A DNA stretch of 64,000 nt from Acidovorax sp. Leaf160 (GCF_001424265.1 NZ_LMOV01000007.1:1-64000), one strand, 5' to 3'; counted from the first letter of the stretch, positions 1 through 64,000 are shown. Translations and numbers: made by a program. Notes: a model not told the origin generated them from the sequence alone.

Positions 1-30
1 AGGGCAAGTTTGGCGAGTTCGTGCTGCTGG
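1..30. other. Non-tuf sequence at window start
   Basis: These 30 bases lie where the tuf reading frame should continue upstream, but the frame-matched translation ends in ASSCCW instead of the EF-Tu sequence (normally ...NNYR) that precedes [10 protein letters not shown]. Homology to EF-Tu begins abruptly at base 31. I cannot identify the source of the 30 bases. A contig-end or repeat-collapse artefact is the simplest reading, because tuf is usually present in two near-identical copies in this group. Confidence 0.6.
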
Positions 31-231
31 CCACAGTTCTACTTCCGCACGACCGACGTCACTGGCGCCATCGAGCTGCCAGAAGGCAAGGAAATGGTCA
101 TGCCTGGCGACAACGTGTCGATCACCGTCAAGCTGATCAACCCCATCGCCATGGAAGAAGGTCTGCGCTTCGCTATCCGTGAAGGCGGTCGTACCGTCGG
201 CGCCGGCGTCGTGGCCAAGGTCATTGCTTAA
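31..231 (+). CDS. tuf: Elongation factor Tu, C-terminal fragment
   Basis: The fragment holds the last 66 residues of EF-Tu (domain III), starting at [12 protein letters not shown] and ending [12 protein letters not shown]-Tu brings aminoacyl-tRNA to the ribosome as a GTP complex in the cytoplasm. The GTPase domain and domain II are not in the window. The gene sits 24 bases before rpsJ, the usual str/S10 junction order (fusA-tuf-rpsJ), so it is probably the last gene of the str operon. The expected upstream residues are replaced by unrelated sequence at bases 1-30, so the gene as shown is either cut by the window edge plus an assembly error, or truly broken. Confidence 0.9.
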
Positions 232-255
232 TATTTAAGCAATAAAGGAACTGCC

Positions 256-567
256 ATGTCCAAGCAAAAGATCCGCATCCGCCTGAAGGCTTTCGATTAC
301 AAGCTGATCGACCAGTCCGCCGCTGAAATCGTCGACACCGCCAAGCGCACCGGCGCCATCGTCAAGGGCCCCGTGCCCCTGCCGACGCGCATGAAGCGCT
401 TCGACATCCTGCGTTCGCCGCACGTCAACAAGACGTCGCGCGACCAGCTGGAAATCCGCACCCACCAGCGTCTGATGGACATCGTGGACCCGACCGACAA
501 GACGGTCGACGCCCTGATGAAGCTCGACCTGCCGGCTGGCGTGGACGTCGAGATCAAGCTGCAGTAA
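256..567 (+). CDS. rpsJ: 30S ribosomal protein S10
   Basis: This 103-residue protein is full length for S10. It begins [19 protein letters not shown] and contains the conserved [20 protein letters not shown] segment. S10 sits in the head of the small subunit and, in other bacteria, also binds NusB in antitermination. An AAAGGA ribosome-binding site precedes the ATG. It follows tuf by 24 bases and is separated from rplC by 243 bases, unlike the tight packing of the genes after it. It may therefore be transcribed mainly with the upstream str genes. Confidence 0.98.
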
Positions 568-608
568 TTGCGCTGAACCGTGGCGCGGCGTTCACGCTGC
601 GCCCTTCC

Positions 609-647
609 TATAACGCGGACTTGCCTGAAAAGGCAGTCCGCGTTATA
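609..647 (+). terminator. Perfect stem-loop after rpsJ overlapping a promoter
   Basis: Bases 609-621 and 635-647 are a 13-bp perfect inverted repeat (TATAACGCGGACT with its complement). An inner GCCT-GAAA-AGGC stem extends it, with one bulged T. No U-run follows directly. It may end or attenuate rpsJ transcription. As DNA, it also spans the -35/-10 region proposed for the rplC promoter. Confidence 0.45.
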
Positions 648-650
648 CTT
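621..650 (+). promoter_or_regulatory. Putative sigma-70 promoter for rplC-rpsQ
   Basis: TTGCCT (621-626) and TATACT (645-650) are separated by 18 bases, a good match to a vegetative promoter. The proposed start, near 657, would give a leader of about 150 bases before rplC. The placement explains why rplC onward is separated from rpsJ. This is read from sequence only. Confidence 0.5.
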
Positions 651-810
651 TGCGGCTTCGCCTTTTTTGCGCATCTTTTAGAGGTGCGCAGCGCGGCGAA
701 GTTTTATCAACCTTCTTTCGCGCACGCAGGTAATGCACTTTCAGTGCGGCCGACCGTGCAAACGCCTTGGCCAATTGAAGTCGAGGCGGTGAAAGTTTTG
801 GAGAAAACCA
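651..810 (+). promoter_or_regulatory. Structured leader upstream of rplC
   Basis: The leader contains inverted repeats: CTTCGCC (656-662) with GGCGAAG (695-701), an inner pair of TGCGCA (668-673 and 685-690) followed by a T-rich stretch, and a small hairpin GCACT-TTC-AGTGC (735-747). In E. coli, L4 represses its own operon through a leader before rpsJ. Here rplD (L4) is the second gene after this leader, so autogenous control acting here is possible. That role is inference. Confidence 0.35.
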
Positions 811-1485
811 ATGAGTCTGAGCAACTCCCTGGGGTTGCTGGGTCGCAAGGTGGGCATGATGCGTCTGTTCACCGATGACGGGGACGCAGTGCCTGTCACG
901 GTGGTGGATGTGTCCAACAACCGCGTGACCCAGATCAAAACCGAAGAGAACGATGGCTACGTGTCCCTGCAGGTCACGTTCGGTTCGCGCAAAGCATCGC
1001 GCGTGACCAAGCCAGAAGCCGGTCACCTCGCCAAGGCGGGTGTCGAAGCCGGTGAAATCATCCGCGAATTCCGCGTGACCGCTGAAACCGCCGGCAAGTA
1101 CGCCGCCGGTGCCGCCGTGCCCGTGGCTGACGTGTTCGCAGTGGGCCAGAAGGTCGATGTGCAAGGCACCTCGATCGGTAAGGGCTACGCCGGCACGATC
1201 AAGCGCCACAACATGTCGTCGCAGCGCGCCTCCCACGGTAACAGCCGTTCGCACAATGTCCCCGGCTCGATCGGTATGGCACAAGACCCAGGTCGCGTGT
1301 TTCCGGGCAAGCGCATGACGGGCCATCTGGGCGACGTGACGGTCACCACGCAAAACCTCGACGTGATTCGTATCGACGAAGCACGCCAACTGCTCTTGAT
1401 CAAGGGCGCTGTTCCGGGCTCCAAGGGTGGCTTCGTGACGGTGCGTCCCGCAGTCAAGGCCAAAGCCGCTGAAGGAGCGAACTAA
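811..1485 (+). CDS. rplC: 50S ribosomal protein L3
   Basis: This 224-residue L3 starts at the first ATG behind a GGAGAAAA ribosome-binding site. L3 is an early assembly protein near the peptidyl-transferase centre. The conserved loop at residues 133-175 ([17 protein letters not shown], then [18 protein letters not shown]) includes Gln158 in the context that PrmB methylates in E. coli. It is the first gene of the tightly packed run to rpsQ. Its stop codon overlaps the rplD start (TAATG). Confidence 0.98.
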
Positions 1486-2105
1486 TGCAGCTCGAACTCC
1501 TGAATGACCAAGGCCAGGCCGCATCCAAGTTCGATGCCCCTGAGACCGTGTTCGGTCGTGAATTCAACGAAGACCTGGTGCACCAGATCGTCGTCGCTTA
1601 CCAGGCCAACGGCCGCCAAGGCACGCGCGCCCAGAAGGACCGCGAGCAGGTTCGCCACTCGACCAAGAAGCCTTTCAAGCAAAAGGGCACCGGCCGCGCT
1701 CGCGCCGGTATGACCTCCTCGCCTCTGTGGCGTGGGGGCGGTCGCATCTTCCCGAACCTGCCTGAAGAAAACTTCACGCAGAAGATCAACAAGAAGATGT
1801 ACCGCGCCGGCATGGCCGCCATCCTGTCCCAGCTGGCCCGCGAAGGCCGCCTGGCCGTGGTGGACTCGCTGACGATCGACTCGCCGAAGACCAAGGTCCT
1901 GGCCGACAAGTTCAAGGCGATGAATCTGCAATCGGTGATGGTGATCGCTGAAGAAGTGGACGAAAACCTGTACCTCGCCTCGCGCAATCTGAAGAACGTG
2001 TTCATCGTCGAACCACGTTACGCAGATCCCGTGTCGCTGGTGCACTACAAGAAAGTGCTCGTCACCAAGGGCGCTATCGACAAACTCAAGGAGATGTTCG
2101 CATGA
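1485..2105 (+). CDS. rplD: 50S ribosomal protein L4
   Basis: L4 of 206 residues, normal length. It carries the extended basic loop at about residues 45-85 ([22 protein letters not shown]) that lines the peptide exit tunnel. Its ATG overlaps the rplC stop by one base and its end overlaps rplW by four (ATGA), so translation is probably coupled. In enterobacteria L4 is the autogenous repressor of the S10 operon. The leader at 651-810 is the place to look for a similar target here. Confidence 0.98.
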
Positions 2106-2416
2106 GCACGATCCAGTTTGACGAAGGCCGTCTGATGCAGGTGCTGGTCGCTCCCATCGTGTCCGAAAAGGCCACCATGGTTGCCGAGAAGTCCAATGCT
2201 GTGACGTTCAAGGTGCTGCAGAACGCTACCAAGCCCGAAATCAAGGCCGCTGTGGAATTGATGTTCAAGGTCGAGGTCAAGGGCGTTTCTGTGGTGAACA
2301 CCAAAGGCAAGGCCAAGCGCTTTGGCAAGACGATGGGTCGCCGCGACAACGTGCGCAAGGCCTACGTGACGCTGAAGGAAGGCCAAGAGCTGAACCTGTC
2401 CGGGGAGGCCGCGTAA
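2102..2416 (+). CDS. rplW: 50S ribosomal protein L23
   Basis: L23, 104 residues, at the exit of the peptide tunnel where trigger factor and SRP dock. Typical segments are [19 protein letters not shown] near the N-terminus and [17 protein letters not shown] near the C-terminus. The start ATG lies inside the rplD stop (ATGA). The stop is immediately followed by the rplB ATG with no spacer, so coupling to both neighbours is expected. Confidence 0.98.
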
Positions 2417-3241
2417 ATGGCAGTCATCAAAATGAAACCGACCTCGCCTGGCCAACGTGCCGTGGTGAAGGTCACGCGTGACCACCTGTACAAGGGTGAC
2501 GCTTACGCCCCCCTGCTGGAGCCTCAGTTCCAGAAGGCCGGCCGTAACAACAACGGTCACATCACCACCCGTCACAAGGGCGGTGGCCACAAGCACCACT
2601 ACCGCGTGGTGGACTTCAAGCGCAACAAGGACGGCATTCCTGCGAAGGTCGAACGCGTTGAGTACGACCCGAACCGTACGGCCCACATCGCTCTGGTGTG
2701 CTATGCCGACGGTGAGCGTCGCTACATCATCGCTCCGCGTGGCCTGGAAGCCGGCGCAACGCTGATGTCCGGTTCGGAAGCCCCGATCCGTGCAGGCAAC
2801 ACGCTGCCCATCCGCAACATCCCCGTGGGTTCGACCATCCACTGCATCGAGCTCAAGCCCGGTGCCGGTGCGCAGATCGCCCGCTCGGCGGGTGCTTCGG
2901 CAACGCTGCTGGCCCGTGAAGGCGTCTATGCCCAGGTGCGTATGCGCTCGGGTGAAGTGCGCAAGATCCACATCGAATGCCGCGCCACCATTGGCGAAGT
3001 GGCCAACGAAGAACACAGCCTGCGCCAACTGGGCAAGGCCGGTGTGAAGCGTTGGATGGGTATTCGTCCGACGGTTCGCGGCGTGGCCATGAACCCGGTG
3101 GATCACCCGCACGGTGGTGGCGAAGGCCGTACCGGCGAAGGCCGCCATGCTGTCGATCCTTGGGGCAATCTGACCAAGGGTTATCGCACCCGCAACAACA
3201 AGCGCACACAAGTGATGATTGTGTCGCGTCGCAAGAAGTAA
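2417..3241 (+). CDS. rplB: 50S ribosomal protein L2
   Basis: L2 of 274 residues, needed for subunit association and peptidyl transfer. The highly conserved C-terminal segment [18 protein letters not shown] is intact, including the functionally important His in DHPHGGG, followed by the basic tail [13 protein letters not shown]. It starts on the base after the rplW stop. Confidence 0.98.
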
Positions 3242-3251
3242 GGGATAACAA

Positions 3252-3527
3252 ATGACTCGCTCTCTCAAAAAGGGTCCGTTTGTTGACCACCACTTGCTGG
3301 CGAAGGTCGAAAAGGCCGTGGCCACCAAGGACAAGAAACCAGTCAAGACCTGGTCGCGTCGCTCCATGGTTCTGCCCGATTTCATCGGTCTGACCATCGC
3401 CGTTCACAACGGCAAGCAACACGTGCCGGTCTATGTCACCGACCAGATGGTGGGCCACAAGCTGGGCGAATTCGCCCTGACGCGCACCTTCAAGGGTCAC
3501 CCCGCTGACAAAAAAGTCAAGAAGTAA
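3252..3527 (+). CDS. rpsS: 30S ribosomal protein S19
   Basis: S19, 91 residues, in the small-subunit head next to S13. It begins [16 protein letters not shown] and keeps the conserved [20 protein letters not shown] segment and the lysine-rich C-terminus. It is 10 bases after rplB and 9 bases before rplV, in the standard S10-operon order. Confidence 0.98.
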
Positions 3528-3536
3528 GGAACGACC

Positions 3537-3869
3537 ATGTCTGAAACACGTGCAGTCCTCCGGGGCGTCCGTCTGTCGGTCGACAAGGGCCGTCTGGTCG
3601 CAGATCTGATCCGCGGCAAGAAGGTCGATCAAGCCCTGAACATCCTGACATTCACGCAGAAAAAAGCTGCCGGCATCGTCAAGAAGGTTCTGGAGTCCGC
3701 CATCGCCAACGCTGAGCACAACGACGGCGCCGACATCGACGAACTGAAGGTCAAGACCATCTACGTCGAACAAGGCACGACGCTCAAGCGCTTCACCGCG
3801 CGCGCCAAGGGCCGCGGCAACCGCATCAGCAAGCCCACGTGCCATGTGTACGTGACGGTCGGCAACTAA
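3537..3869 (+). CDS. rplV: 50S ribosomal protein L22
   Basis: L22, 110 residues. It contributes the beta-hairpin at the tunnel constriction: residues around 80-100 ([19 protein letters not shown]) form the hairpin that macrolide-resistance changes affect in other species. Length and ending ([13 protein letters not shown]) are typical. The ATG has an AAGGA site upstream. rpsC follows after 14 bases. Confidence 0.97.
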
Positions 3870-3883
3870 AGGCTCGGAAGACT

Positions 3884-4768
3884 ATGGGACAGAAAATCCA
3901 TCCTACCGGCTTCCGCCTGGCGGTCAGCCGCAACTGGGCCAGCCGCTGGTACGCAAGCAACCGTGATTTCGCCGGCATGCTGGCCGAAGACATCAAGGTG
4001 CGCGAATACCTGAAGGCCAAGCTGAAGAACGCCGCCGTCTCGCGCATCCTGATCGAGCGTCCTGCCAAGAACGCACGCATCACCATCTACTCGGCACGTC
4101 CGGGCGTGGTGATCGGCAAGAAGGGCGAGGACATCGAGAACCTCAAGCGTGAACTGGCTACCCGCCTGGGCGTGCCTGTCGCAGTGAACATCGAAGAAGT
4201 GCGCAAGCCTGAAATCGATGCCAAGCTGATCGCCGACAGCATCACCCAGCAGCTGGAAAAGCGGATCATGTTCCGCCGCGCCATGAAGCGCGCCATGCAA
4301 AACGCCATGCGTCTGGGTGCCCAAGGCATCAAGATCATGTCGGCTGGCCGTCTGAACGGTATCGAAATCGCACGTACCGAGTGGTACCGCGAAGGCCGTG
4401 TGCCACTGCACACCCTGCGCGCCGACATCGACTACGGCACCTCCGAAGCCAAGACCACCTATGGTGTGATCGGCGTGAAGGTCTGGGTCTACAAGGGCGA
4501 CACGCTGGGCCGCAACGATCTGCCAGCCGCAGAGACGCCGCGTCCTGAAGAAGAGCGCCGTCCCCGTGGTCCACGCCGCGATGGCCGCCCAGGTGGCGAC
4601 CGTCCAGGCGCTGGCCGTGGTGGTCCACGCCGTCCCGTGGGTGCCAATGCGGCTCCCGCAGACGGCAGCGACAAGCCCGCCGGTGCCGGTGGCGCCGATA
4701 ACACCGCCGTTAAGCGCGTTCGCAAGGTTGACGCGCCCGCTACAGCAGCGGACGGCAAAGGAGAATAA
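3884..4768 (+). CDS. rpsC: 30S ribosomal protein S3 with extended C-terminus
   Basis: The start is set at the ATG of [14 protein letters not shown], the universal S3 N-terminus; the same frame is open 45 bases further upstream. The product is 294 residues against 233 in E. coli. The type II KH domain is clear ([18 protein letters not shown], with GKKG as the GxxG loop), and the C-terminal S3 domain follows. From about residue 212 an Arg/Gly/Pro-rich then Ala/Asp-rich tail of some 80 residues ([16 protein letters not shown]) is added, which looks disordered and RNA-binding. S3 forms part of the mRNA entry channel. Function of the tail is unknown. Confidence 0.97.
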
Positions 4769-4770
4769 AG

Positions 4771-5187
4771 ATGCTGCAACCCGCTCGCCGCAAGTACCGC
4801 AAAGAGCAGAAGGGCCGTAACACCGGCGTTGCCACCCGTGGCAACTCGGTGGCCTTCGGCGACTTCGGCCTGAAGTGCACGGACCGTGGCCGTCTGACGG
4901 CCCGCCAGATCGAGGCCGCACGCCGTGCGATCTCCCGCCACGTGAAGCGTGGTGGCCGTATCTGGATCCGCGTCTTCCCCGACAAGCCGATCTCCACCAA
5001 GCCCGCAGAAGTGCGTATGGGTAACGGTAAGGGCAACCCCGAGTACTACGTGGCTGAAATCCAGCCCGGCAAGGTGGTGTTCGAGATCGTTGGCGTTCCG
5101 GAAGAACTGGCCCGTGAAGCGTTCCGCCTGGCTGCTGCCAAGCTGCCGCTGCGCACCACGTTCGTGGCTCGTCAAATCGGCGCTTGA
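4771..5187 (+). CDS. rplP: 50S ribosomal protein L16
   Basis: L16, 138 residues, near the A-site tRNA elbow. It begins [17 protein letters not shown] and has the conserved [17 protein letters not shown] segment. The ATG is two bases after the rpsC stop. The length is as expected. Confidence 0.98.
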
Positions 5188-5201
5188 TCAGGAGAATTGA
5201 A

Positions 5202-5399
5202 ATGACCAAAGCTGCTGAACTGCGCCAAAAAGACGTCGCTGGCATCGAAGCCGAAATCAAGTCCTTGCAAAAGGCGCATTTCGGTCTGCGCATGCAGAAG
5301 GCCACGCAACAACTGGCCAACACGAACACGCTGCGTATCACCCGTCGTGATATCGCCCGCGCCAAGACCATCCTTGCTGAAAAGCAAGCCGCCAAGTAA
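5202..5399 (+). CDS. rpmC: 50S ribosomal protein L29
   Basis: L29, 65 residues ([19 protein letters not shown]...). It is a small helical protein at the tunnel exit. The start is taken at the ATG at 5202, which has an AGGAG site 7 bases upstream; the six codons before it in frame are not typical of L29. It lies between rplP and rpsQ as in other S10 operons. Confidence 0.96.
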
Positions 5400-5411
5400 A
5401 GAGGAGCCCAC

Positions 5412-5681
5412 ATGACGGAAGCTAAAAGATCCCTCAAGCGCACCTTGATTGGCAAGGTGGTCAGCGACAAGCGTCAAAAGACCGTGACCGTGCTGGTCGA
5501 GCGCCGTGTGAAGCATGAGCTCTACGGCAAGATCGTCGCGAAGTCGAGCAAGTACCACGCCCATGATGAAAATGGCGAGTACAAGCTGGGCGACACGATC
5601 GAGATCACCGAGAGCCGTCCCCTGTCCAAGACCAAGAACTGGGTTGCGACCCGTCTGGTCCAGAAGGCCGGCCTGCTCTGA
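5412..5681 (+). CDS. rpsQ: 30S ribosomal protein S17
   Basis: S17, 89 residues, an early 16S rRNA binder. The OB-fold core is visible ([20 protein letters not shown] and [18 protein letters not shown]). It has a GAGGAG ribosome-binding site. It is the last gene before a strong terminator. The spc-operon gene rplN that follows rpsQ in E. coli is not here. Confidence 0.98.
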
Positions 5682-5727
5682 TCGCTGCACTGGCGGGCCC
5701 GCAAGGCCGCCAGACTGCACATCCCTG

Positions 5728-5759
5728 AAAAACGACCCACAATGTGGGTCGTTTTTTTT
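5728..5759 (+). terminator. Rho-independent terminator of the S10 operon
   Basis: A 13-bp perfect stem (5728-5740 with 5744-5756), AAAAACGACCCAC and its complement around a 3-base loop, runs into a run of eight Ts. It ends the rplC-rpsQ transcript and, because of the A-run at its left, could also act on the other strand. Confidence 0.93.
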
Positions 5760-5845
5760 ATTCCCGAATGGCTTCGGGCGGGTTGCGGTCTTCCCTCCGT
5801 TCCTCGCTCTCTCAATCAACCATTCATCACCCTGAGGAGATAGAC

Positions 5846-6352
5846 ATGATCAAAGTCGGCGACGCACTGCCAGCCACCACCCTGATGGAGTATTCCGAAG
5901 TCGAAGGCAACGGCTGCAGCCTCGGCCCCAACGCCGTGGACGTGTCCCAAGCCACTGCTGGCAAGACCATTGCCGTCTTCGCGGTGCCTGGTGCCTTCAC
6001 GCCCACCTGCTCGGCCAAGCATGTGCCGGGTTACGTGGAGCAGGCCGACGCCTTCAAGGCCGCCGGTGTCGATGAAATCTGGTGCCTGAGCGTGAACGAC
6101 GCCTTCGTGATGGGCGCCTGGGCGCGCGACCAGAAGACGAACGGCAAGGTCCGCATGCTGGCCGACGGCGATGCGGCCTTCGCCAAGGCCACCGGCCTGA
6201 CGCTGGACCTGAACGGCAAGGGCCTGGGGCTGCGCAGCAACCGCTACTCCATGCTGGTCAAGGACGGCAAGGTCGTCTCGCTGAACGTCGAGGCACCGGG
6301 CAAGTTCGAGGTGAGCGACGCAGCCACGCTGCTGGGCCAGGCCCAGGCCTGA
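5846..6352 (+). CDS. Peroxiredoxin, Prx5 type
   Basis: The protein has 168 residues from the ATG of MIKVGDALP, which follows a GAGGAG site. It has a thioredoxin fold of the AhpC/TSA-redoxin class. The peroxidatic Cys is Cys55 in the signature VPGAFTPTCSAKHVPGY, typical of Prx5 enzymes that reduce H2O2 and organic hydroperoxides using thioredoxin, glutathione or glutaredoxin. Two more Cys (24 and 80) are present; whether either resolves the sulfenate cannot be told. No glutaredoxin domain is fused. It stands alone between two terminator-like hairpins in the cytoplasmic protein set. Substrate is not determined. Confidence 0.93.
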   Translation: MIKVGDALPATTLMEYSEVEGNGCSLGPNAVDVSQATAGKTIAVFAVPGAFTPTCSAKHVPGYVEQADAFKAAGVDEIWCLSVNDAFVMGAWARDQKTNGKVRMLADGDAAFAKATGLTLDLNGKGLGLRSNRYSMLVKDGKVVSLNVEAPGKFEVSDAATLLGQAQA

Positions 6353-6385
6353 TCGGCCCAGGCCGCGCCGGCCAGACGATTCCAC

Positions 6386-6417
6386 CGCGCCGGGCTGCTC
6401 ATGGCTTGCCCGGCGCG
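6386..6417 (+). terminator. GC-rich hairpin after peroxiredoxin
   Basis: A 10-bp perfect inverted repeat, CGCGCCGGGC (6386-6395) with GCCCGGCGCG (6408-6417), around a 12-base loop. No T-run follows, so it is only a possible terminator or an RNA 3'-end stabiliser. Confidence 0.35.
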
Positions 6418-6500
6418 CTGCATTCCGGGCGGCAGGATGGGAGCCGGTTCGCGACTCTGTCGGGCCGGCGTCGACCCGCGGCGAGGCCGGGAGATACTTT

Positions 6501-6548
6501 GCTATTCATTCAATAGCACGCCGCATAGCGAGCGTAGGCGCTCGCGGC
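6501..6548. repeat. Dispersed GCTAT/ATAGC repeat, copy A
   Basis: GCTATTCATTCAATAGC (6501-6517) is an imperfect palindrome followed by a second stem-loop, GCGAGCG (6528-6534) with CGCTCGC (6539-6545). Similar AT-rich cores stand at 7348, 26353, 47971, 52157 and weakly at 61195. Confidence 0.55.
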
Positions 6549-6680
6549 GGAAAGTGTGACTAGAGGCGTTCGGCGCCGTCGCTCCCCGCCATTGCATCGG
6601 CGGGTGACGGCGGAGAGCGCGCAGCGTCGGGTGGGCTATTCGTACCAGTGAAGCGCCACCCGCCCCGGCGCAGCTGCGTC

Positions 6681-7175
6681 TCAGTCGATGTCCGCCTTTA
6701 GGTAGTGCGAGCCCTCCAGCGGGCTGTGGTAGTAGGGTGGAATCTCTTCGAAGCCCAGGTCAGCGTACAGAGCCCGGGCCGATTCCATGCCGTCCAGCGT
6801 GTCGAGCAGCACGCAGGCATAGCCCGCCTGCCGGGCTGCATCCAGCGTGGCTTCGGCGAGCTGTCGGCCCAGGCCGAAGCCGCGGAACGGCTTGCGCACG
6901 TACAGCCGCTTCATCTCGCTTGCATTGGGGTAGTCGGCGGCGTCCATCGGCCGCAGCGCACAGCAGCCGGCGATGCTGCCGTCCACTTGCGCCAGCAGCA
7001 AGTGCCCGCGGGGCGGCGCGTAGTCACCGGGCAGGCCGGCGAGCTCGGCCTCGAAATTCTGGAAGGCCAGGTCGACGCCCAGCGAGTCGGCGTACTCGCG
7101 GAAGATGGCCTGCACGGCAGCCATCTCGTCGGCGCGGGTGGGGGTCAGCAGGGTGACGGCGGGCGTGTGGTCCAC
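6681..7175 (-). CDS. GNAT-family N-acetyltransferase
   Basis: This is an acetyl-CoA-dependent transferase of the GNAT fold. The acetyl-CoA-binding motif is seen as MKRLYVRKPFRGFGLGRQLAE (R/Q-x-x-G-x-G/A), followed by the C-terminal YADLGFEEIPPYYHSP segment. Substrate is unknown. The start is uncertain. The frame is open to an ATG at 7298, but the upstream part is low-complexity. I chose the GTG at 7175 (VDHTPAVTLLTPTRADE), giving 164 residues, close to the usual size for this family. No operon partner is evident; it converges with the peroxiredoxin. Confidence 0.85.
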   Translation of the reverse strand: MDHTPAVTLLTPTRADEMAAVQAIFREYADSLGVDLAFQNFEAELAGLPGDYAPPRGHLLLAQVDGSIAGCCALRPMDAADYPNASEMKRLYVRKPFRGFGLGRQLAEATLDAARQAGYACVLLDTLDGMESARALYADLGFEEIPPYYHSPLEGSHYLKADID

Positions 7176-7347
7176 GGGGCAGGATGCGTCGGCCGAGCGC
7201 AGGCGGGCCGACCCAGGGAGAACGAAACAAGCGGCCAGTGTAGCGGGCGCGATTCCGTGAGGGGTACGTGCTGGGGCCGCAGGCGTGCTCCGGGCCAACC
7301 ACCGGCGCCCAGGCGAGGGGCACCGGTACTCACCTCCAGGATGCTAT

Positions 7348-7391
7348 GCTATTAATAGCAGTGTACCGAGGCTGCAAGGGCGCTGGAGGCC
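7348..7391. repeat. Dispersed GCTAT/ATAGC repeat, copy B
   Basis: GCTATTAATAGC (7348-7359) is a perfect 12-base palindrome. About 12 bases on comes GCTGCAAGGGCGCTGGAGGC, matching the GTGCAGCAAGCGCTGGAGGC that follows copy E at 52157. It lies between the acetyltransferase start and the TlpA-like gene's 3' end. Confidence 0.6.
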
Positions 7392-7439
7392 CAAATGATT
7401 GAAACTCCAGCCCGAGGGCGCTGCCCTGGGGACAAGGAA

Positions 7440-7943
7440 TCAGGTCTCCGCCAGCAAGCGCTCGATGAGCTTGTGCAGTTCGGGAAAGTCCGGAGCGCCG
7501 ACATAGGTCTTCACGATCTCGCCGTGCTTGTTGACGATGAAGGTCGAGGGCGTCAGCTTGACGTCGCCCCAGGCCTGGGCGACGGCGCCGGTGTTGTCGA
7601 TGGCGACCTTGAACGGCAGCTTGCGCGTCTCGGCAAAATTGACGACGTAGCTGGGCGGGTCGTAGCTCATCGCCACGGCCAGCGTGTCGTAGCCCTGGCT
7701 CTGATACTTCTGGTGCGTGGCGACGATCTCGGGCATCTCGGCCACACAGGTGACGCAGCTCGTGGCCCAGAAGTTGACGAGCGTCACCTTGCCGCGCAGG
7801 TCGTCGGTGGTCTGGCGTGTGCCGTCCAGCAGCACGAAAGTGGAGGGCGGCGCAGCGGCCTTGCCGGTGGACAGGAAGATCCAGCCCGCGACGGCGGCGC
7901 AGGCCGCGATCGCGGCGGCGGCCAGTCCATGGGTGATGCGCAT
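7440..7943 (-). CDS. TlpA-like thiol:disulfide oxidoreductase
   Basis: This is a membrane-anchored or exported thioredoxin-fold protein of 167 residues. An N-terminal hydrophobic segment (about residues 6-26) is followed by a TlpA/ResA domain. The redox motif is WATSCVTC with Cys63 and Cys66, and the cis-Pro is in LTPSTFIV. Such proteins act as periplasmic reductants, often for cytochrome c maturation or copper-site assembly. No ccm or cox gene is nearby, so the partner is not known. The Ser before the CxxC differs from the WCPPC type of CcmG. It is a single-gene unit on the minus strand. Confidence 0.9.
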   Translation of the reverse strand: MRITHGLAAAAIAACAAVAGWIFLSTGKAAAPPSTFVLLDGTRQTTDDLRGKVTLVNFWATSCVTCVAEMPEIVATHQKYQSQGYDTLAVAMSYDPPSYVVNFAETRKLPFKVAIDNTGAVAQAWGDVKLTPSTFIVNKHGEIVKTYVGAPDFPELHKLIERLLAET

Positions 7944-8190
7944 AGGTCGTCTCTCTCAAGGGGTGATGCGGTGCGGGCCTCCGCCCGCCACAGGAGGAGG
8001 GGACACCGGAGGGGAAGCTCGCCGCATTGTGCAGCAGCGGTAAATCAGGTGTCTCGGTCGGATCGCCGCCGGAGCCGGAAGTTCGCGCGGCCGGCGCTCG
8101 CCGGCGCACTCCGGCGCACTGCATTGACCTGCGTCAGGCATGCGCGGCTGTGTCCGCACGCCGCCCCGCCGCGTGCCGATAATCGCCTGC

Positions 8191-8751
8191 ATGAAAGTTC
8201 ACAGCGCGGCAGGGCCCGCAGCACTTGCCTGCCTGGTCGCGTTGAGCGGCTGCAGCCCCGCACTGAACTGGCGCACGGTGACGCTGGAAGACGCAGGCCT
8301 GGTCGCGCTCCTGCCCTGCAAGCCCGACCATGCGGTGCGGCCGGTGGACCTGGGCGGCCACAAGGCCGACCTGTCCCTCTGGGGATGCGATGCGGACGGG
8401 GCGACCTTCGCCGTGTCGCATCTGCGCGGCCCTGGCCCGGCCGAGGCGGATGCGGCGCTGGTGCGATGGCGCGGGGCCGTGCTGTCCCGCATGCAGGCGC
8501 AGCCCGTCCCCGCCGCTGACGCCGCCACCGCCGCGGAAGCCTTCGCACCGCCGAAAGCGCTCGCGTTGCCGTCTGCGGTCCGCGTCACGGCGCAAGGTCG
8601 CACGCCGGGCGGCACCCCCATCACGGCGCACGCCGCGTGGTTCGGCCGACTGCAGGGCAGCGAGATGCATCTCTATCACGCCGTGGTCTATGCGCCCGCC
8701 GCCCGCCCGGCGGTGGCCGACACGTTCTTCGCCGGACTGGCACTGCAATGA
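8191..8751 (+). CDS. Hypothetical lipoprotein
   Basis: The 186-residue protein carries a lipoprotein signal (LACLVALSGC, so the lipidated residue would be the Cys of SGC near residue 19). The mature part has no motif that I recognise; it begins SPALNWRTVTLEDAGLVALLPCKPDHA. It ends with a helix-like ADTFFAGLALQ. It is probably anchored in the outer membrane. The ATG at 8191 has no Shine-Dalgarno, but a GATAAT -10-like element ends 7 bases before it, suggesting a leaderless transcript. The next gene, for EIIA, is 113 bases away. Confidence 0.75.
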   Translation: MKVHSAAGPAALACLVALSGCSPALNWRTVTLEDAGLVALLPCKPDHAVRPVDLGGHKADLSLWGCDADGATFAVSHLRGPGPAEADAALVRWRGAVLSRMQAQPVPAADAATAAEAFAPPKALALPSAVRVTAQGRTPGGTPITAHAAWFGRLQGSEMHLYHAVVYAPAARPAVADTFFAGLALQ

Positions 8752-8864
8752 GGGGCGGGGTCCGTCCGTGTGCGGATGCCCGGCCACGCGCCCGCACGCC
8801 CGCGCGCCCGTGCGACGGGCTGGCGGCGGGCCCGGCGCCATAATGCGGGCCACACCTGCCTGCC

Positions 8865-9317
8865 ATGACCACGACGCGCATCTTCCTCATCGCCCATGCT
8901 CCCCTGGCCCATGCCCTGCGCGAATGCGCGCTGCATGTGTTCGCCGACTGTGCCGACGACGTGGTGGCGCTGGACGTCCACCCGGCTGCGTCCCCGGAGG
9001 AATCGCTGGCAGCGGCCCGCATCCTCATGGAGCAGCAGGACGACCGGCCCACGCTGGTGCTGACCGACGTGTTCGGCGCCACACCCTGCAATGTTGCCCA
9101 GCGGCTGGTGGACGGCCACACCTCGCGCCTGGTCTGCGGCGCCAACCTGCCCATGCTGCTGCGCGCCGTGAGCTACCGGGCCGAATCGCTGGAAGCCCTG
9201 GTCGCGCGCGCCGTGGTCGGCGGCACGCAGGGGGTGATGCAGGTGGCCATCTCGGCGCCCCAGAATCAGATCCGACGGTCTCACCATGATCAAGAAAACT
9301 ATCACCATCAGCAATAA
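8865..9317 (+). CDS. PTS EIIA component, mannose type
   Basis: A 150-residue single-domain EIIA of the mannose/fructose class. The phosphorylatable His is His10 (IFLIAHAPLAHAL), and the family's DVFGATPCNVAQ segment is present. It would accept phosphate from HPr. No EIIB or EIIC transporter subunits are nearby, so a regulatory role is likely, as proposed for the similar EIIA-HPr-EI sets of other Burkholderiales. The 3' end overlaps ptsH by 32 bases, so its last 11 residues (HDQENYHHQQ and neighbours) are read out of frame from ptsH sequence. A CATAAT element lies at 8839-8844. Confidence 0.92.
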   Translation: MTTTRIFLIAHAPLAHALRECALHVFADCADDVVALDVHPAASPEESLAAARILMEQQDDRPTLVLTDVFGATPCNVAQRLVDGHTSRLVCGANLPMLLRAVSYRAESLEALVARAVVGGTQGVMQVAISAPQNQIRRSHHDQENYHHQQ

Positions 9318-9555
9318 GCTCGGCCTGCACGCCCGGGCGTCCGCCAAGCTCACCAAGCTGGCCGGCAGCTTCCCGTGCGACGTGTGGCTGTCGCGCGGTG
9401 AGCGCCGCATCAACGCCAAGAGCATCATGGGCGTGATGATGCTGGCGGCCGGGCTGGGGTCGGCCGTGGAACTCGAAACCGACGGCGCGCGCGAGCAAGA
9501 GGCCATGGACGCACTCGTGGCACTGATCGACGGCAAGTTCGGCGAAGGCGAATGA
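9286..9555 (+). CDS. ptsH: Phosphocarrier protein HPr
   Basis: HPr of 89 residues. The active-site His15 is in NKLGLHARASAK, and Ser46 in INAKSIMGVMML matches the regulatory phosphoserine of species that carry HPr kinase. It passes phosphate from enzyme I to EIIA. It starts inside the EIIA gene and ends 82 bases before ptsI, forming one EIIA-ptsH-ptsI operon. Whether HprK exists in this genome cannot be seen here. Confidence 0.96.
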   Translation: MIKKTITISNKLGLHARASAKLTKLAGSFPCDVWLSRGERRINAKSIMGVMMLAAGLGSAVELETDGAREQEAMDALVALIDGKFGEGE

Positions 9556-9637
9556 TGCTGGGGGGCGCCGTGGCTCGGCACGCTCGCCGGTGGGCGGGAG
9601 GGGCGGCGGGCCGGCCACGGGGCGCAGGAGCCCGCGC

Positions 9638-11395
9638 ATGACGTTCTCCATCCACGGCCTGCCGGTGTCGCGCGGCATCGCCATCGGCCGGGCGGTGCTG
9701 GTCGCCTCCAGCCGTATCGACGTGGCGCACTACTTCATCGAAGCCGATCAGGTCGCCGCCGAGATCGTGCGCGTGCGCAACGGCCGCAATGCGGTGATCG
9801 ACGAGCTGCAGCGCCTGCAGGCCGACATGCCGCCCGACGCGCCGCCCGAACTGGCCGCGCTGCTGGACGTGCACCTGATGCTCTTGCAGGACGAAGCGCT
9901 GGTGAGCGGCGTCAAGCACTGGATCACCGACCGGCTCTACAACGCCGAATGGGCGCTCACCACGCAGCTGGAGATCATCGCGCGCCAGTTCGACGAGATG
10001 GAGGACGAATACCTGCGCGAGCGCAAGGCCGACCTGGAACAGGTGGTCGAGCGGATCCTGCGGCACATGAAGGGCGTGGCCAGCCCGGTGGCGCCCCCCG
10101 GCGGCGGCGCGCGCCGCAAGCTGGGGCAGGAACTGCTGCTCGACGACACGGTGGACGTCCCGCTGGTGCTGGTGGCGCACGATCTGTCGCCGGCCGACAT
10201 GCTGCAGTTCAAGCGCAGCGTCTTCGCCGGTTTCGTGACCGATGTGGGGGGCAAGACCTCGCACACCGCCATCGTCGCGCGCAGCATGGACATACCGGCC
10301 GTGGTGGGTGCGCGCGCCGCCAGCCAGCTGGTGCGGCAGGACGACTGGGTCATCATCGACGGCGACGCCGGCGTGGTGATCGTCGATCCGTCCGCCATCA
10401 TCCTGGCGGAATACGGCTTCCGGCAGCGGCAGGGCTCGCTCGAGCGCGAGCGCCTCTCGCGCCTGCGCCACACCCCCGCTGTCACGCTCGACGGCCAGCC
10501 CATCGAGCTGCTCGCCAACATCGAACAGCCGGCCGACGCCGCCGTGGCGGTGCGTGCGGGCGCGGTCGGCGTGGGGCTCTTTCGCAGCGAATTCCTGTTC
10601 ATGGACCGGGCCGGCCACCTGCCCGACGAAGAGGCGCAATACCAGGCCTACCGCGAGGCGGTCGAGGGCATGCAGGGCCTGCCGGTCACGCTGCGCACCA
10701 TCGACGTAGGCGCCGACAAGCCGCTCGACAAGTCCCACAAGGACACGCACCTGAACCCCGCGCTGGGCCTGCGCGCCATCCGCTGGAGCCTCGCCGATCC
10801 GGCGATGTTCCGCACGCAGCTGCGCGCCGTGCTGCGGGCTGCCGCGCACGGGCCGGTGAACCTGCTGTTTCCGATGCTCGCGCACGTCACCGAGATCCGC
10901 CAGACCCTGGCGCAGGTCGACCTCGCCCGCGCCGAACTCGATGCACGCGGCGCCACGTACGGCGCCGTCCAGCTGGGCGCGATGATCGAAGTCCCGGCGG
11001 CTGCGCTCATCGTGCGCAGCTTCCTGCGCCATTTCGACTTCCTCTCGATCGGCACCAACGACCTGATCCAGTACACCCTGGCCATCGACCGCGTGGACGA
11101 AGCGGTCGCGCACCTGTACGACCCGCTGCACCCGGCGGTGCTGCGCCTGGTGGCGGATGTGATCGCTGCCGGCAACGCGCTCGGCAAGAGCGTGTGCGTG
11201 TGCGGTGAAACGGCGGGTGACGTGACCATGACCCGGCTGCTGCTGGGCCTGGGGCTGCGCAGCTTCTCGATGCATCCGGCGCAGATCCTTGCCGTGAAGC
11301 AGGAGGTGCTGCGTGCCGACACCCGCAAGCTCGCGGCATGGGCCCGGCAGGTGCTGGAGTCGGACGATCCCGCGGCGCTGCTGGCGTCCGGGTAG
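9638..11395 (+). CDS. ptsI: PTS enzyme I, phosphoenolpyruvate-protein phosphotransferase
   Basis: Enzyme I of 585 residues, the usual length for a non-GAF enzyme I. The start is the ATG of MTFSIHGLPVSRGIAIG behind a CAGGAG site. The N-terminal phosphohistidine domain has His209 in VGGKTSHTAIVARS. The C-terminal PEP-binding TIM barrel shows LFRSEFLFMDR, the FPMLAHVTEI region and the active-site Cys in SVCVCGETAGD. It starts the phosphate relay to HPr and EIIA from PEP in the cytoplasm. It is the last gene of the operon. A gap of 232 bases separates it from the Sia module. Confidence 0.96.
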   Translation: MTFSIHGLPVSRGIAIGRAVLVASSRIDVAHYFIEADQVAAEIVRVRNGRNAVIDELQRLQADMPPDAPPELAALLDVHLMLLQDEALVSGVKHWITDRLYNAEWALTTQLEIIARQFDEMEDEYLRERKADLEQVVERILRHMKGVASPVAPPGGGARRKLGQELLLDDTVDVPLVLVAHDLSPADMLQFKRSVFAGFVTDVGGKTSHTAIVARSMDIPAVVGARAASQLVRQDDWVIIDGDAGVVIVDPSAIILAEYGFRQRQGSLERERLSRLRHTPAVTLDGQPIELLANIEQPADAAVAVRAGAVGVGLFRSEFLFMDRAGHLPDEEAQYQAYREAVEGMQGLPVTLRTIDVGADKPLDKSHKDTHLNPALGLRAIRWSLADPAMFRTQLRAVLRAAAHGPVNLLFPMLAHVTEIRQTLAQVDLARAELDARGATYGAVQLGAMIEVPAAALIVRSFLRHFDFLSIGTNDLIQYTLAIDRVDEAVAHLYDPLHPAVLRLVADVIAAGNALGKSVCVCGETAGDVTMTRLLLGLGLRSFSMHPAQILAVKQEVLRADTRKLAAWARQVLESDDPAALLASG

Positions 11396-11627
11396 CCGGC
11401 AGCAGATGAGCTGACCACCGGGTAGCGGGCGCAGGAGGGGGTGGGGCGGGACCGCTCAGGCAGGTTCCCGCCGCGCCCTGTCCGGGCGATGGGCGGTCGG
11501 CCCCATGCGGCGGGCGCGACCAGGCGTTGTTTCGAGGCGCCCCGCCACGGGGCCGGCCCTTCACGAAGCAGTCACTGAACCGACATGTTCCCTGGCTAGC
11601 ATCGGCCGACCTAGATTGGCAGCCCCC

Positions 11628-12860
11628 ATGTCCGCAACTCCCGAGTATCTGAGCGGCTTCCGGCCCCGTTTCCGTCAGCCCAGCGCCGCGGACCTGTGCA
11701 ACGCCGTGCCTTGCATGACCGCCGACCAGACCAACGAGCAGGTCATGGAGGTGTTCGGCCAGCACCGCGACCTGGTCAGCCTGCCGGTGGTCGAAGGCGC
11801 GCAGCCCATCGGTCTCATCAACCGCAACATCTTCCTGTCGCAGATGAGCAAGCCGTTCCGCATGGAGCTGTACGGCCGCAAGAGCTGCATCGCCTTCATG
11901 GACAAGGAGCCGCTGGTCGTGGAGTCGACGCTCGACATCGAGGCGCTCACCTTCCGGACGGTGGAGTGCGGCGAAAAAGCCATGTCGGACGGCTTCATCA
12001 TCACCGAGCGGGGCGCCTATGCCGGCGTGGGCCACGGTTTGCAGCTGATGCGCGTGGTGGCCGACATGCAGGCGGCGCGCAACCAGCAGATCATGCACAG
12101 CATCGACTACGCGAGCGTGATTCAGCGCTCCACGCTGCGCAGCTCGCTCGACGCGCTGGCGCGGGTCTGCCCCGGTGCGCACCTGGTGTGGGAGCCGCGC
12201 GACGTCGTCGGGGGCGATTTCTACCAGTTCAGCACCGAGGGCGAGGGCTGGTTTGCCACCGTGGCCGACTGCACCGGACACGGCGTGCCGGGCGCGTTCA
12301 TGACCCTGATCGCCTCCACCAACCTGGGCCAGGCCATCAAGCAGCACGGCCCGCGGGATCCTGCCCTGCTGCTGGGCAGCGTGAACCGCAGCATCAAGCA
12401 GATGCTCGGCCAGCTGGATGGGCAGGACGCCACGCCGGGGTCGGACGACGGCATGGACGCCGCCTGCTTCTGGTTCGAGCCAGCGCAGGGACGGCTGGTC
12501 TTCGCCGGCGCACGTCTCGCGCTCATGCTCGTGCGCCCTGGCGCGGGCGAAGTGGACGTCGTGGAAGGCCAGCGCACGGGCGTCGGCTATGTGGACAGCG
12601 CTTTCGACCACCGCTGGACCAACCAGGAAGTGCTGCTGCCGCCCGGGACGCTCGTCTTCATCACCACCGACGGGCTGATCGACCAGGTCGGCGGCCCGCG
12701 CGCCATCGCCCTGGGCAAGCGCCGGCTGCGCGAGCTGCTGTACGAACACCGGCACGGCACGCCTGCGGAGATCAACCAGCGCGTTTTGGACGCGCTGCGC
12801 GACTGGCAGGGCGAGCAGCACCGCCGCGACGACCTGACTTTCTTTTGCTTTCGTACCTGA
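11628..12860 (+). CDS. siaA: CBS-domain PP2C/SpoIIE-type protein phosphatase (SiaA role)
   Basis: The 410-residue protein is soluble: no membrane segment is visible. Residues about 24-142 read as a pair of CBS-like units (AVPCMTADQTNEQVME, LVSLPVVEGAQPIGLI; then FIITERGAYAGVGHGLQLM). Residues about 180-410 are a SpoIIE-type PP2C domain with metal-binding Asp197 (VVGGDFYQF) and Asp214 (VADCTGHGVPGAF), then TTDGL and RRDDLTF. In Pseudomonas, SiaA dephosphorylates SiaC but senses through a membrane HAMP protein. The CBS sensor here would bind a nucleotide. The start at MSATPEYLSGF was chosen because the 41 upstream in-frame residues are low-complexity. It is followed after 14 bases by the siaB gene. 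Confidence 0.88.
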   Translation: MSATPEYLSGFRPRFRQPSAADLCNAVPCMTADQTNEQVMEVFGQHRDLVSLPVVEGAQPIGLINRNIFLSQMSKPFRMELYGRKSCIAFMDKEPLVVESTLDIEALTFRTVECGEKAMSDGFIITERGAYAGVGHGLQLMRVVADMQAARNQQIMHSIDYASVIQRSTLRSSLDALARVCPGAHLVWEPRDVVGGDFYQFSTEGEGWFATVADCTGHGVPGAFMTLIASTNLGQAIKQHGPRDPALLLGSVNRSIKQMLGQLDGQDATPGSDDGMDAACFWFEPAQGRLVFAGARLALMLVRPGAGEVDVVEGQRTGVGYVDSAFDHRWTNQEVLLPPGTLVFITTDGLIDQVGGPRAIALGKRRLRELLYEHRHGTPAEINQRVLDALRDWQGEQHRRDDLTFFCFRT

Positions 12861-12874
12861 GACGGACACCGGAT

Positions 12875-13447
12875 ATGCCCTCCCACCAGATCGCCGAAAA
12901 ATACGGCTCCTTCTTCCAGCTGGCCCGCCAGCACCAGGTCATCTTCTACTACGTGGGCTACTTCTCGCAGACCATCATCGCCGCCATGGCCGATGCGGTG
13001 AAGCTGCAGCTGGAGGTGGCCGGCGTGGCCGGGCCCACGCGGCGCAAGCTGTTTTCGGCTTTCGTGGAGATGGCGCAGAACATCGTGCATTACTCGGCGG
13101 ATGCCCTGACGCCCGCCAGCCAGGACAACGGCGAGCTGCGGCACGGGTCGGTATGCATTCGCCGCGAGGCGGACGGCAGCTTCACGGTGGTGTGCGCCAA
13201 TCCGGTCGAGCCCCGCATCGCCGATGAGCTGCGGGGCAAGCTGGACACGCTGCGCAGCATGACGCTGGACGAAGTCAAGCAGGCGTATCGCCAGACCCTG
13301 CGCGAAGAAAGCCCCGAAGGCAGCAAGGGCGCGGGCATGGGCTTTCTCACCATGGCGCGCGACGCCCGGGAGCCGCTGGAGTTCGACTTCGACCCCGCCC
13401 AGGAGGCCGGCAAACCCCCCGTGTTCTACCTGAAGGCCGCGATCTGA
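12875..13447 (+). CDS. siaB: SiaB-family protein kinase
   Basis: A 190-residue protein of the SiaB family (DUF6272), a GHKL-like kinase that phosphorylates SiaC. An N-box-like EMAQNIVHYS and a glycine-rich GSKGAGMGFLTMAR loop are visible, consistent with ATP binding. It begins MPSHQIAEKYGSFFQLAR, and the family's IFYYVGYFSQTIIAAM segment is present. It lies between the phosphatase and siaC genes with short spacers, so the four genes look like one operon. Kinase activity on SiaC is established for Pseudomonas and inferred here. Confidence 0.88.
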   Translation: MPSHQIAEKYGSFFQLARQHQVIFYYVGYFSQTIIAAMADAVKLQLEVAGVAGPTRRKLFSAFVEMAQNIVHYSADALTPASQDNGELRHGSVCIRREADGSFTVVCANPVEPRIADELRGKLDTLRSMTLDEVKQAYRQTLREESPEGSKGAGMGFLTMARDAREPLEFDFDPAQEAGKPPVFYLKAAI

Positions 13448-13479
13448 GTGCGCCTGCCGGACACGAATCGAGAACACAG

Positions 13480-13869
13480 ATGGACAACCTCTATATCGCC
13501 CCGACCCCCAGCTCCCCCGAGGTGGACTTCCAATTCGACAACCACGCACTCAGCCTGCGCGGCGAGTCCTATCCCGAGAATGCCGCCGCGTTCTATGGCG
13601 GCATCCTCACGCAGCTCAGGGCCTATCTGGCCGAACAGTCGGGACGCAGGATCGAGGTGAGCATTGCGCTCGCCTACTTCAACAGCTCCAGCACCAAGAT
13701 GCTGTTCAACCTCATCGAGGCCTTGAGCGAGGCGGCTGCACAAGGCAATGACGTGGCCGTGCGCTGGTACCACGACGAAGAGGACGACACCATCCTCGAA
13801 TTCGGCCAGGAGCTCAGCGAAGACTTCCCCGCACTCCGCTTCACCACCCATCCCGTGAGTGCCGCCTGA
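13480..13869 (+). CDS. siaC: SiaC-family regulatory phosphoprotein
   Basis: A 129-residue DUF1987 protein. The segment IALAYFNSSSTKMLFNLIEAL carries Thr72 in the place where SiaC of P. aeruginosa is phosphorylated (Thr68). In that species unphosphorylated SiaC binds and switches on the diguanylate cyclase SiaD, while SiaB and SiaA set its phosphorylation state. Its stop codon overlaps the siaD start (TGATG), so the two are translationally coupled, fitting a direct partner. Confidence 0.9.
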   Translation: MDNLYIAPTPSSPEVDFQFDNHALSLRGESYPENAAAFYGGILTQLRAYLAEQSGRRIEVSIALAYFNSSSTKMLFNLIEALSEAAAQGNDVAVRWYHDEEDDTILEFGQELSEDFPALRFTTHPVSAA

Positions 13870-14639
13870 TGCCCCAGCATGCGCCCGAGGCTGCGCCGCC
13901 CGATCTGTTCGATGCCGAACACCAGGCGCTGCAGGCAGCACGCGAGGTGCACCGCGCCCACGGCGGGGCCGACGATCGTGCACCCTGCCACCAGGCCCTG
14001 GGGGAACTGCTGTCGGCCTACGAACGCCTGCTGCGGGAAACCCGCCGGCTGGTGCGCCGCAGCGACCGGGCAGAGCTGGAGATGAACCAGCTGAACATGC
14101 GCTTGCAGGACCTGGCGGCGCAGCTGGAATTCCGCGCGAACCACGACCCGCTGACCGGCGTGCTCAACCGGGCGGCCATCATCGAGCAGGTGAACCGGCG
14201 ACTGCGCGGCGGTGGCCTGGCGCTGATCGTGCTGGACATCGATTTCTTCAAGCGCGTCAACGACAGCTTCGGCCATCCGGTAGGAGACCGGGTCATCCTG
14301 GGGGTGGTGGACTGCCTGAAAGCGGTGGTGCCCCGCTGCGCGCAAGTCGGCCGTGTGGGCGGAGAAGAATTCACCGTGGTGCTGCCGGGCCTGGGGCTGG
14401 CGGATGCGCTCCCAGTGGCCGACGCCCTGCGCTGCGCCATCGAGGCCCATCCGTTCGCACTGCCTGATGCCAGCCGCATCACCGCGAGCTTCGGCCTCTG
14501 CGTGGCCGAGGCGGGCAGCGATTTCGACTGCGCCTATGGACGGGCCGACGAGGCGCTCTACGCAGCCAAGCGGGGCGGCCGCAATCGGGTGTGCATCGCA
14601 GAGGGCGTGACGCTGGCGCCCCTGGCGGCATGCGCATGA
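13869..14639 (+). CDS. siaD: GGDEF diguanylate cyclase (SiaD role)
   Basis: A 256-residue cytoplasmic protein. Residues about 45-88 are a charged helical, probably coiled-coil stalk (YERLLRETRRLVRRSDR). The GGDEF domain follows at about 90-250 with DPLTGVLNR, the metal-binding DIDFFKRVND (Asp123) and an active GGEEF at 164-168. The product would be c-di-GMP. The inhibitory RxxD site five residues before GGEEF is absent (RCAQ), so product inhibition is probably weak. It has no transmembrane or PAS sensor, so control through SiaC is likely. It is the last gene of the module. Confidence 0.9.
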   Translation: MPQHAPEAAPPDLFDAEHQALQAAREVHRAHGGADDRAPCHQALGELLSAYERLLRETRRLVRRSDRAELEMNQLNMRLQDLAAQLEFRANHDPLTGVLNRAAIIEQVNRRLRGGGLALIVLDIDFFKRVNDSFGHPVGDRVILGVVDCLKAVVPRCAQVGRVGGEEFTVVLPGLGLADALPVADALRCAIEAHPFALPDASRITASFGLCVAEAGSDFDCAYGRADEALYAAKRGGRNRVCIAEGVTLAPLAACA

Positions 14640-14738
14640 GGGCGGGCAGTTGACGCCGCGTCGCGCTGCGTCCGCAAGGGCCTCACCGGATCGAGGCAGG
14701 GGCTGAGACCGGTGGGGGCGGCAGGCGGATGTGCCGCC

Positions 14739-14771
14739 CATTCACCGCCTATTCACGGCCCATTCACGGCC
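14739..14771. repeat. 11-bp tandem repeat, three units
   Basis: CATTCACCGCC, TATTCACGGCC and CATTCACGGCC stand in tandem in the 166-base gap between the convergent siaD and lipA genes. A partial unit may follow. No terminator with a T-run was found in this gap. Confidence 0.75.
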
Positions 14772-14805
14772 AATTTGCCGCCCGTGCCGGACCGCAGTGC
14801 TCCGC

Positions 14806-15795
14806 TCAGGCCGCGACCACGCCGGCTGCGTGAGCCTGCTGATCCGCGTGGTAGCTGGAGCGCACCATCGCACCTACGGCAGCGTGGGTGAAGCCCATCT
14901 TGTAGGCCTCTTGCTCGTACATCTTGAAGGTGTCGGGGTGCACGTAGCGACGCACCGGCAGATGGCTGTTGGAGGGCGCGAGGTACTGGCCGATGGTCAG
15001 CATGTCGATGTCGTGCGCGCGCATGTCGCGCATCACCTGCAGGATCTCTTCGTCCGTCTCGCCCAGGCCCACCATGATGCCGCTCTTGGTCGGCACGCCG
15101 GGGTGCAGCGCCTTGAACTTCTTGAGCAGGTTCAGGCTGAACTGGTAGTCGGAGCCGGGGCGCGCTTCCTTGTAGAGGCGCGGCGCCGTTTCCAGGTTGT
15201 GGTTCATCACGTCCGGTGGCGCTGCCTTCAGGATCTCCAGCGCTCGGTCGTCGCGGCCGCGGAAGTCGGGCACCAGGATCTCGATCTGCGTGGCGGGCGA
15301 GAGCTCGCGGATGTTGCGGATGCACTCGACGAAGTGGCCGCTGCCGCCGTCGCGCAGGTCGTCGCGATCGACGCTGGTGATCACCACGTACTTGAGCTTC
15401 AGGGCGGCGATGGTGCGCGCCAGGTTGAGCGGCTCGTCCTTGTCCAGCGGGTCGGGGCGGCCGTGGCCCACGTCGCAGAAGGGGCAGCGGCGGGTGCACT
15501 TGTCGCCCATGATCATGAACGTAGCCGTGCCCTTGCCGAAGCATTCGCCGATGTTCGGGCATGAGGCTTCTTCGCAGACCGTGTGCAGCTTGTGCTCGCG
15601 CAGGATCTCCTTGATCTCGTAGAAGCGCGTGGTGGGCGAGCCCGCCTTGACGCGAATCCACTCGGGCTTCTTCAGCACCTCGCCCTGCTCGACCTTGATC
15701 GGAATGCGCGACAGCTTGGCCGCAGCCTTCTGCTTGGCCAGCGGGTTGTAGGTGGCGGAGGATTGCGCTTCGCGGACGACTTCGGGAGTGCTCAT
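14806..15795 (-). CDS. lipA: Lipoyl synthase
   Basis: Radical-SAM enzyme of 329 residues. It inserts two sulfurs into the octanoyl group on lipoyl-dependent enzymes. Both iron-sulfur motifs are present: the auxiliary set Cys74, Cys79, Cys85 ([12 protein letters not shown]) and the radical-SAM set Cys100, Cys104, Cys107 (CTRRCPFC). The C-terminal RSSYHA includes the Ser that ligates the auxiliary cluster. It lies 15 bases after lipB, the order needed for the two-step pathway. Confidence 0.98.
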
Positions 15796-15810
15796 GGCAG
15801 GTCTTGCAGA

Positions 15811-16506
15811 TCAGGGAGCGAGGCGCGTGGCGAGTTGCCCCGCCAGTACGGTGGCGGCCTCGTCCCAGGTGGTGTGGACCCCGATTGTAGAAAGGTCCAC
15901 CGTGGCCAGCCCTGCATAGCCGCAAGGGTTGATCCGCGAGTAGGGCTCCAGGTCCATGTCCACGTTCAACGCCACGCCGTGGTAGGTGCAGTGCCGGGTC
16001 ACCTTGATGCCCAGTGCGGCGATCTTGCCGAGGCCGGTGAAATCGGGCGCTGCAACATGACCCGCAGCGCCCGCATGCTGGGGGCGTTGGGGCAGGAGCG
16101 CGTGGCTGCCGGGGTCGTCCAGCCGCACGTAGATGCCCGGCGCTCCGGTCACGCGGTGGCCCGTCACGCCGAAATGGCCGAGCGTGTGGATCACCGCCTC
16201 TTCGATGCGATAGACGTATTCCTTGACGAAGTAGCCCGCGCGGCGCAGATCGACCAACGGATAGGCGACCACCTGGCCCGGTCCGTGATAGGTCACCTGG
16301 CCGCCCCGGTTGCTGGCGAAGACCGGAATGTCGGCCGGGGCCAGCAAGTGGCTGGCCTGGCCCGCCACACCCTGGGTGTAGAGGGGCGGGTGCTCGCAGA
16401 TCCAGAGTTCGTCGGGCGTGCCGTCGCCACGCTCCTGCGTGAAGCGCTGCATGGCGTCCACCGTCTCGGCGTAGTCGGCGCGGCCGAGAAAGCGCGGCTC
16501 CATCAT
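15811..16506 (-). CDS. lipB: Octanoyltransferase LipB
   Basis: A 231-residue enzyme that moves the octanoyl group from acyl carrier protein to the lipoyl domains. Signature [12 protein letters not shown] is at residues 67-78. The catalytic pair is Lys161 ([12 protein letters not shown]) and Cys173 (RHCTYHG). Residues about 129-158 form a short insertion before the active-site Lys. It is cotranscribed with ybeD upstream (28-base gap) and lipA downstream. Confidence 0.97.
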
Positions 16507-16534
16507 GGCCGGGTCTGACCGGGGCGTGCCGGCG

Positions 16535-16861
16535 TCAGAGGACGACCTTGACCAGCGGGTGCGAGGAGAGGGCGCGGTACAGGTCGTCCAGTTGTTCGCG
16601 GCTGGTGGCGGTGACGGTGATCGTCACGCCTAGGTACTTGCCCGCCCGGCTGTCGCGCAGTTCGATGGTCGAAGCATCGAAGTCCGGGTCGAAGCGCCGT
16701 GCCGTTTCCGTGATGGCGCCGACGAAGCCGTCCACCTTCTGTCCCATCACCTTGATGGGAAACTGCGACGGATACTCGATCAGCGAATCCTTGCGCGCGT
16801 CGCCGGCAACGGCGTCGGTTTCAGGGTTTGCGGCATCGAAAGGGGTGGGAGGCTGGGTCAT
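16535..16861 (-). CDS. ybeD: YbeD/DUF493 family protein
   Basis: A 108-residue DUF493 protein of the YbeD family. The start is the ATG of [14 protein letters not shown]; the frame is open further upstream but that part is not conserved in type. The ACT-like alpha/beta core is recognisable ([38 protein letters not shown]). In many proteobacteria it sits before lipB, as here, and has been suggested to have a regulatory role in lipoate metabolism. That role is not proven. Confidence 0.92.
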
Positions 16862-17116
16862 GGCTCGAAAAGAAATTGCGGCAATGGACGGGTGCGCCAA
16901 GTGTGCCGACGTTGGCATTGTGCGACATGCCCTGCAAAGTCTGAGGGCTCTTTCAGTCGCGGGGCTGTCACAGTGTGCTGCCACCCTGCAGCACGGGGTG
17001 ACACGGGGCCAGTGTTCGCCGGTTGCCTACGGCCAGGGCGCCCCGCCTGTCCACCCGCCTGCCGCAGGCACCACGCCGGTGCGCGGACAGCCCCGGAATG
17101 TGCGTGGATCGCCCCG

Positions 17117-17142
17117 CAGAGGGGCACCGGAGTGCCCCTCTG
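17117..17142. promoter_or_regulatory. Perfect 11-bp hairpin upstream of the atp promoter
   Basis: CAGAGGGGCAC (17117-17127) and its exact complement (17132-17142) flank a CGGA loop. There is no T-run. It sits just upstream of the proposed atp promoter and could bind a regulator as DNA or act as an RNA hairpin. Its role is unknown. Confidence 0.5.
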
Positions 17143-17152
17143 TCACAAGGCA

Positions 17153-17183
17153 TTGCGGATTCGCATGGGTTTTTACTTATAAT
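17153..17183 (+). promoter_or_regulatory. Putative atp operon promoter
   Basis: A perfect TATAAT is at 17178-17183, with a TTGCGG -35-like element at 17153-17158 (19-base spacer, slightly long). The start would fall near 17190, about 40 bases before the atpI ATG. Confidence 0.55.
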
Positions 17184-17228
17184 CAGGGGCTTTGTGAAAG
17201 TTTCGGTCTTCAAGGCGAGCGGCATTCC

Positions 17229-17705
17229 ATGACGAAATCAACCGCTCCCGTAACGGAAACTGAGGCTCAGGATGCCGACTTCAAGCCCCTGACTGCGCAA
17301 GAAGCGCACCAGTGGCGGCAACGCAATCCACCGATTTCTGTCTGGCGGATCGTTGGCTGTCAGGCCCTGGTCGGTATCGCCGTAGCCTTGCTGGCTTGGC
17401 TGGTGTCCGGCAAGCCCCACGTCGCCTGGTCTGCCGCTTACGGCGCGCTGGCCGTCGTTATTCCTGCTGCCCTGTTCGCCAGGGGTATGGCGCGTCAGCG
17501 GGCTTCCGCGGGTGCCGTGCTGGTGGGGCTGATGGGGTGGGAGTTGGTGAAGATTGCAATGACCGTCGCCATGCTGGCGGCGGCGTCCCGGCTGGTGCCG
17601 GAGCTGAGCTGGCTGGCGCTGCTGGTCGGCATGGTAGTGACGATGAAAACGTACTGGATCGCGCTCATAGTGCGGCCCGGTGTTCGCAAACCGGTTGATA
17701 TTTGA
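17229..17705 (+). CDS. atpI: ATP synthase subunit I
   Basis: A 158-residue membrane protein with a hydrophilic N-terminus (about 40 residues) and four hydrophobic segments (GCQALVGIAVALLAWLV, AAYGALAVVIPAALF, VLVGLMGWELVKIAMT, LALLVGMVVTM). AtpI is thought to help assembly of the c-ring. It opens the operon, 15 bases before atpB. Confidence 0.9.
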   Translation: MTKSTAPVTETEAQDADFKPLTAQEAHQWRQRNPPISVWRIVGCQALVGIAVALLAWLVSGKPHVAWSAAYGALAVVIPAALFARGMARQRASAGAVLVGLMGWELVKIAMTVAMLAAASRLVPELSWLALLVGMVVTMKTYWIALIVRPGVRKPVDI

Positions 17706-17720
17706 GAGAAGAGTTGTCCG

Positions 17721-18599
17721 ATGGCCGCAGAAGCGCACGCCCCGACTGCCAGTGAATACATCGTTCACCACTTGCAGCATCTCCAGAACATCAAGCAGAA
17801 GTCCATCGTCGATTTCTCCGTGGTGAACTACGACTCCGTCATCGTGGGTTTGGTTCTCGGTGTGATCGCTCTGTTCACGTTCTGGATGTGCGCCCGCAAG
17901 GCCACCTCCGGCGTGCCGGGCCGTTTCCAGGCTGCGGTGGAGATCCTGGTCGAAATGGTGGACAACCAGGCCAAGGCCAACATCCACAATGCCGAGAGCC
18001 GCAAGTTCATCGCGCCGCTGGCGCTGACCGTGTTCGTCTGGATCTTTCTGATGAACGCCATGGACATGCTGCCGGTCGACCTGCTGCCCGCCATCTGGGC
18101 GCAGATCTACGGCGCCGCCGGCCATGATCCGCACCATGCCTACCTGCGTGTCGTGCCGACCGCCGACCTGTCCACCACGCTGGGCCTGTCCTTCGCCGTG
18201 CTGGTGCTGTGCCTGTATTACAGCGTGAAGATCAAGGGCCTGGGCGGCTGGGCGCACGAACTGGTTACCGCGCCTTTCGGCACCAGCAAGAATCCCATCT
18301 TCGCCCTGATCCTGGGCGTGGTGAATCTGCTCATGCAGATCATTGAATACGTTGCCAAGACGGTGTCGCACGGTATGCGGCTGTTCGGCAACATGTACGC
18401 TGGTGAGTTGGTGTTCATGCTGATCGCCCTGATGGGCGGCGCGGCAGCCATGTCGCTTTCCGGTGTGTTGCTCCCCCTGGGGCACATCATTGCGGGCTCT
18501 ATCTGGGCGATCTTCCACATTCTGGTGATCACCCTGCAGGCCTTCATCTTCATGATGCTTGCGCTGATCTACCTCGGCCAGGCGCATGACGCTCACTGA
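17721..18599 (+). CDS. atpB: ATP synthase Fo subunit a
   Basis: Subunit a, 292 residues, an integral membrane protein forming the proton half-channels with the c-ring. The conserved helix KTVSHGMRLFGNMYAGELVF carries the essential Arg. The N-terminus (TASEYIVHHLQHLQ) faces outside in the family. It is 15 bases after atpI. Confidence 0.97.
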   Translation: MAAEAHAPTASEYIVHHLQHLQNIKQKSIVDFSVVNYDSVIVGLVLGVIALFTFWMCARKATSGVPGRFQAAVEILVEMVDNQAKANIHNAESRKFIAPLALTVFVWIFLMNAMDMLPVDLLPAIWAQIYGAAGHDPHHAYLRVVPTADLSTTLGLSFAVLVLCLYYSVKIKGLGGWAHELVTAPFGTSKNPIFALILGVVNLLMQIIEYVAKTVSHGMRLFGNMYAGELVFMLIALMGGAAAMSLSGVLLPLGHIIAGSIWAIFHILVITLQAFIFMMLALIYLGQAHDAH

Positions 18600-18909
<310 letters not shown>

Positions 18910-18943
18910 GCTCCGTTCAACGCCCAAATAGAAAGGTGTTGCC

Positions 18944-19414
18944 GTGAGTATCAACGCGACCCTGTTCGTTCAGGCCATCGTCTTTCTGATCCTGGTGCTG
19001 TTCACGATGAAGTTCGTGTGGCCCCCGATCGCGAAGGCGCTGGATGAGCGAGCCCAGAAAATCGCCGATGGCCTCGCTGCCGCCGACCGCGCCAAGTCCG
19101 AACTCACCGCTGTGAACCAGCGCGTGGAAAAGGAACTGGCCCAGACGCGCAACGAGACGGCATCGCGGATCGCGGACGCCGACCGCCGCGCTCAGGCCAT
19201 CATCGAAGAAGCCAAGGCGCGAGCCACGGAAGAGGGCAACAAGATCGTTGCCGCCGCCCGTGCAGATGCCGAGCAGCAAACCATCCAGGCCCGCGAAGCC
19301 CTGCGTGAGCAGGTCGCGGCCCTGGCGGTGAAGGGTGCCGAGCAGATCCTCCGCAAGGAAGTCAATGCCGGCGTCCACGCGGATCTGCTGAACCGCCTGA
19401 AGACCGAGCTGTAA
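18944..19414 (+). CDS. atpF: ATP synthase Fo subunit b
   Basis: Subunit b, 156 residues. One N-terminal membrane helix (about residues 5-25) leads into a long charged, coiled-coil stalk rich in Ala, Glu and Arg, the peripheral stator. It starts with GTG at 18944 ([14 protein letters not shown]). Confidence 0.97.
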
Positions 19415-19427
19415 GGAGCGCGCAACC

Positions 19428-19973
19428 ATGGCAGAACTCGCCACCATTGCCCGCCCTTACGCGGAAGCGCTCTTCAAGGCCAGCACCGCCACGCCGGGCA
19501 CTGACCTGAACGGCACCGTCGCCTGGGTGGAAGAGATGGCGGCGATTGCCGCCAACCCGCAGTTGCGCCAGCTCGCAGAGAACCCCAAGGTGACGTCGGA
19601 CCAGGTGTTCGACGTGATCGCGGGTGTGGTGCGCAACCTGCTGCCCGATGCGGCGCGCAACTTCCTGCGCGTGATCATCGACAACGGCCGGGTGGACGCA
19701 CTGCCTGAAGTGGCGACGCAGTTTCGCGCGCTGGTCAACCAGCGCAACGGCTCTTCCGATGCCGTGGTGTACAGCGCCTTCCCGCTGGATGCCACCGCTC
19801 TGGCGGGCCTGGATGCAGCGCTGGAAAAGCGCTTCGGCCGCAAGCTGAGTGTCTCTTCGGTCCAGGTGGACGAATCCCTGATCGGCGGCATTCGCGTAGT
19901 GGTGGGTGACGAGGTGCTGGACACCTCGGTCAAAGCCCGTCTGGAACAAATGAAAGCGGCCCTCACTGCGTAA
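19428..19973 (+). CDS. atpH: ATP synthase F1 subunit delta
   Basis: Delta, 181 residues. It caps F1 and holds the peripheral stalk. N-terminal [13 protein letters not shown] and C-terminal [20 protein letters not shown] are typical. It is 13 bases after atpF with an AAGGAG site. Confidence 0.97.
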
Positions 19974-20016
19974 GCGGCTTGAGGTCTGGGCTAACCAAAG
20001 AAAGAAGGAAAGAGTC

Positions 20017-21570
20017 ATGCAACTCAATCCCGCAGAAATTTCTGAACTGATCAAGAGCCGCATCGAAGGTCTGGCAGCGAGCAGCGACATCCGCAACCAG
20101 GGCACCGTGGTGTCGGTGTCGGACGGTATCGTGCGCGTGCATGGCCTGTCGGACGTGATGCAGGGCGAAATGCTCGAGTTCCCCGCCACGCAGGACGGCC
20201 AGCCTTCCTACGGCCTGGCGCTGAACCTCGAGCGCGACTCCGTCGGCGCCGTGATCCTGGGCGAGTACGAACACATCTCCGAAGGCGACACCGTCAAGTG
20301 CACGGGCCGCATTCTGGAAGTGCCCGTGGGTCCCGAACTGGTGGGCCGCGTGGTCAACGCGCTGGGCCAGCCGATCGACGGCAAGGGTCCCATCAACGCC
20401 AAGCTGACGGACGTGATCGAAAAGGTCGCTCCCGGCGTGATCGCCCGGAAGTCCGTGGACCAGCCGCTGCAGACCGGTCTGAAGTCCATCGACTCGATGG
20501 TGCCCGTGGGCCGTGGCCAGCGCGAGCTGATCATCGGTGACCGCCAGACCGGCAAGACGGCCGTCGCCATCGACGCCATCATTGCCCAGAAGGGCCAGGG
20601 CGTGACGTGTATCTACGTCGCCATCGGCCAGAAGGCTTCCTCCATCAAGAACGTCGTGCGTGCCCTCGAGCAGGCCGGCGCCATGGAATACACCATCGTG
20701 GTGGCGGCATCGGCCTCCGAATCGGCGGCCATGCAGTACGTGTCGGCCTATTCCGGCTGCACGATGGGCGAATATTTCCGCGATCGCGGCGAAGACGCCC
20801 TGATCGTCTATGACGACCTGTCCAAGCAAGCCGTGGCCTACCGCCAGGTCTCGCTGCTGCTGCGCCGCCCACCAGGCCGCGAAGCCTATCCTGGCGACGT
20901 GTTCTATCTCCACAGCCGTCTGCTGGAGCGTGCAGCCCGCGTGAACGCCGACTACGTCGAAGCCTTCACCAAGGGTGAAGTCAAGGGCAAGACGGGTTCG
21001 CTGACGGCGCTGCCGATCATCGAAACGCAAGCCGGCGACGTGTCCGCCTTCGTTCCGACGAACGTGATCTCGATCACGGACGGCCAGATCTTCCTGGAAA
21101 CCAGCCTGTTCAACGCAGGTATCCGCCCCGCCATCAACGCCGGTATCTCGGTGTCGCGCGTCGGTGGTGCAGCCCAGACCAAGATCATCAAGAGCCTGTC
21201 CGGCGGTATCCGTACCGATCTGGCCCAGTACCGTGAGCTGGCTGCCTTCGCGCAGTTCGCATCCGACCTGGACGAAGCCACCCGCAAGCAGCTGGACCGC
21301 GGTGCCCGCGTGACCGAGCTGCTGAAGCAGGCCCAGTACAGCCCGCTGCCCATCTCGCTGATGGGTGCCACGCTGTTCGCGGTGAACAAGGGCTTCATGG
21401 ACGACATCGAAGTGAAGAAGGTGCTCGACTTCGAACACGGCCTGCACCAGTTCCTGAAGACCAGCCATGGCGCTTTGCTCGCCAAGCTGGAGCAGGCCAA
21501 GGCCATGGACAAGGACGCAGAAGCCGAGCTGACGGCTGCGATCACCGCGTTCAAGAAGTCGTTCGCCTAA
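20017..21570 (+). CDS. atpA: ATP synthase F1 subunit alpha
   Basis: Alpha, 517 residues. The nucleotide-binding P-loop is [13 protein letters not shown], followed by the [13 protein letters not shown] segment and the conserved Arg-containing C-terminal part of the catalytic interface. It starts [17 protein letters not shown] behind an AAGAAAGGAAAG site. Confidence 0.98.
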
Positions 21571-21588
21571 ACCGAACGAGGAAACCTC

Positions 21589-22458
21589 ATGGCAGCAGGC
21601 AAGGAAATACGCGGCAAGATCAAATCGGTGGAGAACACCAAGAAGATCACCAAGGCCATGGAAATGGTGGCCGCATCCAAGATGCGCAAGGCGCAGGACC
21701 GGATGCGCGCTGCCCGTCCCTACAGCGACAAGATCCGCAACATCGCGGCCAACCTCGGTCAGGCCAATCCGGAATACGTGCATCCTTTCATGAAGGAAAA
21801 CACGGACGCCAAGGTGGCCGGCATGATCGTGGTGACGACCGACAAGGGCCTGTGCGGCGGCATGAACACCAACGTGTTGCGTGCCGTGACGACCCAGTTG
21901 CGCGACCTGCAGTCCGCTGGCGTGTCCACCGAAGCCGTGGCCATTGGCAACAAGGGTCTGGGCTTCCTGAACCGTGTCGGCGCCAAGGTGGTTTCGCACG
22001 TCACGGGCCTGGGCGACACGCCGCATCTCGACAAGCTCATCGGCCCCGTGAAGGTGCTGCTCGACGCTTATGCCGAAGGCAAGATCAACGCGGTGTACCT
22101 CAGCTACACCAAGTTCATCAACACCATGAAGCAGGAATCGGTGGTGGAGCGTCTGCTCCCCCTGTCCTCCGAGCAGATGCAGGCCGATGCCACCGAGCAC
22201 GGCTGGGATTACATCTACGAGCCCGATGCACAGAGCGTCATCGACGAGCTGCTGGTTCGCTATGTCGAATCGCTGATCTATCAGGCCGTGGCTGAAAACA
22301 TGGCGTCCGAGCAGTCGGCGCGGATGGTGGCCATGAAGGCTGCCACCGACAACGCTGGCAGCGTCATCGGCGAGTTGAAGCTGGTCTACAACAAGACGCG
22401 TCAGGCGGCGATCACGAAGGAACTGTCCGAGATCGTGTCCGGTGCCGCCGCTGTGTAA
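21589..22458 (+). CDS. atpG: ATP synthase F1 subunit gamma
   Basis: Gamma, 289 residues, the rotating central shaft. The N-terminal helix ([24 protein letters not shown]) and the C-terminal helix ([23 protein letters not shown]) form the coiled coil inside F1. [11 protein letters not shown] is a family motif. It is 18 bases after atpA. Confidence 0.98.
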
Positions 22459-23925
<1,467 letters not shown>

Positions 23926-24059
23926 GCCTGCCGGGGCGGCCGGGCGCCTGCCCTCGGCGTGTGGACGGTCTTCGAGCCTTTCACTGCGCCGGGTGGCCCG
24001 AGTGCCGAGTGCCGCAACGACCGCTTGCTCCCACTTTTTGAACATTGAAGGAACGACCC

Positions 24060-24479
24060 ATGGCCAACACCTTTCACGTCGATGTCGTCAGCGCCGAGGA
24101 GTCCATCTTCTCGGGCGAGGCGCGCTTCGTGGCGCTGCCGGGCGAAGCGGGTGAGCTGGGCATCCTGCCCAAGCACACGCCCCTGATCACGCGCATCAAG
24201 CCCGGTTCCGTGCGCATCGAACTGGCCGACGGCAATGAAGAGTTCGTCTTCGTCGCCGGCGGCATCCTGGAAGTGCAACCCGACCGCGTGACCGTGCTGT
24301 CCGACACCGCCATCCGCGGCAAGGACCTGGACGACGAAAAGGCCAGCGCCGCCAAGGCCGCCGCCGAAGAAGCGCTCAAGAACGCCAAGAGCGATCTCGA
24401 CCTGGCCAAGGCCCAGTCCGAGCTGGCCGTCATGGCCGCCCAGATCGCCGCGCTGCGCCGCTTCCGTCAGAAGCGCTGA
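24060..24479 (+). CDS. atpC: ATP synthase F1 subunit epsilon
   Basis: Epsilon, 139 residues: an N-terminal beta-barrel (residues 1-85, [17 protein letters not shown]) and a two-helix C-terminal domain that can inhibit hydrolysis. The start is the ATG of MANTFHVD at 24060, with AAGGAACG just before it. A 134-base spacer separates it from atpD, longer than elsewhere in the operon. It is the last gene, before a terminator. Confidence 0.96.
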
Positions 24480-24552
24480 GCCTGGCTGGGCTGCACCCGC
24501 CACCGCAGGCCTGCAACCCGGGCTTTGCGCTCTGGCAGGCAGCAACGCAAAC

Positions 24553-24579
24553 AAAGCCGCCCCTCCGGGCGGCTTTTTT
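24553..24579 (+). terminator. Rho-independent terminator of the atp operon
   Basis: AAAGCCGCCC (24553-24562) and GGGCGGCTTT (24567-24576) pair around a CTCC loop and run into six Ts. It stands about 75 bases after the atpC stop. Confidence 0.92.
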
Positions 24580-24766
24580 CATGGGGAGGGGGTTCGGCCG
24601 TTCGACGACCGGTGACTGCAGGTGGCCCATCGCCCATCGCCCATCGCTATCGAGGCCGCTACCCGGGGGCGCCGCCACTGCCGGCCTGGCAAGGTCACGG
24701 CGTAATGGGCGGCCGGGTCCCCAGCCCTCGCGCTGGCGGGATGTGGGGCGGGAGGCCCCGCCTGCC

Positions 24767-25432
24767 TCAGTCCGCGCGGCCCGCCCGGCGCGACATCACC
24801 GGGGCATCTGGCAGTCCCTCATCGGCGCCTCCGCCCACGACCGCGCCCGATCCCCCCGTTGCAGCTTCTGCTTGCACAGCGGGGAAGTGCTCAACCAGCA
24901 GCGCCGACACCTCTGCCAGCGCCTCCGTCAGCCCTTCTTCGTGGCGACGTGCGCGGAAGGCCGCTCCCATGTCAGCCACCAGGTCGCGCCACGCTTGCGG
25001 GGGGATGACCCGGGCCAGGGCGCGGTCGGCCACGATCTCGATGGCATGGTCGGCATGCAGCAGGTAGATCAGCACGCCGTTGTTGTGCTCCGTGTCCCAG
25101 ACGCGCAGCTTGCCGAACTGGGTCACGGCCCGCTCGCGCGCGCAGGCGCCGCGCAGCAGGTACGACCACGGTAGGCCGCCCTCGATGCAGATGCGGATCT
25201 GACCGGTGTGCCGCCGCTCGCTGGCGGCCACGCGGCGTGTCAGCCGCTCCAGCGCGTCGTCGGGTAGCGCTCGGCGCACGGCGCCTTCGGACCAGCGATG
25301 GCGGCACATGCGCGCCAGCCGTTGCCAGATGGACGGAGCAGCAGGAGCCGCCGGCCGGCGCAGGTCGGCGCCGCCGGGCTTGGCTGCGGAAGAGGAAGAG
25401 GAAGAGGATGAACCGTCGGGTGTCTTCGCCAT
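24767..25432 (-). CDS. TPM-domain protein
   Basis: A 221-residue protein with a low-complexity Ser and Ala/Pro-rich N-terminus (residues 8-35), then a TPM-type domain (ERLTRRVAASERRHTGQIRICIE, TEHNNGVLIYLLHADHAIEIVAD). The domain family is related to the thylakoid TLP18.3 phosphatase fold and often accompanies LemA. No signal peptide is seen, unlike its neighbour. It is nine bases after the second TPM gene, so it is the third gene of a lemA operon. Its biochemical function is not known. Confidence 0.85.
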   Translation of the reverse strand: MAKTPDGSSSSSSSSAAKPGGADLRRPAAPAAPSIWQRLARMCRHRWSEGAVRRALPDDALERLTRRVAASERRHTGQIRICIEGGLPWSYLLRGACARERAVTQFGKLRVWDTEHNNGVLIYLLHADHAIEIVADRALARVIPPQAWRDLVADMGAAFRARRHEEGLTEALAEVSALLVEHFPAVQAEAATGGSGAVVGGGADEGLPDAPVMSRRAGRAD

Positions 25433-25441
25433 GGCCTGCCC

Positions 25442-26404
25442 CTACCAATCGCCGGAGGCGCCACCGCCCCCGAAGTCGCCGCCGCCGCCGGAGCTGAAAC
25501 CGCCGCCGCCGCCACCGCTACCCCCGGAGCCGAAGCCGCCGCCCCAGCCCCCCATGCCGGCGCCTCCGGCCCAGCCGCCCAGGCCGCCGGCAGCACCGCC
25601 GCCGCCCCCGCCATGCCAGACGGTGCCCGTGCGGCCACCGAAGAGCCAGGTATAGAGCAGCGCCAGCACGGTGACGCCGCCCGCGATGAGCAGGCTGGAG
25701 GTGACCAGCAGGGCCAGCCCGCCGGCACCGCCGCCCACCAGCAGACCGCCCAGCCCCTTGCCGAAGATGCGGCGGGCGAGCGGGCCGCCTACCATCACGC
25801 CGAAGAACAGGAACACCGCCAGGTCCGTCCAATCGAAGCCGTCTCCCGGCTGCGCCTTGCCGGAGCGCTGGTGCGTGTCGCCAGGCACCGGCAGCCCTTC
25901 CCCGGCGATGCGGGCCTCGATCTGATTGACCGCCGCCGTGAGCCCGCCCGCGAAGTCGTTCTGCTGGAAGCGGGGCTTCATGGCGCTGTCGATGATGCGG
26001 GCGGCAGCGATGTCGGGCAGCGCGCCTTCCAGCGCCTTGGCGACCTCGATGCGCATCTTGCGGTCTTGCTGGGCCACCAGCACGATGACGCCGTCGCCCA
26101 CGTCGCGCCGGCCGATCTTCCACTGGTTGGCCACGCGGTTGGCATAGGCCGCGATGTCTTCGGGGCGGGTGGTCTGCACCATCAGCACCACCACCTGCGA
26201 GCCATGCCGCTGCTCGATGCCGGCCAGCCGCGTGTCCAGCGCCTGGCGGTCGGTGGCCGACAGGATGCCGGTGGGGTCGATTACGCGCGCCGACAGCGGC
26301 GGCACCGGCAGCAGCGCCTGCGCCGCGGCCGAGGGCGGGGCCAGCCAGCCTGTAGCTATCAAAAGTATAGCTAGAAGTGCTTGCAGTACCGGCGCGAATG
26401 GCAT
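25442..26404 (-). CDS. YgcG-like TPM-domain membrane protein
   Basis: A 320-residue exported protein. Residues 1-28 are a signal peptide; 38-165 a TPM domain (VIDPTGILSATDRQALDTRL, VGDGVIVLVAQQDRKMRIEV); 190-265 one to three hydrophobic segments; and the rest a Gly/Ser-rich tail ending in SGGGGDFGGGGASGDW, typical of YgcG proteins. It lies between lemA and another TPM gene. The dispersed repeat at 26353-26373 lies inside the signal-peptide codons. Role unknown; partnership with LemA is inferred from conserved neighbourhood. Confidence 0.9.
   Translation of the reverse strand: MPFAPVLQALLAILLIATGWLAPPSAAAQALLPVPPLSARVIDPTGILSATDRQALDTRLAGIEQRHGSQVVVLMVQTTRPEDIAAYANRVANQWKIGRRDVGDGVIVLVAQQDRKMRIEVAKALEGALPDIAAARIIDSAMKPRFQQNDFAGGLTAAVNQIEARIAGEGLPVPGDTHQRSGKAQPGDGFDWTDLAVFLFFGVMVGGPLARRIFGKGLGGLLVGGGAGGLALLVTSSLLIAGGVTVLALLYTWLFGGRTGTVWHGGGGGGAAGGLGGWAGGAGMGGWGGGFGSGGSGGGGGGFSSGGGGDFGGGGASGDW
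26353..26373. repeat. Dispersed GCTAT/ATAGC repeat, copy C, inside a gene
   Basis: An imperfect palindrome, TAGCTATC...GTATAGCTA, of the same family as copies A, B, D and E. It is read on the minus strand as codons for the hydrophobic core of the signal peptide (LLAILLIATG) of the YgcG-like protein, so it has been taken into the reading frame. Confidence 0.6.
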
Positions 26405-26426
26405 GTTTGGCCCTGAACCGAGTGCG

Positions 26427-27029
26427 TCAGGGGCGCGAGGCCGCCGGGCGCGAGAAGTCCACCGTCGGCGGCGTGCTGATCTGCGCCTCGTTCTGCACGG
26501 TGAAGCTGGGCTTGGGGTCGTAGCTGAAGACCTTGGCGGTCAGGTTGGTGGGAAAGCTGCGGGCCAGCACGTTGTATTCCTGCACGGTCTGGATGTAGCG
26601 GTTGCGCGCCACGGTGATGCGGTTCTCGGTGCCCTCCAGCGTCACGCGCAGATCGCGGAACGCCTGGTTGGCCTGCAGCTGCGGGTACCGCTCGGCGACG
26701 ACCATCAGCCGCGACAGTGCGCCCGACAGCTCACCCTGCGCCTGCTGGAACTTGTTGAAAGCCTCCGGGTTGTTCAGCGTCTCGGGCGTCACCTGGATCG
26801 ACGTGGCCTTGGCGCGCGCTTCGACCACGCGGGTCAGCGTGTCCTGCTCGAAGGCCGCCTCGCCCTTGACCGTGGCGACGATATTGGGCACCAGGTCGGC
26901 GCGCCGCTGGTACTGGTTGAGAACCTCGCTCCAGGCCGCCTTGGATTGCTCGTCCAGGCGCTGGAAGTCGTTGTAGCCGCAGCCCGAGAGGGAGAGCACG
27001 GCGGCAAGCAGGGCGAAAAGACGTTTCAT
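26427..27029 (-). CDS. lemA: LemA family protein
   Basis: LemA family, 200 residues. The N-terminus MKRLFALLAAVLSLSGC is a lipoprotein signal (LSGC). The mature part is the LemA helical core (WSEVLNQYQRRADLVPNIV, LEGTENRITVARNRYIQ, NVLARSFPTN). LemA proteins are membrane-anchored and of unknown biochemical function; they often sit beside TPM or protease genes, as here. The start is the ATG at 27029; the frame is open far upstream, but no signal sequence precedes this Met. Confidence 0.94.
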   Translation of the reverse strand: MKRLFALLAAVLSLSGCGYNDFQRLDEQSKAAWSEVLNQYQRRADLVPNIVATVKGEAAFEQDTLTRVVEARAKATSIQVTPETLNNPEAFNKFQQAQGELSGALSRLMVVAERYPQLQANQAFRDLRVTLEGTENRITVARNRYIQTVQEYNVLARSFPTNLTAKVFSYDPKPSFTVQNEAQISTPPTVDFSRPAASRP

Positions 27030-27184
27030 GGTGATGCCGCCCCGGCGCCGCGAAGCCGGCGACACTGCCAATGGCCACCGGGGCAAGGCGCATTGTGCCT
27101 GCTGGCTGCGGCGGCCTTTGTCCGTGACAAGGCGGGCCGCGCCTCGGACAATGGCGCATCGCCATCCACCCCCCGCGCCCGGCC

Positions 27185-27640
27185 ATGACCCGATCTTCCC
27201 TGCGCGCCGCCACGCTCGGCGGCTCCCCCGACGACACCGAATCCGCCTTCTACGACGCACTGCAGGCCGGCGACATCGACCGGCTGATGGCCTGCTGGGC
27301 GGACGACGACGAGATCGTCTGCGTGCACCCTGGCGGACCGCGGCTGCTCGGCCCCGGCGCCATTCGCTCGGCCTTCGCGGCCATGTTCGAGCACGGCACG
27401 CTGCGGGCCCGGCCGACCCAGGTGCACCGCGTGCAGGCGCTGGCCAGCGCCGTGCACAGCGTGATCGAGCGGGTGGAGGTGATGCTGCCCGACGGCCCGC
27501 GCGAGGCGGTGGTGCAGGCCACCAACGTCTATCACAAGACCGCGCAGGGCTGGCGGCTGGTGGCCCACCATGCCAGCCCCGGCACGGTACAGGCCGCCAC
27601 CGCGCCCGGGTCCACCCCACCCGCAGGCAGGCTGCACTGA
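27185..27640 (+). CDS. SnoaL/NTF2-like protein
   Basis: A 151-residue cone-shaped NTF2-fold protein of the SnoaL-like group (SAFYDALQAGDIDRLMACWADDDEIVCVHP..., then YHKTAQGWRLVAHHASP). Many relatives have no proven catalytic role. It is divergent from the lemA operon and is followed 67 bases later by the hydrolase gene. The last 15 residues are low-complexity. Confidence 0.85.
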   Translation: MTRSSLRAATLGGSPDDTESAFYDALQAGDIDRLMACWADDDEIVCVHPGGPRLLGPGAIRSAFAAMFEHGTLRARPTQVHRVQALASAVHSVIERVEVMLPDGPREAVVQATNVYHKTAQGWRLVAHHASPGTVQAATAPGSTPPAGRLH

Positions 27641-27707
27641 TTTCGGTTCCGTCCTGGATCGATGAGGTTTTGGCCCACGGGCGCCCGCCCTTTCTGCGCC
27701 TGATGCC

Positions 27708-28778
27708 ATGAAATACAGAGCGCCTGCCTGGTTGCCGGGCGGCAATGCGCAAACCATCTGGCCGGCGCTCATGGCCCGCCGCACCGTGGGGCCCGGACCG
27801 GCCTACCGCCGCGAGCGCTGGACCACGCCCGACGGCGATTTCGTGGACGTGGACTTCCTTGCGCAGGACATGGCGACCGAGCCGCCCCGGGGCTCCTCGC
27901 CTCGGCCCCTGCTGGTGTTGTTCCACGGGCTGGAGGGCTCGTCGCGCAGCCACTATGCCGAAGCCTTTGCCGACGTGGCCCGCGCGCGTGGCTGGCGCTT
28001 CGCCGTGCCGCACTTCCGCGGCTGCAGCGGCGAGCTCAACCTTGGCCCCCGCGCCTACCATTCCGGCGACCACGAAGAGATCGGCTGGCTGGTGCAGCGG
28101 CTGGCGCGGGCGGGCGGGGCGGCCGATGCGCCGCCCGGGACGCCAGCCGCGCCGGTGTGGGCCGTGGGCGTCTCGCTCGGCGGCAACGCGCTGCTGCGCT
28201 GGGCGGCCGAGGCCGGGAGCCGGGCGGCCGATCTGGTGGCTGCCGTTGCCGCCGTCAGCGCGCCCATCGACCTGGCTGCGGGCGGTGCCGCCATCGGGCG
28301 GGGCTTCAACCGGCAGGTCTACAACCGCATGTTCCTGCGCAGCATGGTGCCCAAGGCGCTGGCCAAGCTGCAGCAGCACCCGGGCCTGTTCGATCGCGAT
28401 GCGCTGCTTGCGGCGCGCGACCTCCATGCCTTCGACAACGTCTTCACGGCGCCGCTGCACGGCTTCCGCGATACCGACGACTACTGGCAGCGAGCCTCCG
28501 CCAAGCCGCTGCTGCCCGCCATCCGCGTGCCGGCGCTGGTGCTCAACGCGCTGAACGATCCGTTCGTGCCGGCCGCCAGCCTGCCCACGCCGCAGCAGGT
28601 CGGCCGGCACGTCACGCTCTGGCAGCCGGCTGGCGGCGGGCATGTCGGCTTCCCGGCCGGAGCCTTCCCGGGGCACGTGCGGGCCATGCCGGACGCGGTG
28701 GCCGACTGGCTGGCCGCGCAGGGCGCCGCCACCTACGCGCCCCTGCCGCCCGCCCAGGCAGAATCGGCCCATGGATGA
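27708..28778 (+). CDS. Alpha/beta hydrolase, YheT family
   Basis: A 356-residue alpha/beta hydrolase of the YheT type. It begins MKYRAPAWLPGGNAQTIWPAL, the usual family N-terminus. The oxyanion segment LFHGLEGSS, nucleophile Ser156 in GVSLGGNALLRW, an Asp in LNALNDPFVP and the final His in GGGHVGFP give a complete catalytic triad. Natural substrate is unknown, probably a carboxylic ester. Its end overlaps the start of the next gene (ATGGATGA). Confidence 0.92.
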   Translation: MKYRAPAWLPGGNAQTIWPALMARRTVGPGPAYRRERWTTPDGDFVDVDFLAQDMATEPPRGSSPRPLLVLFHGLEGSSRSHYAEAFADVARARGWRFAVPHFRGCSGELNLGPRAYHSGDHEEIGWLVQRLARAGGAADAPPGTPAAPVWAVGVSLGGNALLRWAAEAGSRAADLVAAVAAVSAPIDLAAGGAAIGRGFNRQVYNRMFLRSMVPKALAKLQQHPGLFDRDALLAARDLHAFDNVFTAPLHGFRDTDDYWQRASAKPLLPAIRVPALVLNALNDPFVPAASLPTPQQVGRHVTLWQPAGGGHVGFPAGAFPGHVRAMPDAVADWLAAQGAATYAPLPPAQAESAHG

Positions 28779-29328
28779 CATCGTCAGGCAGGCCATCGCC
28801 AAGTGGCCCCACGTTCCCGACTGCTACGGCTGGCTGGGTTTGGACGCGCGCGGCCACTGGTACATGCGCGACGACGCCACGCAGGCACAAGGCCCCTTTC
28901 CGCAGTCGCGCGGCTCGCGGCTGCAGCACGACAAGCTGATCGAATTCATCCAGCGCAACTACGAGGCCGACGCCGAGGGCCGCTGGTTCTTCCAGAACGG
29001 CCCCCAGCGCGTCTATGTGGAGCTGGAATCGACGCCGCTCGTCTGGCGCTTCGGCGCGGATGGCGTCCCCGTGGCCCAGAACGGCACCCGTCTGACCGGG
29101 CAGGGCCAGTGCCTGGTGGATGAAAACGGCTATGTCTATCTGGCGTGCAGTGCAGGCCTGGGTCTGGTGCACACGCTCGATGTGCCGCAGGTGGCAGACG
29201 CCCTGGAGCAAGGTCGCTGGACGCCCGAGTCTGTGCAGTCGAGCGACCTGCCCGGGCGCTACGGCTTCGTGCGCAGTCCCGCTCAACAGGCGGCGGGCAC
29301 TCCCAACGGCGCACCTCCCAAGGCGTAA
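28771..29328 (+). CDS. Conserved protein of unknown function
   Basis: A 185-residue, probably cytoplasmic protein with many aromatic residues (CYGWLGLDARGHWYMRDD, WFFQNGPQRVYVELESTPL, TGQGQCLVDENGYVYLAC). I know similar proteins in other Burkholderiales but cannot name a function (a DUF2946-type label is possible, not certain). It starts inside the hydrolase gene. The ATG lacks a Shine-Dalgarno but follows CAGAAT by six bases, the same AGAATCGGCCCATG as at argS, so it may also have its own leaderless transcript. Confidence 0.8.
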   Translation: MDDIVRQAIAKWPHVPDCYGWLGLDARGHWYMRDDATQAQGPFPQSRGSRLQHDKLIEFIQRNYEADAEGRWFFQNGPQRVYVELESTPLVWRFGADGVPVAQNGTRLTGQGQCLVDENGYVYLACSAGLGLVHTLDVPQVADALEQGRWTPESVQSSDLPGRYGFVRSPAQQAAGTPNGAPPKA

Positions 29329-29351
29329 AAAAGCCGGCTGCAAGCCGGCTT
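29327..29351 (-). terminator. Terminator of the cytochrome c5 gene
   Basis: AAGCCGGCT (29331-29339) pairs with AGCCGGCTT (29343-29351). On the minus strand it is followed by a T-run (the AAAAAA at 29327-29332). It lies between convergent genes and fits best as the minus-strand terminator. Confidence 0.75.
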
Positions 29352-29400
29352 CGGAGGGAGAAGGGCGCTGGCTGCTGCCAGGCGCCTGGGCGCAAGGGTT

Positions 29401-29988
29401 TCAGCCGCCGGATGCGGCAGCCGCCGGGGCCGCAGCGCCAGCGGCAGAAGCGCCAGCGCCAGCGGCAGAAGCCCCGCCCGCTGCGGGGGCCGCGCCGGGG
29501 CGGTCAGGCTCGGCGAACTTCGCACCGGCCGCGTTGGCGAGGTAGGCCACGCCGCGGGCGATTTCCGTGTCATCGAATTCGCCGCCACCTTGCGGAGCCA
29601 TGGCGCCCTTGCCCTTGAGTGCCGACTGCACCAGCGTCTCGAAGCCTTGCTGGATGCGCGGTGCCCAGGCAGCCACGTCGCCCAGCTTGGGCGCGCCGGC
29701 GGCACCCGTGGCATGGCAGGCGGCGCATTGACCCTTGAAGACTTCCTCGCCCGGGCGCAGCGGCCGGTTCGCGTCGCGCACTTCCACCATGCCGACCTTC
29801 TGGATGCGTTCCGCTACGGCCTTCTCGGGGTTGGCGCTGCCCTCGGCTGGCTTGTTGCCGGAAGTCACGAACATCACCAGACCGATGATGGCGAAGATCG
29901 GAAGCACGAAAGAAAAAAGGACCGTGACCAGCAGCTGCTTGGGGTTCTTGATCGGTCCGGTGTGCGCTTCTTCGTGGGTGTCGCTCAT
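29401..29988 (-). CDS. Membrane-anchored cytochrome c5-type protein
   Basis: A 195-residue protein. One membrane helix at about residues 18-42 anchors a periplasmic class I cytochrome domain. The heme-binding motif CAACH is at 88-92, and the likely axial Met is Met130 (GKGAMAPQGGG). It would carry electrons in the respiratory chain. The last 30 residues are a near-pure Ala/Gly tail, which looks disordered. A TATAAT element on this strand is at 30038-30033. No other redox gene is adjacent. Confidence 0.92.
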   Translation of the reverse strand: MSDTHEEAHTGPIKNPKQLLVTVLFSFVLPIFAIIGLVMFVTSGNKPAEGSANPEKAVAERIQKVGMVEVRDANRPLRPGEEVFKGQCAACHATGAAGAPKLGDVAAWAPRIQQGFETLVQSALKGKGAMAPQGGGEFDDTEIARGVAYLANAAGAKFAEPDRPGAAPAAGGASAAGAGASAAGAAAPAAAASGG

Positions 29989-30032
29989 GACGTCCTCTGT
30001 GGGGCTTGGGGGCTCGCTATCCTTGAATTTTC

Positions 30033-30038
30033 ATTATA
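30033..30038 (-). promoter_or_regulatory. Putative -10 element of the cytochrome c5 gene
   Basis: A perfect TATAAT on the minus strand, 44 bases before the cytochrome ATG. No good -35 was recognised in the GC-rich sequence upstream, so this is a partial call. Confidence 0.4.
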
Positions 30039-30098
30039 GGAGTCGCCCTGCGGGGCGGCCGTTGGGGAAAACGGCCCCCCGCGCCCCCTTGCGCTATG

Positions 30099-31568
30099 TC
30101 AAGAACGTGGTGCGGTTTGCGGCGCCTCGCTCCATCCGCCGCCCAGAACGCGGTACAGCGCGACCTGGTTCTGCAGGCGCAGCAGGCGCGTCTGCACGAG
30201 GCTCTGTTCCGAAGCGAACAGCGAGCGCTGCGCGTCCAGCAGGTCCAGATAGCTGGCCACGCCATTGCGGTAGCGCAGGTCCGACAGCTCGAAGCGCTTG
30301 CTGTCGGCCTGCGCCTGGGTGCGCTGGGCGTTGAGCTGGTCCTGCAGCGTGGCTTCTCCCGCCAGCGCATCCGCCACTTCGCGGAAGGCCGACTGGATGG
30401 AGCGCTCGTACTGCGCCACCGCGATCTCGCGGCCGGCCCGGGCCGATTCCAGCGTGGCCTGGTTGCGGCCGGCGTCGAACAGCGGCAGCGCCAGTTGCGG
30501 CGCGATCGAGAACGCCCAGCTGCCTCCCTTGAACAGGCCCGACAGTTCGTTGCTGACCGTGCCCACGCTGGCCGTGAGTGCGATGCGCGGGAAGAAGTTG
30601 GCCCGCGCCGCGCCGATGTTGGCGTTGGCGGCGATCAGTTGCTGCTCGGCCTGGCGGATGTCCGGCCGGCGCGTCAGCAGATCGGAGGGCAGGCCGGCCG
30701 GCAGCGGCGGCATGGGCTGTGCATTGGCCAGCCGCGCGGAGGACAGGCTGGCCAGGATGTCGGCCGGCACCGGCTGGCCGAGCAGCAGCGCAAGGGTGTT
30801 CTCGTCCTGCAGCCGTTGGCGGCGCTGCTGGGCGTAGGTGGCGCGGGCGGTTTCGGCCAGGCTGATGGCCTGGCTGTTGTCCAGCTCGGAGCTGACGCCG
30901 TTCTCCAGCCGCAGCCGGGTCAGCTTCACCGACTCGTCGCGCGTGCTGAGGGTGCGGCGCGAGATGTCGAGCAGTTCCTCGTCGGCCTGCAGGTTGAACC
31001 AGGCCGTCGCCACCGACGCCACTAGGCTGATCTGCGCCGCCTTGCGCGCCTCCTGGGTCGCCAGGTACTGCGCCAGCGCCTGCTCCTTCAGCGCGGCGAT
31101 GCGGCCGAAGAAGTCGATTTCCCAGGCCGACAATGCCAGGCCGACCTGGTACTGGTTCGCGTACTGCCCGGTCGTGGCGCTCGGCTGGCGGGCGGCATTG
31201 GCCACGCCGTTGACCGCGGGGAACTGCGCGGCCCGCTGGATCTGGAACTGCGCGCGCGCCTGCTCGATGTTGAGCGCCGCCACGCGCAGGTCGCGGTTGT
31301 TGGCCAGCGCCGTGCCGATCAGCGTCTGCAGCCGGGGGTCGGAGAAATAGTCCTTCCAGTCGATGTCGGCGGCCGCCCGCGCATCGGCGCTGGCAGCCAC
31401 GTTCGTGCCGGGCGATGCCGCCGCGGCGGCGGCCGTCGTGCCGTAGGTGGCCGGCACCGGCGCGGCGGGCCGCTCATAGGTCGGAATGAAGCTGCAGCCC
31501 GCCAGCAGCGCGGCCAGGGCCACGGCGGTCAGCGCGGCCGGGCGCGCGAACGGAGTGGTGTGCGTCAT
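30099..31568 (-). CDS. RND efflux outer-membrane lipoprotein, OprM/TolC type
   Basis: A 489-residue outer-membrane factor. The start is the ATG of MTHTTPFARPAA; a lipoprotein signal ends at Cys25 (LAALLAGCSF). Two repeated OEP domains follow, each with the helical hairpins of the family (DPRLQTLIGTALANNRDLR; SDLLTRRPDIRQAEQQLIAAN). It forms the exit duct of a tripartite pump. It is the last gene of the adaptor-pump-duct operon, 32 bases after the pump. Confidence 0.93.
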   Translation of the reverse strand: MTHTTPFARPAALTAVALAALLAGCSFIPTYERPAAPVPATYGTTAAAAAASPGTNVAASADARAAADIDWKDYFSDPRLQTLIGTALANNRDLRVAALNIEQARAQFQIQRAAQFPAVNGVANAARQPSATTGQYANQYQVGLALSAWEIDFFGRIAALKEQALAQYLATQEARKAAQISLVASVATAWFNLQADEELLDISRRTLSTRDESVKLTRLRLENGVSSELDNSQAISLAETARATYAQQRRQRLQDENTLALLLGQPVPADILASLSSARLANAQPMPPLPAGLPSDLLTRRPDIRQAEQQLIAANANIGAARANFFPRIALTASVGTVSNELSGLFKGGSWAFSIAPQLALPLFDAGRNQATLESARAGREIAVAQYERSIQSAFREVADALAGEATLQDQLNAQRTQAQADSKRFELSDLRYRNGVASYLDLLDAQRSLFASEQSLVQTRLLRLQNQVALYRVLGGGWSEAPQTAPRS

Positions 31569-31600
31569 GGATCGTTTCTCCAGAAAGGCGCGGCAGGGCG

Positions 31601-34600
31601 TCATTGCGCGTCCTCCGCATGGCGGTGCATCTGCGCCTGGTGCGCGTCGTGTTCCTGCTGGCGCTTGCTGCCCTTGAAGAAGGAGCGCACCAGCACGAAG
31701 AACACGGGAACGAACACCACCGCCAGCACGGTGCCGGTGATCATCCCGCCGATCACGCCGGTGCCGATGGCGCGCTGGCTGGCCGAGCTGGCGCCCGAGG
31801 CGATGAACAGGGGCACCACGCCCAGCGTGAACGCCAGCGAGGTCATGATGATCGGGCGGAACCGGAGGTGGGCGGCTTCCAGCGCCGCCTCCAGCACGCT
31901 CTTGCCCTCGGCCTGCAGGTCCTTGGCGAACTCCACGATCAGGATGGCGTTCTTCGCCGAGAGCCCGATGATGGTCACCAGCCCGATCTGGAAGTAGACG
32001 TCGTTCGACATGCCGCGCAGCAGCGTCGCCAGCAGCACGCCCAGCACGCCCAGGGGCACCACCAGCATCACCGACACCGGAATGGTCCAGCTCTCGTACA
32101 GCGCGGCCAGGCACAGGAACACCGCCAGCAGCGAGAACGCGTAGAGGATGGTGGCCTGGGAGCCGGCGAGCTTTTCCTCACGCGACTGGCCGGTCCATTC
32201 GAAGCCGAAGCCCGGAGGCAGCTGGGCGGCCAGGCGCTCCATCTCGGTCATCGCATCGCCGGTGGAATAACCTGGGCCGGCATCGCCCGCGATCTTGATC
32301 GAGGGATAGCCGTTGTAGCGCACCGTCTGCATGGCGCCGGTGATCCAGCGCGTGGTCGCGAAGGTCGAAAGCGGCACGGTCTGGCCCTTGTTGTTCAGCA
32401 CCGGCAGGTCCAGCACCGACTCGGGCTGCATACGTGCCGCGGAGTCGGCCTGCACCACCACGCGCTGCAGGCGGCCCTGGTTCGGGAAGTCGTTGATGTA
32501 GGCCGAGCCCAGCGCCGTGGACAGCGCGCTGCTGATGCTGTCGAACGTGATGCCCAGGGCGTTGGCCTTGTCGCGGTCGATGTCGATCTGCATCTGCGGC
32601 GCGTCTTCCATGCCGTCCGGGCGCACGCCCGCCAGCACCTTGCTCTGCGCCGCCATGCCCAGCAGCTGGTTGCGCGCGCCCAGCAGGGCGTCATGGCCCT
32701 GGGCCGCGCGGTCCTGCAGGCGGAAGTTGAAGCCCGTGCCGGTGCCCAGCTCAGGGATGGGCGGCGGGCTCAGCGCGAAGATGAACGCGTCGCGGATGCC
32801 GGAAAGCGCTCCGAAGGCGCGGCCAGCCACGGCCGAGGCCGAGTGGTCTGCGCCCTCGCGCTCGCTCCAGTCCTTCAGGATCACGAAGGCCAGGCCCGCG
32901 TTCTGCCCCTGGCCCGAGAACGAGAAGCCCGCCACGGTGACGATGTTCTCGACCTCCGGCTGCTTGAGCATGAAGTCTTCCACCTGCGACAGCACCGCCG
33001 ACGTGCGCGACTGCGCCGCACCCGGGGGCAGCTGCACGTTGGTGATGATGTAGCCCTGGTCTTCGTTGGGCAGGAACGACGTGGGCAGGCGGGTGTACAC
33101 CAGCGCCACCGCGCCCAGCAGCACAGCGTAGATGATCATCATGCGGCCGCCGCGGCGCAGCAGCTTGCCCATCCAGCTTTCGTAGCGGTGCGTGGTGCGC
33201 TTGAACGACCGGTTGAACCAGCCGAAGAAGCCCTTCTTCTCTGCATGGTGGTCCGGATCGACGGGCTTGAGCAGTGTGGCGCAGAGCGCCGGCGTGAGCG
33301 ACAGCGCCAGGAAGGCCGAGAAGGCGATGGAGGTGGCCATCGTCGCCGCGAACTGTCGGTAGATGTTGCCGGTGGAGCCGGCGAAGAAGGCCAGCGGCAC
33401 GAACACCGAGATCAGCACCACCGTCACGCCGATCACGGCGCCGGAGATCTGGCCCATGGCCTTGCGCGTCGCCTGCAGCGGCGGCAGGCCTTCCTCGGCC
33501 ATGATCCGCTCGACGTTCTCCACCACCACGATGGCGTCGTCCACCACGATGCCGATCACCAGCACCATGCCGAACATGGTCAGCACGTTGATCGAGAAAC
33601 CCATCGCCAGCAGCGCCCCGAACGTGCCCAGCAGCGCCACCGGCACCACGATGGTCGGGATGATGGTGTAGCGGAAGTTCTGCAGGAACAGGAACATCAC
33701 GATGAACACCAGCACCACGGCTTCGATCAGCGTGTGCACCACCTTCTCGATGGAGACCGACACGAACTTGGAGGTGTCGTACGGCACCACGTAGTTCACG
33801 CCCTGCGGGAAGAATTTCTTGAGCTCTTCCAGCTTGGCCTTGACGGCCTTGGCGGTGGCCAGCGCATTGGCCGACGGGGTGGGCTGCACGCCCAGGCCCA
33901 CGGCCTGCTTGCCGTTGAGGCGCGCGCTGGTGCTGTAGCTCTGCGAACCCAGCTCGATGCGGGCGACGTCGCGCAGGCGCACCGACGAGCCGTCGGTGTT
34001 GGCGCGCAGCACCACGTTGCCGAACTGCTCGGCCGTCGAGAGCTGGCCCTTGACCACGATGGTGGCCGCCACGGGCTGGCCGTTCTCGGCGGGCAGGTCA
34101 CCCAGGTTGCCGGCGGACACCTGCACGTTCTGTGCGCGGATCGCCGCATTCACCTGGTCCAGCGACAGGTTGAAGCCCTTGAGCTTGGCCGGGTCCACCC
34201 AGACGCGCATGGCACGTTCCGAGCCGAACTGCGTCAGCGTGCCGACGCCGGCCACGCGCTGCAGCTCGGGCACCACGTTGCGGGCGGCGTAGTCGTTCAG
34301 CGCCTCGATGCTCACGTCGGGGTTTTCCGTCGTCAGCATCGCGAACATCAGGAAGTTCGAGCGCGACTGCTCCACGCGCACGCCCTGCTGCGTCACCGCG
34401 CTCGGCAACCGCGGCGTGGCGCGCGACAGGCGGTTCTGCACGTCCACCTGCGCCAGGTCGGCGTTGGTGCCGGGCTCGAAGCTCAGCGTGATGGAGCCGG
34501 TGCCGTTGGCCTGGCTGGTCGTCTCGACATACGCCAGGCCCGAAGCGCCGTTCATCTCGCGCTCGATCACCGCGAGCACGCTGTCTTCCAGCGTCTGGGC

Positions 34601-34759
34601 GTTGGCGCCGGGGTAGGCCACCGACACCTGGATGGTCGGCGGCGCCACGGCGGGGTACTGCGCAATCGGCAGCTTGGTGATGGAGATACCCCCCATCACC
34701 ATGATGAAGATCGTGATGACCCATGCAAAGATGGGCCGTTCGATGAAGAACTTGGCCAT
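31601..34759 (-). CDS. RND multidrug efflux pump, HAE1/AcrB type
   Basis: A 1052-residue inner-membrane proton/drug antiporter, the length typical of AcrB and MexB. It begins MAKFFIERPIFAWVITIF and shows the HAE1 motifs, including the proton-relay Asp pair in TM4 (VIGIVVDDAIVVVENVERI). Two large periplasmic loops are present. Substrates are not predictable from sequence. It lies 24 bases downstream of the adaptor gene. Confidence 0.96.
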   Translation of the reverse strand: MAKFFIERPIFAWVITIFIMVMGGISITKLPIAQYPAVAPPTIQVSVAYPGANAQTLEDSVLAVIEREMNGASGLAYVETTSQANGTGSITLSFEPGTNADLAQVDVQNRLSRATPRLPSAVTQQGVRVEQSRSNFLMFAMLTTENPDVSIEALNDYAARNVVPELQRVAGVGTLTQFGSERAMRVWVDPAKLKGFNLSLDQVNAAIRAQNVQVSAGNLGDLPAENGQPVAATIVVKGQLSTAEQFGNVVLRANTDGSSVRLRDVARIELGSQSYSTSARLNGKQAVGLGVQPTPSANALATAKAVKAKLEELKKFFPQGVNYVVPYDTSKFVSVSIEKVVHTLIEAVVLVFIVMFLFLQNFRYTIIPTIVVPVALLGTFGALLAMGFSINVLTMFGMVLVIGIVVDDAIVVVENVERIMAEEGLPPLQATRKAMGQISGAVIGVTVVLISVFVPLAFFAGSTGNIYRQFAATMATSIAFSAFLALSLTPALCATLLKPVDPDHHAEKKGFFGWFNRSFKRTTHRYESWMGKLLRRGGRMMIIYAVLLGAVALVYTRLPTSFLPNEDQGYIITNVQLPPGAAQSRTSAVLSQVEDFMLKQPEVENIVTVAGFSFSGQGQNAGLAFVILKDWSEREGADHSASAVAGRAFGALSGIRDAFIFALSPPPIPELGTGTGFNFRLQDRAAQGHDALLGARNQLLGMAAQSKVLAGVRPDGMEDAPQMQIDIDRDKANALGITFDSISSALSTALGSAYINDFPNQGRLQRVVVQADSAARMQPESVLDLPVLNNKGQTVPLSTFATTRWITGAMQTVRYNGYPSIKIAGDAGPGYSTGDAMTEMERLAAQLPPGFGFEWTGQSREEKLAGSQATILYAFSLLAVFLCLAALYESWTIPVSVMLVVPLGVLGVLLATLLRGMSNDVYFQIGLVTIIGLSAKNAILIVEFAKDLQAEGKSVLEAALEAAHLRFRPIIMTSLAFTLGVVPLFIASGASSASQRAIGTGVIGGMITGTVLAVVFVPVFFVLVRSFFKGSKRQQEHDAHQAQMHRHAEDAQ

Positions 34760-34783
34760 GTGCCGCGCTCCTTGTTTTTGTTC

Positions 34784-36058
34784 TTACGACTTGGCGGGGG
34801 CCGCGGCAGGGGCCGATGCGGGGGCGGCGGCCGGGTTGGCGCCGGGGGCCTGCCAGGGCACGGGGTTCACGACGATCGGGTCGCCGGGCTTGCCGCGCGG
34901 CAGCTTCTGGAAGCCGTCCACCATCACCTTTTCACCGGCCTTGAGGCCATCGGTCACCACCCAGTTGGTGCCTTGCGCCGGGCCCAGCTTCACAGTGCGG
35001 GGCGTGAGGTGGTTGTCCGGGCCCACCACCATCACGGTGTCGCCCTTGGCCGAGCGCGTCACGGCCTGCTGCGGCAGCAGCACGCCGTTGTCCACCTGGG
35101 CCTGTTCCAGCCGCACGCGCACGTACAGGCCGGGCAGCAGCAGGCGGTCGGGGTTCGGGATCTCGGCGCGCAGCGTCACCTGGCCGCTGGTGGCGTCCAC
35201 CGTGAGGTCGGTGAACAGCAGCCGGCCCGTCTGGCCGTACACGCTGCCGTCTTCCAGCACCACGCGCACGTTGGCCGAGCCGCTGGCCGACTGCTTGTAC
35301 TTGCCGCTGGCGATCGCCGTGCGCAGCTTGAGCGCGTCCGCCGCCGACTGGGTGAAGTTCACGTAGAGCGGATTGATCTGCTGGATGACCGCCAGCTCGG
35401 TGGCCGTGCCCTGGCCCACCAGCGCGCCTTCGGTCACCAGCGCACGGCCGATGCGGCCGGAGATGGGCGCCGTCACCGCGGCGTAGCCCAGATTGATGCG
35501 CGCCGAGGTCACGCCCGCGCGGGCGGCCGCCAGGTTGGCTTCAGCCGTTTTCTGCGAGGCGACCGCGTTGTCGTATTCCTGCTTGCTGATGGCGTTCACC
35601 GCCACGAGCGGCCGATAGCGGTCCGCCAGCGACTTGGTCTGCGCCACGTTGGCCTCGGCCTGCGCCACGCTGGCCTGTGCGCTTTCCAGCGTGGCCTGGT
35701 AGGGCGCGCTGTCGATGGTGAAGAGCCGCTGGCCGGCCTTGACGTCGCTGCCTTCGGTGAAGAGGCGCTTTTGCAGGATGCCGGCAGCCCGTGCGCGCAC
35801 TTCCGCGACCCTGGACGCTTCCAGCCGGCCCGGCAGTTCGGTGACCAGGCCCACGTCACCGGGAGTCACGGTCACCACGCCCACCTGGGCGGGCGGCTGT
35901 TGCTGCTGCTGTGCGGGGGCCGCGCCCTCTTCGGGCTTCTTGCCGCAACCGCTCAGCACGAGTGCTGCCACCAGGGCAGCGGCCACGGTCGAGGAGGTGG
36001 TGCCGAAGCGGGACAGGGAGGCGGGGTGGAGGGCGGAGTCGTCGGGCAGGCGCTGCAT
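34784..36058 (-). CDS. RND efflux periplasmic adaptor, AcrA type
   Basis: A 424-residue membrane-fusion protein. The start is the ATG of MQRLPDDSAL behind AAAGGA. It has a lipoprotein signal ending at Cys38 (VAALVLSGC), a short poly-Gln linker (49-53), a split lipoyl domain, a helical hairpin and beta-barrel domains, and an Ala/Pro-rich tail. It joins the pump to the outer-membrane duct. It is the first gene of the operon and divergent from the repressor. Confidence 0.94.
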   Translation of the reverse strand: MQRLPDDSALHPASLSRFGTTSSTVAAALVAALVLSGCGKKPEEGAAPAQQQQQPPAQVGVVTVTPGDVGLVTELPGRLEASRVAEVRARAAGILQKRLFTEGSDVKAGQRLFTIDSAPYQATLESAQASVAQAEANVAQTKSLADRYRPLVAVNAISKQEYDNAVASQKTAEANLAAARAGVTSARINLGYAAVTAPISGRIGRALVTEGALVGQGTATELAVIQQINPLYVNFTQSAADALKLRTAIASGKYKQSASGSANVRVVLEDGSVYGQTGRLLFTDLTVDATSGQVTLRAEIPNPDRLLLPGLYVRVRLEQAQVDNGVLLPQQAVTRSAKGDTVMVVGPDNHLTPRTVKLGPAQGTNWVVTDGLKAGEKVMVDGFQKLPRGKPGDPIVVNPVPWQAPGANPAAAPASAPAAAPAKS

Positions 36059-36174
36059 GGAAGTCCTTTGAGTCAAGGCAAGGCAACAAGCGGAAAGAAG
36101 GGAATTCCGATCGGCCGGCTTCCCAGTCGGCACACGCCGGCACGGGGAAGGGGTTTCGGAAAAACCGCAGATTG

Positions 36175-36198
36175 TACATACAAACATGAATGTATAAT
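36175..36198. promoter_or_regulatory. AcrR-type operator between adaptor and repressor genes
   Basis: TACATACA followed by eight bases and TGTATAAT forms an interrupted palindrome. It closely resembles, from memory, the E. coli AcrR operator (TACATACATT...AATGTATGTA). It lies in the 189-base divergent gap, 50 bases before the repressor ATG, placed to control both directions. Confidence 0.75.
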
Positions 36199-36247
36199 TA
36201 CTGCGACGGCGCTTTTCACGACGCCGGGCAGGAGGCAATCCCCACCC

Positions 36248-36874
36248 ATGGCTAGAAGAACCAAACAGGATGCAGATGCTACGCGTTCGCGTCTGCTCGA
36301 CGCAGCGGAGCAAGTTTTCTACGACAAGGGGGTCTCCCGCGCGTCGTTGAACGACATCGCCTGCGCGGCGGGTGCGACCCGGGGCGCCATCTACTGGCAC
36401 TTCAAGGACAAGGGCGACCTGTTCAACGCGATGATGGACCGCGCGACCTCGCCGCTGCAGAAAGCGGTGCACGACGACGAAGCGTTCTCCCGCGCGAAGG
36501 AAGAGCCGCTCCAGCGGCTGCGTGACCGCATCGACTACGTGCTGCGCAGCATATCGACCGATGCGCGGACCTGCCGCGTGTTCGAGATCGCGCTGTTCCG
36601 TGTCGAATACGTGGACGAACTGGCGAGTGCGCGCGACCGGCACATGTCGGAGTGCGGCAGCTTTCAGCAGAAGCTGAAGGACGACCTGCAGGACGCCGCC
36701 GCGGCGCAGGGCATCACGCTGCCGCAGGGCGCACAGTGCGCGGCCATCGGGCTGCGCTCCGTCTTCGAAGGGTTGATGCAGATCTGGTTGCTCAACCCTG
36801 CCGACTTCGATCTGGTGGCCGTCAGCCGCACGGTGGTGGACGCTTATCTCAAGGGCTTGGGTTTCAGGCTCTGA
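36248..36874 (+). CDS. TetR-family efflux repressor, AcrR/TtgR-like
   Basis: A 208-residue regulator. The N-terminal TetR helix-turn-helix spans about residues 12-58 (RSRLLDAAEQVFYDKGVSRASLNDIACAAGATRGAIYWHF). The ligand-binding part resembles AcrR and TtgR (RVFEIALFRVEYVDEL, SVFEGLMQIWLLNP). It starts at the ATG after an AGGAGG site. It most likely represses both itself and the divergent efflux operon through the operator at 36175-36198, releasing on binding a drug. Confidence 0.94.
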   Translation: MARRTKQDADATRSRLLDAAEQVFYDKGVSRASLNDIACAAGATRGAIYWHFKDKGDLFNAMMDRATSPLQKAVHDDEAFSRAKEEPLQRLRDRIDYVLRSISTDARTCRVFEIALFRVEYVDELASARDRHMSECGSFQQKLKDDLQDAAAAQGITLPQGAQCAAIGLRSVFEGLMQIWLLNPADFDLVAVSRTVVDAYLKGLGFRL

Positions 36875-36925
36875 GGGCGTGCGATAATCCGCCGCTTGAC
36901 CGCGCACCATGCGCGCTCATCCGAT

Positions 36926-37001
36926 GCGGCTGTAGCTCAGTGGATAGAGTATTGGCCTCCGAAGCCAAGGGTCGTGGGTTCGATCCCCGCCAGCCGCACC
37001 A
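36926..37001 (+). tRNA. tRNA-Arg (anticodon CCG)
   Basis: A 76-base cloverleaf with acceptor GCGGCTG (36926-36932) and CAGCCGC (36991-36997), discriminator A and encoded CCA (36999-37001). The D-loop (TAGCTCAGTGGATAGA), anticodon loop with CCG and TpsiC arm (GGGTTCGATCC) are all present. It reads CGG codons. A GATAAT at 36883-36888 is a -10 candidate. There is no integrase beside it. Confidence 0.97.
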
Positions 37002-37148
37002 TTTTCTTCCCCCGCCTTTCGCCAGCGTCCGTGCGGCCTTGCGCCCAGCCCGGTCTGCTTTCCGGGCGTGGGCTCGCCAGCCCGGCGGGCGACAGCCTTC
37101 CGCCGGGCGCCGGGGCGAACCCGGCTTCCACCTCGCACCTTCCCTGGC

Positions 37149-38432
37149 TCAGCTGCTTTCGGCGGCTGCGCGCCCGTGAGAACCCGCGTCCGCATCCGAA
37201 TCCGCGCGCTCCAGCGTGTAGAGCGCCACGTCCACCCGCCCGGTCCGGAAGCCGGCCTCGCAGTAGCACAGGTAATACACCCACAGGCGGCGAAACGCCT
37301 CGTTGAAGCCGAGCGCTTCGATGCGCGGCCAGGCGCGCAGGAAGCGGTGCCGCCATTCCGCCAGCGTGAGCGCATAGCTCGGGCCGAAGGCCTCGCGGCT
37401 CACCAGCCGCAGCCCGGCGCGTTCGGCCTCGGCCTGCACGATCCCGGCCGTGGGCAGCATGCCGCCCGGAAAGATGAAGCGCTGGATGAAGTCCGGCTCG
37501 GCGCGGTAGCGTGCGAACTGGTCCTGCGCGATGGTGATGGCCTGCACCACCGCCACCCCGCCGGGCCGCAGGCAGCCGTGCAGGGCGGCGAAATACGCGG
37601 GCCAGTACGCTTCGCCCACGGCCTCCAGCATCTCGATGGAGACGATGCGGTCGTACCGGCCCTGCTCGTCGCGGTAGTCCTGCAGCTTCGCATCCACCCG
37701 CCGGCCCACGCCGGCTGCGCGCACGCGCCCGGTGGTGTGGCGCAGCTGTTCCTGGGACAGGGTGAGCGCGGTGACGTGGCCGCGCGGCGCGGCCAGTGCC
37801 AGGCGCTCTGCGAGCGCTCCCCAGCCGCAGCCGATTTCCAGCACCTGCGAGTCTTCGCGCAGGTCCAGCTCATCCAGGATGCGCTGCAGCTTGATGGCTT
37901 GGGCTTCTTCCAGCGACTCGGCGCCGGTGACGTGCATCGCGCTGGAGTAGAGCATGCTGGCGTCCAGCCACTCGGCGTAGAACTCGTTGCCCAGGTCGTA
38001 ATGGAAGGCGATGTTGTCGCGGCTGCCGCGCCGCGTGTTGCGTCGCAGGCCATGCGCCAGCCGGTGCAGCCAGCGCACGGGCAGGCTGGCGTGCAGGGTG
38101 GACCCCCAGGCCGCCTCGTTGCGAAGGCCCACCTCCAGCAAGGCGGTGAGATCGGGCGTGGACCAGTCGCCATCCCGGTACGAGCGCGCCAGCCCGATGT
38201 CCCCGCTGGTCAACAGGCGCCATACCGGGCGCCAGCGATGCAGCGTCAGCCGCGCGCGCGGGCCGGGTTGGGGGCCCTGGCCGTCGAGGGTCGACCCGCC
38301 GGGCAGGGTGATCGACAGCGAGCCCACCTGCAAGTGGCGCAGCAGCCGCTGCAGCACGCCGCGCAGCGGCCAGGACCTGCCGCGCGAGTGCCGGGTGTTC
38401 AGCTCTGAGGGAGGGGGTGATGGAATGTGCAT
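37149..38432 (-). CDS. cfa: Cyclopropane-fatty-acyl-phospholipid synthase family
   Basis: A 427-residue SAM-dependent enzyme acting on unsaturated chains of membrane phospholipids. The SAM-binding motif is VLEIGCGWGALAERL (197-211), and the family's FHYDLGNEFYAEWLD and FIFPGGMLP segments are present. The N-terminal lipid-binding part (about 1-140) is complete. It is 24 bases after the DUF1365 gene, the last gene of the oxidase-DUF1365-CFA operon. Whether the product is a cyclopropane or a methylated fatty acid cannot be told. Confidence 0.94.
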   Translation of the reverse strand: MHIPSPPPSELNTRHSRGRSWPLRGVLQRLLRHLQVGSLSITLPGGSTLDGQGPQPGPRARLTLHRWRPVWRLLTSGDIGLARSYRDGDWSTPDLTALLEVGLRNEAAWGSTLHASLPVRWLHRLAHGLRRNTRRGSRDNIAFHYDLGNEFYAEWLDASMLYSSAMHVTGAESLEEAQAIKLQRILDELDLREDSQVLEIGCGWGALAERLALAAPRGHVTALTLSQEQLRHTTGRVRAAGVGRRVDAKLQDYRDEQGRYDRIVSIEMLEAVGEAYWPAYFAALHGCLRPGGVAVVQAITIAQDQFARYRAEPDFIQRFIFPGGMLPTAGIVQAEAERAGLRLVSREAFGPSYALTLAEWRHRFLRAWPRIEALGFNEAFRRLWVYYLCYCEAGFRTGRVDVALYTLERADSDADAGSHGRAAAESS

Positions 38433-38456
38433 GTCAGTCAGCAGCGGACGGCGTCG

Positions 38457-39302
38457 TCAATGACCGGGGGGAGGAGAGGCGGTGGATGCGGGTGGGGTCG
38501 GCACCCGCGCGGGCATGCTGACCGCCTGCGCAGGAGGCGCCGGCTTGGGGTGGAAGCCGACGCGCTTGGCCAGCAGCTGCAGCGCTTCCCAGTGGATCGC
38601 TGCAACGACCTTCACCGTGAGCAGCGGGTGCGACCAGAACGCCCGCAGCAGGGTGGCATCGGTCAGCGGCCGGCGTTCGGCCCGCAGATCGGCGGTCAGC
38701 AGCGCGCCTTGCGCAGCGCGGGCGGCGATGTGCAGGGCGAGATCGGGGCTGTCCGGCCCCGGTGGCGACACGGTGAAGTCGTAGTGCATGTCCAGCCCCA
38801 GGAAGGGCGAGACGTGGAAGTTCTTGGCGCATGTCTGCCTGACCGCACCGTCGGGTGACGCGCGGGCCGAAGGTGACACCGGCAGCAGGTAGCTGTGCCG
38901 TTCGCCGAAGGTGTTGTTCACCTCGTAGAGGATGGCCTGCAGCCGGCCCGCCGCGTCGCGGCAGAAATACACCGTGAGCGGATTGAAGGCGTAGCCCAGG
39001 ATGCGCGGCATGGTCAGCAGCTGGATCGCGCCGCCGGCGGGAAGACCGGCCGCCTGCAGTTGCCGCTCCACATAGGCGCGCAGGCCGCCCGGCGTGCCGT
39101 CTCCATGGTCGCGCTCGTGCCAGCTGCACAGGTTGAACGCGTTGGCCGAAAACCAGCGCAGCCGCTGGTGCAGCCGGGGCAGCTCGTCCAGGTCGATCAA
39201 GAGGTAGTACACGCCGTAGCGCAGCCGGTGCCGGCGGGGCTGCAGCCGCTGGTGCGCGACCGAGCCCACGTACAGGGCCGATGCGCCGGCGCCGGCTTTC
39301 AT
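38457..39302 (-). CDS. DUF1365 protein
   Basis: A 281-residue DUF1365 protein (SALYVGSVAHQRLQPRRHRLRYGVYYLLIDLDEL near the start, and RILGYAFNPLTVYFC). The family is nearly always found beside the flavin oxidase and CFA synthase, as here, and in SigE/ChrR regulons, but its activity is not known. Its start overlaps the oxidase stop by four bases. It is 24 bases before cfa. Confidence 0.94.
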   Translation of the reverse strand: MKAGAGASALYVGSVAHQRLQPRRHRLRYGVYYLLIDLDELPRLHQRLRWFSANAFNLCSWHERDHGDGTPGGLRAYVERQLQAAGLPAGGAIQLLTMPRILGYAFNPLTVYFCRDAAGRLQAILYEVNNTFGERHSYLLPVSPSARASPDGAVRQTCAKNFHVSPFLGLDMHYDFTVSPPGPDSPDLALHIAARAAQGALLTADLRAERRPLTDATLLRAFWSHPLLTVKVVAAIHWEALQLLAKRVGFHPKPAPPAQAVSMPARVPTPPASTASPPPGH

Positions 39303-40690
39303 GCCGCGCGCACCTCGGGCGCGGGCAGGTGGATGCGGTCCGACTCGCCCGGCACGCTCCAGGGCCTGCGCACCCCGCCCAGGGCTTCCGCGACGGCCAG
39401 CCCGGCCTGCAGGCCGTCCTCGTGGAAACCCGAGCCGAAGTAGGCGCCGCAGAACCAGGTGCGTTGCCGGCCCTGCAGCGACCAGAGCGCCCGCTGCGCC
39501 CGCAGCGCCGCAGCGTCGAAGCGCGGGTGCTCATAGGTCTGCGTGAACACGTGGTGCTGCGCAGCCGGCTCCTGCAGCGGGTTCAGCGTCAGGAACCAGT
39601 CCGTGCCCGCCGGCAGCGGCTGCAGCCGGTTCATCCAGTAGCTCACGCACAGGCCATCCGACTGCGACCGGTCTGCCAGGTAGTTCCAGCTGGACCACAC
39701 CGCCCGGCGGCGCGGCATGAGGGCCGGATCGGTGTGCAGCACCGCCCGGTTGCGGGTGTACGCGAACGCGCCCAGCAGGGCCTGTTCGTCGTCGCTGGGA
39801 CGGGGCAGCAGGCGCAGGGCCTGGTCCGCATGGGTGGCGATGACCACTTGGTCGAACCGGCCGGACTCGCGGGCATCCGCCGTGCGCACGAACGCCCCGC
39901 CCGGCGTGCGACGGACCTCCACCGCAGCCTTGCCCAGCCGCAAGCGCGACCCCAGGGCGGCCGTCATCCGCTGCACGTAGTTGCGGCTGCCGCCGCGCAC
40001 GGTGCGCCAGGCGGGGCGGTCGCCCAGGCGCAGCAGATGGTGGTTCTCGCAGAAGCGTACGAAGGCCTCCACCGGATACTGGCCGACCTGATCGGCCGGC
40101 GTGGACCAGATGGCGGCCGCCATCGGATAGAGGTGGTCTTCACGAAAGGCCCGGCCGTAGCCCTGGCGGTCCAGGAAGTCGTCCAGCGGCACCAGCCCGT
40201 ACTGCGCAGCCAGCTGCGGGGCCTGCCGATAGAAGCGGACCAGGTCGCGCAGCATCGCGAAGAACCGGGGCCGCAGCAGGTTGCGGCGCTGGGCGAAGAG
40301 TCCGCCCAGGCCGGAGCCGCTGTATTCCAGCGCGCCGCGGTCCAGGCTCACGGCAAACGACATGTCGGTGGCGACGGTCTCCACGTCCAGGTGGCGGAAC
40401 AAGGCCGTCAGGTTGGGGTAGGCCGCCTCGTTGAAGACGATGAAGCCCGTATCCACCGGCACCCGCCCCTGGGCGCTGGCGACGTCCACCGTGTGGGCGT
40501 GCCCTCCCGGGCGCTGCTCGGCTTCGAACAGCGTCACCCGGTGGCATCCGGACAGCAGCCATGCGGCCGACAGGCCGGAGATGCCACTGCCGATCACGGC
40601 GACATCCAGCGCCTTGCCCGACTCCTGATTGACTGCCCGCTCCCGAGGGCTCCCCGTAGCGGGGTTTTCTTCTACTTGCAAATACGACAT
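39299..40690 (-). CDS. FAD-dependent amine-oxidase-like protein
   Basis: A 463-residue flavoprotein with an N-terminal dinucleotide-binding fold (VAVIGSGISGLSAAWLL, GSGISG at 34-39). The family partners DUF1365 and CFA synthase in lipid-modification loci; a role as fatty-acid desaturase or oxidase is suspected. The ATG at 40690 has no Shine-Dalgarno. An ECF promoter-like CGTA ends eight bases upstream, so the mRNA may be leaderless. The first 28 residues before the fold are unusual and the start could lie further in. It leads the operon. Confidence 0.92.
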   Translation of the reverse strand: MSYLQVEENPATGSPRERAVNQESGKALDVAVIGSGISGLSAAWLLSGCHRVTLFEAEQRPGGHAHTVDVASAQGRVPVDTGFIVFNEAAYPNLTALFRHLDVETVATDMSFAVSLDRGALEYSGSGLGGLFAQRRNLLRPRFFAMLRDLVRFYRQAPQLAAQYGLVPLDDFLDRQGYGRAFREDHLYPMAAAIWSTPADQVGQYPVEAFVRFCENHHLLRLGDRPAWRTVRGGSRNYVQRMTAALGSRLRLGKAAVEVRRTPGGAFVRTADARESGRFDQVVIATHADQALRLLPRPSDDEQALLGAFAYTRNRAVLHTDPALMPRRRAVWSSWNYLADRSQSDGLCVSYWMNRLQPLPAGTDWFLTLNPLQEPAAQHHVFTQTYEHPRFDAAALRAQRALWSLQGRQRTWFCGAYFGSGFHEDGLQAGLAVAEALGGVRRPWSVPGESDRIHLPAPEVRAA

Positions 40691-40698
40691 GTGACTTG

Positions 40699-40724
40699 TA
40701 CGGCAACCTGCGGCATTTGGATTT
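40699..40724 (-). promoter_or_regulatory. Putative ECF-sigma promoter of the oxidase operon
   Basis: On the minus strand, AAATCC (40724-40719) and CGTA (40702-40699) are separated by 16 bases, with ATCCAAAT at the -35. Spacing is the same as at 40753-40778 and 44638-44613. The gene ATG follows after eight bases. Confidence 0.65.
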
Positions 40725-40752
40725 CCGCACGCGCGAAGGCCCGCAGGCGCTG

Positions 40753-40778
40753 TGATCTAATGCCGCGAGCGCTGCGTA
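40753..40778 (+). promoter_or_regulatory. Putative ECF-sigma autoregulatory promoter
   Basis: TGATCT (40753-40758), a 16-base spacer and CGTA (40775-40778). From memory, this fits the TGATC-type promoter of RpoE/ChrR-family sigma factors. The sigma ATG lies eight bases after CGTA. Confidence 0.7.
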
Positions 40779-40786
40779 ACAGCAGC

Positions 40787-41449
40787 ATGACCACCGCCTT
40801 TTCGCCGTCAGACTGGCCAGCCCCGGCGGCGAGGTCGCGGCCGTCCTACCTGTCGATCGTGACCACGAACCCTCCCAGCGGCGCGATGCCGAGCGGCGAC
40901 GAGTTGAGCGCCTGGCTCCACGCCGTCGCGGCTCACCAAGACCGGCAGGCTTTTGCCGCCGTGTTCAAGCATTTCGCGCCCCGGGTGAAAGCCTACCTGA
41001 TGCGGCTGGGCAGTTCCGAGGCGCTAGCCGAAGAGCTGATGCAGGAAACGATGGTGAGCGTCTGGCGCAAGGCCGCGCTGTACGACGCGGGCCATGCGGG
41101 CGTTTCCACCTGGATCTTCACCATCGCCCGCAACCTGCGCGTGGACCAGCTGCGCCGCAAGGGCCAGATGCTGACGGTCGACGGGGACGACTGCGATGCC
41201 GACACGCTGGAAGACAGCGCACCGCAACCCGACGAGCAGCTCAGCATCCACGAACGCGAAGCGCGGTTGCGCGACGCGTTGCGCCAGCTGTCGCAGGAGC
41301 AGGCGCACATCCTGCGGCTGTCGTTCTTCGAAGAGCATCCGCATGCCCGCATTGCCCAGGAACTGGGCATTCCCCTCGGCACCGTGAAGTCGCGCGTTCG
41401 GCTTGCCATCCAACATCTGCGCCGGCTGCTGGGCGCGCTCGAGCCATGA
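40787..41449 (+). CDS. ECF-family sigma factor, RpoE/ChrR type
   Basis: A 220-residue ECF sigma factor. Region 2 is LMQETMVSVWRKAALYDA, STWIFTIARNLRVDQLRRK; region 4 is LRQLSQEQAHILRLSFFEEH, ARIAQELGIPLGTVKSRVR. It has an N-terminal extension of about 45 residues. The start is the ATG at 40787, eight bases after the -10; an in-frame ATG at 40760 lies within the promoter and is unlikely. Its stop overlaps the anti-sigma start (ATGA). In Rhodobacter the homologous pair responds to singlet oxygen. Confidence 0.92.
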   Translation: MTTAFSPSDWPAPAARSRPSYLSIVTTNPPSGAMPSGDELSAWLHAVAAHQDRQAFAAVFKHFAPRVKAYLMRLGSSEALAEELMQETMVSVWRKAALYDAGHAGVSTWIFTIARNLRVDQLRRKGQMLTVDGDDCDADTLEDSAPQPDEQLSIHEREARLRDALRQLSQEQAHILRLSFFEEHPHARIAQELGIPLGTVKSRVRLAIQHLRRLLGALEP

Positions 41450-42111
41450 TCCGCCACCATCCTGAAGACGCGTTGATGCTCGCCTATGCGGCAGGCCAGT
41501 TGCCGGCCGGGCCCGCCATCGTGGTCGCCAGCCACATCGAACGCTGCCCTCACTGCTGCCAGCGCCTGCAGGCGTTCGAGGCCTGGGGCGGCGCGCTGCT
41601 GGAAACCGCCGAGCCCGCTGTACTGCAGCCGGAGGCACTGGCGCGCACCCTGGCCGCCATCGAAGCGCAAGACGCCTCGCCCCGCCCCCCGCGCGTTGCC
41701 TCCCCCGCCCGGGCACCCCGGCCGGCCCTGCCGCCCGGCGTGCGCTGGCCGCAGGCACTGCGTGGCTGCACCGTGGCGCCCTGGCGCTGGGTGGGCCCGG
41801 GCATGCACTGGAGCCGGGTGACGGTGCCGCACGCGCCGGACAGCAACCTCTTCCTGCTGCGCATGGCGGCCGGCAAGAAGCTGCCGGTGCACAGCCACAG
41901 CGACCTGGAGATGACGCAGGTTCTGTACGGCTCCTTCCACGATGGGCGCCAGCACTACGGGGCAGGCGACTTCGACGGCGCCGACGACACCGTGCACCAC
42001 CAGCCCGTGGTGTCGGGCGACGGCGTCTGCATCTGCCTGGCCAGCGTGCAGGGCAGCCTGCTGCCGGCGGGCCGCATCGCTCGCGTCATCGGCCGGCTCG
42101 TCGGGCTTTGA
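41446..42111 (+). CDS. ChrR-like anti-sigma factor, zinc and cupin domains
   Basis: A 221-residue ChrR-type anti-sigma factor. The N-terminal zinc anti-sigma domain has His5, His30, Cys34 and Cys37 (SHIERCPHC). The C-terminal cupin domain (about 105-210) has a metal-site-like VHSHSDLEMTQVL and a downstream HH pair. In Rhodobacter the first domain holds the sigma factor and the second is needed to respond to singlet oxygen. It is translationally coupled to the sigma gene, which fits a one-to-one complex. Confidence 0.92.
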   Translation: MIRHHPEDALMLAYAAGQLPAGPAIVVASHIERCPHCCQRLQAFEAWGGALLETAEPAVLQPEALARTLAAIEAQDASPRPPRVASPARAPRPALPPGVRWPQALRGCTVAPWRWVGPGMHWSRVTVPHAPDSNLFLLRMAAGKKLPVHSHSDLEMTQVLYGSFHDGRQHYGAGDFDGADDTVHHQPVVSGDGVCICLASVQGSLLPAGRIARVIGRLVGL

Positions 42112-42171
42112 CCTGCGGGGCCGCGCGGCGCACCGGCGGCGGGGTGGGCAGGCCTCGTTTACGCCGCCGGG

Positions 42172-42582
42172 TCAGTCCGAGCCGAAGCGCAGTGCCACGG
42201 CGCACGCTGCGCCTGCCGACATCGCGGTGACGAAGGTGCCCCAGCACAGGTCGGCCAGCGTCACCGTCCAGGGCCAGTCGCGCAAGGTGGCCTGGTTGGT
42301 CAGGTCGTAGGTCGCATAGGCCAGCAGGCCCAGCAGCGCGCCGCAACCCATCGCCGCCGCCCAGCTGCCGCTGGCAAGGCCCGGCCGCACGGCGAAGATG
42401 ACGGCACCGGCCACATACAGCACATAGAAGATCGCCGCCGGCGCCAGGGCGAAGCCCTCGCGCATCAGGTGCCCGATGGCCGGGCGGTACAGGCGGTCGG
42501 CCATGGCGCTGAGCCACACCGCATCGAGCGCGAGGAAGACAACGGCGAAGACACCGTAGGCGATGGCAAGCTGGCGGATCAT
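42172..42582 (-). CDS. DUF2177 membrane protein
   Basis: A 136-residue integral membrane protein with four predicted helices (AIAYGVFAVVFLALDAVWL, FALAPAAIFYVLYVAGAVIF, GCGALLGLLAYATYD, LADLCWGTFVTAM). The family is of unknown function and is often found in SigE/ChrR loci. The ATG at 42582 has an AGGT-poor context. It is the last gene of the second lipid operon, 100 bases after the DUF1295 gene. Confidence 0.88.
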   Translation of the reverse strand: MIRQLAIAYGVFAVVFLALDAVWLSAMADRLYRPAIGHLMREGFALAPAAIFYVLYVAGAVIFAVRPGLASGSWAAAMGCGALLGLLAYATYDLTNQATLRDWPWTVTLADLCWGTFVTAMSAGAACAVALRFGSD

Positions 42583-42682
42583 GGTGAGGTCATCCTGTGT
42601 CGAGTGGGGTGGATGGGAGGGGGTGGACGGAGTGGACGGAGCGGGTGGAGGGGGCGATGGGAAAACGGGGTCCGGCGCGCAT

Positions 42683-43483
42683 TCAGCGCCGTCGCACGGG
42701 GCCGGGCACGAAGGCATTGGTGCGGGCGACGTAGTCGCGGTAGCCCGGGCGGCGGTCGCTCATGTCCTTTTCCTGCAGCGTGACGCCCGATACGCGCAGC
42801 AGCAGCACGGTCATCAGCGCCGGAGAGACCACCGTCCACGCAGCGGCCCAGCCCGCGCCGCCAAGCGCCGCGCACCAGAGGCCCCACCACAGGCAGGCCT
42901 CGCCGAAGTAGTTGGGATGGCGGCTGTAGCGCCACAGGCCCATATCCATCACGGCGCCCTGGTTCCCGCGCCCGGCCCTGAAGCGGGCCATCTGCGCGTC
43001 GGCCACGGCCTCGAACGCAATGCCGAAGCACGCCAGCGACAGTCCCGCCACATCGAGTGCGCCCAGGGGCCGGTCGCCCCACACCCCGGCCAGCAGCGGG
43101 GCCGACACCACCCAGGCCAGCAGCGCCTGCAACCCGAACACCAGATAGAGGCTGCGCCAGCCGAAGTGGGGCTGGTTGCGCGCGCGGATCGCCTGGTAGC
43201 GCCGGTCCTCGCCGTGGCCCCAGTTGCGCAGGGTGATGAAGGCCGACAGGCGCACGGCCCACGCCGTGGCCAGCGCCACCATGAGCGGGCCGCGGATGCC
43301 GGTGTGGCTGTCCGGCTGCAGCGCCAGGTAGGCGCAGCCGGCCCCGGCGATGCACAGCCCCCAGACCCGGTCCGCCAGGCTGGCGTCGTGGCGTTGCAGG
43401 CTGGCGCACCAGGTGCCCAGCGCCAGCAGCCCGATCCAGGCCAGGCCTGCCAGGGCGGTCACGGTCAGCGGCATCGCGTCCAT
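42683..43483 (-). CDS. DUF1295 membrane protein
   Basis: A 266-residue integral membrane protein of the DUF1295 group, related in fold to steroid reductases and isoprenylcysteine methyltransferases. Several hydrophobic helices and the GLWRYSRHPNYFGEACLWWGLW signature are visible (RHPNYFGE), as in NADPH or SAM-dependent lipid enzymes. It is 24 bases downstream of the second methyltransferase gene. The substrate is probably a membrane lipid or fatty acid (inference). Confidence 0.92.
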   Translation of the reverse strand: MDAMPLTVTALAGLAWIGLLALGTWCASLQRHDASLADRVWGLCIAGAGCAYLALQPDSHTGIRGPLMVALATAWAVRLSAFITLRNWGHGEDRRYQAIRARNQPHFGWRSLYLVFGLQALLAWVVSAPLLAGVWGDRPLGALDVAGLSLACFGIAFEAVADAQMARFRAGRGNQGAVMDMGLWRYSRHPNYFGEACLWWGLWCAALGGAGWAAAWTVVSPALMTVLLLRVSGVTLQEKDMSDRRPGYRDYVARTNAFVPGPVRRR

Positions 43484-43507
43484 GGTGCGGCCTCCGTGCG
43501 GTGCGCC

Positions 43508-44554
43508 TCAGTCGCGCCCGGCGAACAGGTAGTGGCTCACCCACCACTGCTGGCCGCCCTGGTAGCCGAACAGCTCGGCCACCGCCATGAAGAAGAGCCG
43601 CCAGCGCACCCACCAGGCATCGGCCGCTTCGCCGTAGGTGGCCACGAACAGCGGCCGCAGCGCGGCCCGGTGCGCATCCATGCGCGCCAGCCAGGCCTCG
43701 GCCGTGCGCTGGTAATGCGTGCCGTCCCAGCGCCAGCGGTCCAGCAGCCGCAGATCGTCCTGGCAGTGCAGCGCCAGGTCGTCGCTGGGCATCATGCCGC
43801 CGGAGAAGAAATAGCGGCTCATCCAGTCGCTCTCGTCGCGCACCTCGAAAGCGTAGGGCGCCTCGCGGTGCGTGAACACGTGCAGGAAGAACCGGCCACC
43901 CGGCGCCAGCCAGCGGGCCACGTGCGAGAACGCGCGCGGCCAGTTGCGCAGATGCTCGAACATCTCCACCGACACGATGCGGTCGAAGCGTTCGCTGGTG
44001 TCGAAGACGTTGAAGTCGCAGGTGACCACCCGCAGGTTGGTCAGGCCGCGGGCCTGGGCCTGCGACTCGATGTAGTGGCGCTGCGAGTGCGAATTGGATA
44101 CGGCCGTGATGCGGCTCGCGGGGTAGCGCTCGGCCATCCAGAGCGTGAGTGAACCCCAGCCGCAGCCCAGCTCCAGCACTGCCTGGCCGTCCTGCAGGTC
44201 GGCATGCTCGCAGGTCTGCTGCAGCGCGCAGGCTTCCGACGCTTCCAGGCTGTCGCTGTCCGCCGGCCACCAGCCGCTGCTGTACTTGCGATGCGGCCCC
44301 AGCACCGTGCCGAAGAACGCCTCGGGCAGCTCGTAGTGCTGTTCATTGGCCTTTTCGGGCACCAGCGCCAGGTCGGCCTGCCGCATGCCGCGCAGGAACG
44401 CCCGCGTCGCTTCGGCAGTGAAGGCCGTATCGCCGCTGTGCAGTTCCGCCAGCCGGTCGCGCAGCAGCTGCCGCATGCCCAGCCGCACGGCGGGGTCCGG
44501 CACGCGGCCTCGTTCGACCCAGCGGATGGCGGTGGCAACGGCGGCAGTGGGCAT
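43508..44554 (-). CDS. Second CFA-like SAM-dependent methyltransferase
   Basis: A 348-residue SAM-dependent methyltransferase of the cyclopropane synthase/coclaurine methyltransferase group. SAM motif VLELGCGWGSLTLW (126-139); KANEQHYELPEAFFGTVLG stands in place of the CFA YDLGN segment; FFSGGMMPS corresponds to the family's FPGG. It differs clearly from the first CFA synthase of the locus. A relative in Rhodobacter (part of its RpoE regulon) methylates fatty acids on the way to furan fatty acids, so a similar role is possible. It is first in its operon behind an ECF promoter-like element. Confidence 0.9.
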   Translation of the reverse strand: MPTAAVATAIRWVERGRVPDPAVRLGMRQLLRDRLAELHSGDTAFTAEATRAFLRGMRQADLALVPEKANEQHYELPEAFFGTVLGPHRKYSSGWWPADSDSLEASEACALQQTCEHADLQDGQAVLELGCGWGSLTLWMAERYPASRITAVSNSHSQRHYIESQAQARGLTNLRVVTCDFNVFDTSERFDRIVSVEMFEHLRNWPRAFSHVARWLAPGGRFFLHVFTHREAPYAFEVRDESDWMSRYFFSGGMMPSDDLALHCQDDLRLLDRWRWDGTHYQRTAEAWLARMDAHRAALRPLFVATYGEAADAWWVRWRLFFMAVAELFGYQGGQQWWVSHYLFAGRD

Positions 44555-44612
44555 GGGGTGCTTCTTGGGTGGGTGTTGGAGAGCGCAGGGCGGCAGCCCC
44601 GTCCGTGCCCTC

Positions 44613-44638
44613 TACGTGTCCCGCAGCGATTTGGATTG
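44613..44638 (-). promoter_or_regulatory. Putative ECF-sigma promoter of the second lipid operon
   Basis: On the minus strand, CAATCC (44638-44633) and CGTA (44616-44613) are separated by 16 bases, with the same ATCCAAAT -35 block as at 40722-40715. The gene's ATG is 58 bases downstream. Confidence 0.65.
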
Positions 44639-44746
44639 GCTCCGCCCCGTCGCCGTGCACCGCCGATGGCGGCCTGCGGCGCCGTCTGACATGCCCATGT
44701 CTCAAGGCGTCCCTTTAATGAAGCCATGTCGCACAGGGAGACCGCC

Positions 44747-44899
44747 ATGTCCAAGACCTACCGCCAGCATCCCGACAAGCCCAAGCCCCGCGAACTCAAG
44801 CGCCGCCGGCAGCGCGAGGCCATGGTGATGCGCTCCAGCGCGCGCACGGCGGTGCTCCTGCCCGACCCAGAGCCGCCGGTCTGGAAGCCGCTGGGCTAG
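44747..44899 (+). CDS. Small basic protein, 50 residues
   Basis: The frame reads MSKTYRQHPDKPKPREL, then an Arg/Lys-rich helix (KRRRQREAMVMRSSARTA) and ends VWKPLG. A CAGGGAG ribosome-binding site stands seven bases before the ATG. It is strongly basic and could bind nucleic acid. I do not recognise it. It is divergent from the second lipid operon. Confidence 0.6.
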   Translation: MSKTYRQHPDKPKPRELKRRRQREAMVMRSSARTAVLLPDPEPPVWKPLG

Positions 44900-44920
44900 A
44901 CCGGGCAACGACCTGCTGCG

Positions 44921-45694
44921 TCAGCCCAGGCGCGGCAGGCACTCCCCGTCCACGAACACGCGCAGCTCGCCGCTTTCGAAGGCGGTCCAGGTCTCGTTGG
45001 TGGTGAGCGGCGCCGTCACCACCATCGCCACCCGGTCGTGCGGCGTGGTGTGGGCGGTGAAGTCGATGTGCAGGTCTTCGTCGCACAGGTGCGCCTGCGA
45101 GAACGGGTGCTTGCGGATGATGTAGTAGAGCGAGGTGGAGGCATGCGCCCAGAGCGCCTGCCCGTTGGACAGCAAGAAGTTGAAGGTGCCGTGCGGCGCG
45201 ATGCGCGCGGCCAGCTCCTGCAGGGTGAGCGTGAGTTCGGCGATGCTGGGCACCCCGGCGTGCGACTTGGCGATCTCCTGCATGATCCAGCAGAAGGCGT
45301 GTTCGCTGTCGGTCGAGCCCACCGGCTGGAAGTGCGAATGCAGGCGCGGGCGGAAGTCCTTCAGGTCGCCGTTGTGCGCGAACACCCAGTAGCGGCCCCA
45401 CAGCTCGCGCACGAAGGGGTGGCAGTTCTGCAGCACCACGCTGCCCTGCGTGGCCTTGCGGATGTGCGCGATCACGTTCTGGCTGCGGATGGGGTAGCGG
45501 CGGATCAGCTCCGCCACGGGTGAATCGACGGCCCGCTGGTGGTCGACGAAGTGCCGCAGGCCCCGGTCCTCGAAGAACGCGATGCCCCAGCCGTCGGAGT
45601 GGTCAGCCGTGTTGCCCGCGCGCTGCGCGAAGCCCGTGAAGCTGAAGGTCACGTCGGTCGGCGTATTGGCGTTCATTCCCAGCAGCTGGCACAT
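44921..45694 (-). CDS. Class II glutamine amidotransferase, YafJ-like
   Basis: A 257-residue Ntn-fold glutaminase domain alone. The nucleophile is Cys2 (MCQLLGMNANTP), exposed after Met removal. Conserved DGWGIAFFED and HIRKATQG, FAHNGDL segments fit the YafJ group. No synthase domain is fused, so the acceptor of the ammonia or glutamyl group is unknown. It lies downstream of the MFS gene on the same strand with a 36-base gap. Confidence 0.92.
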   Translation of the reverse strand: MCQLLGMNANTPTDVTFSFTGFAQRAGNTADHSDGWGIAFFEDRGLRHFVDHQRAVDSPVAELIRRYPIRSQNVIAHIRKATQGSVVLQNCHPFVRELWGRYWVFAHNGDLKDFRPRLHSHFQPVGSTDSEHAFCWIMQEIAKSHAGVPSIAELTLTLQELAARIAPHGTFNFLLSNGQALWAHASTSLYYIIRKHPFSQAHLCDEDLHIDFTAHTTPHDRVAMVVTAPLTTNETWTAFESGELRVFVDGECLPRLG

Positions 45695-45730
45695 GGCGGT
45701 CGTGGTCTTTCTTCTCTCGTCGTCGGGTGG

Positions 45731-47203
45731 CTATTCGGGTCGGGCGGCCGGCGCTGCGGGCCGGCGCGGTTCGCGCAGCTGCCAGGCGGCGACCAGCGCG
45801 GCCAGGCACAGCGCCGTCAGCAGCAGGAAGGTTTCGCCGAAGGCCTGGATGCGCGCGGCGCTGCTGGCCACTGTCTGCAGCGAGTCGCCATGCGCGGCGA
45901 TGCGCCATTCCAGCACGATGCCGCACAGGCTCACGCCCGCCGCGCCGCCCAGCATGCGCACGAAGCTGATGGCGCTGGAGCCTTGCGCGATGAGCGGCTT
46001 GTCCAGCGGCCGCATCGCGCCCAGGTTGAGCGACGGCAGGATGAAGCCCAGGCCGATGCGCCCCAGCACCGCGAAACCCACCAGCATCCAGAGGCCGCTG
46101 TGCAGGTCGACCAGCACCATCAGCCCGAACGACAGCGCCAGCAGCGCGAGGCCGATGCTGACCAGCAGGTGCGTGGGCTGCGTGTCGGCCATGCGGCCCA
46201 CCAGCGGAATGGTGAGCGCCAGCACGATGCCGGCCGGCAGCATGATGGTGCCCACATGCGATGCCGACAGCTGCAGGCCCAGCTGCATGAACACCGGCAG
46301 CAGGTAGGTGGAGCCGAACAGCGCCGTGCCGTAGATGAAGGCCACGATGCTGCCCATGGCGAACGGGCGGTACTGGAAGATGCGCAGGTCCATCAGCGGG
46401 CGGCGACCCTGCCGCTGCAGGTGGCGCTGCCAGGCGATGAAGCCCACCAGCGCGCCCAGCGCGGCCAGCAGCAGCGCGCCGGCCTCCAGCGCCGGGCCGC
46501 TGTGCAGGGCGACCAAGCCGTTGAGCAGGCACAGCGTGCCCACGCCGCCCAGCACCAGGCCGCGCCAGTCCAGGCTGTCGCCCGCGCGGTCGGCGGCGCG
46601 CCCGCCCGGGCCGCTGGCCGGCACGAACTTGAAGGCCAGCGCGATGGACGCCAGGCAGAAGGGCACCACCATGAAGAAGATGGAGCGCCAGCCGAACCAG
46701 TCCACCAGCAGCCCGCCGACGCTGGGGCCGATGGCCGGCGCCAGCACCACGCCCATGCCGAAGATGCCGCTGGCGCGGCCCTGTTCATGCGGCTGGAAGG
46801 CGTAGAGGATGATCACCGCCGGGATCGGCTGCACCACGCCGGCGGCCAAGCCCTCCAGCACGCGGGCGACCAGCACCAGCCCGAAGTTGCCCGCCACGCC
46901 GCCGCCGATGCCCCCGGCCAGCAGCAGCAGCATTGCGCCCACGTAGGTGGCCCGGTAGCCGTAGCGCGACAGCAGCCAGGGCGTGGTCAGCATGGCCACG
47001 GTGGTCGCCACCATGAAGCCGGAGGTGACCCACTGCGCGCGTTCCTGCCCCAGCGCGAAATGGTGGCTCATGTCGGGAATGGCCACGTTCACGATGGTGG
47101 ACGACATGATGGAAGCCATCGTGCCCACCATCACGGACAGCAGCAGCAGCCAGCGGTAGCGCTCGCCGTAGCGTTCGCGCAGCAGGGCGGCGGAGGTGGT
47201 CAT
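45731..47203 (-). CDS. MFS transporter, DHA2 (EmrB/QacA) type
   Basis: A 490-residue drug/proton antiporter of the DHA2 group, with the 14-helix pattern of EmrB/QacA-type proteins. MFS motif C is visible as GVVLAPAIGPSVGGLLVD, and the N-terminus is SVMVGTMASIMSSTIVNVAIPDM. The substrate is not predictable. No TetR or MarR regulator is adjacent. Confidence 0.92.
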   Translation of the reverse strand: MTTSAALLRERYGERYRWLLLLSVMVGTMASIMSSTIVNVAIPDMSHHFALGQERAQWVTSGFMVATTVAMLTTPWLLSRYGYRATYVGAMLLLLAGGIGGGVAGNFGLVLVARVLEGLAAGVVQPIPAVIILYAFQPHEQGRASGIFGMGVVLAPAIGPSVGGLLVDWFGWRSIFFMVVPFCLASIALAFKFVPASGPGGRAADRAGDSLDWRGLVLGGVGTLCLLNGLVALHSGPALEAGALLLAALGALVGFIAWQRHLQRQGRRPLMDLRIFQYRPFAMGSIVAFIYGTALFGSTYLLPVFMQLGLQLSASHVGTIMLPAGIVLALTIPLVGRMADTQPTHLLVSIGLALLALSFGLMVLVDLHSGLWMLVGFAVLGRIGLGFILPSLNLGAMRPLDKPLIAQGSSAISFVRMLGGAAGVSLCGIVLEWRIAAHGDSLQTVASSAARIQAFGETFLLLTALCLAALVAAWQLREPRRPAAPAARPE

Positions 47204-47306
47204 GTCATGCCGGCGTGATGGGGCTGGGGGTGGGGCTGGGGCCCGGGGCTGCGCGGCCCCGCGAGCGGACGCCGCGCGGGTGCGGCGCCGTCGCCCAGCA
47301 AGAGGC

Positions 47307-47495
47307 TCACTGCTTCTCGGACCAGAGCTTTCCGCCGGTGGCCCAGTTCTCGCGCTTCACGTCGGTGATCAGGATGTCCACCGACTCGGGCGAGCCGCCC
47401 AGTACCTCGACCGAAACGCGCGTGATCTCTTCGACCAGCTTCCTCTTTTGCTCGACCGTGCGGCCTTCCATCATCTCGACGTGGTACGTAGGCAT
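47307..47495 (-). CDS. 4-oxalocrotonate tautomerase-like protein
   Basis: A 62-residue tautomerase-fold protein. The N-terminal Pro2 (MPTYHVEMMEGRTVEQKRKL) would be the catalytic base once Met is removed. The second half holds VDILITDVKRENWATGGKL. Members isomerise enol-keto acids in aromatic breakdown. No such pathway genes are next to it. Confidence 0.92.
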   Translation of the reverse strand: MPTYHVEMMEGRTVEQKRKLVEEITRVSVEVLGGSPESVDILITDVKRENWATGGKLWSEKQ

Positions 47496-47566
47496 GGTTG
47501 TGTTTCCTTGGAGAAAAATGCGCGGGCGCGAAGGGCAGCCCGCCAGGGCGACATTGCAGCCGGCCA

Positions 47567-47854
47567 TCATATCGGCGGGTGGGGGGCCGCCCTGTCGGCC
47601 GGGGCCGTTCCCGTTCCCGCTCCCGTCCCCGCTGCCGCCGCCGCGCAGGCGGGGCACAGGCAGACGCGGTCGATCTGGTCCGCCGGGATGCGGGCCAGCG
47701 TTGCGGGCGCCACCGAAACCGCCATGCACCAGCAGTCCGCGGCGGGCTGCCCGGCCTCGATCGCGCAGCGATTGGCTTGGCCGCAGAGCGGGCAGCGCGA
47801 TGGATCGGGTGGGGGGCAGCGCGATGGATCGGGTGGCGGGCAGCGGTCGGACAC
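47567..47854 (-). CDS. Cysteine-rich CWC-family protein
   Basis: The 95-residue protein has eight or more Cys. The core is SRCPLCGQANRCAIE, DCWCMAVSVAPATLAR and VCLCPACAA, fitting the CWC cysteine-rich family and a zinc-binding knuckle. The start is the GTG at 47854 (VSDRCPPPDPS). The N-terminal part is a tandem RCPPPDPS repeat (24-bp units). The Ala/Gly-rich C-terminus is low-complexity. Function is unknown. Confidence 0.75.
   Translation of the reverse strand: MSDRCPPPDPSRCPPPDPSRCPLCGQANRCAIEAGQPAADCWCMAVSVAPATLARIPADQIDRVCLCPACAAAAAGTGAGTGTAPADRAAPHPPI
47791..47846. repeat. 24-bp tandem repeat in the CWC gene
   Basis: Two full units (47791-47814 and 47815-47838) and the first part of a third, coding RCPPPDPS each. 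A whole number of codons keeps the frame, so unit number can vary. Confidence 0.8.
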
Positions 47855-47959
47855 GGCGGGGGAGGGGGTCAGGGGCGAAGCTGGGGGCGAAGAGCCCCAG
47901 TGTAGGCCGGAACAGCCCGTGGTTCGAAGCCAAAACAAGGCTCTGCGTTGGTAAAAACT

Positions 47960-47993
47960 GGGTCCAATGCTATCAAAAACATAGCATTGACCC
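47960..47993. repeat. Dispersed GCTAT/ATAGC repeat, copy D, as a long hairpin
   Basis: GGGTCCAATGCTAT (47960-47973), loop CAAAAAC, and ATAGCATTGACCC (47981-47993) form a hairpin with one bulge. It lies just past the broken chemoreceptor and may work as its terminator. Confidence 0.6.
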
Positions 47994-48024
47994 GAGTTGT
48001 TCCGCCCAGCCGTGGCGCGCCTGG

Positions 48025-49540
48025 TCAGCCGTTCAGGCGCCCGGCCGTGTCCGCGATCCGGAACACCGCCACCGCCTGCACCAGCTGCGCGGCCTGCGCC
48101 TCCAGCGAGCCGGTGGCGGCCGCGGCCTCTTCCACCAGGGCGGCGTTCTGCTGGGTGACCTGGTCCATCTGCGAGATGGCCTGGTTCACCTGTTCCAGCC
48201 CGGAGGTCTGCTCCTGGCTGGCGGCGCTGATCTCGCCCACGATGTCGGTCACGCGGCGCATTCCGGCCACCACGTCGCGGATCACCGTGCCCGCTTCCTC
48301 CACCAGCCGGTTGCCGGCGTCTACCTGGGTGACGGAGTCGTCGATCAGCGACTTGATCTCCTTGGCGGCGGTGGCGCTGCGCTGGGCCAGCGTGCGCACT
48401 TCCGACGCCACCACGGCGAAGCCCCGGCCCTGCTCAGGCGATGCCGTCGATCACGCCGATGATGTCCACGATCTTGCGCGAAGCCGCATGGATGCCGCCC
48501 ATGGTGGTGACCACCTGGCCCACCACCTCGCCGCCGCGCACGGCCATGTCGCTGGCCGAGCGGGCCAGCCGGTCCGCCTGGGAGGCGTTGTCGGCGTTCT
48601 GGCGCACGGTGGAAGTCATCTGCTCCATCGACGCGGCGGTCTGCTGCAGCGCGCTGGCCTGCTCCTCGGTGCGGCTGGAGAGGTCCAGGTTGCCGGTGGC
48701 GATCTCGCTGGACGCCAGCGCGATGCCGTCCGCGCCGTGGCGCACCTGGCCGACGGCGGTGCGCAACTGTGTGCCCATCGTGTCCAGCGCGCGCAGCAGC
48801 TGGCCGGTTTCGTCGCGCGCGCTGCTTTCGGCGCGGGCCGTCAGGTCGCCCCGGGCGACGGTTTCGGCCACGTCCACCGCGCGGGTGAGCGGCGTGGTGA
48901 TGCTGCGGGTGATGAAGAAGGCCAGCGCCGCAGCGGCCAGCAGCGCGATGGCGCCCAGCGCCAGCATTTGCGTGCGGCCCTGCTCGAAGCCCGTGCGGAT
49001 GCCGGTCGCGGTGGCGTTGATGCCGGCACGTTGCTGGTCCAGCAGCGCCTGCAGGTTGTCCAGATAGCGGGCGCCGGCGGGCCGGAAGTCGCTGTTGAAC
49101 AGGCGCTCCGCTTCCTCTGCCTGGCCGTTGGCCTTGGCGCGGGTGACCGCATCACGCGCGGCGACGTACTGCTGGCGGGCCTGGGACAGCTGGGCGAACA
49201 GCGCCTTTTCTGCGGGCGATTCCAGCAGCGCCTCGAGCTGTTTTTGCTGCTCGGTAGACATGCGCGATGCCTCGGCGTTCTCGTCGGCGAAGAAGGTCGC
49301 CAGCGCCGGGTCTGCGCTCTTCACCACGGCGGTGGTCCGGCGCACGCTGGTGTGGATGGTGCGGTACCAGTCCGACACCAGCCGCTCCTTGGTCAGGGGC
49401 TGGGCCATCATGGTGTCGGTGGCGGCGGCCACCGTCTGCAGCCGCCAGATGCCGATCGCAAGGATCGCGGCAGTGAGAACGATGAGCGCGATGAAGGCCA
49501 GCGCCAGCCGGCGCCCGATGGAAAGATGGTCAAGCCGCAT
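48025..49540 (-). pseudogene. Methyl-accepting chemotaxis protein, frameshifted
   Basis: The N-terminal part (368 residues) has a first membrane helix (about 10-30), a helical periplasmic ligand-binding domain, a second membrane helix (about 190-210), HAMP and half of the signalling domain, ending ...IIGVIDGIA then TGA. The other half restarts in another frame at [18 protein letters not shown]. The missing piece is exactly the tip, FQTNILALNAAVEAARAG (18 codons). One T is left, so 53 bases are gone and the frame is broken at 48436/48437. The intact protein would be about 523 residues. It could be a real pseudogene or a mis-assembly, because the tip is shared by many chemoreceptor genes. Confidence 0.9.
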
Positions 49541-49675
49541 GCAGCGCTCCTTTGGTCAGTAGCACTTGACTATCGGCGCAATAGCCTTTTTCTGAAGCCT
49601 GATCGTTTAGCCCATAGGGACTAGCTGCAGGGCCGGGCCCGCCCGCTCACGGGCGCAACCGGGCTCGCCAAAAGA

Positions 49676-49713
49676 AAAACACCCCGCGCCGACGGGGTCG
49701 GAACAGGGTGTTT
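49676..49713 (-). terminator. Terminator of malate synthase
   Basis: AAACACCC (49677-49684) pairs with GGGTGTTT (49706-49713), and an inner CCGAC/GTCGG stem extends it. The A-rich left flank becomes a T-run on the minus strand. Confidence 0.75.
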
Positions 49714-49747
49714 CGCCAGGGGCCTGGGCGCCCGCCGGCGCCCTGCA

Positions 49748-51958
49748 TCAGCCCTGGCCGGCCTTGACCTTCAGGCGCCAGGCGTGCAGCAGCGGCTCGG
49801 TGTAGCCGCTGGGCTGCTCCTGGCCCTTGAACACCAGGTCGCAGGCGGCCTGGTAGGCGGCGGACTGCCCGAAGCGGCCGGCCATCTTCTGGTAGAGCGG
49901 ATCGCTGGCGTTCTGCTGGTCCACCACGGCGGCCATGCGCTCGAAGGTTTCGCGCACCTGCGCTTCGGTCACCACGCCGTGCAGCAGCCAGTTGGCCATG
50001 TGCTGGCTGCTGATGCGCAGCGTGGCACGGTCTTCCATCAAGCCCACGTTGTGGATGTCGGGCACCTTGGAGCAGCCCACGCCCTGGTCGATCCAGCGCA
50101 CCACGTAGCCCAGGATGCCCTGGGCGTTGTTGTCCAGCTCCTGCTGCTTCTCGGCATCGCTCCACTGCGGCTTGGGCGACACGGGAATGGTCAGCAGGCC
50201 GGTCAGCAGGTTGTCGCGTTCGGCATCGGCACTGGTCTTTTCCAGTTCCTTCTGCACCTCGGCCACGTTGACCTGGTGGTAGTGCAGCGCGTGCAGCGTG
50301 GCGCCGGTGGGGCTGGGCACCCAGGCGGTGTTGGCGCCGGCCTGGGGGTGGGCGATCTTCTGTTTCAGCATGTCGGCCATCAGGTCGGGCATGGCCCACA
50401 TGCCCTTGCCGATCTGCGCCTTGCCGCGCAGGCCGCACGACAGGCCCACCAGCACGTTGTTCTTCTCGTAGGCCTGGATCCAGGCGCTGGCCTTCATGTC
50501 GCCCTTGCGCACCATGGGGCCGGCCTGCATGGCGGTGTGCATCTCGTCGCCCGTGCGGTCCAGGAAGCCGGTGTTGATGAACGCCACGCGCGCCGATGCG
50601 GCGGCGATGCAGGCCTTCAGGTTCACGCTGGTGCGGCGCTCCTCGTCCATGATGCCCAGCTTCACGGTGTTCTCGGGCAGGCCCAGCAGGCGCTCCACGC
50701 GGGCGAAGAGTTCGCTGGCGAAGGCCACTTCGGCCGGGCCGTGCATCTTGGGCTTGACGATGTAGACGCTGCCCTTGCGCGAGTTGCGCACGCCGTTCTG
50801 GCCCTTGCCCTGCAGGTCGTAGAGGGCGATGGTGGTGGTGACGACCGCATCCAGGATGCCTTCGGGAATCTCGCGTTCCTGGCCCTGCGCGTCGGTCCAC
50901 AGCACGGCCGGGTTGGTCATCAGGTGGCCCACGTTGCGCAGGAACATCAGCGAGCGGCCATGCAGGCGCACCTCGCCGCTGCCGGAGGGCGCGGTGTACA
51001 CGCGGTCGGCGTTCAGCCCGCGCGTGACGGTCTGGCCGCCCTTGGCGAAGGATTCGGTCAGCGTGCCCTGCAGGATGCCCAGCCAGTTGGCATAGCCGGC
51101 CACCTTGTCTTCGGCATCGACGGCGGCGACGGAGTCTTCCAGGTCCAGGATGGTGGAGAGGGCCGCTTCCAGCACCAGGTCGCTCACGCCGGCCGGGTCG
51201 GTCTTGCCGATGGGCGTGCTGCGGTCGATCCGGATGTCCAGGTGCAGGCCGTTGTGGCGCAGCAGCACCGACGAGGGCTGGGCCGCATCGCCCTGGTAGC
51301 CCACGAACTGGGCGGCGTCCTGCAGGCCGGTCGTCTCGCCGTTCTGGCGTTCCACCACCAGCTGGCCGCCTTCCACGCGGTAGGCGGCGGCGTCCTTGTG
51401 CGAACCGCTGGCCAGCGGCGCGGCCTGGTCCAGCACCTCGCGGGCGAACGCGATCACCTTGGCGCCGCGCACCGGGTTGTAGCCACGGCCCTTGTCGGCG
51501 CCGTCGTCTTCCGGGATGGCGTCGGTGCCGTAGAGCGCGTCGTACAGGCTGCCCCAGCGCGCATTGGCCGCGTTGAGTGCATAGCGCGCGTTCAGGATGG
51601 GCACCACCAGCTGCGGGCCGGCCTGGGTGGCGAGCTCATCGTCCACGTTGGCGGTGGTGGCCTGCACGCCTTCGGGCTGCGGCACCAGATAGCCGATCTT
51701 TTCCAGGAAGGCGCGGTAGGCCACCATGTTCTGGATCGGGCCGGGATTGGCGCGGTGCCAGGTGTCCAGTTCGGTCTGCAGGCGGTCGCGCTCGGCCAGC
51801 AGGGCGATGTTCTTGGGCGCCAGCTCGCGGACCAGCTCGCCGAAGCCCTGCCAGAAGGCGTCGGCCTGGAGGCCGGTGCCCGGCAGCACGCGGTCTTCGA
51901 TGAAGCGGTGCAGGGAAGAGGCCACTTGCAGGCCGTTGACAGTGGTGCGGTCAGTCAT
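49748..51958 (-). CDS. glcB: Malate synthase G
   Basis: A 736-residue monomeric malate synthase (isoform G). It condenses glyoxylate and acetyl-CoA to malate in the glyoxylate bypass or glycolate pathway. Characteristic segments are [35 protein letters not shown] and [16 protein letters not shown]. The start is the ATG of [15 protein letters not shown]. No isocitrate lyase lies next to it. The divergent LysR gene is the likely regulator. Confidence 0.97.
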
Positions 51959-52285
51959 GGAAGGTCTCGGTCGGTGGGTGAACACAAGGGAGTGGGGCGC
52001 AGCGGGCAGGCCGCCGCCCCGCCATCGAATCCACTGTATTGGAATTCTGAACACGCATAAACGGCGCGGAAAGCGCAAAACCAGTGACTTTTGCGCACAA
52101 GTGGAGGGTCGGGGCGGCCGCTTCCCGGCCGGAACTCCACCGCCCGTTGCGCCAATGCTATTAAAATAATAGCTGTAGAGGTCCGTGCAGCAAGCGCTGG
52201 AGGCTGATTTGGCTTGGATCTGCAGCTGTGTAATTCCGCAAACAACTGTGTCCAGTGGTGACACCCGTGCCCATAATCGCCCGCC
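51959..52285. other. Divergent regulatory region between glcB and the LysR gene
   Basis: 327 bases with no gene. It contains the dispersed repeat copy E (52157-52209) and, at its right edge, a CATAAT (52272-52277) eight bases before the LysR ATG. No LysR box (T-N11-A palindrome) was picked out with confidence. Confidence 0.6.
52157..52209. repeat. Dispersed GCTAT/ATAGC repeat, copy E
   Basis: GCTATTAAAATAATAGC (52157-52173) is a near-perfect palindrome followed by GTGCAGCAAGCGCTGGAGGC. It is the most complete copy, and its right part matches copy B (7371-7390). Confidence 0.7.
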
Positions 52286-53224
52286 ATGGACAAGCTCAAG
52301 GCGTTCGAATCCTTCGTCTCGGTGGCCACGCGCGGCAGCCTGACCGCCGCTGCCCGTGCCGAGGGCGTGGCGCCGGCAATCATGGGCCGGCGGCTCGATG
52401 CGCTGGAGGAGCACCTCGGCGTCAAGCTGCTGGTGCGCACCACGCGGCGCATCAGCCTCACGCACGAAGGCAGCGCCTTCCTGGAGGACTGCCAGCGCCT
52501 GATGGCCGACGTGGCCAATGCCGAGGCCAGCGTGTCGGCCGGCGGCGTCAAGGCCACAGGGCACCTGCGCATCACCGCGCCGGCCGGCTTCGGCCGCCGC
52601 CACGTCGCGCCGCTGGTGCCGCGCTTTCGCGACCTGCACCCCGAGGTCACCATCTCCCTCAATCTGAGCGACCGGGTGGTGGACATGGCCGGCGAGGGCT
52701 TCGACTGCGCCGTGCGCGTGGGCGACCTGCCCGATTCGTCCCTGGTCAGCGTGCGCATCGCCGACAACCGGCGCCTCTGCGTCGCCACACCGGCCTACCT
52801 GGCGCGGCGCGGCGTGCCGCTGCACCCCCATCAGCTGGCACAGCACGACTGCCTCACCCTCTCCAGCGATGCCTCGCAAACCCGCGGCTGGGCTTTCCGC
52901 CTGCCACGCGAGGAGGGCGGCAACGGCCCGCAGGAGGTCGTGCACTTCAAGCCCGGTGGCCCGCTGGACTGCTCCGACGGCCAGGTGCTGCACGACTGGT
53001 GCCTGGGCGGCTGGGGCATCGCCTGGCGCAGCACCTGGGAGGTGGAGGCCGAGATCGCCGCCGGCCGCCTGGTGGCCGTGCTGGAGGAATTCGCGGCCCC
53101 GCCCAACGGCATCTATGTGGTGTTCCCCCACGCCAAGCACCTGCCGCTGCGCGTGCGGCTCTGGATCGACTACCTGAAGCACCAGTACGCCCAGCCCGAC
53201 TTCTGGCGGCGCGCCAGCGCCTAG
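52286..53224 (+). CDS. LysR-family transcriptional regulator
   Basis: A 312-residue LysR regulator. The winged helix-turn-helix is at residues 1-60 ([37 protein letters not shown]). The rest is the periplasmic-binding-like effector domain. It is divergent from glcB and probably controls it. There is no Shine-Dalgarno, and a CATAAT element ends eight bases before the ATG, so the mRNA may be leaderless. The effector is unknown; glycolate or glyoxylate would fit. Confidence 0.9.
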
Positions 53225-53316
53225 ACGGGCCCGATCCCTCCCATCGCCCCGATTGCCCGTCCGCCTGCCGCAGCCCCATGTCCCGACACAACCGCTCTCC
53301 ACAGGAAACCCGCGCC

Positions 53317-53976
53317 ATGAGCCAGCCCGCCCGCCGCCTTCGCCCCCTCGCCGTCGCCGCGAGCGCTTCCCCTGCGTGGCCCGTGCGTGCCGCGCTGCTG
53401 GCCGCCGCCGTGCTGCTCGGGGCCTGCACGCACACGCCGCCGGGCGGGCCTGCCACCTCCGCCCTGCCCACGCCGTCCGCGGGCGGCCCGGGCGTCGCCC
53501 CGTCGCCCACCCGCACGAAGCAGGAGGGCGTGCCGCCCGGCATCGTCAGCGTCACCTACGCCGACCCGCAGCGCATGAGCGACGCCCGCCAGTCGCCGCG
53601 CGAGTCCGAACGCGCCCGCCGTGCCTGGCTGGACGCGCTGAGCCTCTACCTGGCCGACCGCGCCGCGCCCCTGCTGGCGCCCGACCAGCGGCTGGATGTG
53701 CGCCTCACCGACATCCAGCGGGCCGGCGCCTTCGAGCCCGGCCGCGGCGGGAACGCGGCCGACGTGCGCATCGTGCGCGACATGTACCCGCCCCGCATCG
53801 ACCTGGAATTCACGCTCCGGACCGACCAGGGCCGTGTGCTCAGGCAGGGCCGGCGGCAGTTGCGCGACGCGATGTTCATGGCGCGCGGCACCCCTTCCGC
53901 CCAGGACCCGCTGCGATACGAAAAGGGGCTGATCGACGACTGGCTGACGACCGAGCTGGGCCGCCGTCCGGATTGA
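53317..53976 (+). CDS. DUF3016 lipoprotein
   Basis: A 219-residue protein. The lipoprotein signal ends at LLGAC near residue 37, followed by a Pro/Ala-rich linker. The DUF3016 domain is recognised by [45 protein letters not shown] and [10 protein letters not shown]. Function is unknown. The start is the ATG at 53317, with ACAGGA upstream; an ATG at 53278 in the same frame is an alternative. It is probably a periplasm-facing anchored protein. Confidence 0.82.
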
Positions 53977-54120
53977 TGCGCCGGGGCGGCCCGTAGGACT
54001 GTGCCCACAGTTCCGCAGGTGCGTGCCCCACGCGGCGGCCGCGTGTCCCGCGCCTAGAGTGGCCGCTCATTCCTGCGTCGCCGCGCGGCTGCGGGAGGGT
54101 TCACACACAACAAGGCAGTC

Positions 54121-56748
54121 ATGGCAGGCATCGCACGCACCACCGGGATCGCCGTCGGCGTCATCGGCGCGCTCCTGGCGGCGGGGGGCGTCTGGCTCGT
54201 CGCGCTGGGCGGCAGTTTCTATTACCTGATCGCCGGCGTCGTGCTGGTGGGCTGCGGCGTGCTGCTGGCCCGGCGCCGCGTCGAGGCCCTGTGGCTGTAT
54301 GCCGTGCTGCTGGCTGCGTCGGTGGTGTGGGCGCTGTGGGAAGTCGGCCTGGACTGGTGGCCGCTGGCCGCCCGGCTCGACGTTCTGGCCGTCATCGGCC
54401 TCTGGCTGCTGATGCCGTGGGTGCGCCGCGCGCTGGTGGTGCGCTCGCCGTCTGCGCCGCGAAGCCGCGTGCCCCAGGGCACGGACGGACCCATCGCCAC
54501 GCCCGTCACGGCACTGACGATCACGCTGGCGGCCACCGTCGCCATCGCCGTCGTCGCAATGTTCCGCCAGCCGCACGACATGGCGGGCCAGCTGACTGGA
54601 GCCGCCCAGGCGCCGGGCGCCGCACCTTCGGCCACGCCGCCGGGCGCAGCCGGGGCCGTCCCTGATGGCGAATGGCATGCCTACGGCCGCACCGGCTACG
54701 GCCAGCGCTTTTCTCCGCTGACGCAGATCACGCCCGCCAACGCCTCGCAGCTGAAGATGGCCTGGGAATACCGCACCGGCGACGTGCGCGGCAAGGACGG
54801 CGACCCGGAGGAGACGACCTACGAAGTCACGCCGCTGAAGATCGACAACCGGCTCTTCCTCTGCACCCCGCACCAGTCGGTGATCGCGCTGGACGCCACC
54901 ACCGGCCAACAGCTCTGGCGCTATGACCCGAAGATCGAGAACAAGCTGGCACTGCAGCATCTGACCTGCCGGGGGCTGTCCTACCAGCCACCGCAGAGCG
55001 GGGCTGCACCGGCAGCGACGGCCGCAACGGCTCCCGCATCTGCGCCCGCATCGGCGCCCGCCATCGCCGCCTCCAGTCCGGTGGCCGCCGTTTCCGCCGG
55101 CGCCGCGCGGGCCGAGCCTGCGTCGCACGCATCGCCCACCACCACCCAGCCCGAGGCACCCGCCACCCAGGCGGCCGACCAGCGCCAGCCGCCCATCGCG
55201 GCGCGCAGCGGGCCCACCGACCCGGCCTGCCGCGCCAAGCTGTTCATGCCCACGGCCGACGGCCGCGTCATCGCCCTGAACCCGGAAAGCGGCGCTGTCT
55301 GCACCAACTTCGGCGGCGGCACGGGACAGATCGACCTCTGGCAGCGCATGCCCAACCTGCGGCCGGGGGCGTACTACTCGACATCCCCGGTGGTGGTCAC
55401 GCAGCGCTATGTGATCGTCGGGGGCACGGTGCTGGACAACGCCTCGGTCAAGGAGCAGTCGGGCGTAATCCGCGCCTTCGACATCGACACCGGCGCGCTG
55501 GTGTGGAACTGGGACTCGGGCAACCCCGACGACACCGCGCCCTTGCCGCCCGGCCGTACCTACACGCCCAATTCGCCCAACAGCTGGTCGATCTCCAGCG
55601 TGGACGAGGCGCTCGGCATGGTCTATGTGCCCATGGGCAACCAGCCGCCCGACCAGTGGGGCGGCAACCGCAGCCCGGCGGTGGAGAAATACTCCTCTTC
55701 CGTGGTGGCGCTGGATGTGGCCACCGGCCGGGTGCGCTGGGTGTTCCAGACCGTGCACCACGACCTCTGGGACTACGACGTGCCGGCCCAGCCCACGCTG
55801 GTCGACCTGCAGGTGCGCGGCCAGACCGTGCCCGCGCTGGTGCAGCCCACCAAGCAGGGCGAGCTGTTCGTGCTCGACCGGCGCACCGGCACGCCCGTGC
55901 TGCCCGTGACCGAGCACCCCGCGCCACAGGGCGCAGCGGCCGGCGACCGCACCGCGCCCACGCAGCCCAAGTCGGCCCTGTCGTTCGACCCGCCTCCGCT
56001 GCGCGAGCGCAACATGTGGGGCGCCACCCTGTTCGACCAGCTGGCCTGCCGCATCGCCTTCCACCGACTGCGCTACGAAGGCCGGTTCACGCCGCCGTCC
56101 GAGCAGGGCAGCATCATCTATCCGGGCAACTTCGGCGTCTTCAACTGGGGCGGCATCGCGGTCGATCCGCAGCGGCAGATCGTCTTCACCACGCCGACCT
56201 ATCTGGCCTTCGTCTCCAAGCTCGTGCCGCGCAAGGACGACACCAGCCTGCTGGTGCAAAGCGGCGGCCCGCCCAAGGGCAGCCTGCCGGCGCTGAACGA
56301 GAACTTCGGCGCGCCCTTCGCGGCATCGATGAAGCCCTTCATGTCGCCCGTGGGCCTGCCGTGCCAGGCACCGCCCTGGGGCTACGTGGCAGGTGTCGAT
56401 CTGCGCACCGGCGAAGTCGCCTGGAAGCACCGCAACGGCACCGTGCGCGATTTGTCGCCGCTGCCGCTGCCCTTCCGCATGGGCGTGCCGGGCATCGGCG
56501 GGCCGATGGTCACCGCCGGCGGCGTGGCGTTCTATTCCGGCGCGCTCGACAACTACGTGCGGGCCTACGACGTGAACAGCGGCAACCGGCTGTGGGAAGA
56601 CCGCCTGCCGGCGGGCGGCCAGGCCACGCCGATGAGCTACACCGGCGCGGACGGCCGGCAGTACGTGGTGGTGGTGGCCGGCGGCCACGGCTCCACCGGC
56701 ACCAAGGCCGGCGACGCCGTGCGCGCGTATGCGGTGCCGGGGAACTGA
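54121..56748 (+). CDS. Membrane-bound PQQ-dependent dehydrogenase (glucose/quinate/shikimate type)
   Basis: An 875-residue quinoprotein. Five N-terminal membrane helices (residues about 8-147) anchor a periplasmic eight-bladed propeller that holds PQQ and passes electrons to ubiquinone. His251 (FLCTPHQSVIALD) matches the PQQ-site His of E. coli glucose dehydrogenase. Residues about 291-366 are an Ala/Pro/Thr-rich insert after LTCRGLSYQ, absent from E. coli. No PQQ synthesis gene is in the window. Substrate (glucose, quinate or shikimate) cannot be fixed. Confidence 0.92.
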   Translation: MAGIARTTGIAVGVIGALLAAGGVWLVALGGSFYYLIAGVVLVGCGVLLARRRVEALWLYAVLLAASVVWALWEVGLDWWPLAARLDVLAVIGLWLLMPWVRRALVVRSPSAPRSRVPQGTDGPIATPVTALTITLAATVAIAVVAMFRQPHDMAGQLTGAAQAPGAAPSATPPGAAGAVPDGEWHAYGRTGYGQRFSPLTQITPANASQLKMAWEYRTGDVRGKDGDPEETTYEVTPLKIDNRLFLCTPHQSVIALDATTGQQLWRYDPKIENKLALQHLTCRGLSYQPPQSGAAPAATAATAPASAPASAPAIAASSPVAAVSAGAARAEPASHASPTTTQPEAPATQAADQRQPPIAARSGPTDPACRAKLFMPTADGRVIALNPESGAVCTNFGGGTGQIDLWQRMPNLRPGAYYSTSPVVVTQRYVIVGGTVLDNASVKEQSGVIRAFDIDTGALVWNWDSGNPDDTAPLPPGRTYTPNSPNSWSISSVDEALGMVYVPMGNQPPDQWGGNRSPAVEKYSSSVVALDVATGRVRWVFQTVHHDLWDYDVPAQPTLVDLQVRGQTVPALVQPTKQGELFVLDRRTGTPVLPVTEHPAPQGAAAGDRTAPTQPKSALSFDPPPLRERNMWGATLFDQLACRIAFHRLRYEGRFTPPSEQGSIIYPGNFGVFNWGGIAVDPQRQIVFTTPTYLAFVSKLVPRKDDTSLLVQSGGPPKGSLPALNENFGAPFAASMKPFMSPVGLPCQAPPWGYVAGVDLRTGEVAWKHRNGTVRDLSPLPLPFRMGVPGIGGPMVTAGGVAFYSGALDNYVRAYDVNSGNRLWEDRLPAGGQATPMSYTGADGRQYVVVVAGGHGSTGTKAGDAVRAYAVPGN

Positions 56749-56854
56749 CCGCCGCAGGCGCTGACGGGCGCGGGGGTGGCTTTCAGGCCGGCGTGCGGGA
56801 TAGGATGCGGGCCTCTCCGCGTCCTCGCCGCCACCTTCCAGGACCCGTCTTCCC

Positions 56855-57310
56855 ATGACCACCGAAGCCCTGCTCGCCTACGCCCATTTTCTGGCCATCC
56901 TCGCCACGGCCACCTTCCTGGCCAGCCAGGCGGCGCTGTGCCGCAGCGAATGGCTGAACGCCGCCGCGGTGCAGCGGCTGGCGCGCATCGACCTGCTCTA
57001 TGGCGTGTCGGCGCTGCTGGTGCTGGCCACCGGGCTGGCGCGCACCTGGTGGGGGGTGAAGGGTTTTGGCTGGTACTGGTCGCAGCCGCTGCTGCATGCC
57101 AAGGTCACGCTCTTCGTCGTCATCGGCGGGCTGTCCCTCGTGCCCACGCTGCGCCTGCGCTGCTGGCTCCAGGCCGTGCGCGCCACCGGCACGCTGCCGG
57201 CGCCCGCCGAGGTGAAGGCCACCCGCCGTCTGGTGATGATCGAGGCCCACCTGCTGGCGCTGATTCCGCTGCTGGCGGTGTTCCTGGCGCGCGGCGTGGG
57301 AACGCGCTGA
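56855..57310 (+). CDS. DUF2214 membrane protein
   Basis: A 151-residue integral membrane protein with four helices (AHFLAILATATFLASQAAL, LLYGVSALLVLATGLA, VTLFVVIGGLSLVPTL, LLALIPLLAVFLARG). The family has no proven role. It is 106 bases after the dehydrogenase and could be cotranscribed with it. Confidence 0.88.
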   Translation: MTTEALLAYAHFLAILATATFLASQAALCRSEWLNAAAVQRLARIDLLYGVSALLVLATGLARTWWGVKGFGWYWSQPLLHAKVTLFVVIGGLSLVPTLRLRCWLQAVRATGTLPAPAEVKATRRLVMIEAHLLALIPLLAVFLARGVGTR

Positions 57311-57340
57311 GGTCCACCAGCCCTCTGCAAACAAAAGCAA

Positions 57341-57357
57341 ACCCCGCGCGCCGGGGT
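57341..57357 (-). terminator. Hairpin after psiF
   Basis: ACCCCG (57341-57346) pairs with CGGGGT (57352-57357), with an A-rich left flank that becomes a weak T-rich run on the minus strand. A weak psiF terminator. Confidence 0.45.
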
Positions 57358-57392
57358 GCGGCGGGCGGGGTGGTGCGGAGGGTCTGAAACGA

Positions 57393-57734
57393 TCAGGCTG
57401 CGGGCTGTGCGCTCAGGCAGCTCTTCATGAAGGCCTTGCGCTCATCGCCCTTGAGCGCCTTGGTCTTGGCGTCGGCGTTGCAGCTCTTCATCTTGTCCTG
57501 CTGCTTGGCCTGCTTGTTGGCCGAGAGGCAGTCCTTCATGAACGCCTTGCGCTCGTCGCCCTTGAGCGCCTTGGTCTTGGCGTCGGCGTTGCAGGTCGCC
57601 ATCTTGCTCTGCTGGGCCGTGGGCGCCTTGGCAGGCGCGGAGGCCGCCGCCGCAGGGGCGTCGGCAGCATGGGCAGCGACGCCCAGGGTCAGGGCGAGGG
57701 AGGCGGCAGTCACCAGGGAAAGCAGATTCTTCAT
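57393..57734 (-). CDS. psiF: PsiF-repeat protein
   Basis: A 113-residue exported protein: signal peptide 1-23, an Ala-rich linker, then two PsiF repeats of 37 residues (CNADAKTKALKGDERKAFM). Each repeat keeps two Cys. In E. coli psiF is phosphate-starvation induced. Function is unknown. The two repeats are almost identical in DNA as well (111-bp period), suggesting recent duplication. The start is the ATG at 57734. Confidence 0.9.
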   Translation of the reverse strand: MKNLLSLVTAASLALTLGVAAHAADAPAAAASAPAKAPTAQQSKMATCNADAKTKALKGDERKAFMKDCLSANKQAKQQDKMKSCNADAKTKALKGDERKAFMKSCLSAQPAA

Positions 57735-57862
57735 GTAATGCTCCTGCAATGGATGGGGGTGAAAAGCCTCGCCCGGTGCGTGCATCGCCAGCCGGAGCGG
57801 GGCCCAGCCAGCATAACGCCGCCGCCCGCCTGGCGGATGACCGCGCCCCGTAGAATCGGCCC

Positions 57863-59572
57863 ATGCTCTCCGTCAAACAGGAATTGCTCGCGGCCCTGGC
57901 CGGCGAGCTGGAAAAATTGTCGCCCGGCGCCGCCGGGCGCGCTGCTTTTGAATCGCCCAAGGTGGCCGCGCATGGCGATTTCGCCTGCACCGCCGCCATG
58001 CAGCTGGCCAAGCCGCTCAAGCTCAACCCCCGCGCGCTGGGCGAGCAGCTCAAGACCGCGCTGGAGGCCACGCCGGCCTTCACGCGCTGGGTCGATGCCA
58101 TCGAGATCGCCGGCCCGGGCTTTCTGAACATCCGCCTCAAGCCCGCCGCCAAGCAGGAAGTGGTGCGCGAGGTGCTGGCCGCGGGCGACGCCTTCGGCCA
58201 GCAGCCATCGAACGGCCAGCGCATGCTGGTCGAGTTCGTGTCCGCCAACCCCACCGGCCCGCTGCACGTGGGCCACGGCCGCCAGGCGGCGCTGGGCGAC
58301 GCGATCTGCAACATCTTCGCCAGCCAGGGCTGGAGCGTGCATCGCGAGTTCTACTACAACGACGCGGGCGTGCAGATCGACACCCTGACCAAGAGCACGC
58401 AGCTGCGCGCCAAGGGCTTCAAGCCGGGCGACGACTGCTGGCCCACCGACCCAGAGAACCCGGCCTCCAAGGCGTTCTACAACGGCGACTACATCCAGGA
58501 CATCGCGAACGACTTCCTGGCAAAGAAGACGGTGAAGGCGGACGACCGCGAGTTCACCGCCAACGGCGACGTCGATGATTACGACAACATCCGCCAGTTC
58601 GCCGTGGCCTACCTGCGCAACGAGCAGGACAAGGACCTGCAGGCCTTCAACCTGCATTTCGACGAGTACTACCTGGAGTCGAGCCTCTACACCTCGGGCC
58701 GTGTCGACGCCACGGTGAAGCGCCTGATCGACAAGGGCCACACCTACGAGCAGGACGGCGCGCTGTGGCTGAAGACCACCGACTACGGTGACGACAAGGA
58801 CCGCGTGATGCGCAAGAAGGACGGCACGTACACGTACTTCGTGCCCGACGTGGCCTACCACATCGCCAAGTGGGAGCGCGGCTTCACCAAGGTCGTGAAC
58901 ATCCAGGGCACCGACCATCACGGCACCATCGCCCGCGTGCGCGCCGGCCTGCAGGCGGCCGATGCCGGCATCCCGCAGGGCTACCCCGACTACGTGCTGC
59001 ACACCATGGTGCGCGTGGTCAAGGGCGGCGAGGAGGTCAAGATCAGCAAGCGTGCGGGCAGCTACGTCACGCTGCGCGACCTGATCGAATGGACCAGCAA
59101 GGACGCGGTGCGCTTCTTCCTCTTGAGCCGCAAGCCCGATACCGAATACACCTTCGACATCGACCTGGCCGTGGCGCAGAACAACGACAACCCGGTCTAT
59201 TACGTGCAGTACGCCCATGCGCGCATCCAGTCGGTGCTGCGGGCCTGGCAAGAGGCCGGCGGCGGCGACGTCGCCTCGCTCAAGGACGTGGATCTGTCGG
59301 CGCTGGAAGGCCCGCAGGCCCAGGCGCTGATGCTGCAGCTGGCCAAGTACCCCGAGATGCTCACGGCCGCTGCCGAGGGCGAGGCCCCGCACGACGTGAC
59401 CTTCTACCTGCGCGACCTGGCCGCCAGCTACCACAGCTACTACGACGCCGAGCGCATCCTGGTGGAGGACGAGGCCGTCAAGCAGGCGCGGCTTGCGCTG
59501 GTCGCCGCGACCGCACAGGTGCTGCACAATGGGTTGAAGGTGCTGGGCGTGAGCGCGCCCGCCAGAATGTGA
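57863..59572 (+). CDS. argS: Arginyl-tRNA synthetase
   Basis: A 569-residue class I synthetase charging tRNA-Arg. The HIGH motif is HVGH ([17 protein letters not shown]); the KMSKS-type loop is [12 protein letters not shown]. The C-terminal anticodon-binding part is complete (...LGVSAPARM). The ATG has no Shine-Dalgarno, but TAGAAT (57851-57856) ends six bases before it, as expected for a leaderless transcript. It leads argS-SPOR-dsbA. Confidence 0.96.
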
Positions 59573-59579
59573 AACAACC

Positions 59580-60284
59580 ATGGCTAGCCAAATGAAGAAA
59601 CAGCAGCGCGGAGGCACGGCCGTCGGGCTCATCGTCGGGATGATCGTCGGGCTGGGCGCCGCGCTGGGCGTGGCCGTGTACGTCACCAAGGTGCCGGTGC
59701 CCTTCCTGAACAAGGGCAGTTCGCGTAATTCCGACCAGGACGAGGCCCAGCGCAACAAGAACTGGGACCCCAATTCCCCCTTGTACGGCAAGAACCCGGC
59801 CCGGCCGGCAGCGTCCGCCGCGCCCAGCGCCGCGGGCACCGACCCTGCGGCGGCCACGCCCGCCACCGGCACCGTCACCGCACCGCCGGTGACCGCTGCC
59901 GCCACGGCGCCCACGCCGCGCGGCGCCGCCAGCAAGCCGGCCGCAGCCAAGCCCGCCACCAGTGCCGACCCCCTGGGCGACCTGGCCAAGGCACGTTCGG
60001 CGGCCAGCCCCGCCGCCGTGGCCACGCCGTCCACCGGCGGCGCCGACCCGTTCGACTACTTCGTGCAGGCCGGCGCTTTCCGCACGCAGGGCGATGCCGA
60101 CGCCCAGCGCGCCAAGATGGCCATGCTGGGCTGGGAGGCCCGCGTCAGCGAGCGCGAACAGAACGGCCGCACCGTGTACCGCGTGCGCGTGGGCCCGTTC
60201 GCCAAGCGCGACGATGCCGAGTCGCTGAAAGACAAGCTCGACGGCGCGGGTGTGGAGTCCGCCCTGGTGCGGGTGCAGCGCTGA
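59580..60284 (+). CDS. SPOR-domain protein
   Basis: A 234-residue, single-pass membrane protein. A membrane helix (about 14-36) is followed by a Pro/Ala/Thr-rich linker (70-150) and a C-terminal SPOR domain (about 155-234; FDYFVQAGAFRTQGDADAQ, YRVRVGPFAKRDDAESLKDKLD). SPOR domains bind denuded peptidoglycan at the division site, so a cell-division role is likely. It is seven bases after argS. Confidence 0.93.
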   Translation: MASQMKKQQRGGTAVGLIVGMIVGLGAALGVAVYVTKVPVPFLNKGSSRNSDQDEAQRNKNWDPNSPLYGKNPARPAASAAPSAAGTDPAAATPATGTVTAPPVTAAATAPTPRGAASKPAAAKPATSADPLGDLAKARSAASPAAVATPSTGGADPFDYFVQAGAFRTQGDADAQRAKMAMLGWEARVSEREQNGRTVYRVRVGPFAKRDDAESLKDKLDGAGVESALVRVQR

Positions 60285-60389
60285 CGGCAAAAAAGTGTGC
60301 GCGGGCGCACAGCTGGCGGCACCTGCCGACGAAACTTTGCGGCCCCGGGCCGCTCACAACCTTCTGATCGACCAAGGAGTGAAATCTTC

Positions 60390-61046
60390 ATGAAACGCCG
60401 CGAGTTTTCCCTGTCCGCCGCCACGGCCCTGGCCGCTTCCGCCGCCACGCTCCCGCTGGCCACGCCCGCCTTCGCGCAGGCCCGCCAGTTCAAGGAAGGC
60501 AAGGACTACACCAAGCTCGCCAAGCCCGCACCCGTCGATGCACCCGCCGGCAAGGTCGAGGTGATCGAGTTCTTCTGGTACAGCTGCCCGCACTGCAATG
60601 CGTTCGAGCCGGCGCTGGAAGCCTGGATCAAATCCGCGCCCAAGGACCTGCAGATCCGCCGCATGCCGGTGGCCTTCAACGCCAGCTTCGTGCCGCAGCA
60701 GAAGCTGTACTTCGCGCTCGAGAACATGGGCAAGCTGCCCGAAGTCCACGCCAAGGTGTTCCGCGCCGTGCATGTCGAGCGCCTGCCGCTCAACAAGGAC
60801 GAGCTGATCTTCGAATGGATCGGCAAGCAGGGCGTGGACGTCGCCAAGTTCAAGGAAACCTACAACTCCTTCGGCGTCGCCAGCCAGGTGCGCAAGGCAT
60901 CGCAGCTGCAGGAAGCCTACGGCGTGGAGGGCGTTCCCTCCATGGGCGTGGCCGGCCGCTACTACACCGACGGCACCATGGCCGGCAACATGCAGAGCGT
61001 GCTGCAGGTGGTGGACTACCTGGCAGGCGTGGCCCGCAAGGGCTGA
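60390..61046 (+). CDS. dsbA: Thiol:disulfide interchange protein DsbA
   Basis: A 218-residue periplasmic disulfide-forming protein. The active site is CPHC (Cys66, Cys69; FFWYSCPHCNAFEP), with cis-Pro in EGVPSMGV. The signal peptide (1-30) starts MKRREFSLSA, which has a twin-arginine-like RREFSL; Sec export is the usual route for DsbA. The start is the ATG behind AAGGAG. It ends the argS operon, before a terminator. Confidence 0.94.
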   Translation: MKRREFSLSAATALAASAATLPLATPAFAQARQFKEGKDYTKLAKPAPVDAPAGKVEVIEFFWYSCPHCNAFEPALEAWIKSAPKDLQIRRMPVAFNASFVPQQKLYFALENMGKLPEVHAKVFRAVHVERLPLNKDELIFEWIGKQGVDVAKFKETYNSFGVASQVRKASQLQEAYGVEGVPSMGVAGRYYTDGTMAGNMQSVLQVVDYLAGVARKG

Positions 61047-61123
61047 GGCCGTGCGGGGCGGGGGGCGGGCCTCGGGGCGCGCGCTTCCGGTACCGCTTTC
61101 TCCCTGGTCACCCAGGCATCCGG

Positions 61124-61145
61124 CGCGCCCTCGGGCGCGTTTTTT
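61124..61145 (+). terminator. Rho-independent terminator after dsbA
   Basis: CGCGCC (61124-61129) and GGCGCG (61134-61139) pair around CTCG and run into six Ts (61140-61145). Confidence 0.9.
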
Positions 61146-61194
61146 CATGGGCATTCGCCGGCGGTGGGGGGCTCGCCGCCACCCGTCAGAGCGC

Positions 61195-61210
61195 TGCTAA
61201 AAAAGTAGCA
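61195..61210. repeat. Dispersed GCTA/TAGC repeat, copy F (weak)
   Basis: TGCTA, six bases, TAGCA. A short and degenerate relative of copies A-E, in the 273-base gap before lptA. Confidence 0.3.
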
Positions 61211-61393
61211 TGAGAGGCTGGTTGGATAAGCGCCCAGGGTCGTTTCGATGGTCCATTCTGGTGGGATCGCCGGGCGCATCCTGTCGGGCGTGATGGCCAG
61301 ATGCCGCGCGCCCTGTCCACGGCGCGTGCATGATGCGGGTCGGCCGATGGGCCCTTCCTGCTGCCGCCAGCGCTGCCCCCCGCTGACGGTCGG

Positions 61394-61399
61394 TACAAT
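61394..61399 (+). promoter_or_regulatory. Putative -10 element of lptA
   Basis: TACAAT, 20 bases before the lptA ATG, with no clear -35 found. It would start the lptA-lptB-rpoN transcript. Confidence 0.4.
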
Positions 61400-61419
61400 G
61401 TCTGCAAGATTCGTGCCCT

Positions 61420-62076
61420 ATGAGAAACAGACTCCTCCCGCTGATTTTGCTCTCCGCGCTGGCCCTGGCCTCGTGGGGCGCCCGCGCCGAAAAGGCCGAC
61501 CGCAACAAACCGATGAACATCGAGGCCGACGCACTGCGCCACGATGAACTGCAGCAGACCAGCGTCTTCACCGGCCGCGTGGTGCTGACCAAGGGCACCA
61601 TGGTGCTGCGCGGCGCCCGGCTCGACGTGCGGCAAGACCCCAATGGCTTCCAGTACGGCGTGGTGACCGCCGAGCCCGGCAAGCGCGCCTTCTTCCGCCA
61701 GAAGCGCGACACGGTGGCCGGTGCGCCCGACGAATTCGTCGAAGGCGAGGCCCAGACCATCGAATACGACGGCCGTGCCGAAACCGTGAAGCTCATCGGC
61801 CGGGCCGAGCTGCGCCGCTACCGCGAAGCCACGCTGACCGACGAAATGGCCGGCGCCGTGATCTTCTACAACAGCGTGAGCGACGTGCTGACCGTGGACG
61901 GCCAGCGCACCGCGCCGAACGGCACGGCGTCGGGCACGCCGGGCGGCCGCGTGCGCGCCGTGCTGGCGCCCAAGGAGCCGGCGGCCGGTGCCGCACGGCC
62001 CGCCGCCCCGGCGACCGGCCCCGCGCCCGCCCTGCGGCCCAGCACCGACCTGAGCAACGGCGGCGCCAGCAAGTGA
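61420..62076 (+). CDS. lptA: LPS-assembly protein LptA
   Basis: A 218-residue periplasmic protein of the OstA/LptA fold that bridges LPS from the inner to the outer membrane. A signal peptide (1-23) precedes [20 protein letters not shown], the usual start. [21 protein letters not shown] and [20 protein letters not shown] are family segments. The last 45 residues are a Pro/Ala-rich tail not in the E. coli protein. Its stop overlaps the lptB start (GTGA). Confidence 0.95.
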
Positions 62077-62891
62077 GCGAGCCCCTCCACACCCCCACTG
62101 CCGCCGCCCCCGCCTCCGCGTCCGCTTCCACGGCGGCACCTTCGGGCGAGGGCAGCCGGCTGCAGGCCCTGCACCTGCAGAAGTCCTACGGCAGCCGCAA
62201 GGTCGTCAAGGACGTGTCGCTGACGGTGCAAAAGGGCGAAGTCGTCGGCCTGCTGGGGCCCAACGGTGCCGGCAAGACCACCTCGTTCTACATGATCGTC
62301 GGGCTGGTGCGCAGCGACGGCGGCGACATCCTGATCGATGGCCAGTCGGTGGCCAACATGCCCATCCACCGCCGATCGCGGCTGGGGCTGTCGTACCTGC
62401 CGCAGGAAGCGTCCATCTTCCGCAAGCTGAACGTCGAAGAAAACGTGCGCGCCGTGCTGGAGCTGCAAAAGGGCGACGACGGCAAGCCGCTGCCCCGCGC
62501 CGAGATCGAAGACCGCCTGACGGCCCTGCTGCAGGAACTGCGCGTGGAGCACCTGCGGGCCTCCCCCGCGCTGGCGCTTTCCGGAGGCGAGCGCCGCCGC
62601 GTGGAGATCGCCCGGGCGCTCGCCACGCAGCCGCGGTTCATCCTGCTCGACGAGCCTTTCGCCGGCATCGATCCCATCGCCGTGATCGAGATCCAGCGCA
62701 TCATCGGCTTTCTGAAAGAGCGCGGCATCGGCGTGCTCATCACCGACCACAACGTGCGCGAGACGCTGGGTATCTGCGACCACGCCTTCATCATCAGCGA
62801 CGGCAACGTGCTGGCGCAGGGAACGCCTTCCGACATCGTGGACAACGCCGAAGTACGCCGGGTGTACCTGGGCGAGCACTTCAGGATGTGA
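62073..62891 (+). CDS. lptB: LPS export ABC ATPase LptB
   Basis: A 272-residue ATPase. Walker A is GPNGAGKTT, the signature [15 protein letters not shown] and Walker [13 protein letters not shown]. It works with the LptFG membrane pair and LptC to extract LPS. The GTG start at 62073 overlaps the lptA stop. The first 25 residues (Pro/Ala-rich) are extra compared with E. coli; the core begins near [11 protein letters not shown]. Confidence 0.96.
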
Positions 62892-62894
62892 GCA

Positions 62895-63062
62895 TGGCCC
62901 CCACGCTCCCCGATTCTCGTGGTCCGCTGCCCCCCAAGGGGGCCCTTGCACCTTGGGGCGGCCCGGTGGTGCTGGGAGTGGCCCCCACGCTCCCCGCTGC
63001 GCGTGGTTCGCTGCCCCCCAAGGGGGCCCTTGCACCTTGGGGCGGCCCGGCGGTGCGTGTTT
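62895..63062. repeat. 84-bp tandem repeat between lptB and rpoN
   Basis: Two units, 62895-62978 and 62979-63062, begin TGGCCCCCACGCTCCCCG and share the core CCCCCCAAGGGGGCCCTTG. They are nearly identical, with differences mainly at bases 18-34. The second ends at the rpoN start. The units are rich in self-complementary GC tracts. Confidence 0.85.
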
Positions 63063-63063
63063 G

Positions 63064-64000
63064 ATGAAGCCCGGCCTTTCCCTCCGCGTCTCGCAGCACC
63101 TGGCGCTCACGCCCCAGCTGCAGCAGTCGATCCGGCTGCTGCAGCTGTCCACGCTGGAGCTGTCGCAGGAGGTCGAGCAGATGCTCGACGAGAACCCGTT
63201 CCTGGAGCGCACGCTGGAAGAAGCACCGCGTGAGGAGTTCGGGCTGGCGCAGGCCGACACGCCGGTGGCCGAGGACGACCGCCACGCCGACGAGTCGCTC
63301 TACAGCGCGGCGCCGGGCACCACCAGCTCCAGCGCTGACAGCGGCAGCGGCAGCGACGGCGATTCCCCCGCCGCGCCCGACGCGGCCTCCGACACCGCTC
63401 CAGCGGCCGACACGCCCGACTGGGAAGGCGACGGCACGGTGGACTTTTCTGCGGACGACAGCGAATGGGGCGGCGATGCGCCGGCGCGCAACCGCATGGG
63501 CGAAGGCGACGGCGAGACCGATGCCACCGAGCTGGCGCGCAGCCACCAGTCGCTGACCGACTTCCTGCACCGCCAGGCGCTGTCGCTGCGGCTTTCTGCG
63601 GTGGACACCGCGGCGCTGCGCTTCCTGATCGAGTCGCTCAACGACGACGGCTACCTGGAAGATCCGCTCGAATCGCTGGCGGTTGGCCTGGCCGGCCCGG
63701 ACGACGCCGAACAGATCGAAGAGCTGGTGCACCGCTTCACCGTGGCGCTGCGCCTGCTGCAGAGCCTGGAGCCCACCGGGGTGGGCGCGCGCGGCCTGGC
63801 CGAATGCCTGACGCTGCAACTGCGTGCCCTGGCTGCCGACAAGGAAGCCGACGCCGACGTGCTGCAGACGGCATTGCGCATCTGCAAGCAGCCGCTGGAG
63901 ATGCTGGCCAAGCGCGACGTGCGCCGCCTGACGCAGACCTGCGGCAGCGGCAACGAGGAATGCACGCGCGCGGCAATGGCACTCATCGCACGGCTGGAGC
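63064..64000 (+). CDS. rpoN: RNA polymerase sigma-54 factor, N-terminal part
   Basis: The first 312 residues of sigma-54; the gene runs off the window. Region I (1-50) is MKPGLSLRVSQHLALTPQLQQ, SIRLLQLSTLELSQEVEQML, the Gln/Leu-rich activator-contacting part. Region II (about 55-150) is a long acidic Ser/Asp/Ala stretch. The core-binding domain starts near residue 155. The DNA-binding RpoN box is beyond the end. The ATG at 63064 has no visible Shine-Dalgarno; the 84-bp tandem repeat stands directly before it. The lptB-rpoN neighbourhood is typical of proteobacteria. Confidence 0.95.
   Translation, partial: MKPGLSLRVSQHLALTPQLQQSIRLLQLSTLELSQEVEQMLDENPFLERTLEEAPREEFGLAQADTPVAEDDRHADESLYSAAPGTTSSSADSGSGSDGDSPAAPDAASDTAPAADTPDWEGDGTVDFSADDSEWGGDAPARNRMGEGDGETDATELARSHQSLTDFLHRQALSLRLSAVDTAALRFLIESLNDDGYLEDPLESLAVGLAGPDDAEQIEELVHRFTVALRLLQSLEPTGVGARGLAECLTLQLRALAADKEADADVLQTALRICKQPLEMLAKRDVRRLTQTCGSGNEECTRAAMALIARLE

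Follow-up and report, generated by a model that had tools for sequence, protein, structure and literature searches.

An RpoE–ChrR (ECF11) stress locus of Acidovorax sp. Leaf160 with one promoter pattern upstream of probable furan fatty acid operons

The analysed stretch of Acidovorax sp. Leaf160 DNA (64 kb; hereafter the window) contains a sigma–anti-sigma gene pair on the plus strand, flanked by two operons on the minus strand. The ECF sigma factor (40787–41449) is an RpoE of the ChrR type that consists of Pfam regions 2 and 4 without further domains, and its gene overlaps by 4 bp that of the ChrR anti-sigma factor (41446–42111). The closest solved relative of the sigma factor is Rhodobacter sphaeroides RpoE (2q1z/2z2s; best match 2q1z_A, E 8e-39), and that of the anti-sigma factor is R. 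sphaeroides ChrR (2z2s). ChrR scores 184 bits against TIGR02451 (cut-off, 124.5) and, in an alignment with 2z2s chain B, keeps all zinc and cupin ligands. Its zinc motif (HxxxCxxC) reads HIERCPHC, and its cupin ligands (HxHxxxE...H) lie in HSHSDLE and VHHQP. The Pfam domains, the TIGR02451 score, the structural relatives and the metal ligands bear out the original prediction of an ECF sigma/ChrR pair.

The sigma start codon is located 8 nt past the CGTA element of its promoter. An ATG positioned 8–11 nt past CGTA and followed in frame by an N-terminal peptide of the P-x-L-S-I-V type was detected by script in 24 of the 27 loci checked; L056, L075 and L079 were missed only by the text filter of the script, and their ATG is visible by eye. 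Because no later start takes in the LSIV-type peptide, sigma translation must begin at this ATG, whose position leaves the mRNA leaderless or with a leader of ∼0–3 nt. Thus, the sequence implies that the sigma-chrR message is leaderless or nearly so.

The operon divergent from sigma-chrR contains three genes on the minus strand that were previously read as oxidase, DUF1365 and cfa genes. They encode a predicted UfaD-like FAD-dependent fatty acyl desaturase (39299–40690; RSP1091 type; Pfam Amino_oxidase/NAD_binding_8), a UfaO-like, putatively furan-forming DUF1365 protein (38457–39302; RSP1090 type; PF07103, 279 bits; 4-bp overlap with ufaD) and a UfaM-like fatty acyl methylase (37149–38432; RSP2144 type; CMAS, 252 bits). 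In R. sphaeroides and R. palustris, UfaM (a Cfa-like methylase), UfaD (an amine-oxidase-like desaturase) and UfaO (DUF1365) produce the furan fatty acid 9M5-FuFA, which FufM (RPA0924) methylates to 9D5-FuFA (PMC7380195). The three homologues lie in one locus here, in the gene order of R. palustris, and the ufaO-like gene is the only DUF1365 gene in the genome. In the window and two sister species only, the ufaD ATG likewise lies 8 nt past CGTA; a near-leaderless ufaD start was rejected as a general trait, since other relatives mostly have a gap of 25–64 nt, often with GAGGA.

The genome has only two strong CMAS genes, one in each minus-strand operon of this locus. Both methyltransferases match Pfam CMAS, and databases label such genes cfa, as would suit two Cfa enzymes that make ordinary cyclopropane fatty acids instead of furan fatty acids. 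This explanation is improbable, because the first methylase is not a standard Cfa. It falls far under the Cfa equivalog cut-offs (228 bits vs 600 and 225 vs 400), groups within the UfaM clade with a support of 100/100, is 48% identical to the product of the R. palustris ufaM gene adjoining ufaO and is itself encoded alongside ufaD and ufaO. The second methylase belongs to a separate clade together with an R. palustris member. Homology and gene order indicate that the divergent operon very probably represents the furan fatty acid pathway genes ufaD-ufaO-ufaM. Lipid-modifying targets had been predicted, and the gene families support them; the generic cyclopropanation part of that prediction gives way to furan fatty acid synthesis with a FufM-type methylase.

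The second minus-strand operon encodes a FufM-type fatty acyl methylase candidate (MT; 43508–44554), which would convert 9M5- to 9D5-furan fatty acid, a DUF1295 membrane protein as the partner of the methylase (42683–43483; PF06966, 216 bits) and a predicted DUF2177 membrane protein (42172–42582; PF09945, 154 bits; alternative in-frame start, 42717). MT forms its own clade apart from UfaM (100/100) and shares 48% identity with its R. palustris counterpart across 342 aa. The MT homologue of R. palustris JSC-3b adjoins a DUF1295 gene and shares 27–30% identity with UfaM-type proteins; RPA0924 was reported at 26%. Since it is the only full-length CMAS protein of its genome besides UfaM, the JSC-3b homologue is very probably FufM, as judged by homology and elimination. 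Among 398 genomes of the phylum, DUF1365 is present in 29 of the 32 with MT and in 123 of the 366 others (Fisher p 2e-10, relatedness ignored), and the MT gene lies within 6 kb of DUF1365 in 20 of the 29 co-occurring genomes (pairing hand-counted from two tables). Of 84 MT-bearing loci, 69 contain a detected DUF1295, 62 UfaD and 48 DUF2177, and some, in Planctomycetota, Kuenenia, Pelagicoccus and Bryobacterales, have no chrR nearby. The co-occurrence and the chrR-less loci therefore indicate that the MT/DUF1295 module tracks furan-lipid genes more closely than ChrR.

Each of the three transcription units is preceded by an ECF11-type promoter: TGATCT-N16-CGTA before sigma-chrR (40753–40778, plus strand), AAATCC-N16-CGTA before ufaD-ufaO-ufaM (40699–40724, minus strand) and CAATCC-N16-CGTA before MT-DUF1295-DUF2177 (44613–44638, minus strand). 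Direct reading of the sequence confirmed the predicted ATC[C/T]-N16-CGTA sites at these positions and the presence of ATCCAAAT in both minus-strand copies. ATCY-N16-CGTA has exactly three matches on both strands of the window, one per transcription-unit start, whereas dinucleotide shuffles contain 0.66 on average and at least three in 1 of 100 shuffles. When the AA common to all three sites is included (ATCYAA-N14-CGTA), three matches are found vs a shuffle mean of 0.03, and none of the 100 shuffles reaches three. A reversed-pattern control was set aside because the reversed pattern includes the rare CTAG. The sigma-gene site corresponds to the autoregulatory promoter TGATCY-N16-CGTA of RpoE–ChrR (ECF11) systems. 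The consensus for this sigma group in Pseudomonas syringae is TGATCC-N16-CGTA (PMC5507510), and the same consensus, with mapped start sites, was reported for Shewanella (PMC4336711). The canonical −35 TG is missing from both effector-operon sites, which counts against the assignment of the three units to one RpoE–ChrR regulon.

The sigma gene is found in all 17 genus genomes analysed. The promoters were compared using ∼20 kb around the sigma gene from 16 genus genomes and additional genera of the same family, on which the eight genes were mapped by tblastn. The sigma-gene site is present at all sampled loci but one (L077, a second, unlinked sigma-chrR copy). Among loci in which ufaD lies nearby, only two lack the ufaD site, and every MT-bearing locus has the MT site. 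In 508 kb of pooled orthologous loci, a spacing of 16 accounts for 88 sites, compared to 2, 13, 9, 3, 16 and 4 sites for spacings of 13, 14, 15, 17, 18 and 19, respectively. Across the 17 genus genomes, ATCCAA and CGTA are the only invariant columns of the effector-operon sites (ufaD and MT/DUF1295), and the invariant positions of the sigma-gene sites are TGATCTAAT, CGTA and a few spacer bases. The first two bases are TG at the sigma gene vs mostly AA, CA or GA at the effector operons, with CG in a few relatives. According to these invariant-column patterns, autoregulatory and effector promoters consistently differ in their first two bases. Rearranged loci keep the sites as well. In the sister species G132 and G135, a ∼10-kb block separates the sigma gene from ufaD, and each side retains its own site; in three species that have lost the MT gene from the operon, the site lies directly before DUF1295. 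Named alphaproteobacterial loci with chrR nearby have the spacing-16 site at 30 of 32 sigma genes and 24 of 31 ufaD genes, and other spacings occur there at none or one.

These patterns bear on the alternative that the three matches arose by chance, or belong to another regulator in divergent intergenic DNA, and that the lipid operons are under the housekeeping sigma factor. The loose pattern is short, varies between sites in its first two bases and also occurs inside genes genome-wide (41 non-locus matches within coding sequence), features that would be compatible with such an origin. Nevertheless, the only three matches in 64 kb are all at operon starts, the motif columns are invariant over 17 genomes while the spacer is free, and the sites are retained despite operon splitting or gene loss. 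The alternative as a whole is thus highly improbable, and a chance origin of the three sites was rejected in view of the shuffles and the conservation. At the level of sequence, the conservation settles the reality of the shared promoter pattern. One pattern for three transcription units, as originally predicted, is consistent with the window counts, the published consensus and the conservation at spacing 16.

The locus had also been regarded as a self-contained regulon of eight genes, and a genome-wide search for the pattern had been proposed as a check. In a search by pattern matching, in which the strict matches of the 17 genomes were sorted by position relative to genes, the pattern occurs beyond the three locus units. 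Twenty-four strict matches lie just upstream of a gene, most of them in a few orthologous groups. In this genome, the site precedes msrP (C25:251964; also in G132 and G135), the periplasmic glutathione peroxidase gene (C26:162982; also in G135) and two chemoreceptor genes, one for the 'RSIRQWL' receptor (C1:110004; also in G132, G135 and G126) and one for a further receptor (C12:272906; further chemoreceptor sites also in G089, G121 and G134). These sites and the sister-species sites before the msrP, glutathione peroxidase and 'RSIRQWL' orthologues contradict confinement to eight genes. Confinement to the locus was apparent with the AA-containing pattern and was dropped once the strict matches had been sorted by gene position. 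The sites before the msrP orthologues agree in the motif and differ in the spacer. Additional sites precede genes for NIT-domain receptors (G089, G135 and G134), for fasciclin proteins (three other genus species) and for alpha/beta hydrolases (four species), which are mostly 42–51% identical to a hydrolase in many alphaproteobacterial loci. Because some sites of close relatives are alike by descent, their recurrence is not fully independent evidence. Recurrent TGATCCCGGTGAACGTGGATCCCGTA matches and repeat matches in G130 and G131 were not counted as promoters, since they probably lie in coding or repeated DNA.

RpoE–ChrR regulons commonly include photolyase among their core targets. A pattern search around the two photolyase genes of this genome detected no site, which counts against the regulon assignment, and photolyase was rejected as a target here. 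Fasciclin is a known RpoE or singlet-oxygen target elsewhere, and glutathione peroxidase is a known RpoE target in Shewanella (PMC4336711). Chemoreceptors, judged by their upstream sites, would be new as sigma targets, as far as the literature search reached.

The locus is best explained, with a probability of roughly 0.8, as the core of an RpoE–ChrR (ECF11) stress regulon that combines sigma-chrR, furan-lipid operons, scattered targets and a feedback loop. The regulatory switch itself is of a known type. The ChrR zinc domain would keep the sigma factor inactive until ChrR is broken down as a result of exposure to membrane-damaging oxidants (singlet oxygen or organic hydroperoxides), and the free sigma factor would then direct RNA polymerase to TGATCY/AATCC-N16-CGTA promoters. 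It would raise expression of its own operon via the nearly leaderless message and turn on ufaD-ufaO-ufaM, whose products are predicted to convert the cis-vaccenoyl chains of phospholipids to a monomethyl furan fatty acid. From the second operon, the FufM-type methylase would generate the dimethyl furan together with the DUF1295 and DUF2177 membrane proteins. The scattered targets msrP, periplasmic glutathione peroxidase and chemoreceptors would also be activated, which would contribute envelope repair. The furan lipids would act as scavengers of singlet oxygen. ChrR breakdown probably depends on them, as it does in Rhodobacter, so that a feedback loop would be closed.

Singlet oxygen is suggested as the signal by homology and by the induction of the same protein families in Chlamydomonas. 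Alternatively, the promoters could be real and the main signal of the regulon could be an organic hydroperoxide, superoxide or some other envelope oxidant instead of light or singlet oxygen. The examined part of the window contains no sign of phototrophy, t-BOOH also releases RpoE in R. sphaeroides (PMC6852236), and rpoE-chrR of Stenotrophomonas influences superoxide tolerance (PMC11832516). However, the cupin ligands of ChrR are kept here, and the cupin domain of R. sphaeroides ChrR is needed for the singlet-oxygen response and not for the t-BOOH response (PMC6852236). Moreover, in other organisms singlet oxygen induces the families of furan fatty acid genes, fasciclin, DUF1295 and DUF2177. 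A regulon mainly for other oxidants is therefore rather unlikely, although it deserves serious weight.

The RpoE–ChrR regulon proposed here shares features with several known systems and differs from them in gene content. The core regulon of R. sphaeroides (RSP1092-1093, RSP1087-1091 and RSP2143-2144) likewise has an ECF11 sigma factor, a zinc-cupin ChrR, a −35/−10 code of the same type and ufaM, ufaD and ufaO as targets, with ufaD-ufaO adjoining the sigma gene. The sigma/ChrR homology and the ufa targets uphold the Rhodobacter parallel drawn in the original prediction. Furan-lipid genes are needed for ChrR turnover in Rhodobacter (PMC6852236). In contrast to R. sphaeroides, ufaM is inside the ufaD-ufaO operon here, the FufM-DUF1295-DUF2177 operon is extra, the RSP1087-1089 genes are missing from the locus, and the photolyases are without a detected site. 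The PSPTO_1043/1042 regulon of P. syringae DC3000 shares the TGATCC-N16-CGTA consensus, cfa/DUF1365/oxidase-type targets and an esterase target, but includes katG and a diguanylate cyclase, and the searched text of its description lists no chemoreceptor targets (PMC5507510). RpoE2–ChrR of Shewanella oneidensis uses the same promoter and has the periplasmic glutathione peroxidase pgpD as a target, but differs in that phrB is in its main operon and no FufM operon is among the listed targets (PMC4336711). The eukaryote Chlamydomonas, whose regulator is unrelated, has CFA1, CFA2, DUF1365, DUF1295, DUF2177, fasciclin, GPX5 and MSRA3 among the SAK1-dependent genes that singlet oxygen induces most strongly (PMC4067076). 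The lipid, fasciclin, glutathione peroxidase and methionine sulfoxide reductase families are thus induced there as well, in a comparison made by family name only. The furan lipids of Rhodobacter were connected with GPX5 and the CFA genes in a 2021 review (PMC8491031); our literature search found no text that names DUF1295 or DUF2177 in the context of Rhodobacter furan lipids or the algal response.

A broader reading can be offered tentatively. FufM-DUF1295-DUF2177 may be the conserved second half of the furan-lipid pathway, a singlet-oxygen acclimation kit may be common to bacteria and green algae, and, in this genus, chemoreceptors installed by the sigma factor may couple photo-oxidative stress to taxis. 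Besides the FufM-type module, the kit would comprise fasciclin, glutathione peroxidase and methionine sulfoxide repair, and DUF1295 and DUF2177 would each carry out a pathway step.

The regulon proposed here would mean that ChrR controls furan fatty acid synthesis in a lineage outside the Alphaproteobacteria. With its compact locus and fully readable promoter code, the Rhodobacter feedback model, in which furan lipids are needed for ChrR breakdown, becomes testable in that lineage. DUF1295 and DUF2177, two uncharacterised families, would be attached to bacterial furan-lipid and singlet-oxygen biology, matching the induction in Chlamydomonas. The fufM-DUF1295-DUF2177 operon and the chemoreceptors are the least known parts of the system. 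The chemoreceptors suggest that oxidative stress could feed directly into chemotaxis, a link that may bear on the unexplained swimming defect of P. syringae, where deletion of chrR reduces swimming (PMC11813219).

In the genome of Acidovorax sp. Leaf160 (G000), TGATCC-N16-CGTA is carried by msrP (L006, G000:C25:251964) and the gene encoding a periplasmic glutathione peroxidase (L007, G000:C26:162982), and likewise by orthologues of both genes in sister species. RpoE-ChrR-type sites are also observed upstream of chemoreceptor genes from several species (loci L087, L089, L190, L195, L205, L207, L212 and L213), including two in the window's genome (L087, G000:C1:110004; L089, G000:C12:272906). 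The 'RSIRQWL' chemoreceptor, represented by L087, bears the site in four of the species with site-preceded chemoreceptors.

In the window, tRNA-Arg(CCG) (36926–37001) is located immediately past the 3′ end of ufaM, and the locus is adjoined by an operon for RND efflux together with a divergently oriented gene for a TetR-type regulator (31601–36874). Most relatives contain a DUF6134 gene between the DUF2177 and DUF1295 genes, which is absent from the window (between 42582 and 42683). One relative has a second sigma-chrR pair (L077, G070:C143) that lacks both lipid genes and an RpoE-ChrR-type site and is possibly a paralogue with different tuning.

The FufM-type methylase gene adjoins ufaD-ufaO-ufaM well beyond Proteobacteria, in Bryobacterales, Planctomycetota and Kuenenia MAGs (L173–L175, L180 and L181). 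Furan-lipid genes are also found on plasmids. On the Cupriavidus sp. USMAHM13 plasmid (L101), photolyase and TetR regulator genes adjoin the furan-lipid and FufM genes, and chrR is absent from the stretch shown. The Acinetobacter sp. WY4 plasmid (L102, 1912–8038) contains the run fatty acyl desaturase-ufaD-ufaO-ufaM-DUF1295-MT (MT, candidate FufM methylase), which is adjoined by a two-component system, with sigma-chrR absent there. This run is a mobile furan-lipid cassette with a different regulator.
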